Below, one piece after another: positions 1 to 64,000 of a stretch of 64,000 nt of DNA. A program made the translations under genes and the position numbers. Position 1 is the stretch's first letter. Each line of letters starts with the position of its first letter. The notes beneath the pieces are model-generated. The model was not told where the DNA came from, did no database searches, and was given only the letters and a program-made list of their open reading frames with translations. Source of the DNA: Holtermannia corniformis (taxonomy: Eukaryota > Basidiomycota > Tremellomycetes > Holtermanniales); NCBI GenBank assembly GCA_001599935.1, contig BCIJ01000007.1:568168-632167 (forward strand). The letters are read 5' to 3'.

Positions 1-1293
1 TGCGCACTGGAGATTGAGACTGACCTGGATGCAGACTACCTTGCCGATCGGACCTCGGCCGTGATCAAAGTGCAGTCGCCTACACTGCAGGTCAGCACTG
101 CCGGCCGACCACTGTCCCCTCCCACTACGCCAACCAAGTCTCCTGCCTTCCTTCCCGTCTCGAACCCTTGGTGGGAGCAACCCAAGACGGAGGATGACGA
201 GAGCAAAGACTTGCCCGAGCTCGCCGACTTTATCCGAGGCCTCGTCGTCCAGAGCAATGTGCAGATGCCGACGCTCGCCGTCACCCTGTGCTACCTCGAG
301 CGCCTCAAGGAGATGCTGCCCGCCGTCGCGACCGGCATGAAGTGCACCCGGCACCGCGTCTTCCTCGCCGTGCTCATCTGCGCAGCCAAGTACTGCAACG
401 ACAGCTCGCCCAAGAACATGCACTGGCAAAAGTATGCGCGCTTCTTCTCGCTCGCAGAGGTCAACTTGATGGAGAAGCAGCTGCTCGTCCTGCTCGACTA
501 CCACCTGCGCTGCCTCGAGGGCGACTTGATCAACAACCTGCGACCGTTCTTGATGGCCGAGCGGGAGAAGCGGCGCCAGCCTGCCTCGGCCGGTGTCGGT
601 GGTCGCCGCACATTCGCGGGACAGCTCGGTGTCCCGCCCAACGGGATCGACAGCCCACCCGCAACGCCCGTCAAGGCGCGCTACGGGATTGACAGCGAGC
701 CCCGCGGCGGTGTCTACCGCGTCAACCTCAATGAGCGCCGACCATCGCTGCCCGTGACTTCGATCTCGCACAATGTCGAGTGGTCGAGCCGAGCAGCTAG
801 CTCTGGCGCATACCGTAACAAGGCGACGCTGTTTGACACTGCCTCGCCCATTGCCTCGCCAGCGCCTGCTGCTCTTGCCCGTCGTGGCTCGGCTGCCGGC
901 CTGGCCGCACCAACCCCATCGCGCGCCACGAGCTTTGCCGAGCTCTCGAGCCGAACCTACCTCGATGCCCCGACGCCAGGTCTTGCACGCCGCGACTCCA
1001 ATTGCTCATCCATCAGCGCGAGCTCGCTCTGCTCTGACACGGACACGCCATCCGAAACCTGGTCTTCATCCCCCTACACGCGGCCAACGCTCGTCACGCC
1101 GCAATCGACCCGCAAGGCATCCTACCAGCGCCCCGGCTCGATCCTCATCGTCGACGCCTCGCACCCGGCCCAGCCGAACGCGCCATCACCCTCCCCAACC
1201 CGGTCCTCTTTCTTGAAAAAGTACACCATGGGTCGCGCGCTCCGCAACTCGGCGTCGACAGAGTTTGTCCGCAACTCGTTCCTCGCCCACTAG
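1..1293 (+). CDS. PCL-type (Pho85-partner) cyclin, 5' end missing
   Basis: The frame is open from base 1, so the true start lies left of the window; the stop is TAG at 1291. A cyclin box runs from about base 205 to 520: [14 protein letters not shown], then [30 protein letters not shown] and [11 protein letters not shown]. This is the N-terminal cyclin fold pattern of the Pcl1/Pcl2 group, which activates the Pho85 kinase in bud growth, polarity and G1. The remaining ~250 residues are disordered, Ser/Pro/Arg-rich and full of SP/TP sites, ending [15 protein letters not shown]. No intron is visible in the part present. The family call is firm; the exact PCL subfamily is inference. Confidence 0.85.
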
Positions 1294-1938
1294 GTTCGCT
1301 CCCTCTCCGCTGGTCCGGTACCATTGTCTCGTCGATTTCCCACCCATTGTTCACCCCACTGCATCCCAACCATCACCATCATCCCCCACCCTGCATTCGT
1401 CCATTCCTTGTCGGTCTGCCTGCTCGTCGCATTGTTGCTTGTCGTCTGTCATGATGTCTTTCGGGTACTCTTAATGCATGCCATATATGATACACCTGCT
1501 CGCACGGCCACGCCACATTGTTGAGATTGCCAGTCCGCCGCATTGCGCATGTCGCCGTCCACCGGCAAGCATCGCGCGACGCTGAGAGGCAATGTATGCT
1601 CTGTACATTAATGCTGCACGGCTCAGGATGGATTGCACTGATCGCGTCCGAGTCAGAACTCCCGACCAAACCCCCAAGCTAACTTTGATATTCTTCAGCT
1701 CGCTGCGCGGTACACGTCATCACCACGTCACTGTCCCATTTTTGGGCGCGTTGTCAGCTTGGCAACGGCGCCATCGGTTCTTTTGGACGACATTGCACTC
1801 GCCCGCCGTCCCCAGTCTGACCCTATCCCACCAGTCTGTAATCACCTACCTGTATGTATACTGGTGCCATCGTTTGTTCAAATATCAGGATCTAGCGGCC
1901 TGACGCGTCGCCCTTAGCCTATCTCCACTACACATAAA
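1294..1938. other. Intergenic: cyclin 3' side and IMPDH promoter
   Basis: No supportable gene. The part upstream of the IMPDH start is pyrimidine-rich and contains short AT-rich stretches, as expected of a fungal promoter. No individual binding site can be assigned. Confidence 0.6.
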
Positions 1939-3935
1939 ATGCCCCACTCGCTCAAGACTCCCGAGCAACTGCTCGACCCCGCCACGGCGTTCGAGGTCCT
2001 TGCTGAATACCCGCGCGGTGATGGCTTGAGCCTCAAGGAGCTCATGGACTCGAGCAAGAACGGTGGCTTGACGTACAATGACTTCCTCATGCTCCCGGGC
2101 CACATCAACTTTGAGGTCAGTACGATATGCTACTGGATCTGTCTTGGTATAGGCACAGTGATCAGTCTCATGATTCAGATGTTGCATGGCCGATGGCGGA
2201 CCGACAGTGTTCGCGAGTCCGACTAGACGCTGACAAACCATTTGTAGGCCAGCAAGGTCTCGCTCGAGTCGCGGTAAGTGTCCGCGCGCGCAAACGGTCC
2301 GTGCTGATCGCCTATAGTGTCACGCGCAAGATTGTCCTCAATACCCCTTTCCTCTCGTCGCCCATGGATACCGTTACCGAGGACCGGTAAGCTCCCGCAG
2401 CTTCCCGCTAGCTTCGCAACTCACCACCACTCAGTATGGCCATCGCCCTCGCGCTCCACGGCGGTCTCGGCATTATCCACCACAACTGCACGCCCGAGGA
2501 CCAGGCGGCCATGGTGTACCGCGTCAAGAAGTTTGAAAACGGGTTCATCACCGACCCCGTCGTGCTCAGCCCCGAGGGCACCGTCGGCGAGTGAGTCTGC
2601 AAAACCGTTCACACGAGTCACTGTACTGACGGCGCCAGCGTGCTTGAGATCAAGCAGCGCCTTGGGTTCTGCGGTGTGCCCATCACGGCTACTGGCAAGC
2701 TCGGCGGCAAGCTCGTCGGCATCGTCACCGGTCGTGACGTCCAGTTCCGTGACGCCACCGCACCGCTCAAATCGGTCATGACCCAGGAGGCCGACCTCGT
2801 TGTCGGCAAGGCCGGCATCACGCTCGACGAGGCCAACACCATCCTCCGTGACTCGAAGAAGGGCAAGCTGCCCATTGTCGACGCCAACGGCAACCTCGTC
2901 TCGCTCCTCGCTCGCAGCGACTTGCTCAAGAACCAAAACTACCCGTTGGCGAGCAAGCTCCCGAGCTCAAAGCAGCTCTACTGTGGTGCCGCCATCGGCA
3001 CTCGTCCCGCTGACAAGGACCGACTCAAGCTCCTTGTCGAGGCCGGTCTTGACGTCGTCGTCCTCGATTCGTCTCAGGGCAACTCGACCTTCCAGATCGA
3101 GTTTATCAAGTGGATCAAGGCCACCTTCCCCGAGTTGCAGATCATTGCCGGCAACGTTGTCACTCGCGAGCAGGCCGCTCACTTGATTGCCGCCGGCGCT
3201 GACGGTCTCCGCATCGGCATGGGCAGTGGCAGCATCTGCATCACCCAGGAAGTCATGGCCGTCGGTCGGCCGCAGGGCACGGCCGTCTACGCTGTTTCCG
3301 AGTTTGCCAACCGCTTTGGCGTCCCCACCATTGCCGATGGCGGGATCGGCAACATTGGCCATATTGCCAAGGCGCTCGCTCTCGGTGCTGGCGCCGTCAT
3401 GATGGGCGGTCTCCTTGCCGGCACGACCGAGTCGCCAGGAGAGTACTTTTTCCACGAAGGCAAGCGCGTAAAGGTCTACCGTGGAATGGGCTCGATCGAG
3501 GCCATGGAGCACTCGAAGAAGGGCAAGGCAGCGACCAAGGCCGTCGGCACCGACAACGCCGCGACCGCCCGGTACTTTTCAGAGGCCGATGCGGTCAAGG
3601 TCGCTCAGGGTGTCTCGGGCGACGTCCAGGACAAGGGCTCGCTCACAAAGTTCATCCCGTACTTGTACACTGGGTTGCAGCACTCGCTGCAAGACTCGGG
3701 TATCCGGAGGTCCGTCGCTGGCGTGCTGGTCTGGCTCTGTTCATTGCTGATGACTCTTGCAGCATTCAGGACTTGCAGGCTGGTGGTCGTGAGGGACGGG
3801 TCCGATTCGAATTGCGGACGGCGTCGGCTCAGGTTGAGGGTGGCGTGCACGGGCTCAACAGGTACGCAGAATGTCCCAAAGTAAAGGTACGTACGCTGAC
3901 GAGTGCACAGCTACACCAAGAGGTTGTTTGCTTGA
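1939..3935 (+). CDS. IMD1: Inosine-5'-monophosphate dehydrogenase (IMPDH)
   Basis: Oxidises IMP to XMP with NAD+, the committed step of GMP synthesis, as a cytosolic tetramer. Seven exons (1939-2115, 2248-2273, 2318-2386, 2435-2590, 2639-3709, 3763-3861, 3911-3935) give 540 codons, normal for eukaryotic IMPDH. Visible signatures: [11 protein letters not shown] near the N-terminus, a CBS-domain region ([12 protein letters not shown] ... [14 protein letters not shown]), the core [12 protein letters not shown], the catalytic loop [12 protein letters not shown] with Cys at about residue 343, [16 protein letters not shown], and the flap region [10 protein letters not shown]. Exon 2 is only 26 nt. 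The fifth donor reads GTCCGT. IMPDH is the target of mycophenolic acid; resistance cannot be judged here. The gene symbol follows fungal usage. Confidence 0.97.
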
Positions 3936-4068
3936 GCCCCGTCATAGCGCAATGCATACGTCTCTGTCTTAGCCAGCGCGGGCCGATCCCCGTCGGGATT
4001 CGAATACGTCCCGGACTCAATCTCTGTGACGTCTTCTCTCATCTTGTTCAACCACCATCATCCGCGCA

Positions 4069-5487
4069 ATGCCTTCGCAGTATCACTATACGCATATTGC
4101 CAGAGGCCCGCGCTTTGAGCGTCACGGCATGCTCCATCACCCTCGTCCGGTGAGACAGGTTGCGCCTAGCTATTTGGCTTCGCCGTCGCAATGGAGTGGA
4201 ATCACCCGAGTCCACGAGTGGCGACACGGTGTGCACCAAGGACAGATCGGTGTTGCTAGTGCCGTTGTCAGTGCATCGCCGCAGCCCACCATCGCCCAGA
4301 AGCAGAGCAGCGTCGCGGTGACTCAAGACCGAGACGGAATGTTCACTGAAAATTGCTCGACTATCGATACCGTACGTTCTGCTTCTCGTCACTCGCAGTG
4401 TTCAAGGGGTAGCGCTGACACCTCGTGTCAGTCGATTCACGACGACGCTGATTTCGACGCCGACGTCGACACCGACACCGACACCGTGTCTGCCACCGAA
4501 TCGCACGACTCGCTGCAATGGCCACACAGCGCGAGCGACGTTTCGGCTCTGGTGCGCTCGCCGCAGTCCGTATCGGACCTTGTCCTGCCGAGTCCGGTCA
4601 ACGCGCGGTCTGCGTTGAACAACGAATGGAAGAACCATGGTCCGGATGTTGCTAAGCCTGCCCACGCGGCGTCGCGCGTGGTTGCTCCGCCGCTTTGGAT
4701 CGCATCACCTTGCGGACCGTCGGCTACCCATCAGCTGGACCCCGGATTCTCGTACGCTGTGCTCATCCCCGTGGCAGAGTCCAACGCGTCACACGAGGTC
4801 GCGCAAGAGGTCGCGCAAGAGGCGTTCATTCGCGCTGCCGTTGCGCGCCGCCCAGGCTCTCCCGTTAGCCCGTTCAGCAGCCCCAACGACTCGGACAATG
4901 TGAAGCGGATTCCTCACCAGCACACCTTCAAGACAACCTTCAACCCGCCGCCGCCTATGCGCTCCCGCCCTGATCTTCAAGCCTATCCCGCGGTCGCAAC
5001 CATATCGGTGTATGACACTGCATCAATCCCAGCGGAATATCACTTGCTACGCCTTCGCCCAGCTCCCCTGACTGTCACCGCGTCTGTGGAAGACTATTCG
5101 GGACCCATCGACGATAGAGACCGTGCAACGCCAGCATCGATCCGTCCCTTTCGATCGACATCGGAGCACCAATACCACAAAGACGTAATGCAACTGCACT
5201 CGATCTCGTGGCACGCCCACTGCACCGCCGATCTCGTGATCACGCTTCGGCTGCAGAGGTGCTGTACGCTCGAGTCGATCGTTCGCGATACCGACGCCGA
5301 GCTGGCTCGCATCAGGCACCGCCCGCTCAGCTACCGTCGTACGCCGCAGACTGATGAAATGTTCCGGACGGGACAGGCCTGGGTCTTGGACGCATACCAC
5401 GTTACGCGCAGTTTGGAAAACGGCAAGAACTCCGGGCGCCAATGGTGCAGCTGCTGCCTCTATGGTGAACCTTTGGAGCGAAAATAG
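4069..5487 (+). CDS. Hypothetical protein, Ser/Pro/His-rich
   Basis: A single open frame of 472 residues starts 133 bp after the IMPDH stop. No recognised domain. Visible features are an N-terminal stretch rich in His and aromatics, an acidic alternating Asp run (DADFDADVDTDTDTVSAT, about residues 125-145) and a heptad-like EVAQEVAQEAF repeat near residue 245. There is no signal peptide or membrane segment. A short in-frame intron (GTACGT to CAG at about 4372-4399) is possible without changing the frame. The ORF length is well above its surroundings, which is the main support. Function is unknown. Confidence 0.55.
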   Translation: MPSQYHYTHIARGPRFERHGMLHHPRPVRQVAPSYLASPSQWSGITRVHEWRHGVHQGQIGVASAVVSASPQPTIAQKQSSVAVTQDRDGMFTENCSTIDTVRSASRHSQCSRGSADTSCQSIHDDADFDADVDTDTDTVSATESHDSLQWPHSASDVSALVRSPQSVSDLVLPSPVNARSALNNEWKNHGPDVAKPAHAASRVVAPPLWIASPCGPSATHQLDPGFSYAVLIPVAESNASHEVAQEVAQEAFIRAAVARRPGSPVSPFSSPNDSDNVKRIPHQHTFKTTFNPPPPMRSRPDLQAYPAVATISVYDTASIPAEYHLLRLRPAPLTVTASVEDYSGPIDDRDRATPASIRPFRSTSEHQYHKDVMQLHSISWHAHCTADLVITLRLQRCCTLESIVRDTDAELARIRHRPLSYRRTPQTDEMFRTGQAWVLDAYHVTRSLENGKNSGRQWCSCCLYGEPLERK

Positions 5488-5703
5488 GCGTCGTTTGCCT
5501 GACGTCCTGCTCTGAGCGGCACACGGCAGCAACCTCAGCGTTCGACAATGTGATTCTCCACCCTCTACATGATTGCCTGGTACTTTTGTGTGCTTGTGTT
5601 TGATACCCCAAACCCCGTAGCCAGTGTTCGATGCATGAGATTATGTTTGTCATCCCAGAGTAGTGCACTATGTTGCTACATGATGAGGTCGCGACCCCTT
5701 TGC

Positions 5704-8700
5704 TCACTTCTTCTCCGCTGTCGGCGCTGCCTGCCCGCCCGTCATGAAACCCAACAAGCTCCCCTTCATCTCGGCCAGCTGACGCTGCTTGTCCTCCTCG
5801 ATCAACCTGGAAGGGTCAGCAGATACTCCGCGGCTGGAGATGCCTGTCTCACTTTGCAAACTCCTCGGCGTTGTCCTTCCAGTACTTTTGCTCCTCTTGG
5901 TAGATCTTTTGCGCCTGCGCCCGCTTGGCCTCGAGATATGTCTGCGGTTGGTTTGGACGCGTGGCGCCGCCCTGCACCAGCATCAGTTCCCAGTACACGC
6001 GCTCCTGTGCAGCCCTGCTCACCCCTGCAAGACTGCCTACAGCACTGCTCAACCAGCCACCACCCACACTGTTCGAGTGCGGGTGCTTGCGCTCCCACTC
6101 CTCGACAGCCTTTTGCTTTGCCTCTGCCTCCTTCTTGGCGTACTCGATGGGAATGTCCTTACCGGCGTACGCCTGCAAAATTGGCCGCACATCCTTGGGC
6201 GCAAAGATCCCGATCGCTAATGGAGTCAGCTTGGGTGATGCAGCATGGTCTGCACTCACACTCGAGGAAGGGGATCAGATCGACCAAACCCTTATCGCCA
6301 GCCTTGCCTTCCCAAGGCTTGACCACGATAGCGTTCTCAGGCTGCAACGCGACGTGCTCCTCGTTAATGTCAAGCATGATGACCTTGGCCGGGTCGCGGT
6401 TGAGATATGTCAAGTCCTGTGCGTCGATGAGCTCAGCACACCCGCAAGCGTATGGAAAATGACCTTGACAGTCTTGCCGTTGACATAGCGAGTCGCGTCA
6501 CGGAAGAGCTTGTAAGGGAGATAGGCGCCGTAAGGGTCGAGCTTCTCGGCCACGGGCGCGGCAGTCTGCGACACTGTCAGCACGTTTCGAAGCGGTCAAG
6601 TGACGCAGACTGACGTAGAGCGGCTGGCTCGTGAACAGCACAATCTCATAGAATTGCGACAGGTACGCAAGGAAATAGTCGACGCCAGGTCGCTTGACAG
6701 TCTGCCAGCCCTTGGCGCGCTGTGATAGATGTTAGCCATGCTAGTGCGCGCCACGATGACTTTGTCAACTCACATCCCATGTGCTGCTGACAAGCAGGCC
6801 CTCGAGGTCGATCACAAGGGTATAAGGTCGCTGGTGAGGAGGAGGAAGAGGGTCAGGCAGCAGCTTGTCAAACGCAGGCTTGTTAAAGTACTTGCACAAT
6901 GTTAGCAAACAGCAAGACTATAGCCGAGTCTGACTCACGTCGAGCATTTCGGAGAGGTTGGCACGGAAGCGGTTGTAGCCCGTCGCGACCGGGTTGCCAG
7001 TCTGTTCCGATTGTGTCTGCTGCAGGTAGTCAGTCATGCGCCTGGCGAGACGAGTGCATTCTCGTGAGCCGCTCGAGTTGGCCGCACAAACGAAGCAATC
7101 TGTGAGCATGAAGCCTCGTGCCACTTGCAGCGCGCCCAACAGTGGAGGAAATCCACGATGGATAAGTCTGCACCGTCCCTGAAACGGCTGATGGGCAAGA
7201 GATTTCGCGCAGTAGCTCCAACGTGTGAGACACTCGCAGAGCGTGGGCCAATGTGAATGAAGCGCCGATGACCGACAGTCCAGACGTCGAGGCGCAAATG
7301 TTGGGCCTCCCACCGAGTCTGTCGGTCACCAGTATATGGCAACACGGTTACAGAGACGATGGCAGAGACGCGGACGCCTCACGGACAGCCACGAATTGAG
7401 CCTAGTGAGATGGTCAAAGCGGGCGCCTCCACACATGCGACGGCACAGTGAGACGCTTTCCTTGGTCCACCATTAAGCAACGTGCTCTCTTGAGGCCTGA
7501 TCTCCGCCAAGATCCCAGCAGCGAGCTACGACACGGTACAAACCTGGTCCAGCGCTCGCAGAACCGCTTCAGACCCTAAGGTGTTCGCACAAGTTGCCAG
7601 CTTGGTCCAGCTATTCATCTTCAGCGTCGATGCGCTGCAAGACCGCGCGGCCGCCATGATGAAGTCGCCTCTCGGCGTTTATGTGCCGAGGGAAAGGCGG
7701 AGCTATAGCCCCCCAGCGGTCTCTTCGCAATCCGCAGCGCACGGTCGCTAAGGACGAATGGCTCGACCAAGCAGGCAACCTGTGCGAGCACCTTCAGGGC
7801 CTCGAAGCAGCTGAGCAATGCGAGCAAGCAAGCGAATCCCTATAGTGTAGGCCCCGAGCCAACCGGGAAGTGTCTTACATGGTCGAGGCACACCAACCCA
7901 CAGATGACAGATCAATGCTCAAGTGCGGCTCCAAAGACTGCTTCAGGCAGCGATCAAAGTGGCCTGCAGACTAGCATCTGGACATGTGGATCAATGTCCG
8001 ACCGAAGCGCTTCACGGCGACCAGTAATCCTTGCCCGGCGATCAGGCTGTCGTGCAGCATGCTGCCATTCAACAAGGCTTACGGTAGTATTACCCGATGC
8101 AGAACTCGCGATACGAAACACCAAGCAGAGCACATCAGGGTTTACTCTCAGCCAATGCTTCTCAGCACAAGAATAGCGCGATTGGGGCTACTGTGAGTGC
8201 TGGTATGACCCGACAAGTTGCACCGTCAGCGACGCTGTCTCGTCGCGCACCGGCCTCGGAGCATACGAAGAGCTGGAGCAGCTCGTCTGCATGCTCCCGC
8301 CGTGCGGCATAGCCCAGTAGATCATCGAGTGCGGAGCTGCCCACTGTCGATGTAGCGGCTTCAAAACAAGCCACCATGCCGCCAGAGTCACAGCTCGCCT
8401 CGATGATCTTTCAGGCTGCGCCAGCTGCGAACATGACATGCGCAACTTGGCGAAGGCTCGCTAGCCGATTATGACTGTGCCTCTTATGGGTGGCTACGGG
8501 CTGGTAGTCTTCAGCGTCGTAGCGACGCTGCTGATTGACCAGACATGATAGCTAGAGATCGGCAAGCTACCAGGATGTTCCCCAGTCGCCAGAAGCAGCC
8601 ATGACGAGTCAGCAGACAAGCTGCTGTACCGAAGATCTGGCGCTTTGGCACGGGCCGTGCTCAGTGCGGCTCGTGTTCTCGCTTACTGAGCTATGACAGC

Positions 8701-9700
8701 GCGGCATGAGCCAATACAACGTCGACGCAGCCGGGAATCGTAGCTCACGGTGCGGCAGGACGCACGCGCCACGAGTCTAGCTATCGAGCATTGGACGCCA
8801 TGCGAATCCTGCCTGAGAAGTGCATACAGCTGTGTATAGCTAGTTGACTTCTTGAGGACAGGGTGCCGTATGCGATCACCGACTGACTGAGTAGTACCAG
8901 CATCGCCGGCCTGACGCTATACGATGGCCCGTGTGTGATATAGCTGACACGCTCGCGGCCAGACGGGTACCTCGCACAGACTGCGACGGCGCAGGGGAGA
9001 AGCCGCGGGAAGCTGATGGATCTGCTGCTGTGTGCTATCTCTCGCTGCGCCGTGATTTCGTGTGCCAGTAACCCATGTGTAACGCCGGAGCCGTCACACT
9101 CGCCCGATACCTGGCTGCTAGCCGCGAAACAGCACTCACCTGGTTCTTTCCATCGACCCACCAAACGCCGCCCAGGCCACCGAGCAGGACGGCCGCGAGG
9201 CCAAAGCGCAGCATGAAGCGCTTACGCTGCTCGATGCTCGATACGTATTGTTTCGGCTTGGCGTTCGTCCTGCGCCTTGTCCCGTCTGCACCGACACCAC
9301 CAGCGGCGGCATCGCCCTCGATCGCTTTCGGCTGCTGCTCAGTCTTGATGTTTGCTTCTGGGTCAATGTCGAGCGATGGCAGGGACGCCAGGTCGAATTT
9401 CGGCTCGGGTTCAAGTTCACGTTCGAGCGGCGTCGTCTCACTCTTGCCGCTGATGGTGCTCGCACCACGGCCGAGATTCAACACTTGCGGTTCGAATGGC
9501 TCGTCTCCCTTGTTGGCAAAGCCGTTGTCTGCCTGGGTGTCTGGTAGATCTGCCGGTGGCGTGGGCGGTCGTTCGGCTGGTGATGGCGTGGGCGCTGCAC
9601 CGTCGGGTTTCTTGATCCTGATGAGGCATGGTGGCGATGCGTGCAGCTGCCTTGCCTGCGGCAGCGTACGCGTGAGCGCAGTGAGCCTGGATCGGAGCAT
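5704..9700 (-). CDS. TIM50: TIM50, TIM23-complex receptor of the mitochondrial inner membrane
   Basis: Tim50 is the intermembrane-space receptor that hands presequence proteins from TOM to TIM23. Eight exons (9140-9700, 6939-7019, 6774-6890, 6615-6719, 6464-6565, 6260-6416, 5853-6216, 5704-5806) join to 529 residues. The N-terminus is an Arg-rich presequence ([20 protein letters not shown]) followed by a Pro/Glu-rich stretch and one membrane segment [19 protein letters not shown]. The FCP1-like domain follows: [72 protein letters not shown] charged coiled C-tail ends [14 protein letters not shown]. Intron 1 (7020-9139) is 2.1 kb while the other six are 43-54 nt. The gene is head-to-head with eIF3f. 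Confidence 0.95.
7020..9139 (-). other. Oversized intron 1 of TIM50 (2,120 nt)
   Basis: The donor follows GGAAAGAACCAG at 9139/9140 and reads gtgagt. The acceptor side has a branch-like tgactgac seven to twelve bases before ctgcag at 7020. The phase is 0 on both sides and the spliced protein continues normally into [13 protein letters not shown]. The interior is stop-dense on all frames; I see no domain, no terminal inverted repeats, no poly-A tract and no convincing tRNA. It may be an old insertion or a host for non-coding RNA. Confidence 0.8.
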
Positions 9701-9934
9701 TGTGCTGTCGCGAACGGTAAGATGAAGAAGATGACTAGTGGTGTGGATGTTAAAGTTGGCTGCTTAACCCCTATGGCGTTGAGATAACGCCGATCGCAAT
9801 CTATAACGCCGAGCGGTGCTAAACCCCCCGTTGATCTTGTTAACTTTCTTTGTCCTCTTGTTGAGTTGTCGCTTTCGTCTCTTGTGCACTCGGATCACCT
9901 CACTGGCATCTATAAAGCAGTCTACTACAACACC
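9701..9934. promoter_or_regulatory. Bidirectional promoter between TIM50 and eIF3f
   Basis: Only 234 bp separate the two start codons, so regulation is probably shared. A perfect 10-bp direct repeat ATAACGCCGA lies at 9784-9793 and 9803-9812, 19 bp apart, in the middle of the interval. It is a candidate factor-binding pair; the factor is unknown. Confidence 0.5.
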
Positions 9935-12900
9935 ATGTCGCTCAACACGGCATCCTCCGCCATCCACCTCAACCTCCCGCACTCGGGCGCTTCCCAGACG
10001 TACGCCAACACCGACCACCCCTGGTCCTACCACTGATCGCACCCACACAGCCGCGCACCGACCAGCATCTCTGTCCACCCCTCAGCACTCGCCCAGATCC
10101 TCACCCACCACTCGCGCCGCCACCTCTCTTCCGCCACGACCACGACCTCGCAGCGCGTGATCGGGACCCTGCTAGGCCACCGCTCCGAGACGGGAGCCGA
10201 GATTGAAGTCCGCACGGCGTTTGCGGTCCCGCACAGCGAGGATGAACACCAGTGCGCGGTCGATATGCAGTTTCAGCAGAGCATGGCCGACCTGCTCGCG
10301 CGCGGGCAGGGAGGCAAGGGCGAGGGCAAGGAGGTTATTGTCGGATGGTGAGTCGGCTTGGTTGGATCGGAGAGGCGGGATCACCGCTAGTGCTTGTCGA
10401 GTACGGCTCGGTATGCCCGCGCGAGTGGATCACGTCAGGCGCGGGGAGCACAATCTCAAGGCTTGAAGCAGGGCAGGGCTGTGACTGTAGAGAGCAAAGG
10501 CCCATCAGACGGTCATATGCTACAAACAGCCCGCCCAACGTATCGACCGACCCCAGAGCCCAAAGCCATCACCCAGGGCGTTACAGTCTAGCTGTAACCC
10601 AGTCCAGGTCCGGATACCAGATGGTCCACGTCTGGCGTTCGAATCCGGTCGCTCGCATTCAACATGCTCAGTGTTCGCAGTTACCGCCGCCGAGCTACGA
10701 GTCGTACAGACACGTTATGAGCGGTCGCCCAACTCGAGCTTTCGAGGCTCTCAAGAGGCCGGTTGGATTTCTCTTTTGCAAGTCGTGCGCGAGGCCAGCT
10801 AGTCGGGTACCCGCGCACAGCGCACCGACGTAACGCGGGCAGCAGCTTGGAGACACGTAGCCAGACGGCTACAAGGACTTCACAGTGGCTGCTTGCAAGA
10901 CAGGCGTGGTCTTGTTTCTCAGTGTGATCTGCAGCCGGTCAATCATACAGGTCACCGATGATGCTGTCGCGTGACTCTGCAACACTGGCTCCCAATGTCG
11001 CTGGGACGTCAAGCAACGGCCATCACAGTACCTAGCCGACCGACATCGGTTGACGTCACCTCGATGGCATTGCTTCGGTCATCACGGCGACAGGGTACGC
11101 CAGTGAAATGACTTGCGATATTGGCGCTTCGCTGTCTTAGCTGTGCGCAACGTGTCGACGCCCTGGCAGTTGCCGAGCTACTTTCCGGACATCAAGCCGC
11201 AAGTCATGTCACCGCTAGTTTGCGATCGCGTATCCCAGCTGCTTGCTACTCGAAGCGACTTCATCTGCCGTTCGTCGGTCGTCGGGTCAGCGTCTTCGCC
11301 AGCAACGCACCCTCGTGCCACGAGTCGGATGATTTCAGCGCTACCGGTTCGATCACTCAACAGCGTTCCATACAGTAGCGCCGTGGTGCACTGTTGGTAG
11401 CGATACTCTACTCTTGGCATTGATGCTGCTTGCTCTTCAGTGGAACCTTGCACAAGCCTTTTGAGATCGTAGCTCAGACGGGCTACTATACTCGTAGGGG
11501 ATGCAAGGCTCTCGCGTCAGCTGGTACCATATTCCCACACGAGCACGATGCATCGGATTGTACCGCTCGGACAGGCCACCCGAGCACTTTAGGATCTGCT
11601 GCGGCTACTTGCCTCGTCAAAGTCGGTCCAGAGACATGACAAGGCATGGATCGGTACAGCATATACGCCACGCGCGCGTGTTCAAGTGATACGCTCAGAC
11701 TTCTCACGAACATCACTATTTCGTCGGTCCTGGCTGGCTAAGCGCTTTCGATGTTACGCGCGTGAGCTGCAGATTGATCCTGGTCGCCGATGGAGCGATA
11801 CGCATAGGCATGAACGTCTCGTGTGGCGTTGCGTTGCCTCGAATCGACCAGCTGCCAGATGTCGACCCTAAGCCGATCAATGGCCTTCCGGGATGAAATC
11901 GATGTTGCCATCGAGTCGATCATTCGCCATGTCTATTCGTTTCATTTGCACCACGCCCGTCAGCTACGACTACAGGGAGCAAAGAAGTTGGCTGTATAGT
12001 CTCGCACGTATCTCTGCCGGAGCGGACGAGAAACGACAGAGGCAGCAGTCATCAGTCATGGTCTTTGCCAAGTCTAGGCATAGCGCACGGCTTGCGCGCT
12101 GCCCCGAGTCTCATCAAGGCCGGCCGTCTTGACTTGTGGTGCATGCCACCTCGCGTACCAACGCGCGTGAGCTGAACTGTGGTTATCACGCCTAGCTTGG
12201 CTGTTCAGCCGAGTTTTGGGCAACTTGCAATAGTTGGCTTGATATCGATGGCTCTTTCCCATGCGGAAACGGGACAACGTAGGTCCTGTCGAACCAGCGA
12301 GATCGGTCCGACTATCCGCGCACGTCGTCCGAGCCATTCCCGTCCTCGAACAGCATGAGTCTCAGTACGCCAGCGTTTGTCGTGTCGCTCGAGCGCTGTA
12401 AGCCGCGTGATGCGCGCGTCGACGGATCAAACTAGCTGCTTGGATGGCTGAAGTGAATCTTAGTCGCGCATGCGTCGTCACTCGAAGCCGGCTGACGCGA
12501 GCTTCACGCAGAGCCGAGCTGTGTCATCTCGATCGTGCTCTGCCCAGCTCATGACGGTGGACTGCACAACGCCACATTACTGTCCAGCTGTAGCAATGTC
12601 AAACGACTGAGATGGTCTGGTGGGGTCGGACCCAGACCAAGTTTCTGGTCCACGCGAGGAGCGAAACTCGCATGCTCAATGCTCGCGGTCCTGCCTCTTG
12701 TGCTAGCTAGCAAGACGTACGCCCCGAGTTGAGCTAGCGTTGTCGCAGTGCGCACTCGCTGTGCTTGTCGTCTTCCTACTACCCGGAAGCTGTCTGCATC
12801 CAAGCTGCGCGTTCGATGTGGACGTCGTCTATCATTGCAGAGAGCTAGCATGCATTGTGCACGCAAATATATCTCAGGTGAGGCTTGATCGAGAGGCGCA

Positions 12901-13650
12901 ATGTGCCTCAGGTCAACCTCATCAGCGATGCGCCAAGGCCGCACGCTGGTATTGGACATGTGCCTCTGCTTACCTGCGGCGACCAGAAGCTCTCACTTTC
13001 GATGAGACGCTGACACTGCATCAGGTACGCGTCGCACCCATCGTTGAACAACTATTCTGCTCTCATCCAAAACTACTTTCAACAAGAGACGGCCCCGTTC
13101 CCCGCCGTGCACATTACCGTCGACACCGAGTTGCAAGGTGAGTCACGCGAACAGCAAGCATGTGCTGTCCCGAGTGGAGTGCTGACTGTGCGCAGAAGGC
13201 TCATCGTCTGGCCTCGGCGTCAAGGGCTGGGTCAGCGCTCAGCTCGGGCTCAACCCCAAGCCTGAAAACTGCGTGTTCCTGCCCGTGCCCGTGAGCCTCA
13301 AGTACAGTGCCGAGGAGCGGGCGGGACTCGACCTGCTCACGTCGAGCGAGCAAGCGGCCAACCCGTCGCTGCCAGCTCTGCACACGCTCTCGACCTCGCT
13401 CGCGTCCCTGACCGAGCTGATTGACCAGGTCGAGTCGTATGTGTCGCGAGTTGCTGCGGGCGAGATTGAGGGCGACGCAGAGGTCGGACGGTATCTGCTC
13501 GACAGCGTCGGTCGCTGGGCCGACGTGACCGAGGGCGGTGACGAGGTCAAGAAGGGGCTGCAAGACACGCTCACCGTATCGTACCTCGCGAGCCTCGTCC
13601 GGAGTCAAGCCGAGCTCGCGGGCAGGCTCAACCTGCTGCAGCAGGCATAG
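9935..13650 (+). CDS. eIF3f, translation initiation factor 3 subunit F (MPN domain)
   Basis: A component of the eIF3 scaffold on the 40S subunit. Four exons (9935-9999, 10051-10347, 13025-13137, 13196-13650) give 309 residues. MPN-domain signatures are SISVHPSALAQILTHH, RVIGTLLGHRSETGAEIEV, AFAVPHSEDEHQCAVDM, EVIVGWYASHPSLNNYSAL and ALIQNYFQQETAPF. No complete JAMM metal motif is visible, as usual for this subunit. The C-terminal helical half carries LGLNPKPENCVFLPVPV and LTELIDQVESYVSRV, ending SQAELAGRLNLLQQA. The codon for Trp in IVGWYA is split by intron 2, which is 2,677 nt, against 51 and 58 nt for the others. Without splicing across it the gene looks like two unrelated fragments. Confidence 0.95.
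10348..13024 (+). other. Oversized intron 2 of eIF3f (2,677 nt)
   Basis: The donor is TCGGATG|gtgagt at 10348 and the acceptor gacactgcatcag|GTACGC at 13024. The splice restores the conserved GWYAS. Inside there is no frame with family resemblance; the longest open frames (about 190 and 136 codons) lack recognisable motifs. No direct or inverted terminal repeats were noticed. Texture is similar to the TIM50 intron, but no shared long word was found by eye. Confidence 0.8.
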
Positions 13651-13759
13651 GCGGAGGATGCGAGGGATGCATAGCATAGACGATGAGAACGCGCGGGACC
13701 TTTTCCTTGTCACCAGTTGCAGTCGAGTCGTCGAAACCGGGTCGTCCACTCTCAACACC

Positions 13760-16035
13760 ATGTCAAAAGCTGCTCAGGCCGCGCTCTTCCATCACCTGCA
13801 GCGCGCAGTGGGCCGCAGCCGGCGCCCAGGCCAAAAAGCGGCGTCGAGCAGCCGAAGAAAAAGTCCGAATGCACCGAGCGTGCGCAGGAGCTATGCAACA
13901 GCAGCAGCGGCCGCGTCTGTGAGAGACTCGACGGTGCCAGAGAGTACAGCTCTCAGTCCAGCTACACCGCTCGGACACGCGCTGCACGATGCCTACGACC
14001 TGCTCGAGACGGAAATCGGAGGCGATGGTGTCTGGACCGAGCGCCTTGCGGCGGCTCTGCGAGATTTGGAGGTTGGCAGGAGCGGTCGGATAGGCGGTCA
14101 GTTGCTATGCATATCGCGGGGGGATGCACGCTGATGTACGAATGCAGTATACGGTGACGAGCTCGCAGCACCTCATGATGTCGTTTCGGCTCTACTGCTG
14201 GATCCGCTCGCAGAGGACAAGGCGGCTCGCAAGGCGGTTGCGGACAGACATGTCGGCTATGAGGGCGATCAGTTTGAGATTCGGTGAGTGGTTTGGTCTG
14301 CAGGAGGTAGAGGCAGTTGACACTGTAGCTTTGCGCGAGATGCACAAAGAGACAGGGACGCTTTGGCCGTACCGGCGCCGTGGCTGCAGAGTACAGGTTT
14401 TGAGATTGTCGAAGTGCGACGTGAGTCACTTGGACTTTACCTTTGATCATACTGACAAGTAGCACAGCAAAGGACAACAGTCCCATCCCACTTTCAAACC
14501 TGCTTCGGACAGACTTGCCACTGCTCATCCTCGACCCCATCCGACTCCTCCAAGCACCCTCGCTTGCACCCGTCCTGCCTTTCCTGCTAGCGCACCCCCA
14601 CCTGCAGATCATCATCAACGGCGCCCTCCCCTCCTCGGCCACCGTCGAATCCACCACTCGCCGGCTGCACTCGCAACTGTCGGAGCTGGTCCCAGGATAC
14701 AGCGAAAACGTTGGCAAAATCGGCCTAGGCTTTGTGCGCGCAGACAAAGCCTTGTCCGCCATTGATGCCTTGGGCCGCGGGATCGGTCTCGACGCTAGCG
14801 TGGTAGAGGACCGGGCCGACGCAATCGAGCGCTTCCAACATGACTTTACCAGCAGCAACTTTGGCCCGTTGCAAGCTCAACTCTCGACATACCTTGCAGC
14901 CCTCCACCCTCTGACCCCACATGCAGTGCCCTCAAACCTACAAGTAGAGACGGCCAAGACGACGCTGAACGTCACGCTGGCGTACATCTCCAACGTCCTC
15001 CTCTCGTCATCTCGCGCCGCCCGCGCAGTCTTGTCATCTGCATCCGATCTCCGGACAGATGCTCACCGACGCGCCGAGCACGCTCGACAGAACTCGGTCG
15101 TGAGCTTGGGCATCAAAAGTGGCATCGTCGAGGGCAGCGTTGAGCAAGAGCTGGCCAGCAGCGAACGCGAGGTCCGGAGTCTGATGTCGAAGCGGTTGAG
15201 CTGGCGCAAGGTGTTAAGCGGCGCCGTGGATGATGTTGGAGCAGAGGTCGCTTCCGAAGTGCAAAAGCACTTTGGTCGAGGTCTGCAAGACCGGGTATGT
15301 CCCTTTGTCATTCAAGCGCGCATGTCTGATTGTTGTAGCTCGTGTTTGAGGCTGGCGAACTGGCTCTACTGCAGCGCGACCTTGCAGAGCGCGCCGATAG
15401 CTGCCTCGCCGAGCTCTCACCGTTTCACAACCGCTCGCAGGCATCCTCGTCCCAACCTTATCCCTTTCACTCGCCAATCCTGCTCAATCACCTCCAGACA
15501 TTAGCTCTCACGACCACCCAGCCCTCTCCCGCCACCCTCACCGCGCCGCTGCACCATCGACGAGCTCAACTGCTGACGTTTTCAGTGCCCAAACTGCACA
15601 ACCAGGCTCAGCGCGCAGTGCTCGAAACGTATTCCTACTCTGCTGCCTCGGCCGCCTGTTCCTGGGTCGCAGCCGTCCCAGGCGATCTCATGGATTGGTA
15701 CCCCGCTCTCGGCCTTGCCACCCTCGGCATCCTCGCCTCCGTTCGATGGGGCCAAGAACGCTGGGTGCGCGCTCGGAACGGCTTCTGGGCAGACTGGCAA
15801 CGGGTCGGACGCATGCTCAAGCAGGATCTAGAGGTATGCTCGACGAAAGCGATCGACAACTGACGCTACGCAGAGTAATTACAGAGACGCGCTGAACACT
15901 CAAGTGCTCGTCAAACCGCTGGCTGCGGCCGATGGCTTGGAGACGTTGGTCAACAAGCGGATCGAGAGACTGGACGCTATAGAGCACCGACGGGCGGTAC
16001 TGCATAGAAGAATACAGGGAGGCGCTAGTGCTTAG
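13760..16035 (+). CDS. Mmc1-like mitochondrial dynamin-fold protein
   Basis: Six exons (13760-14096, 14148-14283, 14329-14420, 14468-15294, 15339-15833, 15874-16035) join to 682 residues. The N-terminus is basic, amphipathic and ends RRSYATAAAAAS, a clear matrix-targeting presequence. The middle has LLLDPLAEDKAARKAV and a strand-loop LPLLILDPIRLLQAP. A long helical region follows, and the C-terminal part has two hydrophobic segments (YSAASAACSWVAAVPGDL and WYPALGLATLGILASV), then a basic helix. This order matches the fungal Mmc1 family, described in fission yeast as a dynamin-superfamily-like pseudoenzyme of the matrix side of the inner membrane linked to cristae shape. I do not see an intact GTPase P-loop. 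The family assignment is inference from architecture. Confidence 0.55.
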
Positions 16036-16563
16036 CATCATGCAGCCGTAGGACCACGGTGTTGCGTTGGGGTTCTTGTTGTCGTCACAAAGGGGCTTAC
16101 TGGACGGCGGGACGGTTCAGAGTTCTGTCCCAAGTTCTGTTCCGCCTCGCTCAGGCGAAGCAAGGATAGCGAGTTGGATTGATGAATTGACATCAAGCAG
16201 GTTGGAAATGACGCGGATTTTACCAGGTGCGCAGGAGCGGAGATTGCGCGCTGGAATGCTTGACTTTGCCTATCGTGAAAGTCAAACCCCAGAGTCATTC
16301 CCGCGTGTTCTGGCCCGAGACACTGGCTGCCGTCACAAGCGTTAGACGGCAGAGCCTTCATTGATACCGTTCTCCTTATGCCCGCCCTAGTGTAGCTCAA
16401 GGCCACGATAGACGTCAGCGAACAGCGGTCCAATTCTTGCGCTTTTTGCTGCGAACGTTCGCTCGGTTATGGCTAGCGATCGAGCGGAACTACGAGGTAT
16501 GAGAATTATGCAAGCATGCACGGATGTAGAGTCGCGGACCGGCCGCTACAATGACTATGCTAT
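16036..16563. other. Convergent intergenic region
   Basis: Lies between the stops of the Mmc1-like gene and LPMO 1. Nothing coding is supported; presumably two 3' UTRs. Confidence 0.6.
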
Positions 16564-17566
16564 TCAGATGCGCAACGCCCGCCTGCGCTTCCTCATCCTG
16601 CACGAGCCGGTGCCGGTGCTATCCGAACCTGTGCTGGGGACGGACGACGCCGAGGCCGAAGCGGACGATGAAGCGCCCTCACCATCCGAAATGAGTACGG
16701 GAGTGGCGGGGGCCGTAGAGTTGCCGTTACCCGAGCCTGCAGAGCTATCATCCCGTCAGCTACTGCACGCACGACACGCGACGTACTAAAGAGCAACACC
16801 GGGGATGACGAATTTGGTGGCGTCGTCGACGTAGATGTTGAAGCTGGTGGCCGCGTTGTTCGAGGCGTACATGTCTGGGAAGCGACCGGTCGGCGTTGGG
16901 ACGGCGTTGCCGTTGCTGGCGAGTTCGAGGTGCCACGCGATCGGGTAGAACTGGGGCGACGGGTTCCCTTGCTCATCGAGCAAGTGGAGGGCGAGGAGCT
17001 CGTGCCGGACGAGGTAGTTGCCCGCCGGCAGGTCGGTCGGTAGGTTGAACGAGTACTTGTACCCGGTCGCGGCGTTGATCGACTCGGTGGCCCACTTGCC
17101 GGTCGAAGGGTCATAGCCTGCCTCGTGCACCTTGAACCAGTCAAGAGACGAGCCGGCAACGCCCTGACAGGGGCCATTGCAGTTTGCCATGAATTCAGTC
17201 ACGGGGCCCTTGTGGTCTGCGCTGATCAGTCTCTGGTGTGCACCGCCGCTTGCGCCACTCACTCTCTGGCCACGGCGAGTTGGTATAAGTCACCGTGTCG
17301 CCGGCGTTGCCCTGCGCACTGGGCAGGTTGTCACCGTTGCCCATACCACCCGTGGCGATGATGGGACTGTAGAAATCGGCAAAGGCCTCGCCATTGTCCG
17401 TTGGGCGCACAGGCGTGTCGCCAAACTCGGCAGGGTAAGAAGGCGCATAGCCGCCGTAGCAGTTGCTTCCGACGCAGACCTGAGTTACGTGGCCGTGGGC
17501 GAGCGAGAGCGGAAGGGACACGAGCGCAGCAAGAAGAGTCGTGCGGAGCATCGCAGCGCTGTTCAT
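16564..17566 (-). CDS. AA9 lytic polysaccharide monooxygenase (LPMO 1)
   Basis: A secreted copper enzyme that oxidatively cleaves cellulose or related beta-glucans. Exons 17263-17566, 16787-17216 and 16564-16744 give 304 residues. The signal peptide MLRTTLLAALVSLPLSLAHG would be cut before His, leaving the N-terminal copper-binding His of HGHVT. The second ligand is in NHKGPVTEFMANC, the axial region in SPQFYPIAWHLEL; RFPDMYASNNAATS also fits AA9. The apparent stop after GVAL is split by an intron (16745-16786): CTTTA|gtacgt ... gatgatag|C restores Tyr and adds a Ser/Thr/Ala-rich linker and a basic tail GTGSCRMRKRRRALRI. LPMO 2 has the same intron and tail, which supports this extended model over the shorter 244-residue reading. 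Confidence 0.9.
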
Positions 17567-18056
17567 GATGCGACTGGCAAAGGAAAGGCGTCGAGCCGAA
17601 TGCAAAGTGATCGATACAGTGAGCGAGCGTTGTCAAGCGAGCGAGTGGTCAAACGACGATGATTGCGAAAGCGAACCGAGGGGAAATGAGCAGTAGAAAG
17701 AGAGGGAAGAAAGGGAGGACAAAGAGGTGCAGGACGGCTAGCGGCCTTTTGGGTGCAGTGAAATCTAATGGCGCACGAGCCGATCCCTCCTGCGAGTTTC
17801 AACCCCGCGTTTCATCAAACCAACGCGCGCCAAGCAAACGCGTCGCTTGGGCGCAGACAATACGCCAATCGGGAGTACCCTGGCAGACCCCATTATTGCG
17901 GGCGAAGCCAAGGGTACGACGACGATCTTGTCAGCACCGGGTGCCAGCGCAGCAAGACGCCCGCCCGTTCGGTCGCCACACACGGCACACGCGTGGAGCG
18001 GGATCCGTGCACCGCCATGCATGCCTTTGCTTTGCTTGACCACCCCTGTCTAGACT
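17567..18056. other. Intergenic: LPMO 1 promoter and coronin 3' side
   Basis: No gene supported. GA-rich in the half next to the LPMO start (AAGAGAGGGAAGAAAGGGAG on the plus strand near 17697), which reads as a pyrimidine tract on the coding strand. Confidence 0.55.
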
Positions 18057-20337
18057 CTACTCCAAGGCCGCCAAGAACGCCCTGCCGGCACTCTGAGCCT
18101 TGGCCAACCGCTGCTCGAGGCTCTGGTTGGTGGCGAGCGCCTTGTCCAAGCTCGACTTGAGCGACGCAACCTCTGATCGCAGTGAATCAAGCTAAAGACG
18201 TGTTAGCTCGGAATGCTGTCACGAAAGAATGAACAGCGCTCACCTCGGCAGAGTTGTCAGCCTTTGGACTCTCAGCCGGCTTTTGTACAATCTCCGGCTC
18301 AGACTCGTCCTCCTCCTCTTGCGGGATCTCGAGGTCCCTCGTCTCGGGCAGTGCCTCTTCCTTGGGCAGCGCCGGTACGGGTGTCGGAGCACTGTATGTG
18401 GCAGGCGCACTGACCGATTTACTGGGGACTTCCTTGGGAGTCGACACGACCGGCGTGGCAGCAGGTGGAGGTGCAGCCGAGGCAGCGCCCGACTCGAGGT
18501 CGACAAACTTTGGTGACGCCGTCTTGCCGCCGAACCAGTCATTGGCCGAGAGAGCGGGTTCGATCGAAGCGGCAGGCGGGAAGATGCTGTGCGAGTGCAC
18601 GTCAGCCGGACAGGTCAGCTACTGCTCGCGCCGACACGTACTCGGACTGAAAGCTCTCTGCCTTGCGTGGCACGACAAATGCCAACGACTCGATCCCCTG
18701 CCCGACGACCTTGTATGCGCGTGCAATCTCGTTCTCGCTGACATTGAGGGCCCGGCGAGGGAGAAAGGTCATGCCGCGCTCTGTGAGTCGTCAGAGTGCG
18801 TACACAACGCAAGAGCCGCACAATACGTACGCGGATCAGAGGATTGATACGATGAAAGGTGGTGCAGCGAGTCACCCTCGTACTCGTAGTATCTAGTTGA
18901 CGCGCTCAACACCAATATCGGTCGGATCATACGTCTGAACATACCGGATGTTACCATCACTGTACACAACCCATATGTCAGCGTTGACCCACATAGTCAA
19001 GCTCGACGCACCCCTTGCCCGAGATGAACAGCACGTCGTTGCCGTCGCTGAAGTGCGGCATCAAATTGCCAGCGCTCGAGTCAAGAATCGTCGTCTCAAG
19101 GCTAGACAACCCTCCCGTCTCCCAGAGGATGACCTGGCGGTCCGACATCTTGCTGAACTACAGATCCACCGTGTCAGAAATTGTAGTATCAGCGTGACCA
19201 GAGCGACATACACCAGTCGTGGCGATCCTGTCTCGGTCACCGAGCCAAACGACGCGCGAGCCTTTGATACCGCCATGACCGTCCGTGATACGGACGGCCT
19301 CTGAGCCGGCGCGGGGGTCGAACAACCTGAGCTTCTTGTCGCGCGCAGTCTATCATTACTGTCGTCAGCGCTGCTCATAACTGGTCGCTTGTGCACAAAC
19401 TGTGGCAAGCTGGGTGCCCGTTGCGTTCCACGCCAAGCTCTGGATGGTGTCGCCGTGACCCTTGAGCGTGATCTTGGCGGCATCCTGGCCGTGCTCTACA
19501 TCCCAGATCTTGACAAGGTGATCACCTGAAGCTGAAGCAAGAACAGAGGACGCGGTCGGGTGGAAAACAACCTGACCGACTTTGCTACAGTCATATCAGT
19601 CCCAGCGAGAGAGCGACGTCCACAGAAATCACGTACCGACCACCAGAGTTCAACCTGCCAACCGGCGTCAAGTCGGTCGGCTGCCATCCGTCCTCTCCCC
19701 AACCCTCGAACAAGGAGTCCTGAATGCTCCACAGCAGGACTGAACGTCGAGTCCGTCAAGACCGACTTTGACGATGCACTTTGGACCCACTTTTACCATC
19801 TTCACTGGCCGAGACGACGACACGATCGTCAAACGGGGACCAAGCAGTGTCAAGACTGTTTGGCGCGACGTCAGGGCTCAGGCACGGCGGGGGAGTCGAC
19901 CACTCACACTGGAGCCGTGTGACCGCGAGCAAGAGGCAAGACGTCGGGGAGCTTGGTAGGGAAGCCGGTTGGTTGCGGAGGAGCAAAGTTGCTGATGAGG
20001 GGGAGAACGGCAAAGGCCTATAGTCCAGCAGATCAGTTGCTGGCGTGAAACGCGTACGCAAGCACGGACACCACCGCCAGAAGCCTGCCAGTTGACAGCC
20101 AGGTATTTCTGAGAGCATCGTGTCAGTAGACGCCCCAGTGATTTGTGTGGTCCGCTCACTCCGCTTGCTGTGATCAGGTCCGTGTCCCATGCCGAGCCCG
20201 ACACCTTGACATTCTCATACGAGACCTTGCCCTTTGTGCCGTACACATGGCGATACTTGGACTACCCGCGGTCGTCATTATCATGCCGCGTATATACTCT
20301 GCTCGTGCATACTGACTGGACGGATGAAGCGTGACAT
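18057..20337 (-). CDS. CRN1: Coronin, actin-binding WD40 protein
   Basis: Binds F-actin and regulates Arp2/3 at endocytic patches. Fourteen exons join to 531 residues. The first is 21 nt (MSRFIRP at 20317-20337) and joins to SKYRHVYGTKGKVSYENVKV, the invariant coronin start. WD40 blades include LDTAWSPFDDRVVVSASED, SASGDHLVKIWD, LAWNATGTQLATTARDKKL and GDGNIRYYEYEGD, followed by the coronin signatures RGMTFLPRRALNVSENEIAR and SFQSDIFPPAAS. A Pro/Glu-rich unique region precedes a C-terminal coiled coil (LDSLRSEVASLKSSLDKAL) that trimerises and contacts Arp2/3 in the family. One exon, 18945-18959, is only 15 nt. Introns are 50-57 nt. Confidence 0.96.
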
Positions 20338-20558
20338 GCTGGCAAGATGGATGACTTCTGAGCTGAACCTCGAGGTGGTACAGCTTGGACCATGCCGTGC
20401 GTGATCGTCAGTTTGCTTCCGTCGGTGGCGGCGATGGGTGCCACCGCAATGCTGCATGAGCGCTTCGTGTTAGCAAAACTAGACTGGAGCGAGATACATC
20501 ATGGGGTTCACAGCGGATCAAAGATTCGCGCTGAAGATACGTTGGGCGGCCTAAACAA

Positions 20559-21069
20559 CTAACGTTCGCCAATCGGTAGGGTCGACTCTAGCCACCAAGC
20601 TGCAGCCCCTTCGTATCGCTTCAGTGTCCCTGTCGACAAGTCAACGATCCCCTCGAAGTGTAGCGTGGACTGTGCGGTATCTTTGAGAGTTTTCGGAAGG
20701 CTAGAAATTTCAGAGTGGTACGACTTGTCGCTCACTGCGATCACTTGCCACCTCTTGCCATTGATATTCCTCTCAGTATCGAAGCTTGGTGTTCCCTCAA
20801 GGCGGAGCGGCAATTACTCACACGATCTGGTCATCTTCGTGTCCAAATACGTTCGGTCAGTGAAAGGTCAAGTTACCGATGGTTGTTATCGTACTGAACG
20901 CATCCATTTTGGAGGCAAGTGGCCTCGCTTTTCTTGATGGCCTGTCTAAGAATGAGACAGGAGACGTTCTGATCTGTCCTAACATCCTACTGCACGCCTT
21001 GTCACCGAACGAACCTTCTACAGCCTCCATTTCCGCCCGTGAGACGCGCTGATATGCACTGCGCTCCAT
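20559..21069 (-). CDS. Possible small hypothetical gene
   Basis: Two to four coding-like pieces on the minus strand between Crh and coronin. The last piece reads GKRWQVIAVSDKSYHSEI ... GAAAWWLESTLPIGER then stop at 20559; the first may be MERSAYQRVSRAEMEAVEG at 21069, with KKSEATCLQNGCVQYDNN between. Gt-ag junctions exist but I could not find one chain that keeps phase throughout, so the ends and exon number are uncertain. No signal peptide, membrane segment or known family. It could also be a decayed gene. Confidence 0.35.
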
Positions 21070-21317
21070 CTTTCCTTATGTGAGCTGCTTGCCACCCTTG
21101 ATGACTGTGATTGATCCAGGCGCCAAGGTGTGTTTCCCACCTTCAGCGATCAGCCGGGTGTTCGCACATTTCACCTTCAACAGGAAAGCGAACTCATCAA
21201 CAGAGCGATGACAGCACTTGCAATGCGCTTACACTCGCAAGTTTGTAATGAGCTCACTTTACCTCCTGCTCGAGAGACCGACCACGGGACACGACCACGG
21301 CGAACGCATGCATTGTA

Positions 21318-23044
21318 CTAGATAGTCCAGAAAGCGCCAGCGGTTGCGACGATTGCAATTAGTGATCCAAGCTTGATTACGTCTCTCACGTCACCGGCGG
21401 CTGTCGTACGCGCACCGTTGATCACCGTGGACCGGTTCGTCTCCAGGACCGTCTGTGTTGCGTTGAGGGCGTTGCGCTCGCGTAAAGGGTCTTGACCGTG
21501 ACACTACTCACAGGAACGTTGCCCGATGCATTGTTGGCCTCATACTGGTAGCCGGTCACGCCAGTGTTGGTCTCATCCTCGGCACAGGTGATCTTTACGC
21601 TCTGCAGGGTGGCAGAGTAGTAGCCGTTTGCCGTGTAGTCGGGCGATGACCAGTCGATCATGCCGCCGGCCCAGTCGATTGTGCCTTGTGCCGAGGACTC
21701 GATGCCAGCCGGCCAGATACTTACTTGAACACGCGACGGTGTTGACGGGTACTTGCTGCAAGCGATCAGTATCGGCCAACTTGTGCGAGGCAGGTACTGA
21801 CTAGGCCCCTTCCGCGGTGAGCTGGTCGGCTTTGACGAGTTGGCGTACGTCCTTGCCATCGATCTTCCATGTCAAGACGTCCTCTTGCCAGTCGAGCTGA
21901 TCTCTGATTAGATGCAATCGACCGCGTACTGGTAAAGAAATAACCCACCGTGAAAGTAGTGAAAGTCTCGGACGAATCGTGACCGACGTCCAGCGTGGTA
22001 CCATCAGTTGCAGAGTCTGACCTGTGTTAGATACCGGTGCACGACCGTCCTTCGTGACTCACAGTTGGCCTGTCCAAGGAAGAACCTGTGGGAAGGTTTG
22101 TCAGTGACGCTTGGGCGTAAGCGGGCAAGACGCACCAGTTGGTCTGTGCCTTGGTCGCATCGTCCCGAGTCCATTCCTATGCGTGGGTGAGCTGCTGCTA
22201 TTCTCCATCCTTACCCGGCGCAGCATACCCAGTCAATCTCGTCCTACGGTTGCTCTCGTCAGAACCTTCGTCATTGAGTCAAAAGGTCACTAACCTTGAC
22301 GTCCGACATGGTGATAGCCGCAGTGACCACGCCATTCCATTTGGTCGTTTCTAGACTTGTATGAGCCAAGTCACATGCGTCTCTACCCTGGACCTACTGA
22401 GAACGAAGTCGATAGTCCCGTAATGGACATAGCGAGTGCTGGAGATCTTCGTACCGGCTGGGCGCCGTCAGCGACCTGTCATCAGCTTGCGAGCTGGGGT
22501 GCGTACCGTTATCTTGGGTTAGGATCAAGCGCAAGCCGTCGTCCTGCTGTACGACTGAGCCGGTATCCACTGCAATCAATCTCGTAAGCTTTCAGCTCGG
22601 CAACGCCAAGCCAATTCGACGCACAGACCCAGTCCCAAGCCGTTGCATTGCCGTCGTACTGGCTAGAATTCTGAGCGTCTCATCAGTAACGTATATTCAA
22701 CGCAGGCGGATATGACCAAAGTACCTGCAAAAGCCTGTCGGTGTTGTAGAACGTGTGCTCCTTGGACTGGCACGCCGGCTGCGGCAAGCAAGAGTCTGGG
22801 GTGTTGGAGTCTACACATGTCAGCGTCTGAGGCGAGTTTCGAGTCCATACGCCGGTAGAGACTTACAAAGTGGCTCACATCCTCCCAAGCAGAAAGTGCC
22901 AGTCCCACAGTAGCCATACGGGCTACAGCACGGAGCCGACGCAGGGCATTTCTGGGTAATGCTGCACGTTTGGCCGCCTTGGGCAACCACGGGCTTCAAT
23001 AATGCCGCCGAGGAGAGTAAGAGTAGAGCGAGGGGTGTATACAT
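21318..23044 (-). CDS. Crh-type GH16 chitin-glucan transglycosylase, GPI-type
   Basis: Crosslinks chitin to beta-glucan in the cell wall (Utr2/Crh family). Thirteen exons join to 380 residues. Order: signal peptide MYTPLALLLLSSAALLKPVV; an eight-Cys chitin-binding-like module (KCPASAPCCSPYGYCG, FCLGGCEPL); the GH16 catalytic core with DEIDWEW, nucleophile and acid/base Glu at about residues 168 and 172; then FFLGQANYSATDG, LDWQEDVLTWKIDGK and the conserved RVQVSIWPAG. The tail, reached through a 35-nt intron at 21477-21511, ends LGSLIAIVATAGAFWTI, a hydrophobic GPI-attachment-like end. The catalytic motif is carried by a 15-nt exon (22229-22243) plus the first codon of the next exon; another exon (22063-22085) is 23 nt. 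Confidence 0.93.
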
Positions 23045-23385
23045 GATGGTAAGGAAGGGTGGGGAAGCGAGTGACGGTTGTTGATCGACTGGGCAGAGGG
23101 TCGAGCGGCAGCTTAAAACGGTCAGGGGTCAAAGGAAAGGGAAGCGCAGAACTGTCACGCATGATGTCAGGTTAGCGCCAACCCTTTCTTGTGCACGCTG
23201 TCGCAGCAGCCTACCGTTGTGCACTGCTACGTCTGCGCGAACAGACTGTCGCTCGGTTTACCTCGCAAAGTCGACGAGCCAGGTCGCGCCTTCCCCGCGT
23301 TTCAGCCCGCCACGGCACGCGTCGATCATTTGTTTGGTTCCGCGGCGTAGCCGGAAAAGCAGGAGGGATACAACATAACAGTGCA
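23045..23385. other. Intergenic: Crh promoter and AP-3 mu 3' side
   Basis: 341 bp without a supported gene. Confidence 0.55.
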
Positions 23386-25160
23386 TCACCATCGAACCTC
23401 TAGCCGACCACCACGGACGGAGCTCTTGATTCCCTTGAATGGCTTGTACATGGCATCGCCGAGCACTTTGACTTGATCGACCTTGAGGCCTGACATGGAG
23501 TAGTTGGCGATCCGGAATGCGACATTGAATGACGGGCTTGGCACTGCCGCCTCGTCGCTGATCGATCAGTATACACGCTACTGCCTGGAACGTCAGCCAC
23601 GCACGAAGAAACGAATGTCCCGGCAAGACTTGGCGGCCTCTCGTTTGCAAGCAATGACTCGACAGTCCACTTGAGGACCTTGGTCGTTGGATCAAACTCC
23701 CAGATCCCACCACCAGCTCCGCCCGCAGACTTATCCCCACCGAGCGGTCGCGGTCCTGCGCCAGCGTATGACGGAGTCCTCCGGTCTCCGGTCGCGGTAG
23801 CAGACACCGAAGTGACGCTTGCACCAAGGTAGATGGACACCACAATCTTGTCGATCGGTAGGTTGGTGAGGCGTGAGGTGAGAGTCAACGAGAATTTACC
23901 TGATGTCATCAGTCAAATGCTTGCCCCGTACAGTGACGCAACGTACCACCATGGTCAGTCAAAGATAGCATCGGCTTGAGGCCAACTGGAATGGATGTGC
24001 GACCCGTAACTGCTTTGGCAGCTTGATAGTCCAGCAGCTTGAAGTGCCCGTCGGGCGGGATGAATGAGATTTGCTGGTTCTCTTCCCATTTCTTGAACCT
24101 GTTCATGACTATCAGGCTCGCACGGTGGACTTGAAATATAGGACGTACCGGATGCAGGGATGAAAGCTACAACTCGTCAAGATCGCCGGATTCGCCAATG
24201 TAACCTGAAGATCAGGATTGCCCGATAGCCGGGCATTGCAGTTGATCGTGCCCCAGATGTCAGACGCAAGCACGTTGCCTCTTCTGTGTAACGGATCCAT
24301 CAGTGTCGTCCCGGCGCAGTAGCGATAGCATACCGATCTACCAGCGCGTCAAGTGACTCTTCGATATCGAAGAAGATTTCGTTGTTGGCATGCCGAATGC
24401 CCGGACTTCGCCAAGGTATTGGCGCGGTGAAAGGCGCAGTATTGGTCGGTTGCAGCCTACGATGGTGGTCAATAGCAAGATCGCACTGGGACCGGACGAG
24501 AGCGTACCCTGATACACCGGCAGCGTTCAAGAGCTTACGAATCATGCTCGGCGGTAGCACAATCTCCTTGAGCATGTTGGGCTCCATCGTCATGGGATGA
24601 CCCTCGTCCAACATCTCCTCGATCAGCTGTGAAGAACGTCAGTCTGCCCTGGCACTATACGGCAAGCAACGGACCATGTACACAATGTCAAAGTTGTCAC
24701 GCAACGCAGCCTCGGTGATCTCCCCACCAAGGTAATCTTGCAACGTGTCCAGAAACGAGTCGAGGAAAGCGAATGCGAATGCCGGATTGACTATCGGCAG
24801 GTTAGCCGTTTATGGGACAGATACCCCAGGCTGACACTCACCCTCTTCACTGATAGGTACGAGGAACCGCACGCCCTCCCGTTGGGTATGGCATAGTGCA
24901 CTGCCGGCGACCCCGCCCTCCTTGGCGAGTGAGTTGACCCACATCACCGGCTCCAGTGGCTCAACACTCTCATCTCGATTTCGTAGGGCATCATTAATCG
25001 TGTCGATATGCAGAAAGGGGTAGGAAGGGGGATGCGCGCGGAAGTGCGAGGTGATGATGGACCGGCTACATGAACACCATCAGCGGGTGGTCGCAGCTCT
25101 TCCACGGACAGATTCTTACCCAGTACTGTCCAGTATGATGATCCCATCTACCTTGGCCAT
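23386..25160 (-). CDS. APM3: AP-3 adaptor complex mu subunit
   Basis: The cargo-binding medium chain of AP-3, which sorts proteins from the Golgi or endosomes directly to the vacuole. Nine exons (25120-25160, 24842-25065, 24675-24790, 24508-24626, 24334-24456, 24149-24283, 23947-24098, 23605-23899, 23386-23557) give 458 residues. The longin-like N-terminus reads MAKVDGIIILDSTGRSIIT, then EALRDNFDIVYMLIEEMLD-type helices (here AALRDNFDIVYMLIEEMLD). The mu homology domain begins near NNEIFFDIEESLDALVDR, with FHPCIRFKKWEENQQISFIP and PPDGHFKLLDYQ, and ends SVRGGRLEVRW, the usual mu-chain terminus. A Gly/Ser-rich insertion lies around SYAGAGPRPLGG. AP-3 rather than AP-1/2 is inferred from the divergent linker and DEGHPM motif. 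Confidence 0.9.
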
Positions 25161-25932
25161 GCTGTTCGAGTTCTCCTGGCTCTTTGATCGATGTACGGTC
25201 GTTGGAAGGGGATGAGCGCATCGCCAGTGGCAAGTCGCTAGAGCGTCTAGCACGTTGACTTGGGTTGCTAGCAGAGTGACGTTACGTTACGAGCACGCAG
25301 CGGTTTCATGCTGCCAGCCAATTTCACTGCGACCACCTAGCAAGTTACCGTCTAGCACTGACTCGTATCTGAGCTCGGAACCACTGACTACCGGTCGGCG
25401 ACTCTATTGTCTTGCGGTCATAACCCGGGATCGGTGCCGGATTGATCGTACTGATTTCGAAACGCCATTGTTCTCACCGCCGCCGAGCCCATTACTCGGG
25501 CGCACCTCGGCCGAGCCAAACTCAGCTCGTGCCGAGTCTTGCGCTCCTCTCACCGTTATACTCTGATCCGCGACTCTACAATATTCTGTAGTATCCTCTC
25601 AGAAACTTGAGCTCCTTTGCGGCCGGAGTAATGCGCATTCCGCAGGGTTGACGGTCCGCGCTCCTTTGCGCCCGCGAGCGGTGACGACTTGGCACTCAGC
25701 TCCTCAAATCGGCGTGTCTGTCACGGCAAGCGCACTCGCTCCGTTGATTACGGTACGAGACGAGGGGAGACCGAGGGTGAGAAAGGACGTGCACAACGGA
25801 AGATCGGATCTCGTCGTCATGGGTCAGTACGGCCGGTTGCGCCTTTGAAATCACTACTAAAGCTGGACAGGTCCGCCTTCCCCTCTTCAGCTTGGTGAAG
25901 CTTCGATACCAGCATCAGAGACCAGAGATACC
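25161..25932. other. Divergent intergenic region
   Basis: 772 bp between the starts of AP-3 mu (minus) and the next plus-strand gene. No coding signal; probably two promoters. Confidence 0.55.
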
Positions 25933-26751
25933 ATGTTTGCGCCCAGCCCCGCCACCCCTACAAGCCCTACAAACATCTCGCCGTGTAAGCTGCGGGCGCT
26001 ACGCAGTCCTCGACGCTCTACAGCGCTTGAATTTACGTTTTCCCTCTCTCCTACCAACCGCGTACACGAGTTCCCATCCATCCCTCCGCCGGGCAAGCGC
26101 CAATGCGTGACGCCTCCTCAAAGCCCAGCGCGCGGCGGCAAAGATTGGGCCGGCTATGAGACGGATGAGGACGGCGACGCGGACATGAGCGGCCGGAAGA
26201 AGCGAGAGAAAGGACGAAGAGTTCGGTTCAGCCCTTATACTTCGGGATCGGGATCGATGGAAAGGCAGCCACGATGGGGTTTGGTACGTGACTCCGTTGT
26301 GGAGCGCACAGCTTTGAGTTATACTGACGCCATCGATCAGACTACACCTCCTCTCAGCCCTCATCCATCAGAGGAAGATGACATGGTCATTTGTGACCCC
26401 ATGCCCGAGCTATCACAAAGCAACAAAGCTGGATCCTACCCAAGCAATCAAATTGCACTCTCAAGTGTTACAACCCCGCCAACACACCGGCTGCCGCCTA
26501 CACCCCTCCTCGTTCCCTCCCATTCCGCCATGAGCAGTCCAGTACCAAACATGAGTATCGACATGGACCAAACTTCACACCGCATCACACAAGAACCAGA
26601 CTCTGACGATGAATCCGACGTCGAAGATCCCATCATATCATTCGCTCCACCGCCATCGCTCCAAGATCGACCACCGTCCCCATGCGTCCGATGGCAGATT
26701 GATGAGCTCGCGCAGTTACTAGCTGCTGGCGCAGCCGACATTGGCTGCTAG
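25933..26751 (+). CDS. Hypothetical disordered protein with SP/TP sites
   Basis: An open frame of 272 codons. A gt-ag pair inside (donor after GGGGTTTG at about 26284, acceptor catcgatcag before ACTACACC) is in phase 0, so splicing would only shorten the protein by about 19 residues. The sequence is low-complexity with SPCKLRALRSPRRS near the N-terminus, a basic patch SGRKKREKGRRVRFSPY (a possible nuclear signal) and an acidic SDDESDVEDPIISF near the C-terminus. The last residues (VRWQIDELAQLLAAGAADIG) form the only likely helix. It resembles small nuclear regulators in composition only; no family is recognised. Confidence 0.55.
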   Translation: MFAPSPATPTSPTNISPCKLRALRSPRRSTALEFTFSLSPTNRVHEFPSIPPPGKRQCVTPPQSPARGGKDWAGYETDEDGDADMSGRKKREKGRRVRFSPYTSGSGSMERQPRWGLVRDSVVERTALSYTDAIDQTTPPLSPHPSEEDDMVICDPMPELSQSNKAGSYPSNQIALSSVTTPPTHRLPPTPLLVPSHSAMSSPVPNMSIDMDQTSHRITQEPDSDDESDVEDPIISFAPPPSLQDRPPSPCVRWQIDELAQLLAAGAADIGC

Positions 26752-26900
26752 CTACTAACCATAATGGACGGATGTATCGCCGCTTTGTACTTGTACCTGG
26801 GGAGCGCCAAAGATTGCGCAGTAAAGACAGTGGGGTCACATGGACTTTTCGCTACTCGACAATCGCCATCGCCTCGCTTCATGTCGGTGTGCACGTACGC

Positions 26901-28696
26901 TCAAAACGAAGTCGGCTTGGTCAGCTGGACCTGGCTGATACCATGGCCATGCGGCAGCATCTCGATGTCAATTGAGCCATTGTCAGCCTTCTCGGCGTAG
27001 GGACCCTGGAGGATTATCAGCGTGGCATACATATCGCAGCGAAGGAAACTTACGTTGACATAAGTGTGGGTCTCAGTGTCAACCCTGATCTCGCCTCTGG
27101 CACCCACGCCGCCGGTGCTCATGACCTGGCTGCATCAGCTGCTGACCTGTGAGTGGGGTGCCGCACGTACTTGAGCAGATCGCGCGGCACCGTCGCGAGA
27201 GAATGCGGACCGGGAGTTAAGGGAGAAGAGTCTAGAGATGGGATCAGTCCATGTGGGATCGTCTTCCTGACGCCGACAAAGCGGTCGTGGTAACGCACAA
27301 GCCAACAGCGTAAATCTTGCTCTGGACACCTTGAAGAGTAGCGCCAAGGAGGGACGCGGGACTGGCAGAAATCAGTGTCTTGCATCTACCGGGTGCTCGA
27401 TGCGATGTACTTTTTCGCATAGGAGATCAAGAAAGTGACGGCGAGCACCGTCGGTGGGATTTGCGACTGTTTGACGATCAGTACTGCACGGCGGGCCTGG
27501 GGAAAGATTGACTTCGAGGGTAATAGAGATCAAGCGCATGATGTACGAGTCGGTGTTCTTCCATCCTGTACGCGAGCGCCAAAGACCCGCCATGACTGCG
27601 ACAGTTCAGCGTGGTACTCCAAGACGACGCGACGGATTGCGCACTGGAGGCAGTAATGATCACTGGGAAAAGTCAACACTGCTTCGATCCGGGTTCGAAA
27701 CTCACAATCAGCCGCCATCGTTGTCGCGAGCCAGACTAGAAGACATCAACAAGCGCAAACTTCCGTGTAATGTGTACGTACTGAAGTACGGCTTTGAATG
27801 ATCAGCATGACATGCAATGGACGATAACCTCGACTTACGGTCCGCACGACGAAAGCGTCCAGTTCACTGTACAAGCCGAAGAACATGATCTATCGCAGTC
27901 AGTCAAGCCTCCTGCGCAATCGGAAAGACTTACAGTGACGGCCAGAGCTGCGGCAGTGTGCGTGGTAACCAGCAACTAAAACAGTTGGTCAGCCCTGTAC
28001 CACAAATGCCAAGTCCAACGCACCACAACGGTTCCGAGGAGCACCCAGGGCTTGCCGAGCAGCATGAAAGCGCGGTGTGCCAAGAAGATCTGGATGGCAC
28101 CAACATGGATGCTATCCATCGACGGGAACCACGAGAGGTATCTTTGCCAACCTGTCAGCACATGCCCAGTATCGTGGTCGGACAGACGCTGTACGCACTT
28201 TGTCTCGAACATGGGAGCGTAAACCCCAAAGTTCTGTACGAACAGATACTGCTGGAAGTACCTGTGCGATTTCAGCTCATGCCCGTGCGCCGACGACAGA
28301 CAAACCAGATGTAAGCTGTCATGACGGCCGACGAGAAGAACGAGTAGACGGCAATGCCCTTTGTGAAGCGATTGTCATTCTTCCAGTGCCTTTCCAGTCG
28401 ATCAGCAGAGGATCATGATATAGTGGCTGGGACTTACGTCACATAGTTGACGAACTGGACGCTTCATGTCAGTGTTGCTGCAACATCAAGCGCAGATGTC
28501 GACCGACCTGCATGAACAGAATGCCTGTGTTCGGTCAGCACAGAGCGTTGTGTCCCATCACCGATTTCTCACCCATCAGGAGCGTATCCATCACGATCGT
28601 ACTGAAGTGGCACCCAAGCCCAAAGATCTGCACCGGCTTGAAGAAAGCAGCGGCCTCCTCCTCGGTCGGAGGCCTTGTGGACTTGACTTCGGCCAT
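26901..28696 (-). CDS. DUF6534-like multi-pass membrane protein
   Basis: Seventeen exons give only 344 residues. The spliced chain begins MAEVKSTRPPTEEEAAAFFK, then alternates hydrophobic segments: FGLGCHFSTIVMDTLLMGI, GIAVYSFFSSAVMTAYIW, FMLLGKPWVLLGTVVLLV, IWLATTMAADLIITASI, and PPTVLAVTFLISYA. FVNYVTHWKNDNRF and the post-segment SRTGWKNTDSYIMRLI are typical of the basidiomycete DUF6534 family, whose members end near a SLNSR-like motif, as here (LFSLNSRSAF). Function of the family is unknown. Several exons are tiny: 10 nt (27782-27791), 17 nt (28508-28524 and 28438-28454) and 18 nt (27645-27662). A polar tail ends QVQLTKPTSF. Confidence 0.85.
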
Positions 28697-29631
28697 CGTT
28701 GTCGGGTCTCAAGTAATGTTACAATGTCGAAGTCGGACGAAAGAGGTGGTGAGTGGACAACGAGATAAGTGGACGGCAGGGCGTGCGACTCAGGGAGCGG
28801 TCTGCTTCTTATTTTGTCCCGTGGGCACTTGCGTAGAGTTGTGAGCGTGCAGCCTGTGCGTTCGTGATTGCTCGTACCCGATCAAAATCACTCAGGAGGG
28901 CAGAACTTTGGCTGCGAGCTATGAACGTCCCGGACACTACCGAGCCAACCTCTGCGCTAGTGAGCTGCGGCAGCTGCTGGTTTCGCCCAGGGTATCTCCT
29001 CTGCCGCCATCACAAGATCGGTAGGCCGATCGCTCCTGGCCCTGGCACCGGCACCGGACCACGCAAGAGAAAAGGTGAGACGGTCTATCACTAGCACACT
29101 CTACGGCACCCATGTGCAACATAACTCTGTCCATCGCCAACACAAGACCATGCACCCTGAAACTCGCGCACCTCGGTTCATAAACGCAACCTGCCACAAG
29201 TTAGACGCGTGGCGCCGCCAGTCGGGAGTAGTTGGAAGTCCTTTGCATGCGCAGACGCACAGACTGCATGTTGTCTGTCCATCTCATGACCTAAAAGGTT
29301 TGCGGCGTGCATAGCCGGTGGCAGAGCTTGTTGAGCGTCACGCAGCCCCGCGCGCCGGCGGCAAATCAACCGCGGTGGACCAAGCCCCGCAACTCCTTGG
29401 CCGTCTACGGACTCGTGCTTCTACACTGCAGTGGCTTGATCCACTGCAAGCTTACATTGTGGCTGGATCTCGAAGATCTCGGGAGCGGGCATGCAACCCA
29501 AGGACAGCGTACAGGGGCAAGCGAAGGCACCGACTTTGAGTCTAGCACTGCGCGAGCATCTGGCTAGCACGAATGCATTGTGAACCAGCTGTCCTTGCTG
29601 TGATCCAGCTGTATGGTGTCTACGACCAGCA
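28697..29631. other. Divergent intergenic region
   Basis: 935 bp between the starts of the DUF6534-like gene (minus) and the REEP-like gene (plus). Short ORFs on both strands lack any family signal. Contains a GGCACCGGCACCGG run near 29044, nothing else distinctive. Confidence 0.55.
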
Positions 29632-31098
29632 ATGGCAACCACAGCGCTGAAGCTGGTATGGTGAGTATTTGAATGTTGGTGAGGCTCTAGGGCTCCAGGC
29701 TGATGGACCACAGCCTCGGCCTCAACCTCCGTGATACCCTCAAAGCTCTGAAAAGGCCAGCTCGTCGCAAAGTCCATGACGCCGACACGGTACCCCGCAA
29801 TCCAAGAACCAGTCCGCTCAGGAGGGAGCAGCTCAGAGCCACGTTGACGCTCTGGATCGTCTGGGTACGTTGCCACCTTGCCACTTGTGTCAAGTACGGC
29901 TCGAGGTTCATCATGTATCGCAGATCGCCTGGGAGAACACCGAGCGGACATTAGACTACCTGATAGGCTGGCTCGTACCTTTTTACGCCCAAATCAAGAT
30001 CCTCGTACTCGCATATCTCATCCTGGCTCGCTCATTCGTACGTCTTTGCATGTGCTTGGTTGAAGCTAACGAAACGCCAAGGGTACATCGGCGATCTACT
30101 GCCATGTTGTGCAACCCATTCTCGATACCTACAGCCCGCCGATAGACCTCACGCTCCTCCTTTTCAGCCATGCATTCGACTTGCTCGTGCATACCGTCGT
30201 CACCGCACCCCTCCACCTCCTATACTTGGTTTACTCCTCCCTACGCCCTCCGACGCACCCGCCTCCACCTTCGGTACCCAATGTCGATGTTGATGCGCTC
30301 AAGAAGGACATTGAGGGCCAGCGAAGTAGAGTCGGAGAAAAGGCTGATCAGCTGCGCGCTCTGCGTGCTCAAGCGGTAACAGAGACAGAGCATGGAAAGG
30401 TGCGACAGCGCGCTCGATTGCTGGAAAAAGCGGCGATGGCGTCGAACAGAGCTCCAGCGACTCGTCCGGTGACGTCGGCTGTGAGAGCTGCCGCATCCAC
30501 ATCATCCGCCCGGACAGCCAAGCCCGCCAGACCTCTCGCTCCACCGGCTCCCGCCCGCGTCCCTAAATTCCCATCATTGCCACCGACGTTGTACGACTTC
30601 AACGACGGGATCGAGGCGCGCGACGGTTCGAGCGTTCGCCCCAACACGACGATAAGCAGCGCACCTGCTCGTCAGAGACTCGTCGCACCTGGTGTTCAGA
30701 CCGACCCATCGGCACGGCCTAGCGAGGCATCGTCGAGTCGTCCACCGGTGGTACCCGCACTTCGGCCCAAAGCTGCCACAACAGGTCGGCGTGTACCAGC
30801 GAAACCACCAGTGGCGACGGCGCGGAAGCGCAAGGCGCCTGAAACGGACGCCGAGATGATTCCCGAGGTCAAGCCACCAAAGGCTGTTGCACGCGCACCC
30901 GCCCGTCGGAAAGCGGCACTTGCAGCCATAGACGAGGGCCCAAAGACTCCTGCCAAGAAACGGCGGCTCAACAGCGGTACCATCGAAAACATTGCCAGTC
31001 CACCCCTGCCGACCCGCACGCCGCGTCGCAAAGCCGCCCTGGTCGCCGCCGAGGCCCTCACAACACCCAAACCGAAACGCAGAGTCCGCAAGCCATGA
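29632..31098 (+). CDS. REEP/Yop1 (TB2-DP1-HVA22) family ER membrane protein
   Basis: Members insert hairpins into the ER membrane, shape tubules and in some cases link ER to microtubules. Four exons (29632-29660, 29714-29864, 29924-30037, 30082-31098) give 436 residues. The family core is clear after splicing: LTLWIVWIAWENTERTLDYL, then LVPFYAQIKILVLAYLILAR and SFGTSAIYCHVVQPIL, followed by a second hydrophobic hairpin near LLVHTVVTAPLHLLYLVYSS. A charged helix (DALKKDIEGQRSRVGEKADQ) leads into a ~230-residue Ala/Pro/Arg/Lys-rich disordered tail ending KPKRRVRKP. The 29-nt first exon was chosen because it joins in phase and gives a short hydrophobic start MATTALKLVCLG. Confidence 0.85.
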
Positions 31099-31175
31099 CC
31101 CGACTCCACATTCGCCGCCTTGCATTGCTTGACTGCATACGATGATGCATTGTTGTACATGATACATTGCGCGGG

Positions 31176-33684
31176 TTATACGAGCTGATCGAGGAACGAG
31201 ATGAGCTGCTCCAGGATCAGTCGTTGGACGCTCGGTTCGGCTTCGTCGCCTTTCGGTTCGTCGCCAATGTTGTCCCGGAATTCTGTGCTGTATAAGTGCC
31301 GCGCGTTGTGTGTGCGATCTCAGCAACGCACCTGTTAGTACCTGGACGACCGACTTGAAAGACTGATCCTTGCGTTCGAGTAACAGCTTTGCATGCATCA
31401 TTGCCTGCAGGCCGTCAGCTGCTGTGCCCGAGGAACCACATGACGACGTACCCCGTCGTCCTCCATCGCAACCCACGCCAAAACATAATCGACATTCTGC
31501 AAGGCCGAAAGCCCCGCGTCCATTCGCCGGACATACCACTCGTACTCTTCGGCATCACCAATATCCTCCTTGTTCGCCGCCATCACCTGCGCGCTCATGA
31601 GCCACGCATCGACAAACCATCAGACATACCTGTCGTTCCTCTGCAATCTCCCTGGTGACGTGTCTGAGCCGATTCTCGGCCGCCTCGCGGATCTCGAGCA
31701 GCCTGTCGACCTTTTCATACTCGCCCTCGACAAACTTGGCAATCAACCGGATCCGCTCGGGGGTATCCGACGCCAAGTTTGAGAAGAGCGACACGAGGAT
31801 GCCGAGAACGTGTTCCTCGTCTTCTGTTGCGGATGATGCGCCGACCTTGACCTTTTTCAAGCCCTAAAGACGATTAGCACAGGGAGGACCCGAGTGAAGA
31901 GGGTGACGTACCTTGCCCATGAAAGCTGAGAACAGTGTCTTGAGACCCAAGACTTGGACAAAGCGCTCGCAGTTGTCCGAGCCCTCTTCGGTTTGAAGGG
32001 CATAATCGAGGACCTTGATGGCTCGTGTGCGGGCCAGCATCTTTTCCCTGCGTGTCGTCAGCGCCGTTGCATACCAGAAAGTGATAAACCCACTTCATCA
32101 TGATGACCATGAGCTCGACGCCCTCGGCCTCGAGGAACAGCTTTTTCATCTCGGGCTCGGTCAAAGCCGAGCACAGGCAGTTGAAGACGTTTTCCATAAA
32201 CTCGATCTCTTCCACGTCTCCCGGGTCTTTCTTGCGATATTGCTGTCCGTATCAGTGGCTAGTCAAGCCGCCACGAAAGAGACATACCGACAAGACGCGC
32301 AGCATCGTGTCCATCCCCTGCAGTCCCTGCAGCTTGAGCCGGTTTTCGCGGTCATTTTGTAACAAGATGGCGAGGATCTCGCTCGCATACTGCTTGTTCG
32401 AATCGTATGGCTTGCGCTTGATCCGCTCGAGTAGCCACGGCAGGAGCGTGGTCTGCTCGACGACTTGAAAGGTGAGAGGAGGGAGGAACGAGAGTAGGTT
32501 TTCGAAAGCGCCTGAGCTGCGTGAGTGGAAGCTCCAACTGTGTGCGGTGGACTGACCGAGGATGTTGAAGACGCCCTGTCTGTCCGTCTCTTCGTCTTCA
32601 TTCAACCGGGATAGGTTCTGCACGAGAAGCTCGAGCACCGAGTTTTCCAGCTGAGAGGCTTGTCAGTTAAAGACACTACACGAGACCCGAAACGCACCAA
32701 CGCATTCACAAGGTCCGACATGGCCAGGCGCACTCTGCCACCCTGTTCGTCCGCATCCTCGCCTTCGAGATCATCCACTTCGGCACCCACGTCCTCATCC
32801 GTCAACTCCATCACGACTTCGACCACATCGATCGCAATGTCAGTGTTCTCGTGCGTGAGCAGGTTGCACAGCAGCGCTATGGTACCGGCGCGCACGAGCT
32901 CGGGGTAGAACAGGACCGGGTTCTGCGTCAACGGTAGGAGCAGTTTGAGCGATGAATCGAGATCGGCTTCGGACTCGATGAATCTGCAGGGGGTAAGCTC
33001 GAGCTCATGGAAGCGAGGAGCGCGACAGACTTTGACGGGTCGTCGGGGTGCTTGGCTCGTTGCTCGGCATTCTTCGAGACTGCGCGCTCGAACCGGTTCA
33101 GCTGCTTTTTGAGCTGCGTGACGGTCATTGCTGTTGACTGTGTCGCACGTTAGGGAACGTGACTGCGGTGAGAACAGAGTCGTACCTCTCCTTCGTCGCC
33201 GGCTGCATCAAAGATATCCAGGATATGCTGCGAGCCAGTCAGCCCATTGAGCACCATAGGCCCGACGCACCCTCTGCTCGGTGTTGAGACCGCCGCCGAA
33301 GAAACGGCCATCTTCATCCTCGGCCTCTGGATCAAGGTAGATATCCTGATCGTCCGCTATCGAGTCGACGTCAGTTATTCAGAATACGCTCCAGCCATCC
33401 AGACATACCCTGACCATATTCTTGCTCGTCCTCGTCCTCGTCCCGCACGCTCGCCTTACCCCTACCCTTTCCATTTGCAGCACCCACTCCCGGTACAGGT
33501 GGGGGCGCCATCTGATCGCCATCATCCGAAGGCTTGTACTTCTTCAACACATCTGCAATCCATCAGCTCGACCCGGCACCGTTGAGGCAGATGACAGACC
33601 TTGGCTCGGTGTTTCGTTGAATTTACGCTTCTGACCGGCTCCGGAGGGCAGAGCTGGCAGCTTGAATAGCTTGTCGACGTCCAT
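31176..33684 (-). CDS. CTNNBL1: Beta-catenin-like protein 1 (CTNNBL1), armadillo-type
   Basis: A nuclear armadillo-repeat protein associated with the Prp19 complex of the spliceosome. About thirteen exons. N-terminus MDVDKLFKLPALPSGAGQKR, a Lys/Arg-rich segment (LKKYKPSDDG, KGRGKASVRD), then the family landmarks FFGGGLNTEQRHILDIFD, VTQLKKQLNRFERAVSKN, FIESEADLDSSLKLLLPL, LVRAGTIALLCNLLTHENTD, LLERIKRKPYDSNKQYASEI and RLILEQLISFLDQLV at the end. The acidic insert VDDLEGEDADEQGG is within the usual range. Three junctions needed the second of two adjacent acceptors (for example cacgcagctcag before 32510) to keep phase. In an intron-rich genome a splicing cofactor is an apt resident, but no functional link is implied. 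Confidence 0.94.
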
Positions 33685-33928
33685 GATGGCTTTGGAGAGC
33701 TGTCGAGTGGAGCTCGAGCTGAGCTCGAGTGAGGGATCGATCCTGGCGCGCCTATGAAATGGCTCGAGTGGCACCGTGGCGGGTGAGAGCACGGTGGGGA
33801 TGCTGCAGAGGTGCATGCGTATGGCTGGGCTCGAGAGCTATGCAGTTTAGCTAGGGTCCATCTCCCATCAGCGGTCGAGAGGGATCCATGGACCACTGAC
33901 ACTCATGCAATGCATCTGCTCAACAACC

Positions 33929-36799
33929 TCAAATCCCAACATTACCCCACCGGTGCGCCTTGAGGTAGTCCCAACCGCACTCTTCATACTCTGCTTTCGT
34001 TACGCGTGCAGCTCGAGCATCGTCCGTGCCCGCCCAAGCGGCCATGCCGCGCCAAGCCTCGAGTCGGGGATCGTACCCTGCCGGAGCGCCAACGACGTGC
34101 AGCGCGACTTGGTACGGTAGCAGTGCCGTGAGCGAGCTTTGGAGCCGCGGGAGCAGGTTTGGGATCAGTGATGAGCCGCCGGTCACGTAGATGCACTGCG
34201 ACCCGTGTTAGCATCCTGTGACTGCACAGACAAGGCGGCACTGACCTCCATGATCCTCCTTCGCTCCTCGTCACCATAACCATTCACAAGCCAGCCCGCG
34301 ACCTCATCCAGCCCGGCAGAGTCAAGCCCAACCATACTAGGCTCGAACCACGTCTCGGGCACGCGGATCCGCTCAACGTTGAGATGAAGCTGGTACGCCT
34401 GCTGGACGCTCTCTGGGTTATACGTCGATCCGCCGCCGCGGATAAACGCCGTCACGAGCGCGTCTCGCTTGATCTCGCGACCGAGCTTGGTATCAGACGC
34501 GGAAAACGTTGGATCGTGCTCGAGCAGGCGCTTCTCGACGGCGTTGAGCAACGCCAGATCGTCGTCTTCATCCTCCGACTCGTCTTCTCCGCCCTGGAGA
34601 CCGTTCAGCCTAGACCGCTGTAGTGATGCCAACGCACAATCTCGCGATAGACGGCCCAGTCTGCGTCGCTGCGGCCAAAACCGTCGTCCACGTCTGCCTC
34701 AGGGTCAGTACCTACGTGTCCCACGGTCACGGTGACCGTCCGCACTGACCGTTCCCAGCCTTACGTTTCCGACCTGCCCCTTTGGCCGGCGCTTCACTCG
34801 CCAAGGCCGCAATCGACTTCATCCGGTTCTGCGCAGCCGAGCTCTTGCGGTCGGCCAGCTGCGCCTTTTGCCGCGTGCGGTCCTTGATCCGCGCGATGAG
34901 CGTCTATGAACGCGGGCACGGGCATCGGTCAGCGTGTGAATGTGTCATCGGTGCTGACGCGACACACCTCTTGCTCAGCCCGAAGGTTGGCACACCACAC
35001 ATCGAGGTTCTCCAACCGGAATTGGTCATCTTGACGCTGGACCTCGGCCTGTGCGTCGACGTCAGCACCATATGAAGTTCACGTCAGCCGACTGACCAAG
35101 CGCTCCCTCTCCTCGGCCTTTTCATTACGTGCCCGAACACGAGCATCATAGCCCGCCTTCATGAGCCTCTGCCGCCGCTTCTCCTTGACCTCTTCCTCGG
35201 TCAGTTCGGCATCCGGTCGAGCCACGAGCGGGAAGCTCGGTTCCTCTTCGGGTTCCGCGTCTTCACCGAGCTCCTTGCGCTGCTTCTTGCGCAGCTCGGC
35301 TTCGGTGCGCTTGATGTTGGTATCGAGCTCGGCCTCGGTCTCAAACGGCGTCATCTCCGAGACGCGTTGCTGAAACTCGGCCTTTCTCATACTCGGCCGC
35401 GTCGCCTGCAGTGCCTTCCAGTCTTCGAGCTCGGCAAGCTTGACCGCGAGCTGTCGGCGTCAGCCAAGGATGAGGTTCACGGAGATGCACAGACCTTTTC
35501 AGCTCGTTGTTTCTTTTGAGCCTCCTGCAACCGTCGCCCAGACTCTTTCCGCCGTTCGATAGCAGCCTGGATCTCTTCCTCGGTCTTCTCCACCACATCC
35601 TGTCGTGCGGGATCAGCGACTGCATCGATTGACCATGCACACCCACAGACTGCGTATAAGGGAACTGGGCCACCTTGGTAAACGCGGTCATCTTGGCTGG
35701 GTCACACAAGCTTGTAAGCTCCGACTCGTAGTTTGAAGCAAAGCACGCCGTCTCTCTATACATGAACTGGAATGAATCAGTCTCGGTCACTTTGCGTCCC
35801 ACTCACCGTCGCTTGCTGCTGGTTCACGCGCGTCGGGAACGAAGGGTATTTGAGCTGTGCGAGCTTGAGCATCAATTCGGCCGCCTGAGAGCCGCCCCAT
35901 GGGATGCTACGAATCACCGGGCCGTCAGACTGTGGACGCTGCTAGACGCTGGGACATACCGCTTTGCTCGCCCGATATCGCCTCGGCCATCCACCACGGG
36001 GATCAACGTCGTGCTTGTGTGACCCATGTTGATCGCAAGGCCATCGCGCCGCTGTTGGGTCCCGAATGCGAATAGCGAGTCGATCCCATACGTCAAGCTG
36101 GGTGGTTGGTACAGCTCAAAGATGACCTCGGATGTCACTGTGGTGTCAGCCGGGCGCTGCGCAGAGGTCAGAGCACGTACAAGCACGGCAGTAAAGCGGG
36201 TTGGCCAGCTTCTCGGTCATGATGATTGGATGTTGAATCGTCGTATCGATCCCAAGCTGCCCGAAAGCATAGTCTAGCGTCGTCTCCTGTTTGACATCAG
36301 CACCGCGTCCCATCCCGCACAGAGCACAGCAGGCGCACAAGCACATCCCCAGTCACCAACGCCTCGCCATCCCACATTGTCTTGATGGCGGCGCGAGACT
36401 GCGCATCGAGCTCGACGTCTTCACCGAACAGCTGGATCTGCCGGTTCGTCTTGCGGTCCTTGTATTTAGAGACGGTGTTGGGACCGACGACGTGTGGTCG
36501 GGAAGCATTCGAGAAGCCTGCACGGAACGAATGTGTTCCTGCGGGTGTGAGCTGTCGGACCCTGATGATTTGACTACGACCTCGGAGGTCGATATGCAAC
36601 TCGGCATGGCCAGCACCTCGAAACAGATCTCCCGATGCGATCCCGGTCGGCACTCACCGTTGTCGATACAGATTGCAACCTCGTCCTGGCCCCGAGCCAA
36701 CGAATAGTCATACACTGGTTTTGGCTGTGCGTCGAACGCATTGTCGACGACGTGGAAGACTGTGCTCTGACGAGGCAGATGCTGGGTTGAGCGTGCCAT
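33929..36799 (-). CDS. ARP5: Actin-related protein 5 (INO80 complex)
   Basis: Arp5 with Ies6 couples the INO80 ATPase to nucleosome sliding in the nucleus. About ten exons. The start MARSTQHLPRQSTVFHVVDN leads to EVAICIDNGTHSFRAGFSN, the actin phosphate-1 region, and VSKYKDRKTNRQIQLFGED. Further actin-fold parts are DYAFGQLGIDTTIQHPIIMT, GLAINMGHTSTTLIPVVDG and RPWGGS-type phosphate-2 (here IPWGGSQAAELMLKLAQL). A long charged helical insertion, typical of Arp5, carries ELRKKQRKELGEDAEPEEE and RKRKAG. The C-terminus reads IYVTGGSSLIPNLLPRLQ and ECGWDYLKAHRWGNVGI. An in-frame upstream extension to 37027 is open but not conserved-looking, so the start at 36799 is preferred. Confidence 0.93.
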
Positions 36800-37130
36800 C
36801 GTGTGAGCTTGGGCGGGTGGTGTGCCAGCGGGTGGAATGAACAGAGCAAGAAGGATGTCGGCAGGCACGGACGTCTTGCTGCTCAGTGGCGGGTCGCGAA
36901 TGCTGCTCGGTGCGGTGCGGGCGTTCAGTGTGATCGATCCCTCTAGCGAGTGTAGGGAGCGAGCCAGCAGAGAGTAGAGATCACCCAAGGTGGAGAATCG
37001 TTCGCATAGTGTTACAATCGAGTACAAGTCGTCTACCTCGAGTCACTCTCCCTCTAGCTGCCCATCCTTGACACGATCAAGCAAGCCCATCGCGGTGATG
37101 CGGATGCCTCGATACGCAGTCAAGTGGCCC
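36800..37130. other. Intergenic: ARP5 promoter and VPS24 3' side
   Basis: 331 bp. The minus strand is open upstream of ARP5 for 76 codons but the sequence is not family-like; treated as 5' UTR/promoter. Confidence 0.5.
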
Positions 37131-38075
37131 TCATCCGCTCAGGAGATCCTGCAGCTGCTTCTGCATCCTCTCGACCTCGGCCTCGTCCTCGGCTTCGTCC
37201 TCTGCCTGTTTCGCCTGTTTACGGGACCCGTCAGCGACAGATGATCGTCTCGTCCACCAGCCAGTTGCCTGCGATAGCCACACGTATACGTACTGGTAGT
37301 TCAGAGCCCACAGCCCCGGCCTGACCGAGCTTGCCGTCCGTGAGCTGGAACAAGACTTTGTCGACCTCTTCATCGGCCTCATCTTCGAGCTCGTCATCGT
37401 CGATCCCATCCAGTGTTTCCTCCAGCATCTCCTCCATGATCCCGCTCTATCGTGCGAGTGATCAGTGTCCGTTCGCGTAAAGACTCTTGTCCGACTGGCA
37501 CTGACCTTCATCATCTCCATGCTGAGCTCTCGCATCGACGCACTGAGCTGCGGCAGCTTCATCAGCTGGTTTGTCGTCTTCATGATCTCTGTTGATTTCT
37601 GGAACGCGCCCGTCACTTTGACCATAGCTGCCGACGGTGTCAGCACGGCACGAGCAACCAGCTGCCTTGGATCGTCCAGTCTCCGTCTCGACGGAACGCG
37701 AACGGACAAGTACAGCTGGCTGAGCCGACTCACACATTTGATGTTGCAGCTGCATCTGGATGCTCCCAACCCGAGCTTTGCTGAGCAGTAATCGATCCCG
37801 CTGCTTGTTGGCCCTCACGACCTCCTTTGCCAGTATCCGTGCGGATTTGAGATCATTCTTCTTGGCGAGCTGTTTCAGTTCTGTGCGAGACTTCGACGTG
37901 GCCATGTCGAGCTGTGCAGGCGTTAGTGATGCAGTCGCTGCAGGGGTAGAGGCGGGAGACGGACGTTGCGGACCTCGCGGTCGAGTTGTCGCTGCTCGGT
38001 TCGGAGCTGGGCTTGCCATTTCTTGGCCTTTTCCTCGTTGGTCGGTCCGTAGATGAACCGAGAGATGCTCTTCAT
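37131..38075 (-). CDS. VPS24: ESCRT-III subunit Vps24 (CHMP3)
   Basis: Polymerises with Snf7 and Vps2 at endosomes to form multivesicular bodies. Five exons. The first encodes MKSISRFIYGPTNEEKAKKW and QAQLRTEQRQLDRE, the basic helix 1. It continues ELKQLAKKNDLKSARILAKE, VVRANKQRDRLLLSKARVGS, then VTGAFQKSTEIMKTTNQLMK and LPQLSASMRELSMEMMKSGI, the Vps24/CHMP3 signature rather than Vps2. The acidic autoinhibitory part is EEMLEETLDGIDDDELED. The last helix VERMQKQLQDLLSG is in the position of the MIT-interacting motif. The third exon joins through ATGT|gtgagt ... gtcggcag|CT. Divergent from the Nbs1-like gene. Confidence 0.94.
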
Positions 38076-38413
38076 GGCGATGGGTGGCTGGAGTTGTACG
38101 AGTGCAAGGCGTGCAAGGGTGCAGGTGGTAGGATGGGTGTGACGGGATCCAAGCTGGGTTCTCGAGTGGACTTGCAAGTATGACCTTGGGAGGCTTTCCT
38201 CTGCTCTACCGATGGTCTACTGCCTGCCTGCGTTGTTGCTATGCTGCTGTCGANGCTCCCTGTCGCCCATACACCATGCACTGTGGTTGTTTGCGCACGG
38301 ACACTCGCAAGAGCCCGCACATGATTCCCTGTGGTCGAGCTCGTCCAGCTGTAACGACATCCACAGACGTCTTGGGATCAAGCACCGTCCGTCAGTCAGA
38401 CTCTCGGCCCAGC
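38076..38413. other. Divergent promoter interval with one ambiguous base
   Basis: 338 bp between VPS24 and the Nbs1-like gene. An N at 38254 marks an unresolved base; it is outside both coding regions as modelled. Confidence 0.7.
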
Positions 38414-41400
38414 ATGTGGGTCGTCACAGTCCACGGCTCGGTCGTCTCACCCAGTGAGTCTAGCCGAACCGATCCTCGAGCACGACATCTCATTCATCAT
38501 GCATTCCAGCCTACACGCTCGTCCTTCAGCACAACATCAAGTATACAGTCGGCAAGGGTCCAGAGTGTCTGATCAGGCTCTCGGGAGCTCGCGTCAAAGC
38601 TCTCGAAGGTCATCTGTCTGTCGCCGCCTGGCCTCCTGACGGACCGGTATGTCGGCTGGCTGAGCAATGCCACCGACCGTGAGCTGATACAACGTCGCTA
38701 GGCAGATGGCAGGACGGCAGTCTCTTGGGAACCAGCACCAGACCCGCGCACCAACAAGATCACCGTCAACAAGCTCAAACTGATGCACCCGCCCAGCATG
38801 CAGGATTCGTGGCAGACGCTCGCCACACCTGATTTCGCAATCCAAGAGATTGACCACGGCTTTGAGATGAACGACGCAGGCGACGGTGTCAAGTTTGCCG
38901 GCGAGAACTGGTTCTGGTCCGTCGGTCGTGGTGGTGCTCTGCGGTCGAGCTGAGTGGGTGATAGTACCAATTGGCAACCGCTTGCCGTCGTCAACGAGGC
39001 GCTCAAGGATGTCCCGGTCCCGGTCCAGGATACGCTCCGGTCTTTCAGTATGTCGCTACCTCGCAGATCTCGCAGACCGCACTGACTATGCAACTAGCCA
39101 TCCCGATCACTGCAGCATACGACCCCGTACACCCGCCCACCTACGTCATCTCACCAACGTACAAGAACAACAAAGCATGCTTCTACGCCGTCGCGCACGC
39201 CGTCGAGATCGTCAAGCCCGATTGGATCACCGAGCTCCTCCGCCGGCTGAGTGCGAGCTGGGCCGAACAGGCCGGCGGCACCGACTCGTTCTTCATCCCG
39301 CACGAGTCGGATCAAGCGTTCAAGCCAGAGATGGACGGCGCGCTCTTGACAGAGCGCAGGCTGCCTGAACTCTGGGTCCCCAACGTAGCCAGGCGCGACA
39401 TGTGGAAGGGCTGGACGATCGTCGCGCTGTATCCGCAAAAGGTCTGAGCCTCGTTCGTCTCACGCACAAGCTGATGCAATCGACCGCAGGCCCCGCCAGA
39501 CCTCAAGTACCTGACCGCCATGGGCGCCCAGGTCACGCCGATCGACGCAACGCAAACGCCAGCATTCACACCGGAAAAGTTCTCGGCCATCACCCGGATC
39601 GTACGGACAAAACACACGGCAGACGGTCACAAGCCCGAACACGTCTTTGTCGCGCATTTCGGTGGACTGCAGAAGAACCTAGCAGCCAAGGGTGTGTCGT
39701 GGGATGATGTGTTTGTCAAGCCGGCCACAAGGTAGGTTTGCGAAACGGTCATGTTGCCACTGCTGATGTGGCGACAGCGCGGGATTCGGTCTTGTCTCGA
39801 GCAAGAATCTGTGGAAGATGGTCGCGGCTGCGGATCCGGACGCTTGGTTCAAGCAATCAAAGAGTACGGATACGCCGGCGGCGCCTGTGGCGCCTGCGTC
39901 AGTGCAGATCGGTAGGAGGTATATGTGGCGACGTGCACCGCGCTGATGGTCGGTGTACGTAGCCTCGGCCCCTGCTGCTGGTGCCGCGTCGCAGATCGCG
40001 CAGCCCGCTCAGCCGGCGCCTGCTCTACCCGAGGCCGGTTCTTCAACGGGCACAAAGACCGGCGAGACCTCGAACCCAGTGAATCGGTTCGACGACCCCA
40101 GTCCGCTCAAAAAGGTCGGGCTTCAGGGCTCAAACTTGAGATTCAGCGCTGACCGACAAGCAAGCCGCTCAAACGCCGTGCTGGGACCGCACGCAAGCCG
40201 TTTAGCATCGATTTGCTGGATGACATCGAGATGGCGCCGCTACCTTCTGCTCAGCCCCAGGGCTCGCTGTCAGAGAATTCTCAAGATGACAGTTTGGGCT
40301 CCGGCCTTGGCGAGGCAGTGCGCCGGCTTGGTCAGGTTGACTTCAGGTTTGCTGATTCTGTTCACAGGTCATCACGAGCCACGGCGGGACGTCACGCCTC
40401 AAGCGCCGCGCCGGGAACCAGCGCAGTCAAGAACCGCACCTCGGCTTCGGCACGTTTGACGATCTCGACATGGCCACGCAAAAGCCCATGACGGTGACCG
40501 AAGCCAAGCTCGCGCGCCACCAAGCGCTGTACGAACAAAGCCGTGACAGCAGTCAATCGTCAAGATATATGCGCGCGATCAACCGTGCGATCGGCGAGGG
40601 AGCCGATGAGACGGATCACGATATCGAGGTCGATGAACCGCAGACGCAGACGCAGCAGGCGATCGACGTGGATGATGAGGATGAAGACTTTGTGCAGCGA
40701 AGTATGAGGCGTAAAGAGGCCGAGCGCAAGGCGCAGGAGAAAAGGTTGGAGGCGGAAAGGGAGGCGCAGCGACGTCAACAGCGCGAAGAGTCGGAAACGC
40801 GCGAAGAGATTGAAGTCCCGCGTCCGCGATCTAAAACGCCAGGCATGATGGCTCCGCCGCCTGTCCCAGAAAAGACCAAGAAGGGCAGTAGCAAGTCGAC
40901 CGAGACGACCAAGAAAGCCGGTAAAGACGCAACCACGCTCGCGCGTGACGAAGCGTTCCTGCAGGCCGTCAACAAGGCGACAAAGGGCAGAAAGGCGGCC
41001 GACAAGTTTGACCAAGAGTTCAACAAGCTTCGGATCGCGAAACCGGGCGCGGTCCCGGGCAGTACGGTCGAGCGACAGTCAGACTATGATGTCGCCCGAC
41101 CGGATTACTCGCTCGTAAAGGACTTTGACATCAACACGACGGGCGACTATATCGTCATTGAGCGCGTCAATCTGTTCAGAAAGGATCAGGGCGTTCGCTC
41201 GCAACCGACAATCTATGGCGGCCCCAACTTTAAAAAGTTCAAAAAGGTGGGTTGACAGTGTGCATGCTCTGAACCTAACGCGCCGCGCAGAAGGAGATTG
41301 TCCGCCGTGAACCTCTGGCCATGAAGCTGACGGCGCCGGCGCCGACGTATGGTGTTGGTGATGGTGAGCTTATTGCTATAGGTGTCATGGTGTTGATGGT

Positions 41401-42046
41401 CACAGCTTACTGGCAAGAGGAAGCCGAAGCCAGCCAGTCGCAGTCGCAGTCGCAGGCGCTGCCGTTCTTGACGCAGCGCCGCCAGCGCGAGACGCAAGAC
41501 TCGAACGACATTGATGGGACGCAATACGACGCAAGGCGCAGCAAGCCTGTCGCAAAGGGCAAGAAGAAGCGCGAGATCCTCGACTCGGACGACGAGCTAG
41601 ACGAGCTGGCCGAGCTGCCTGCTGCGAAACGGCCGAGAGCGGCGCGTGCGACTCAGTCTACCCGAGCGTCGGTTGCGCCCAGTACGCGCAGTCGACGCAG
41701 TGACACGGTCGACACGGTCGCGGACCCTGTGCCGCCAACACGCACGCGCGCAGGCAGGACGCGTGAGACGCCGGTGATTGTGCTATCGGATGACGAGGAC
41801 CGGCCAAGCAAGTCGCCTGGAATATCGCTGCTCGGCGAGTTTGAAGAGCTGGGCACCGGAACGGCATCGACGCTGGGAGCTAGCGCGGCCGCCGCGCCCG
41901 CTTCGGGTCGCAAGCGGCTCAAACCCGCAGAGGACGACGGCTCCGGCTTGGTCAGTATCGATCGCTCGCCGACGACAATGACAGCTCATCATCTACAGGT
42001 CTTTGGCAGTAGTGCGAGCAAGCGGCGCAAGCGAGTGATCAAGTAG
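38414..42046 (+). CDS. NBS1: Nbs1/nibrin-like FHA-BRCT subunit of the MRN complex
   Basis: Links Mre11-Rad50 to chromatin and to the Tel1/ATM kinase at DNA breaks. Around ten exons. The FHA domain starts MWVVTVHGSVVSPTYTLVLQ and shows KYTVGKGPECLIRLSGARVK. BRCT-like folds follow (TIPITAAYDPVHPPTYVIS, HAVEIVKPDWITELLRRL; then WKGWTIVALYPQK and SWDDVFVKPATSAGFGLVS). A long disordered region has KPLKRRAG-type basic patches and a charged coiled segment (RSMRRKEAERKAQEKRLEAE). The decisive mark is NFKKFKK at 41226-41246, the Mre11-binding motif of Nbs1 proteins. Downstream lie VIVLSDDED at 41774, a SUMO-interaction-like motif, and a basic end SKRRKRVIK. Some internal splices (for example the short intron at about 40340) are inferred from frame continuity. 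Confidence 0.85.
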
Positions 42047-42189
42047 CCTTTGCCCGATCCCCGTTGTACAGATGTAAAGCCAAAGATGCGCGCCAAACCC
42101 CCGCACGCGTTCAAAACGCCGAAACGCCGAAGCTGGTTGCTTTTTCCACCGTCTTCTGCTTTCACCGTTTTCTCCTCTTCACCCCGAAA

Positions 42190-43851
42190 ATGTCGTCCAT
42201 TGGCAAGATCCACTCGTACCCTAGTGAGCGTTGTTGCATTGCAGCAAGATACACGAGCTGATAGAGTGCAGACAACCCTCGTGTCGCCTACATCCAGGCC
42301 GTCGCCGCCTACGCCGGTGTCAAGGTCGAGACCGAGATCCACGAGGCCATCTTTAGCCAGACGGAGCTCAAGAACCAGTTCGACTTGTTCCTCTGCCCCG
42401 CTTTCGAGGGTGCCGATGGTGTCCGGTTGATCGAGTCGAGCGCCATCGCCTCGTACAGTGAGTGTCTTTGTTCCTTTGATTGGAATCTTGGGTCCGCTCG
42501 GGCCCTGCAGTGCTGCAACCAGCACTCGCATGATGAGATTTACTATTCAGTTATCCCTGTCTTAATACATACTTGTCGACATTAAACCCGACGAGTGGTA
42601 TCGTCATTTCTCTGATACCCCACTGCCTCCAGTCTGCTTGTGCCGTTCACCCAGAGCATAGACTAATAGCGCACAGTCGCCGCTTCGGCCCCCAACTCGG
42701 GTCTCCTCCCCACTGAGCCCAAGGTGGCTGCCCAGGTCGGCCAGTACTTCACCTATGCCGTTGCCGAACTCCTTGGCCCCGCTAGCCTCGCCGGTGACCT
42801 CTTTGCCAACCGCATCCCTTACACCAAGCCTGTAGGTCGCTTGCTCGACCTCGCAGCCGCTTGTACTCATGCTACGCGATAGACTTTCCAGGGCATCGTC
42901 GACAAGATTGTCCGCCGCCTTGGTCAGATCGAAAAGGTCTTGGCAACTCAGACCTTCCTCGTCGGCGAGCGCATCACCCTTGCCGACATCACCGTCGCCG
43001 CCGCCGCTCTTCACGTCTTCTCCAACTTGGTCGACCCCGCTCAGCGCGCCACCCTCCCCAACGTCACCCGTCACCTCGAGACGTGAGTCATTCCAGTGCT
43101 TGCGGTCAAGGTGCTAACAGCCTCAGCGTCACCCGCAACTCCAAGGTCGCTGACCTCTTCGCCGCTCAGAAGTACTTGACCGAGGCCCCCAAGTACGTCG
43201 CCCCGCCCAAGGAGAAGAAGGCCGAGGCCCCCAAGGAGCCCAAGGCTCCCAAGGCTGCCAAGGCCTCCAAGGCCAAGGAGGCCGATGACGAGGAGGAGGA
43301 TGACCTCGTGCCCGCCGAGCCCAAGGCCAAGAACCCCCTTGACGACCTCCCAAAGTCGTCGTTCAACCTTGAAGAGTGGAAGAGGCAGTACTCGAACCTC
43401 GACACCCGCAAGGAGGCTCTCCCCTGGTTGTACGAGCAGTGCGTATTGCGAGCCACTGGCTAGCGACCATGTGCTTACGTCCTTTAGCTTTGACAAGGAG
43501 GGCTTCTCCATCTACCGTGTCGACTTCAAGTACAACGAGGAGCTCACCCAGGTCTTCATGAGCTCGAACCAGGTCGGTGGCTTCTTCAACCGTCTCGAGG
43601 GCTCGCGCAAGTACCTGTTCGGTTCCGTCGGTGTCCTCGGCAAGGCCAACGACTCGATCATCACCGGCGCCATCATCCTCCGTGGTCAGGACGCCGAGCC
43701 CGTCGTCTCGGTCGCCCCCGATTGGACTTCGTACAGCTTCACCAAGCTCAACATTGACAACGCCGACGAAAAGGCCTTCTTCGAGGGTGCCATGGCTTGG
43801 GACCTCGTTGTCGACGGCAAGGAGTGGGCTGACGGCAAAAACTTCAAGTAG
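42190..43851 (+). CDS. TEF4: Translation elongation factor eEF1B gamma subunit
   Basis: The scaffold of the eEF1B nucleotide-exchange complex. Six exons. The N-terminal GST-like half begins MSSIGKIHSYPNNPRVAYIQ and continues ELKNQFDLFLCPAFEG, SAIASYIAASAPNSGLLP and FLVGERITLADITVAAAAL. A Lys/Ala/Glu/Pro-rich linker (KEPKAPKAAKASKAKEADD) joins to the conserved C-terminal domain: DLPKSSFNLEEWKRQYSN, FMSSNQVGGFFNRLEG, KYLFGSVGVLGKANDS, AFFEGAMAWDLVVDGKEWAD. Codon choice is strongly biased to C-ending codons, as expected of a highly expressed gene. The intron after SAIASY is about 215 nt, four times the local norm. The symbol follows the yeast paralogue name and is not a claim of one-to-one orthology. 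Confidence 0.96.
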
Positions 43852-44061
43852 ACGCTTGTCGCGCACGTAGAGATGTACTATTTAACGACTATCGTGACAT
43901 TCGCACCACACTTTAGCTTGATCCGTCCGCACCTTACTACAATGTCTGAACACCGTGAGACTTTCTTCGGCTGGGCCAGTCTGTGTACTACTCATGGATC
44001 GTCAATCGCCGCCAGTTGAGACTCTCATTCATATCGGCGTCCAGTCATGAGAGCGGCGGCA

Positions 44062-44346
44062 CTACTGCGACCCACTGCTCGAGCTCGGTGGGGCAACCGT
44101 GATGTCGAGAGTGACGGGCCACGATGCCAGACCCGTCGCAACAGCGTCAGCTGCTTCCTTGTATGGGCCGCGGAGGAACGTTTCCTTATTCTCAGTTTTC
44201 TCCCAAGCCTCTGCAGCCTCACGGTTGGCGGTGACCACCGCGACATGGCGATTAGACGAAAACTCTGCGTAGATCACGAATGAACCGGGTGGTGGAGCTT
44301 GTGTGCTGTCTGCAGCTGGCATGTTGTTAATTGGAAGAGGAGTCAC
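44062..44346 (-). CDS. Small ORF of a tandem unrecognised family (member A)
   Basis: 94 codons, intronless, no signal peptide or membrane segment. After a Pro-rich N-terminus it reads FVIYAEFSSNRHVAVVTANR, EAAEAWEKTENKET, and ATGLASWPVTLDITV before a Ser-rich end. The pieces FSSN, EAW and ASWPVT recur with the same spacing in member B 460 bp upstream, which is strong evidence that both are genes rather than chance ORFs. A second Met eight codons in is an alternative start. Predicted shape: two beta strands around a helix. No family known to me. Confidence 0.6.
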   Translation of the reverse strand: MTPLPINNMPAADSTQAPPPGSFVIYAEFSSNRHVAVVTANREAAEAWEKTENKETFLRGPYKEAADAVATGLASWPVTLDITVAPPSSSSGSQ

Positions 44347-44803
44347 CGCCGCACAGTCGTCTTATGTGTGCAAGTCGGGGGTTGGCACGGTCAGCAGTCT
44401 CCATTGTGACTCGCAATGTGCCCCAGATTGCGCACAAAGGCATGGTCGTCGATACATGACCACACCTACATACCCTTGTCCATGGTTGCGGCGGCTCTCC
44501 GCCGAAGACAACGGGCCATGTTCGGATCAAGGTCAACGGAGCTGATTCGCAACGCGCGCCCAGGTAAGACGCAACACTCCTTAGTGCAAGGTGCTGCGCA
44601 TGCCAACGGGATCGACGGTACGTGCCGACTGTTCCAGGGTGCTTGTCGCCGAGGGTAATCAGGTTTCCACCGCAAGTCACTTCAGCCGGACCAGCTGCAG
44701 TGAATATACAGTCAGCACAAGCACACGCGCCGGAGTGAAGACTTGACTGCATCTCAACGATCCACCCTTAGGCCAGGACGTCATGCAGACTACTACTCAG
44801 AAG
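44347..44803. other. Spacer between family members A and B
   Basis: 457 bp. A 141-codon minus-strand ORF overlaps here but has no resemblance to members A-C and no other support. Confidence 0.5.
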
Positions 44804-45040
44804 CTAACGCCATGTTACGAGCAGAAGATCGGCAGTAACGGGCCACGAAGCCCTCCCGCTTGCGACCACCTCCGTCATCAATGCCATTTGCTCCTCCAGT
44901 ATCTGCCTCTTGTTCAATAACTCTCCCCACGCCTCTCGATTAGAGTCGTTGAGATGCATCACAATTTCACCGTTTGAGCTAAAGGTGGCTGTGACTTGGA
45001 GTGTGCCCGACGCGCTTTGCGGTGCGTTAGCTGAAGACAT
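44804..45040 (-). CDS. Small ORF of a tandem unrecognised family (member B)
   Basis: 78 codons. MSSANAPQSASGTLQVTATF is followed by FSSNGEIVMHLNDSNREAWG, ELLNKRQILEEQMALMTEVV and ASGRASWPVTADLLLVTW. Aligned with member A it keeps FSSN, the AW pair and ASWPVT, with one gap of one residue over about 56 positions. Same strand as A and C. Likely cytosolic. Nothing visible suggests a catalytic site. Confidence 0.6.
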   Translation of the reverse strand: MSSANAPQSASGTLQVTATFSSNGEIVMHLNDSNREAWGELLNKRQILEEQMALMTEVVASGRASWPVTADLLLVTWR

Positions 45041-45957
45041 ATTGTGTAGCGTTGAGTAAACCAGTCTTGAGTTGTGAGTCCAGTCTGACCTTATATGCTC
45101 GGCGCAATGGTCGTGGCGAGCTCATACTAGTGCCGAACTTGGTCGTAGTACGTCGCAATTGCGCAATCCCGGCAGACGTTAGGTAGTGGCTGACCAATGT
45201 GTTAATGGAGGTCGGGTCCGGCAGCAGATCGGAAAGTGAGCTTCCGTCATCGGCATCCAAAGCCGCAGCATGTACAGCGCAGGAGTAGCCGGATAAACCA
45301 GTACTTCCCCTCATCATCGATGCCGAATAATGTCGGTATCGACGCCCGACGGGTGGTTTCATATCGAGATTGCCGTGATCTTACTCTGGCAGGAGCACTG
45401 GCGGGTCGCATTAGCTGGAGCGAAAGAGCTTCCCTTTCGCAAGGCGGCATGTCTAGCACAGTTGACGTCAAGAAGCATGCAACGTCGCCTCAGGAAATGT
45501 TGGATCAACTAACTCTTACTGTTGACTTGGCACCCGAACTCTGCCATACTCAATATCCATCCGGAAAGGTTAGCGAGTGAGCTGCGAGGCGCATCGTCTG
45601 AGGCCGGGTGGCGATAGCATACATCAGGCGCCGAAAGCAACTCCATTCAGCTGCGTCACACCGGCTCCTCCAAAACGATATTCTGCCGACAAAGCACTAA
45701 AATTTGCTCGGCAGCGACCGCAGTCTGCTTCACCTTTATGTTACGCGTCACCATCGATACATCCCGTGCGGCCTGAGGGTCGCACGATCCAACATAATGC
45801 GGAGTCGGCACAGCCTCTTCACGTCCTTTTTGTTGACCGTACGACCGACTTTCTCAAGATGCTATCCACCGCCGCATAGCATCGCGACCCCGCGACGGTG
45901 ATTGAAGGCAGCCATCGTGCGGGTCTCACAAGGGCAAGTATAGCAACTGCATCGGGC
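45041..45957. other. Spacer between family members B and C
   Basis: 917 bp. A plus-strand ORF ends with MSSTVDVKKHATSPQEMLDQ and LTLTVDLAPEL (about 45450-45580); its MSS start and LTLTVDL strand faintly recall member B, so it may be a degenerate inverted copy. Not strong enough to call. Confidence 0.45.
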
Positions 45958-46185
45958 TCACTCGAACAATGAGTCGTACTTGAACTGAACTTTGACGGAG
46001 GTAATAACGCTCTTATTCGCGTCTGCGCTGCAACCCGCCCGAGCCAGGCCGTCTGTTTGTTCTTGATGTGTAAGTCTAAACCAGGCTTGCTTGTCTTGAT
46101 CACACTCAAAGTCCATGGTGTACGTTGTTCGTGATAAACTGACGGTAGCGGTGACAGTGCGGGGAGGTCCAGGATCCTGCTCCAT
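45958..46185 (-). CDS. Small ORF of a tandem unrecognised family (member C)
   Basis: 75 codons from the Met at 46185. Reads RTVTATVSLSRTTYTMDFEC, DQDKQAWFRLTHQEQTDG and SVITSVKVQFKYDSLFE. It matches members A and B in pattern: a TAT-initiated strand, the AW pair 20 residues later and a closing strand at the same distance, but the ASWPVT block is replaced by SVITSV. The frame stays open upstream of the chosen Met, so a longer N-terminus is possible. This is the most divergent of the three. Confidence 0.5.
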   Translation of the reverse strand: MEQDPGPPRTVTATVSLSRTTYTMDFECDQDKQAWFRLTHQEQTDGLARAGCSADANKSVITSVKVQFKYDSLFE

Positions 46186-46481
46186 GCCGGACTGTGTGCG
46201 CGTACTGATATGAAGCCTAGCGCCGAGTGCTGAGCGGCCTTTGTATCCCTCCAGCGAGATGATTGACTGGACAAGGAAGGAGCCAACAAAGGTTGCAGCT
46301 TCTAATGGCGTGCAGCGCCCTGAGGGCACACTAGCCCAGCCACGTCGTTCGTCACTGCGCTGTGCACATAGGATCCCGCATTTTGAGAAGCACAACGAAC
46401 AGCAGACGTGATGGTGTTACATGTGTTGAGACAAGCCGCCATCTCGGCCCCAAACCCCTCTTGACCTTGAGCATACAATCC

Positions 46482-48660
46482 CTAGTGGTGGAACTGGTGT
46501 ATTGTCAGCTTTGACTCATTCCGAACCGTGAGTGACCTACCAATCGCAAGTTGTGGTGGACGAAAACGATGCCATAGTCGTCAGCCGCCTTGATGCACTC
46601 GGCATCCATGATAGAACCGCCCGGCGCGGCAATATACGACGTGCCGCTGCGCTTGGTGCGGTGCACGTTGTCTGGGAAGGGGAAGAAGGCGTCAGAAGCG
46701 CACGAGACACCCTTGAGTTGGGCCATGTGCTCTGCACGCTCCTGCTTGGTAAGAGCCTCGGGGACGGTGTCGAATAGCGATTCCCACTGGGCGCGCTCAG
46801 ACTCGTCAGCCTCAAAGGCCTGACCGGTGACGAAGAGGTCGATGGCGTTGGCCTTGTCGGCGCGCTTGGAGCCCTGCTTGAAAGGAAGGGCGAGGACGCG
46901 AGGGTGGTGACGAAGCCACCAGTTATCAGCCTTGTCACCAGCCAAGCGGGTGCAGTGAATGCGCGACTGTTGGCCGGCACCGAGGCCGATGACGGTACCG
47001 TTGAGAGCGTAGCACACACTGTTCGACTGGGTGTACTTGAGCACAAGGGTAGCGACGATCAAGTCGATGACGGCCTGCTTGGGGAGCTGCGCGACCGTCA
47101 GCTCTACTCGCTTGCAATCCGCAGAACAGACCTCCTTGTTCTTGGTGACAATGTTGGTGAAGAGCGACTCGTCGATCTTGGCGTCGTTGCGGCGCTGTTG
47201 CATCGAGATACCGTACACCTGACGCGTCTCGACGTCGGGCGGGGTGTAGTCGGGGTCCATCTGTCTCATCAGCTCAGGCACAGGTGCGCTGCATCGACGA
47301 ACTTGGAGCACACAATACTTGCCTCCCTTCTTCTTCTTCAGGATCTCGAGCGCCTCGGGTTCGTAACCGGGAGCAATGACACCGTCAGAGACCTCGCGCG
47401 AGATGATGCGCGCGGTAGGGGTGTCGACAGTATGCGAGAGGGCGATAAAGTCCCCGAACGAGGACATCCGGTCGGCCCCTGGCAATGTCAATATGCATCA
47501 AACGAGCAGCAACAAGACGCTTACCACGAGCACGTGCGTAAGCGTTGGCCAAGGGCGACAAGACCTTGAGGTCGTCAACGCCAAAGACTTTCTTTTCCCG
47601 CTCATCAAGCTCGAGGCCGACGGCAGCACCGGCGGGCGAGACGTGCTTGAACGAAGCGGCGGCGGGGAGAGGAGGGTTGAAAGCAGCGGCGAGCTCCTTG
47701 ACCAGCGCCCACGAGTTCAGGGCGTCAAGAAGGTTGATGTAGCCGGGCGAGCCAGACAGCACTGATTTCGTTAGCAGGTGATGAAGCAGACGAAGTGGAC
47801 TGACCGGTGACGGGCATCTCGCCTTGCTCGACGAAAGCCTGAGCGGGCTTCTGGTGAGGGTTGGCGCCGTAACGCAGGGGCAAGCGTTGCGTCTTGACAC
47901 CGGCACCAGCGCGAGAGTCTTCAGCCGAGTCGGATGAAGCGTACGTCTTGCGGAAGTAGTCGGCGATAGCCTCGTCATAAGCCTTGGTCGACTCGAAGGC
48001 CTTGAGCGCAAGGCCGCGCTTGGTTGTATCCGAAACCTGCTTGTCCTCCTTCCACTCGGACAAGATGAGGTCGTAGTCAGCCGGCGACGAGATGATCGAC
48101 ACACGGCCGTGGTTCTTGGCAGCTGCGCGGAGAAGGGTGACACCTCCAATGTCAATCTCCTCGATGGCGCCAGCAAGAGTGCAGTCGGGCTTCTGAGTCT
48201 GAAGCACGAAGGGGTAAAGGTTGCAAACGACAAGGATGATGGGCGAAATCGAGTTGGTCGCGAGATCCGCAAGGTCAGATGGGATGTCGCGCGAAAGGAT
48301 ACCTGGATACATCAGTACGTTTGTCGGTAACATCGGCCAGACGCACCGCCGTGCACGGCCGGGTGAAGCGTCTTGACGCGGCCACCAAGCATCTCCGGGG
48401 CCTTGGTGATAGACGAGACGTCCCTGATACAGTCAGCAAGCCAGATTGTGACGGTTGCATACTCACTCAATCTCCAAACCTGCCTCGCGGATCATCTTGG
48501 CCGTTCCGCCCGAACCCAACAGGCGGAAGCCGAGCTCCTTGAGGCCCTTGGCGAACGGCAAAAGGCCAGTCTTGTCATAAACAGAGAGGAGAGCTAGTAC
48601 TGTCAGTGACTAGAACGCAGCCTTGTACCCGCGCTGACCGATGGGAGCTTCAGACGACAT
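46482..48660 (-). CDS. ADE16/ADE17: ATIC: AICAR transformylase / IMP cyclohydrolase
   Basis: Carries out the last two steps of de novo IMP synthesis. The N-terminal IMP cyclohydrolase (MGS-like) domain starts [20 protein letters not shown], with [38 protein letters not shown] and NLYPF. The transformylase half has [94 protein letters not shown] and the closing [16 protein letters not shown]. The end FHH-stop lies in a separate 12-nt exon, 46482-46493, after intron gtaggt ... tacaccag; without it the protein would end in an unconserved [11 protein letters not shown]. About six exons. The product IMP feeds IMPDH, also in this window. Confidence 0.96.
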
Positions 48661-49007
48661 GGTGGATGGTGATGTTCACCACGCCGCAGCTGCAACATCC
48701 GACTTTTCTGGCCAAAGGTTAAATCATCGACACGTCATAGCGGGCGCAGAACGCTTTTACATGGGGGCTCTGTAATGCACTAGGCCACGTGCGGCGGTCT
48801 TTTAAGCGGCTTAAATCAGCATGCCTATGACCAGTTTCAAGGGGGAGCCTATGCTTCCCCTTTCTGGTTAGACACCTGCCTATCCCGCGCCCGCGCGATA
48901 CGGCGGCGACGTACAACTAGTTAACCTACCAAAGCGGTTGTGGCACCGCCGATCGGTTCAGTACAGCAAGCTCTCTGCATTCGGTCTTCTGGGTCTGATA
49001 CTCCATG
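48661..49007. other. Intergenic: ATIC promoter and dehydrogenase 3' side
   Basis: 347 bp, no gene supported. Confidence 0.55.
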
Positions 49008-50151
49008 CTACTTTGCCGAGGACACTCCCTCCACCTCCCGGTACTGCGGCCGGGGTACAAATTTGGCAAAAAGTATTGTCTGCTGCATGAGCTTGCGGAG
49101 CATAGAATGAGGCATGACTGGCAACCAGCGGGAGATCCCAGCCGAGCTGTTTCGACTGTCAGTATAGCCGCCGGATGACAGTGGGAGCGACTGACCCACC
49201 GGCATATAGCACGGGATTGGGGTCTGCTTTGAGCACGGCGTTGAGGATCGTGTGAGCGACCTGTTCCGCCGTGGGATTGTTGCCGCTGCGCTCCTGCATG
49301 AAAGCTTTGCGCGCAGCTGTCATCTCCTCCCAGCCGTCCTTATAGTATGACTGAGGGCCCGGAGCGTAGATTGGGCATAGCTTGTTGCCGGCATACATTT
49401 CAGTTCTGACCCCGCCTACACGTATGAGCTGTCGCACTCGGGTAGACCGAGCAACTCACCTAGATTTAGGGTGATGACTTTGACGCCCAGGGGCTCTAGC
49501 TCGTAGCTGAGGCAGGTCGAGAGTGCGATCACGGCAGCCTGCAGGCGTCGGTCACTTGCGGCTGGCAGTTGAGACTTACTGACCTTGGAGGCGCTGTAGG
49601 CTCCATTCCACGGCAGACCGATACTCGCCGTGCTTCCGACATTCAAGATCTTGCCCGGTACACCTGCGAGGCCCGCATTGACAAGGTATGGAGCGAAGGC
49701 CTGTGTCACTGCTACCTTTGCGAAGACGTTGACCTCGAACATGGTTCGCATGGCGTCCAACGAAGCATCAAGCACGGGGTGGAGTCCAGCAACTCCAGCC
49801 TGGTCAGCGTCAGTACCCTCGTAGCCCTGGCATGATGGCTTCATCGATGCCACTAACGTTGTTGACCAGCAAGTGCAGCTGCCCGCCAGTGACTTCCTCA
49901 ACCTGTCTGGTCGCCGCCGCAATGTCCTCGGAATTAGTCACGTCCAAGCGCAGCAGCTACGGCACTCTCAATACTTGACAAGGTGGAGTCTAAGGACTTA
50001 CTCGACACCCGGCCGCCTCCAGCGCGGCCATCGTCTCGACCTTACGAGCAGTTGCAAAGACTCGCCATCCGCGCTTGACTAGCCCAAGCGCCAGCTGAGC
50101 GCCAACGCCATTTGGCTCCGAGCACCCAGTAATCAGCGCAGTGAGTGTCAT
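49008..50151 (-). CDS. Short-chain dehydrogenase/reductase, Ayr1-like
   Basis: Classical SDR. The cofactor site is LITGCSEPNGVGAQLALGL with VFATARKVETM favouring NADPH; LLRLDVTNSEDIAAAT and LLVNNAGVAGLHPV follow, the NNAG being restored by removing an intron (gttagt ... gctgaccag). The catalytic Tyr-x3-Lys is in GSTASIGLPWNGAYSASK. The overall pattern resembles Ayr1, the NADPH-dependent 1-acyl-dihydroxyacetone-phosphate reductase of ER and lipid droplets. The C-terminus (LRKLMQQTILFAKFVPRPQY) contains a short amphipathic or hydrophobic helix that could mediate membrane attachment. About five exons. SDR identity is firm; the Ayr1 substrate is inference. Confidence 0.85.
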
Positions 50152-50885
50152 GACAAGCTGAGAGTAGCGTTGCTCGCCAAGCGTCAGCCATGGCTAGACT
50201 TGTTATAGAGGCCAGCTTGCCGGATCGGCCTTCGGCCATCGGTCATCGGTCGAATGTCGTGATGACTGAGCTTCTGTGATAGCTGACTAACCTAACTCCC
50301 ATCAGTTCTCACGCGTTTCGTCTACATCGCCACGCGGCGGACGATTGCCGTCGTGGCTTCGGAGAAATCCAGGACGACCGAAACATGTTAGGCACGGTAG
50401 AGTTCGTGCACCAGTATCGTGGAAGCAGACTGGGTGGACGGGCATGAGCCGCAACGTTCAGTGGCAACGTGACATGAGGTCCCATGTTTTTGGAGCCTCT
50501 CGCAACAGTGAACCACACTGAAGATTGCCTCTCTGTTCGAAAGACTACGCCGCCGGCAATAAATCACCTTTCCCGGTAACCTCCTTTCACTCCTCGACGA
50601 CTGAGCAGTTGATGTCAACTCAAGCCAACCTACTCAGGAGACGAGGACGCCTCAGGAGTCGGCTTGTCGATTGATTGACGTCCTTTGCGTCTTATATCAT
50701 GTCTGAAACACAGCACGGCCCCTCCTTTCGCCCTAAGCAAGCGTTATTGTCTTGGCGGCTTGACGGCTGTTGTATCCCGAGTGCAACGTTGCGAGCACCA
50801 CCAGGTCTCTTTCAAACGTCTTTCTTTGCACCTCACACTCATTCACATATCAGGCTCGACGCTACTTGCGTAGCAACCTTTGACC
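50152..50885. other. Divergent intergenic region upstream of LPMO 2
   Basis: 734 bp between the starts of the dehydrogenase (minus) and LPMO 2 (plus). No supported gene; presumably both promoters. Confidence 0.55.
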
Positions 50886-51922
50886 ATGCCCGGCTGCGCA
50901 CAGACAGTTATCCTACTTGCCGCAACGGTCGCATCCCTGCCGTTGGCACTGGGCCATGGGTATATCAAGTACCTCACCATCGGCGGCAACGGCTACAGTG
51001 GCTTCAACCCGTCGTGGCCGCCTGAACTTGGGCCCAGCCCGATCCGACCGACGCCTAACAAGAACACCGGCTGGGCAGACTACACCCAAGCGATCATCGC
51101 TACCGGCGGCACAGATCTCAGCACCGACGTGCTGACGGCCGAGGGTAATGCCGGTGATGAAGTCGTCGTGTACTGGTCGCCTTGGGCGAAGGGTACGGCG
51201 AGCCGAGGATAAGTGGCACGCTGACGCTGCGCAGGCCACAGCGGCAGCATCACAGAGTTCATGGCCAGCTGCGGGGAAAGCTGCGACGGCGTAGCCGGTG
51301 AATCTCTCGACTGGTTCAAGATCCGCGAGGACAACTTTGCCAATGACCAGTGGCCGACCAGCTTGATCAACGATGGCAACAACAACACTTGGCGCTTCAA
51401 CCTGCCTACCGATCTTCCGGGTGGCAAGTACCTCGTTCGACATGAGCTGTGAGTCCAGAGCCGTCTTCGACAGCAACTGATCGAGCCAGACTTGCAATGC
51501 ATTCCCCCAACGAGCCCCAGTTTTACCCGTATGCGTTCCAGCTTGACCTAAAGTCATCGGGTACCGCAGTGCCGTCTCCGACGGGCAGGTTTCCCGACAT
51601 GTACCTGACGGACAACATGGCGACGACACAGAACATCTACTCTGATGACAACACCAAGTTTGTTGTGCCAGGCGTTGCCGTCTAGTGAGTAGATCGATCA
51701 CGGTCGGATCGGCGCCGACAACGTAGCTCGGCAAGCGGCGCTACTAGCCCGTCGTCGACTGGTTCGACGACCTCTGCAACCGCGTCTGCCACCGAAACGA
51801 GCACCACTTCCTCGGCCGAGGCACAGTATACAGGTGCACCCAGCAACGGTACCAATGTGGACTCGGGCAAGACGTGCAAGAACAAGTCGCGTCGCAGGAA
51901 GCGGCACCAGATCCGCAAGTAA
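50886..51922 (+). CDS. AA9 lytic polysaccharide monooxygenase (LPMO 2)
   Basis: Four exons (50886-51192, 51235-51448, 51490-51684, 51727-51922) give 303 residues. The signal peptide MPGCAQTVILLAATVASLPL-ALG would be cut before the copper-binding His of HGYIKYLTIGGNGYSG. The second His is in KGHSGSITEFMASC; the axial Tyr region is EPQFYPYAFQLDL; RFPDMYLTDNMATTQN closes the core. A Ser/Thr-rich linker follows, then GKTCKNKSRRRKRHQIRK. Introns 1 and 3 are at the same sites and phases as the two introns of LPMO 1; intron 2, inside RHELLAMH, is unique to this copy. There is no CBM1. Substrate is not predictable from sequence alone. Confidence 0.93.
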
Positions 51923-52545
51923 GCGGTGAACTGTGTACTGGTCAAGATGCACTGGATGCATTCTTGATTCCCATGAGTCACACTGCGGTCTGCTGTCGCA
52001 CGGCCAGTCATTGGCATATGCTCATGACTGGCATGCGAGCGCTCGCCGTGAATGAAGAAGCGCTGCACTGACAATCTCGTATTCTACGTATCGGCCGAAC
52101 GAGATGTCATTGACGTGTCAGACCATTCCGATTGTACTAATGATATTGGCTTTTGAACAACGGCATCGAATGCTAGTGACGGTGGCGGACCCGCACAGCG
52201 CCAGTCACACAGGCATACTAGCCTTGTTATACGGGCAAGCTCTTCGATGAAAGTATACGGCGAGGTATCATAACAGGTCACCATCTCGGATACACACAGC
52301 CTTTCTCCATCCTTCCAGACTGCCTCCGACGCAACGCCGCGAAGTCGCAGCGTAGCGTGCACGTGTTGACTGGTAGAGTCAGCGATCAGCAAGGTGGCAT
52401 ACAGGATAACACGTACCAGGCCGCTAATATTCTGGCGAGGGGTTTGGTCAGCTATGTTACACGGACGAGCGGGATATAGGAGAACCCACTGAGAACTGCA
52501 GGAACGTCAGCTGAGTTGATAGAAATCACACAATGATAGGACTCA
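51923..52545. other. Convergent intergenic region
   Basis: 623 bp between the 3' ends of LPMO 2 and PMP3. A 102-codon minus-strand ORF (52084-52392) has no family features. Probably 3' UTRs. Confidence 0.5.
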
Positions 52546-53404
52546 CTAATCTGTATGCCGGAAAGAAGCCCAGGTTAGCACATTCAAGATCAGCACACGG
52601 GAACAGAGACTTGCGTAGAGCGCGTGGACTACGACCAGGTCAGCTGCGATGGCAAGACTATGCGAAGGAGCTCACTGATTCCAGGGATGTAACCGAGGAC
52701 TGTTGGGCAAACGCACGTATCAGCTCAGCCCTTATATGGCAGGTAGCGCGCAACGTACTGGTACTGTGAACATTGTGCAAAGAAGCCTGGTGAGTACCAC
52801 CCTTGATATAGGTGACGAATTCGACTTACAGCCTGTCAAGGATCGCGTCAGCACGTGTTTACAGCCAGACGGTGTGACGACCGCTCCCAAGCCTGTGCAT
52901 AACAGCACAGGAACAGAAACGCGAGCTCGACAACACCGCCAACGAGCTATCAGACCGAGGAATGTACTCACAGAATGTTGATCAAAAGATCCGCGCCGCA
53001 GCTATGAGATTTGATCAATTTTCATCGGTTCCAGCACCAGGCATATAGGTACTGACCCGCGCTCTGTGCATTGTCAGCCCACGCGAGGAACTGTACTAGA
53101 CTTACCGAGGAAGACACCGAGAGGCTTGAGGAGAGGAGGTTAGCTGGCCTATTCTTGGCAATGCCGTCATGGGACCAACCGGGAGGATGACCGCGAGAAC
53201 TAGATAGGTTCAGTGAGTACAGTACGGCGCAGAGAGAGGCAGTGCGTACCGATCTTGAGGATGTCGCTTGAGAGGAGGACGAGGTCAGCGTGAGACGCGG
53301 CCGTGACGGTTAGAAGGCGTAGAATTTACGCACCTGCAGGCTGTGAGGTGTCAGCATCTCGTACTCTGATTGGCATTGGACTGGTGTCACTCACTGAAGG
53401 CCAT
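52546..53404 (-). CDS. PMP3: PMP3-type plasma-membrane proteolipid, 12 exons for 54 residues
   Basis: A two-span proteolipid of the UPF0057/Pmp3 family that affects membrane potential and salt tolerance. Exons: 53395-53404, 53334-53340, 53250-53266, 53180-53199, 53106-53124, 53057-53063, 52972-53001, 52830-52832, 52759-52763, 52676-52699, 52611-52628, 52546-52550. They sum to 165 nt, exactly 54 codons plus stop, the normal family length. The protein shows SDILKIVLAVILPPLGVFLE, RGCGADLLINILLTILGYIP and GIIHALY, matching the family at nearly every position. LLT in INILLTILG depends on a 3-nt exon (GCT) and a 5-nt exon (TACCA), each between canonical ag and gtaagt/gtacgt. The extreme C-terminus (AN-stop) is the least certain part. 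Confidence 0.88.
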
Positions 53405-54887
53405 TGTGCTGATTAGATGGGTGTAGAGTGAGTACGGTACGAGGTATGTGGATGTTGAGAGGAGATGGGGGCGTCAACTCTCGAGGCCAAGCCACGCGGT
53501 GAGTGGCAAACAGCTTCCGACGTCATTCCGCAGTCCAGAGTGGCACTACCTCAACGGAGGCAAGCGTACAGAGTGACATCTTTTCACCTCACAAACGCTG
53601 GCATGCCTTGGCGCAGGTAGGACCACGACGGCGGACATAGGAGTGGAGTGGGAGCACTGTTTTCGTTCACTCCTGAGACTGGAGAGCGTCGAGAGCCCAC
53701 GCTGAGATTCCGCATAAGCCTCAGACGAAGAGCTTTCCACTGCTCGTATAGGTAGGCGACCGCGCCCTAGACCTTTTCGGGACAGTTTACTCGCCTGAGT
53801 GATCGTCAGTCTCGCACGAGACATCTGTCGGTAGCAATGGAAGGGGAGTAGGGTTGTCGACGACTGTAGATGAGTCGCATGGGCTGCGACGCCCTCCAGC
53901 TCGTCAAACTGGTTGCGGGGCAGTTTGACCGAAGACCGCGCTGATCAGGGCTCGCCGGGTCGTGATGACAGCGGGTATCGTCAGCATTGAAGGCTGTAGG
54001 GTTCAGCAGGGACGCCGCTAGCATGTCAGCAATTGTTGTCTGCATGGGATGCTGCTTCAGTCTGATCAGTACTCGCTTCGTGCTTCTACGGCGTGTAGGT
54101 CGACTCGCTCATCTGACTGTACCGCGCATCTCATTTGGCGAAAGGACCCAAGTGGGCTTGAGACAGGTGGGCGCTCCCATCAGTACGTTGATCGACACCC
54201 AACCCGTGCTGCAACTGTGAAATTGATAGGATCAACTGCAGAGTAGTCGACGCCCTGAACGCGGCGCGAATCAGTTACGCACAGACACCATATAAAGTTG
54301 ACTACCAACACCTTAAGCTCTGCATGACTGATACCAAACAAGCACGCAATACCTTGGACCATCGAAAGGCCCGTTGCAGTCGAGCGTGCCTCGAGTGTGA
54401 CACGAGCCGCAACTCTACTCTACATCGGAGACATGCATGCAGGCACCTTGATGCGAGACCTCGGTCGAACGCAAGAGCTTGATGTTCAGTGCTGTCTCAG
54501 CAACGTTGAACCTGATCCGGACGCTGCCAAACCTTAATCGTGGTTTGGTGGCGTCTGTGCTCGTGTCGGTCTCTGGTTTGAGCGCATCCGGCCATTCGAC
54601 ACTGGCACCGTGCAAGCTGCGAGGCCACCAGCGTTGACACTCGACGCCAGTCCAGGGTAGCGCAAGGCGAGATGCGAGCCAGTGTTGCGAGCTGACCGGA
54701 TCTGGGCGCGGGCGCGACGCCGCACCGCACGCCCCCGACTAGCGTGTTTGCTTTCCAAGGGGCGTTTCACTGCCCTAGGCGTTGCCTGCTCGCTCACCGG
54801 CGGCGCGAGATCAGCTTTGCACGGTCAGTGTTCTTGCAACGAGCTAGGAGCGATTGTGCGCTCCGAAAGTGATCGTGATCCGCCGCC
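53405..54887. other. Long divergent intergenic region
   Basis: 1.48 kb upstream of both PMP3 (minus) and the next plus-strand gene. Short ORFs exist on both strands but none has motifs or phase-consistent splice partners. The longest gene-free stretch outside the two giant introns. Confidence 0.5.
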
Positions 54888-56873
54888 ATGAGCACCGAGC
54901 GAGCCATCAAGGCCAAGGAGGACAGGGAGCGTGCGCGGGTCGAGATGCGGCAGAGGATGGCGGCCGCGAGGGCCTCGATAGCAGCTATCGAGCTAGAGGT
55001 GTGTAGGCTGGTCAAGAGATCTGCAGTTTGCTCATCTCACAGCGTCCTTGCACGAGTAAAGGAGTTGCAGAGCCGACGCAGGCGACTAGCCCGGCTCCGT
55101 CTGCCTTTCCATCCGAGTTTGGTGTCGTTCCCGTCTCTCCCACTCGGTCAATCGGGACCGTCTCCTCTCGTCCCTCCTCTCTCCGCCGTACCTCTGCATA
55201 CAGCACAAGCACCACTAGGTCAAGTACCCCGGGCAGCCTCCGCCGCAAGTCATCCCGCGTCCACTTTCGCGAACCCGAGACGGCGCCTGAACCCGAGCTG
55301 AGCGCACTAGGGCTCCTTTCATCCGTGATCCCTTTGGGTGATGACTCTGATGACGAGCTCGCAAACTTGCTCAACTTTCCCCTCCCACCCGACGTTGCTG
55401 GCAGATACTCGCTGCCTTCGACGCCCGTCTTGGGACGCGAGTTGACGCACGAGCAACGAGCTCTGGTCGAGCAAGAGGACGAAGACGCTGGCGAGGAACT
55501 GCTGGCGGCGTGCGGACAAAGGGACTGGCGGCTGTCGGCCATGACCGCAGAGGTGCCGTTGCTTCCCGTGCTCAGTCGGCCAGCGAGCTGTCTGGGAAGT
55601 CCGATAGCTGGACCGAGTCGACCGCGGACACCGGACAACATGTCAGACTACGAGGCAGTGTCGCCAAAGACTCAATCTCGGTCTGCCAGTCCAGACGTCA
55701 CGGCGCTGTTGTCGGAAGCGACACCGCGTCGGCGTCAATCGAGGCTGATCAGGAGGTCAAGTCGATCATTCGAGGCCACGAGCTCTGATCTGGACAGCAG
55801 TGATGAGCTTGGTATGTTGCTGCCTAGTCTGAAGACGCACAACTGACATTTCAGATGTGCATACACCCCTTGCACAAGCAGCACTCAAGCACGGGATCAT
55901 CAGCCCAAACTCGTCTCTGCTCTCGCCGCGACCACTGTCACCACTACGGCGGCCACGACCAAAGCTCACACGCAAGCAGTCGTCGAGCGCGGCCCTGCGA
56001 TCCGGCGTGGCCTTTACTTGCGGCCTTGGCTGGTCCGGCAGCGAAGACGAGCAAGAGCTAGAAGCTGCGGCCGCGGCGCTCACACCCGTGTCGAATCGCC
56101 GCCCAAGCCGGGCCAGCATATCTCTCAGTTCGAGTCCTCTATTCGAGCTATCACCGCCTCGCGCACCCTCACCCGACCTAGCGTCGCTATCGCTTCCCGG
56201 TCCCCCCCTCGCCCTATCACTGACGATCCCAACCTCTGTGGCGATGAAACGCCTTTCGATCACTTCCTCGTCCTCGTCCGCATCCTCGCACCAGTTGTTC
56301 ACACCGCCGGGCTCGCGCGCCGGCTCAGGCTCGGGCTTTAGCGGCCTCGATCCAAAATCCTACCCACACTGCAAAACCGCAACGCTCCTGGCCCTCTCCC
56401 CAGGGCACGAACACGACCCGTGGGGCGAGTTTGAGATCATCCTCGAAGCCGATGCCGACTCGGACGAATGGCCCGCCATCCCACCTAAACACCCGGATCG
56501 ACCTCCTAGTCTCCCGCTTGCTCGGGCCAACGGTACCGGCAGCGGCCGGGGCCGATCTCGGATCCCCAGTATCCCAAGACGGGTATCAAACGTTTCGCTA
56601 CGTTCTGCCGTCTCTGAAGAGGATGGTACCGGTTCTCGCCTACCGCCTCCCTCGGCGTATCGGAGGCCTTCAGCGTCACCGTCGCCGAACCGGCATTCGA
56701 CGCCGGTACGTACCGTCTCGAACCCGATCACGATCCCGTCCCCGCGACCACTGAGTGATCTCTTGAGCCCTCCACGCGCTCTACGCAAACCGCGCTCGAG
56801 TTTGTTCACGCCGCCAAACGCCAGGATGGGCGCTGAACAACGGCGAGCGGCGTGGGCGACGGCGCTAGAGTAG
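54888..56873 (+). CDS. Hypothetical Ser/Pro-rich protein with N-terminal charged coil
   Basis: Three exons, roughly 54888-54999, then from about 55082 to 55812, then 55854 to 56873. The N-terminus (MSTERAIKAKEDRERARVEM, RQRMAAARASIAAIELE) is a highly charged helix suited to a coiled coil. The rest is disordered: basic Ser-rich clusters (SLRRKSSRVHFREPETA, SRLIRRSSRSFE), two acidic DDSDDELANLL / SSDLDSSDELD repeats, and a short aromatic-containing part WGEFEIILEADADSDEWPAI that may be a binding motif. It ends FTPPNARMGAEQRRAAWATA. Both junctions keep phase. No family is recognised; many SP/TP sites suggest a kinase substrate. Confidence 0.65.
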
Positions 56874-57050
56874 TCTACTTGTCTAGATGCATGCATGACA
56901 GCTGCGATACAGTTCCGTACATCCACTCTACAGCGCCCTAGAGACCGAAACCGAAAGAAGGAGATACCACAAGCAGAGAGGTCGTAAGCGGTCGTGACGG
57001 TGTTCTTGGATTATACGGCGCAAGGCCACAGTTGGGGTCGAGGGGCTGCG

Positions 57051-58256
57051 CTACAGGACGAGCTCGGCGAGGGTGAACCAGGCCAAGACAAGGGCGCCAG
57101 AGAGGATGGGAAGCGTGAGGTTATCGTCGAGCCCGAGGTCTGTGCATTGTCAGTCCCTGGGCGGGTTGGAATCGACTAGACTTGCCAAGAGCTTCTACGA
57201 CGGCGCCGCCAAACCCAATCACGGCGCTCGTGGCCAGCACGCCTGGAACGGTCTGCACGGCCTGCCAGTGCGCGCCAGCCCAGTCGCTCGCGCGCGAGGT
57301 GTAGAACCCGACGCCGATCAGCACGCCCGTCACGACGGCAGCGTAGAACCCGGCGAGGCTCTTGCGCTTTGCAAACCTGAGCTGCTTGATACCCCACACG
57401 TGGTCAGGCAGCGGCGGGGTGTAGCGACCCCACAGGCGACCAATCGTGCTCGCCGTCGTGTCGGACCAGCTGAGCGTGAGGATGGCGACGACGGCAACGT
57501 CGCGCGGGTACAGTGCGAGGGTGGTGATGACGCCGACGAGGTACCAGATGACGCCGTTGATCTTTGTCTTTTCGGATTCGCGCATGAGCGGGCCGATCAG
57601 GCGCTCGTACGGTCGTCCGAACGCGGGCACGTTGAGGCGCAACATGTCGACGGTGAAGACGGCGACGAGGCCGGTGGTGAGGATCTGGAGCAGTGGGCGG
57701 AGTGTTTCAGGTTGAGCCGCGTTGAGCAGCAGCACGAGAATGCCTATGATATCAACAAGGTGCAGATAGTAACAATTAGTAACACACCAATGCTCGCATG
57801 CAGTGTCTTGCGTGGCACCTCCCAGTCGATCGGGGCGCTGACTGCCGCCTTGGTCTTGACTTTGACCGCTTTGGCCCTGGTCCTAGTTTTGGTAACAGCA
57901 GGCGCTGCGTTGCCGTTCGACGTCGACAGATTCCCGTTTGGCACGTCGACGCTATCCACTCTCTCAGGGGTCATCTTTCCCCCTTTTCCCTCTCCGACCC
58001 GACCACGGTCCACCACCTTGGCAGGCTGCTGCGCGAGCTCACTCAAGCTGGTCGAACTGCTCGAAACACTGCTAGGGGCCGTCGAGCCCGACTGCAAATT
58101 TGAGCCATCGCTCGGCACACGACGTTTCGTTTTCCGTTTCGGCTTTGTCCGCTGCGGGTCGCTCGGTGGTGGGCTCTGCGATGAGAGTTTGGGCGCGAGC
58201 GCTGCGAACCGGTTCGAAGACGAGTAGGTGGACGGTAGGGTCATTGTGATGGCCAT
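57051..58256 (-). CDS. DGK1: CTP-dependent diacylglycerol kinase Dgk1
   Basis: An ER and nuclear-envelope enzyme that phosphorylates diacylglycerol with CTP, making phosphatidic acid. Three exons. A basic disordered N-terminus (QRTKPKRKTKRRVPSDGSN) precedes the catalytic membrane domain: IDWEVPRKTLHASIGILVLL, VDMLRLNVPAFGRPYERLIG, PLMRESEKTKINGVIWYLVG, then LSWSDTTASTIGRLWGRYTP and KRKSLAGFYAAVVTGVLIGV, the CTP-transferase-like core. The protein ends LVLAWFTLAELVL. The last intron has a GC donor (CTTG|gcaagt ... aatgcacag) at about 57137-57183. Separated from SPO7, which acts on the opposing branch, only by RRP43. Confidence 0.93.
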
Positions 58257-58458
58257 TGGCGCGCGTCGGCTCCTTTGTGTGCGTACGTGGTGGTGCAGGA
58301 GATTGCGCGTGGTGGGTGACTTGCTGCGGCTGTACTATCAAGAACAGTAGGCTGGTGATGCCTATCCCGAGTGCGAGATGTTGATGCTGGTTGAGGATGG
58401 ACGTCGACGCGGGAATGACGAGCTGCGAGTGAAAACCACCAACTACAATCCACTTTGT

Positions 58459-58509
58459 AGTTGATTAGGATATTTTCAAGTTGATTAGGTTAATTCGCAG
58501 TTGATTAGG
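58459..58509. repeat. Three AGTTGATTAGG copies at exact 20-bp spacing
   Basis: AGTTGATTAGG starts at 58459, 58479 and 58499; the intervening nine bases differ (ATATTTTCA, TTAATTCGC). Same face of the helix after about two turns, within the shared DGK1/RRP43 promoter. The regular phase with diverged spacers suggests an operator-like array, not simple slippage. Confidence 0.7.
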
Positions 58510-58546
58510 TTTGGCAGCGAAATGTATTAGCACGGTTGAGCAAATC

Positions 58547-58585
58547 TATTACGATTACGATCGAATGTATTACGATTACGATTAC
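58547..58585. repeat. Direct repeat of TATTACGATTACGAT
   Basis: The 15-mer occurs at 58547-58561 and 58568-58582, 21 bp apart, and is itself made of ACGATT units. Lies about 70 bp upstream of the RRP43 start. Confidence 0.65.
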
Positions 58586-58656
58586 AAACTCGGATCAGCA
58601 CAAGTTTCAGTACGAGTGCGAGCGCGAGCGCCAGTGGACCATACTCTGCGCCCACA

Positions 58657-59743
58657 ATGACAGCCGTCGCATCGTCTTCAGCTCTGCCGCAGCCGCCCGC
58701 TCCAGCACCGACCCACGATGCGCCAATGACCGCCGCAACGTTCAAGCGCCTCCATCCAGCGCTCTACCTCTCGCGCTACCTCGCCGAAGGCTTCAGACCC
58801 GACGGCCGTCCAGTCGAGGGCTGGCGCCAGACCAGTGTAAACGTCGGTGCGTGCCCTACCAAGCTCTGTCTCAATGTCATGCTCACTTGCGCAGGCTCAA
58901 TCTCGACCGCGAATGGCTCGTCGCTCGTCCGCATGGGCGATACCACGGTCGTGACGGGGATCAAGGCTGAGATTGCCGAGCCGACCGTTGCGACGCCAGA
59001 TCATGGCTATCTCGGTTCGTAGCAGTGATTGCGACCGATCGCGCGCTGACCGGCAGTGCCCAACGTCGACCTGCCTGCGCTGTCGTCCCCCCGGTTCAAG
59101 CCAGGCCCACCCGTCGACCAAGCCCAAGCGCTCTCTTCCCATCTCCACTCGCTCCTCACTTCGGCGCAGACTCTCCCGCTCGACAGCCTGTGCATCGAGC
59201 AGGCCAAGGCGGCGTGGGTTCTCTACGTCGACGTCGTCTGCATCAACTATGACGGTAACGTGTGGGACGCGATCGTGCTCGGCGTGATGAGTGCGCTGCG
59301 GAATAGTGCGTGCCAGTGGACGAGAGCGGCGTCTTGGCTGACGACGGCGTAGCACGGTTACCCGTCGCAGAGTACAACCCCGAGACGGGGCAGACGCTCT
59401 GTTCGCGTACAGACTCGCGCCCACTCGCACTGGGCCCGACACCGCTCGCAGCCTCTTACGGGCTATTCGAGTCGTGCGTGTTGCCACCATCCAAGCGCTA
59501 AGATCTGACAACCGCAGACTATATCTGCTACCTGACCCTACCGCGCTCGAAGCCGACCACGTCTCGACGACCATCTCGATCGCACTGTACGAAGACGAGA
59601 CGGCGGCACTGATCCGGCACGAGGGGCTCGGAGGTGTCACGGGTCAATCGGGGCGAGATGTCCTGCGGCGGTGTTGGGCTCTGAGCACTGAACGGATCGC
59701 CGTGTTGAGACGGTTGCTGGATGGCGGGGTTGAGGAGCACTAG
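58657..59743 (+). CDS. RRP43: Exosome core subunit Rrp43 (EXOSC8)
   Basis: A non-catalytic RNase PH-fold subunit of the hexameric ring of the RNA exosome. About five exons. The start MTAVASSSALPQPPAPAPTH leads to TFKRLHPALYLSRYLAEGFR and PDGRPVEGWRQTSVNVGSIS, then NGSSLVRMGDTTVVTGIKAE, VPNVDLPALSSPRFKPGPP, LDSLCIEQAKAAWVLYVDVV and CINYDGNVWDAIVLGVMSAL, all RNase PH-fold blocks. The end has LEADHVSTTISIALYEDETA and AVLRRLLDGGVEEH. ARN-type catalytic residues are absent, as expected. Divergent from DGK1 across about 400 bp holding the two repeat arrays. Confidence 0.93.
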
Positions 59744-59904
59744 CATGCATGTATCACTGTAGTCTTGCATCTCGTTGCTGTCGTTCGTAAGGGATATCAA
59801 CATTGTCGGTCGAATGACCCCACACTGGCTCCCCACGACGACGGTCCATCGTTCGACGGCGCAACGACCATCACCGCCTTCGCAGCATCAATCAAGCCTA
59901 TGCA

Positions 59905-61044
59905 ATGCCGCCAAGAGGCTTCAGAACAGGCTCGGTACGGTACAGCCCATCCCTCTTGTGTCCGTCTAACACGCACCAGCCCGCGAGCCGACCATCCAAC
60001 ACTGCGTTCCACCCAGCGGCCGACACGACCACGTTCAAAGACTTGCTCCTGTTCGAAGAGCGGCTCAAGATGAATGCACAGATGCTCAGAAAGCGGAAAC
60101 GGCGGTACGAGGGTGGGTCCAGTGTCGAATGCAAACGACGAGCTGATCACGATGGATCAGCGTTCTTGGTCGGGCTCGTAGCGTTCATCGTGCTGCTCGC
60201 TCATCGGCTCGTGTTTGAGCCGCCGGATGTGAGGGATCACTATGCGGCGAAGGCGAGCTGGCTGACGCTGTGTAGCATACCTTGGTCCGATACCTGGCTC
60301 AAGGTACGCTAGCCGTTGCGCTCGTCACGCTCGTTCTGTTCTTTGCAAGCGGCATGTACGAGGAGCGGATCCGTTATGCAAACCGGTCAGTCTCTCGTAC
60401 TCTCGCCTTGAGCTGCTGGACACTGAGCTGACCACGATAGATATGTCCCACACGCCAACAAGGCCCTTCGGTCCTTCAACATGCACCTCAACATGCGCCG
60501 ACCTACGTTCTCCCTACTCCCCGCTCGCTTCCGCCCATCCCCCCCGACGGCCTCTGCCTCTCCACCCCCATCAACGGCATCGACCAAGTCTGCAACCCGG
60601 TCAACATCCATCATCCCCCCCATCCCTCCGACCACCAACCCTCGGGGCGAGCTCATCTTTTCGAGCCGCGTCGAAAAGGCGTTCAAAGAAGGCTACGAGC
60701 GCTACCGTGCTGCATTCGAGCGGAGGCGCGAGGAGCGCATGCGAGGCGCCACGGCCGCTGCCGGCTGGCGATGGAGCTCGGTCTTGTCGATCGGTGCAAA
60801 GGGAGCGCAAGCGCCGCTCGCCCGGCTGGGAACACCGCCGTTACGGACCCCGAGTCCTGCTGGTCGTGCGCTCTCGCCAAGCGCAGGCCCAGGCAGTAAG
60901 CTTCGAGCGCAGGTCGACGAAAAGCAGCAGGGTCCAATCCCGAGCCACATCTTGCAGTCGGGAGCGCAAAAGGCGAACCGCGAGCGCTCAGAGAGCTACA
61001 GCTTTGTCTTCCAGGGCACGGACAAGAGTCCGGTTGGGTCATAA
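59905..61044 (+). CDS. SPO7: Spo7, regulatory subunit of the Nem1-Spo7 phosphatase
   Basis: Nem1-Spo7 in the nuclear/ER membrane dephosphorylates and activates the phosphatidate phosphatase Pah1. Five exons. The N-terminal helix is TTTFKDLLLFEERLKMNAQM and LRKRKRRYE; two membrane segments follow, FLVGLVAFIVLLAHRLVF and TLAVALVTLVLFFASGMY, and then the family box EERIRYANRYVPHANKALRS plus FNMHLNMRRP. All three splices needed for this chain keep phase. The C-terminal ~170 residues are longer than in yeast Spo7: a Pro/Ser-rich stretch, a charged helix (KAFKEGYERYRAAFERRREE) and an end SYSFVFQGTDKSPVGS. It is 160 bp downstream of RRP43 on the same strand. Confidence 0.9.
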
Positions 61045-61133
61045 CCATGCATCTTTCCTATCATGAATATATACACACTGACTTTGTCGTCTATCGTTGC
61101 GCAGCGCCTGGCACCTCGCCCGCATCAAGTGGC

Positions 61134-63312
61134 CTACTTGGTGCTCGCACCGTCTTCGGACGAAAGGTAGGCGTCTGCGCCGGCCAACTCGTCTTCGTCG
61201 TCCCACGCACCGACCGTAAACTTTTTCAACTGCTTGCCGACCCGAGCCCCCGCCGGAGTCGCAACGACCGTATTCGAGACCGTGCTCCAATGAGTCTCGC
61301 GGAACGTCTCGTACGAGATGATGTTGCTGCGCGGAACAGACCTCGATCTAGGCCGAGTACCGTACGACGCGATGGAACTCGCGCTTGCGCTTGCGCTTGA
61401 GGGGGGAGCGAGGAGCGGTCCGGCCTCGCCGAGGTCGGGGCGAGAAAGCAGGCCTGCGCGCTCAACGCGCTCGCGGGGCGAGTGGAGGCGTAGGGTGGAG
61501 AACCACCAGAGGACGGCAATGAAGGAGAACGCGAGCCAGATGATAGATAGCCCGTGGCCAGAGGGAAGCGTGGTGGACCAGGACCAGAGATAGCTGTCGT
61601 CGTCAGCGCTGCAAGTGTGCACGGAAGAACGACTCACCCTGAGAAGACTGGAGCGAGCATCCGACCGATACTGTAAAAACTTGCGATCAACCCGTTGACT
61701 CTGCCAAAGCATCCCGCCGGGCTGCGATCGGAGATTGTGCATTCAAACGCGCTGCGATGATCAGTTTACGAGCGCTGTACACGACCCGAGCACACTCACG
61801 AGTAGGAAGTTTCTCCAACTTCATAACAGATCAAGACGATCGGCAAGATGCACCACGTCATGGGCCCGGCGCGGCCTTCGTAGCGCGACGTGATTTGCAC
61901 CAGCAAGATGCTCAAGAAGAGCAAGACGTGCGCGAACGAAGTGATGCGGAGGGTCGTGTAGTTGCCAATCCTGTCGTATAGTCGAGGCAGAACGGTGTGA
62001 CCCATGATGATACCCATGACAGACGAGGCTGCCAACATCAAGCCGATTGCTTTGGGCTGGGAGACGTTAGCGAACACTTCAGCGCTGCCGAGGTAAGCGA
62101 CGTACTGTGAGACCGAGGCCGCCGTCCTCGAACGGTGCGCTTGCAAACATCATGAAGCTAGCGCAGTATATCATCGAGACAAAGGCGAGGACTGAGCAGT
62201 CAGCGTGCTGATCTGATCGCCCGAGCTGACAACTCACAAGAACCGACGAGGAGCGGGTAGCGCAACGTTCGACGTTTGACAAGCGCCAAGATGGAAAGCT
62301 CGGCTGGGTCACCTTCAATTGGCTCGTCCAGAGTCTTGATGAGCTCGGCCAGTCGGGGATCGTCGACGCCAGTCTTCATCGACGCCGGAGGGTGGCCATG
62401 GGTCTACAGACGTCAGTGTGGTGAGATTTAGCAGATCAACGGACCTCGGGGAGCCAGCGCCAGACGGCAACGGCCGCGAGGGCAGGGCAAACGGCGGCAC
62501 CGAGAGCAGAGAGCAAGTACGGGTTACGCCTCCAGAGCGCGTGATCGAACAGCAAGGGCATGGTGTCGGCCGGATGAGCGAGCAGGCCGCCAATGAGGGG
62601 ACCGATAGCGGCGCCGATCGGCCAGGCGGGTCCCATGGTCCCCGACACTACATGCGTCAGCTACCCGTCCCTCTGGAACGCAAGCGCACTCACTCTGCGT
62701 CACCTCGCTGTCAACAATCAGTTCATACTGCACCGTCCTGACCAGGACGCTGACAGCGCCAAGGATGCCCGCTGAAAATTTGTCAGTCACTATCACAATC
62801 GCAACACGTAAGCACTCACAAATACTCCGGCTCGCGATCGCCCAGCAGAGGCTCTGGCTGAAGCCGAGGGAGATGCTCGCAATGGTAAAGGCGGCAAGGC
62901 CAACGACGAGGAGGTTCTTGCGGCCGTAGATGTCGGCCAAGTAGCCCCAGAACGGCGAAAAGATGGCTGCCAAGTCAGCGGGTGGCGAATCGCGCTATGT
63001 GAAATTTACCTTCTGTAAAGACGAGCGAGGACTCCTGTGCGGCGTGTCAGGACTGTTCCGGCTTGACAGGGTCGGGAACGTCGGTGGTAACTCACGATCA
63101 AGCCGGCATAGCACGCGGCAGAGGCTGGCGAGTAGCCAAAGCCAGTGACCATTTCGTTGACGAATGGCATGCTGAACCCGCGTCAGCCCGTGTCTCCATT
63201 AGGTGGATCAAGCGACATACATGAAGAAGATGATGATCCCCTCGGATATCTTGCAGAGCGCCAAGACGGACACTGCGCGGCTGGGGTAGCCGGCAGAGAC
63301 GGACGAGGGCAT
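61134..63312 (-). CDS. Major facilitator superfamily transporter
   Basis: Plasma or vacuolar membrane transporter with about twelve spans. The start MPSSVSAGYPSRAVSVLALC leads into KISEGIIIFFIMPFVNEMVT (span 1), then SPASACYAGLIESSLVF and the MFS motif A GYLADIYGRKNLLVVG between spans 2 and 3. Later segments are GPAWPIGAAIGPLIGGLLAH, SALGAAVCPALAAVAVW, GLMLAASSVMGIIMGHTVLP, ILPIVLICYEVGETSYSAF, GRVNGLIASFYSIGRMLAP and SIIWLAFSFIAVLWWFSTL. The pattern is close to the zinc-induced-facilitator/YCR023C-like fungal branch. The cytoplasmic C-tail is long and ends SSEDGASTK. About ten exons, all short gt-ag introns. Substrate unknown. Confidence 0.88.
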
Positions 63313-63510
63313 GACGGAGATGAGTAGTAGTAGAGTAGGCTTACAACGCAAGTAGCGAGGCAACAGTCAGCTATGCGCTGCGAATGACAGGCAATGTCAG
63401 ACGGTGGTGGTAGTTGCTGGTTGGAATGAGCAGCAGCGCGTACGCCCGACAAGACCGCGTCGTGGGGAACGGTCGTGTTCGAGATTGATGCGGGGTCAAG
63501 GTGGAATGCA

Positions 63511-64000
63511 TCACTGAGCCGTCTGGGCGCGACTGACGACCCGTCGCGTCGGGATTTGCTCTTTGGCGATCCGTGTCCGCATCCGGGCCCAACCGAGTTT
63601 ATGGCCCGGCGCGCGCTCCTCGTCGTGGCTCGTCGCACTGCGCGTGCTCTTGCCTTCGCCCTCGTCCGTCTCGCCCTCGTCCGCGCCGTCAAGTAACACC
63701 TGGTGCAGTTTCTCAGCCGAGACTTCGAGTTCGCCAGGACGAGCCGCAAACGTGAATGGCGTATCGGCGATCCCCGGCACGGGGTTGAACAGGGCTTCGA
63801 TCGCGTAGTCGGGTGGAAGGTGAGTCGGCCCTCGATGGATGTTTGCCGGCAAGTGGTGGATATGGTGAGTGTGGTGTCGATGCCGATGAGGGCTTTCCGC
63901 GCGCGGTTCCGGCGTTCGTAATCGGGCAAACTGGTCTCGTAGCCGCTCTCTTGACTTTTTTCCCGCCAGAGACCGGGCCGGGCTCTCGTCTGTTGACGCC
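63511..64000 (-). CDS. 3' end of a gene running off the right edge
   Basis: The minus-strand frame ending at 63511 is open to base 64000. Its C-terminal part (LPPDYAIEALFNPVPGIADT, PFTFAARPGELEVSAEKLHQ, VLLDGADEGETDEGEGKS) looks like real protein, ending VSRAQTAQ. To the right of about 63852 a different frame looks more protein-like (SGYETSLPDYERRNRARKAL, IGIDTTLT). The two would join as TLTIHHLPANIHRG if two bases were absent in CACCATATCCACC, so either a sequencing error or a real frameshift lies there. Coding family not recognised; the 5' end is outside the window. Confidence 0.5.
   Translation of the reverse strand, partial: ASTDESPARSLAGKKSRERLRDQFARLRTPEPRAESPHRHRHHTHHIHHLPANIHRGPTHLPPDYAIEALFNPVPGIADTPFTFAARPGELEVSAEKLHQVLLDGADEGETDEGEGKSTRSATSHDEERAPGHKLGWARMRTRIAKEQIPTRRVVSRAQTAQ

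Follow-up and report, generated by a model that had tools for sequence, protein, structure and literature searches.

How a protein of 57 residues could be assembled from fourteen exons, some of them only 3 to 6 nucleotides long, is the question raised by the locus examined here. Proteins of the Pmp3 family have two membrane helices, are located in the plasma membrane, and influence the membrane potential or the tolerance of salt. An intact gene of this family, with 14 predicted exons, very probably lies on the minus strand at positions 52424-53404 of the window, by which we mean the whole stretch of 64,000 nt that was analyzed. The window belongs to a eukaryotic assembly of 20.2 Mb in 55 contigs, and the region was examined on both strands.

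Gene models were built with a custom spliced aligner. Its score has one part for codons, which are compared to a protein profile, and another for introns, which are judged by donor, acceptor, branch motif, and length. A homolog search at E 0.001 returned 2229 proteins, and the profile consists of the 88 homologs, among the best 120 of these, that are exactly 57 aa long. The intron terms were learned from 21 other genes of the genome, with 129 introns in all; the models of those genes had been built with a generic splice consensus, and the independence of the training is in that respect incomplete. Introns were limited to 160 nt, control models included, and longer introns would escape. The trained aligner, unaided, returned the identical 14-exon chain given in Table 1, with a score of 142.8.

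Table 1. Predicted exons and selected introns of the Pmp3 gene, in window coordinates
Feature	Position	Strand	Description
Exon 1	53395..53404	-	10 nt, ATGGCCTTCA; 0/2000 shuffles match exons 1-2
Exon 2	53334..53340	-	7 nt, CCTGCAG; donor masking costs 21.6 nats
Exon 3	53250..53266	-	17 nt; returned by spliced aligner
Exon 4	53180..53199	-	20 nt; the intron after it (gttggt...aag) is the weakest in the gene
Exon 5	53106..53124	-	19 nt; returned by spliced aligner
Exon 6	53057..53063	-	7 nt, AGCGCGG; 0/2000 shuffles; masking costs 28.9 nats
Exon 7	52972..53001	-	30 nt, longest exon
Intron 7	52833..52971	-	139 nt, longest intron; gtgagt...gctgac...cag
Exon 8	52830..52832	-	3 nt, GCT, in gacag/GCT/gtaagt; masking costs 22.4 nats
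Exon 9	52759..52763	-	5 nt, TACCA, in cacag/TACCA/gtacgt; masking costs 21.7 nats
Exon 10	52676..52699	-	24 nt; returned by spliced aligner
Exon 11	52615..52628	-	14 nt, TCCACGCGCTCTAC (18 nt in the first-pass annotation)
Intron 11	52551..52614	-	64 nt, GC-AG; gcaagt...gctaac...cag; GC donor masking costs 21.8 nats
Exon 12	52547..52550	-	4 nt, ATTA; 0/1500 shuffles (exons 12-14 together)
Exon 13	52490..52495	-	6 nt, TTCTCA; masking costs 12.1 nats
Exon 14	52424..52431	-	8 nt, AATATTAG, includes TAG stop

The gene of 981 nt comprises 14 exons and 13 introns, with 807 nt of intron and a coding sequence of 174 nt that specifies 57 aa (58 codons with the stop). From 5' to 3', the exons measure 10, 7, 17, 20, 19, 7, 30, 3, 5, 24, 14, 4, 6, and 8 nt. 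Thirteen of the 14 are shorter than 30 nt and bounded by splice signals, 8/14 are 10 nt or less, and the mean is 12.4 nt. Twelve of the 13 introns are 42-67 nt long and the remaining one is 139 nt; 12 are of the GT-AG class and one is GC-AG. With the exception of the GC donor, the donors adjoining the 3- to 5-nt exons are strong (gtgagt, gtaagt, gtacgt, gtgagt). A CTRAC motif is found near the 3' end of 9/13 introns, as compared to 77/129 control introns, and is absent from the last 45 nt of introns 3, 6, 8, and 9. Introns 2 and 4 end in an AAG acceptor, and intron 4, whose donor is weak, stands at the 4th percentile among control introns; these acceptors, this donor, and the four introns lacking CTRAC count against the model. 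The predicted junction strings are AACATTCT-GCT-TACCA-TCCTCGG around microexons 8 and 9, and CTCTAC-ATTA-TTCTCA-AATATTAG at the 3' end.

A first-pass annotation of this locus had proposed a Pmp3 gene of 12 exons and 54 aa that ended at 52546. Its family assignment is borne out by the PF01679 profile (88.6 bits, with a cut-off of 22.9), and its first ten exons, from the 10-nt exon 1 to the 24-nt exon 10, recur letter for letter at the coordinates it gave. It had also held that the 3-nt GCT and the 5-nt TACCA are both required, and this is supported: when the donor behind either one is masked, some 22 nats are lost and the conserved LLT motif is disrupted. The 3' end, the exon count, and the protein length did not survive, and now stand at 52424, 14 exons, and 57 aa. 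The two last exons first proposed (18 and 5 nt, AAT-TAG, ALYAN-stop) fit none of the C-termini of the 57-aa homologs, and were dropped because the family C-terminus disagrees with them. Of the 88 homologs of 57 aa (from the best 120 of 2229), 78 end in IILKY and the other 10 in a near variant of it (IIFKY, IILKF, IIFRY, VILKY, or IIFKF). All 88 have I at residue 54; at residue 53, 87 have I and one has V. The DNA provides a matching path, TCCACGCGCTCTAC/gcaagt...cag/ATTA/gtgagt...cag/TTCTCA/gtgggt...cag/AATATTAG, which reads IHALY-IILKY-stop free of gaps, and gcaagt is the usual donor of GC-AG introns. The Pfam scores are near-equal, at 87.7 bits for the first-pass version and 88.6 bits for the corrected one, so that Pfam alone hardly tells the two apart; the C-terminal residues do.

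The fit of the gene model is not that of random sequence. Dinucleotide shuffling of the full locus, repeated 600 times, gave scores with a mean of -37.1, a standard deviation of 3.6, and a maximum of -23.3, and 206 tiles taken from elsewhere in the window, with both strands included, reached at most -29.7; the real locus scores 142.8. In local tests, flanking exons were fixed and the sequence between them was shuffled. The real score was reached by none of 2000 shuffles for GCT plus TACCA, for exons 1-2, or for exon 6, and by none of 1500 for exons 11-14 or for exons 12-14. Seven elements were masked one at a time, with gaps allowed, and the loss was between 9.3 and 28.9 nats. The least certain exon is exon 12 (ATTA), for which the best rival scores 9.3 nats lower. 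What is observed at this locus is its sequence, a spliced reading frame, a family match, and a non-random fit.

Two features of the method bear on how such exons are to be judged. With distant references the aligner overfits and can invent exons of 2-3 nt: its cytochrome c model contains three such exons (2, 3, and 3 nt), and that of Rps29 contains one (2 nt). Tiny exons therefore demand tight homology, as is available at Pmp3. The microexon-like motif YAG, 1-12 nt, GTVNGT occurs 6 times per 981 nt at Pmp3 and up to 7 times in shuffles, and since this density is matched by shuffles and at three further sites of the window, the motif count alone is no marker of the gene. The three sites, with 6 motifs per 981 nt each, lie at 49201-50381 and 13401-14381 on the plus strand and at 60820-61800 on the minus strand; these could reflect coincidence or further genes in fragments.

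Four other explanations were weighed against the 14-exon model. The chain could be a chance construct, in that freely placed tiny exons would let any protein be threaded, and the overfitting with distant references lends this some color; with the 600 shuffles, the 206 tiles, and all five local tests below the real score, its probability is negligible. Alternatively, the locus could be a decaying or unspliced pseudogene whose coding pieces are relics, while the paralogs at C20 and C15 do the real Pmp3 work. Zero frameshifts or stops over 57 codons, with 55/57 residues kept, speak against decay, the C20 paralog is more distant, and a DNA search of the genome gave no second copy of the gene; the extreme fragmentation and the presence of two paralogs speak for it, and we regard it as improbable.

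The two remaining alternatives keep the gene and change its splicing. If ATTA were unused, exon 11 would be 4 nt longer (TACGCAA/gtctct) and a 115-nt intron would lead to TTCTCA, giving ALYAILKY in a protein of 57 aa from 13 exons. Such a model has a GT donor in place of the GC donor, was picked by the first aligner run, in which GC donors were disallowed, and scores 133.45 when the exon 12 donor is masked. It was superseded by the 14-exon model once GC donors were allowed, and lies 9.3 nats below it; it puts A at residue 53, where the 88 homologs (among the best 120 of 2229) have I in 87, V in 1, and A in 0, and the stretch that it skips holds a full acceptor, a gtgagt donor, and a CTRAC in each half. 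We consider it unlikely, if marginally less so than a pseudogene. Fainter still is the prospect of a single 11-nt exon, GCTTGGGAGCG, in place of GCT and TACCA, to give INILLGSVLGYIPG. This exon is in frame and follows a good acceptor (tgcacag); however, the product would be 58 aa, with one residue inserted where the 57-aa homologs (among the best 120 of 2229) are gap-free, its donor, gtcgtc, has no G at +5, and it needs an intron of 182 nt, above the 160-nt limit of the control models. Since that limit by itself excludes the 182-nt path from the aligner, the rejection of GCTTGGGAGCG rests on the inserted residue and the weak donor.

The 14-exon model yields a product that covers the PF01679 profile at positions 1-49 of 49 and is identical at 55/57 residues to Pmp3 of Kwoniella shandongensis and, likewise, at 55/57 to that of Saitozyma podzolica. 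In length, and in matching free of gaps, it agrees with the close members of the family. We are highly confident, on these sequence grounds, that this is the canonical Pmp3 gene, in intact form, of an intron-rich basidiomycete, most likely a tremellomycete. A divergent tubulin of the genome had fungal best hits of about 79% identity, none from a close species, and allows placement no finer than a probable tremellomycete. The predicted 57-aa product is presumably a two-helix plasma-membrane proteolipid.

The genome itself is permissive of small exons, and Pmp3 is an outlier within it. In the 21 control genes, coding sequence totalling 11,505 nt is interrupted by 129 introns, or 11.2 per kb (range 4.9-24.4), and Pmp3 holds 74.7 per kb against the control maximum of 24.4. 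Exons of 10 nt or less make up 10/150 control exons, some of which are possibly aligner artefacts, and short introns and very small exons appear in alignment models elsewhere in the genome, the exons measuring 5 nt in beta-tubulin and 7 nt in both calmodulin and cyclophilin. Eight short-gene models, which are less reliable, gave 5.0-34.5 introns per kb; they were kept out of the 21 controls, and the 2-3 nt exons of Rps29 and cytochrome c were judged to be overfitting. Among 30 candidate loci, L061, L071, L075, and L081 scored below 60 and went untraced. Duplicates, models below 50% identity (L065, L067, L078, and L080), and the L002 paralog were excluded from the controls, and the L001 paralog model, which is within the control set, misses its first intron.

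Plain similarity search misses the Pmp3 gene: when the genome was searched in six frames with Pfam, two Pmp3 paralogs came up and the canonical gene did not. Universal small genes can in this manner seem absent, with only their paralogs listed. The C20 Pmp3-like paralog has five exons of 16, 55, 14, 79, and 13 nt (aligned part), and an informal comparison of exon lengths by hand found no intron position that it has in common with Pmp3, the nearest being 1 nt off. L001, at 1270-1670, is a divergent Pmp3 paralog (MAYTSSTGDILLYAIALFVPP...) with five exons of ordinary size in its aligned part, and L002, around 1501-1575 on the minus strand, is another paralog with a Pmp3 domain, more distant than the first and interrupted by several short introns. 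An introner-like origin of the Pmp3 introns, which would leave many copies of introns similar in sequence, was not supported, in that a DNA search of the genome with the whole gene matched the Pmp3 locus alone; direct repeats of at least 14 nt were absent, and the 78 intron pairs gave a maximum score of 9.5 versus 8.5 in one shuffled set.

Other genes were noted in the window and on its contig. On the plus strand of the window, an open reading frame at 2595-3881 matches IMP dehydrogenase (PF00478) at 301.5 bits and includes a CBS domain, and on the minus strand, two at 46508-48311 match AICARFT/IMPCHase (PF01808) and are probably exons of one purine-synthesis gene. Tandem ubiquitin repeats lie at G000:C7:111522-112761, on the contig shared with the window. 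Scanning the window for Rfam families and tRNAs gave no matches.

The RNA of the Pmp3 gene is probably spliced in the predicted form, and the arrangement of its parts suggests how. Exons of less than about 50 nt are poorly recognized across the exon, and the proposed route is that the splice sites are recognized across short introns instead, where Prp40 forms the bridge from the 5' splice site to the branch site (PMC8378409). Recognition across the exon would fail for exons of 3-7 nt, and the unit recognized is therefore most likely each short intron, its 5' splice site being bridged to the branch site and 3' splice site, in keeping with the intron-definition splicing that the first-pass annotation proposed; the length of 12/13 introns, at 42-67 nt, suits this mode. 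The acceptor and donor around the 3-nt exon nearly touch, such that both introns could hardly be handled together; the introns around a 3- to 5-nt exon would then be removed one after another. Most likely, introns 8 and 9 would be the first to go and the 139-nt intron 7 the last, and GCT would by then belong to a larger exon. Matches to the FF domain, a domain of Prp40, were found at two loci of the genome, which are compatible with Prp40 at the level of a domain match.

Retention of introns 1-3 or 5-8 leads to an early stop at codons 6-45, and skipping of 8/12 internal exons shifts the frame. Errors of splicing mostly spoil the product, which favors constitutive splicing and not protein variety. 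A more far-reaching idea, which we offer tentatively and think rather doubtful, is that Pmp3 would rank, across all organisms, with the coding sequences densest in introns (13 in 174 nt, or one per 13 nt), that its chains of 3-, 5-, and 6-nt exons could be processed only by intron removal in a fixed order, and that its output might be set by slow, ordered splicing whose failures are mostly truncated or shifted proteins; the gene would then be a natural reporter of the fidelity of intron definition, and perhaps a stress-responsive switch. Pmp3 offers a compact natural test of minimum exon size and packing density. Confirmation by cDNA would establish a gene of less than 1 kb with adjacent exons of 3 and 5 nt, a chain of 4 and 6 nt, and a GC-AG intron, all within one constitutive transcript, in which ordered intron removal would be directly testable.

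Compared to other Pmp3/UPF0057/RCI2 proteolipids (PF01679), the predicted protein is alike in length and sequence, and any difference would lie in gene layout alone. The titles and abstracts surveyed, with the subscription literature mostly outside them, contained no Pmp3 gene of such structure and no record of intron density. Basidiomycetous-yeast bglA genes resemble Pmp3 in having, by cDNA, many introns of about 60 nt, exons as short as 5-6 bp, and GC-AG introns beside microexons (PMC9142197); these include a 5-bp exon, established by cDNA, in Sirobasidium magnum and microexons flanked by GC-AG introns in bglA of Rhodotorula minuta (PMC9142197). They differ in degree, having 0-10 exons of less than 30 bp among 7-22, with means of 94-281 bp (PMC9142197), against 13/14 and a mean of 12.4 nt in Pmp3. 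Cryptococcus neoformans likewise has introns of about 56 nt, nearly all of its genes split, and exons down to 1 bp, whereas its exons have a median length of 194 nt and its coding sequence holds 3.35 introns per kb (PMC3990503), as against 74.7 per kb in Pmp3. Another tremellomycete, Phaffia, has 7.5 introns per gene (PMC5103461).

At the level of the gene, the nearest likeness is to the micro-exon genes of schistosomes, which encode small proteins mostly by exons of less than 36 bp (PMC4671649). In those genes, 26/33 microexons are multiples of 3, which has been read as favoring alternative splicing (PMC4671649); in Pmp3, the internal exons divisible by 3 number 4/12, no more than the one third given by chance. 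The schistosome arrangement of symmetric microexons between long end exons is also not found in Pmp3, whose ends are of 10 and 8 nt (coding part). Plant microexons are similar in being constitutive exons of a few nucleotides with strong GTRAGT donors that annotation missed (PMC4674806, PMC8831610); Arabidopsis APC11 has a 1-nt exon (PMC4674806), and plant 1-nt exons adjoin strong GTRAGT donors (PMC8831610). Unlike Pmp3, the plant examples are of one or two isolated microexons per gene (PMC4674806, PMC8831610). Microexons of 1-6 nt and adjoining GC-AG introns are thus already published, and Pmp3 is an extreme case of them; what sets Pmp3 apart is the predicted density, with nearly the whole gene made up of putative microexons.
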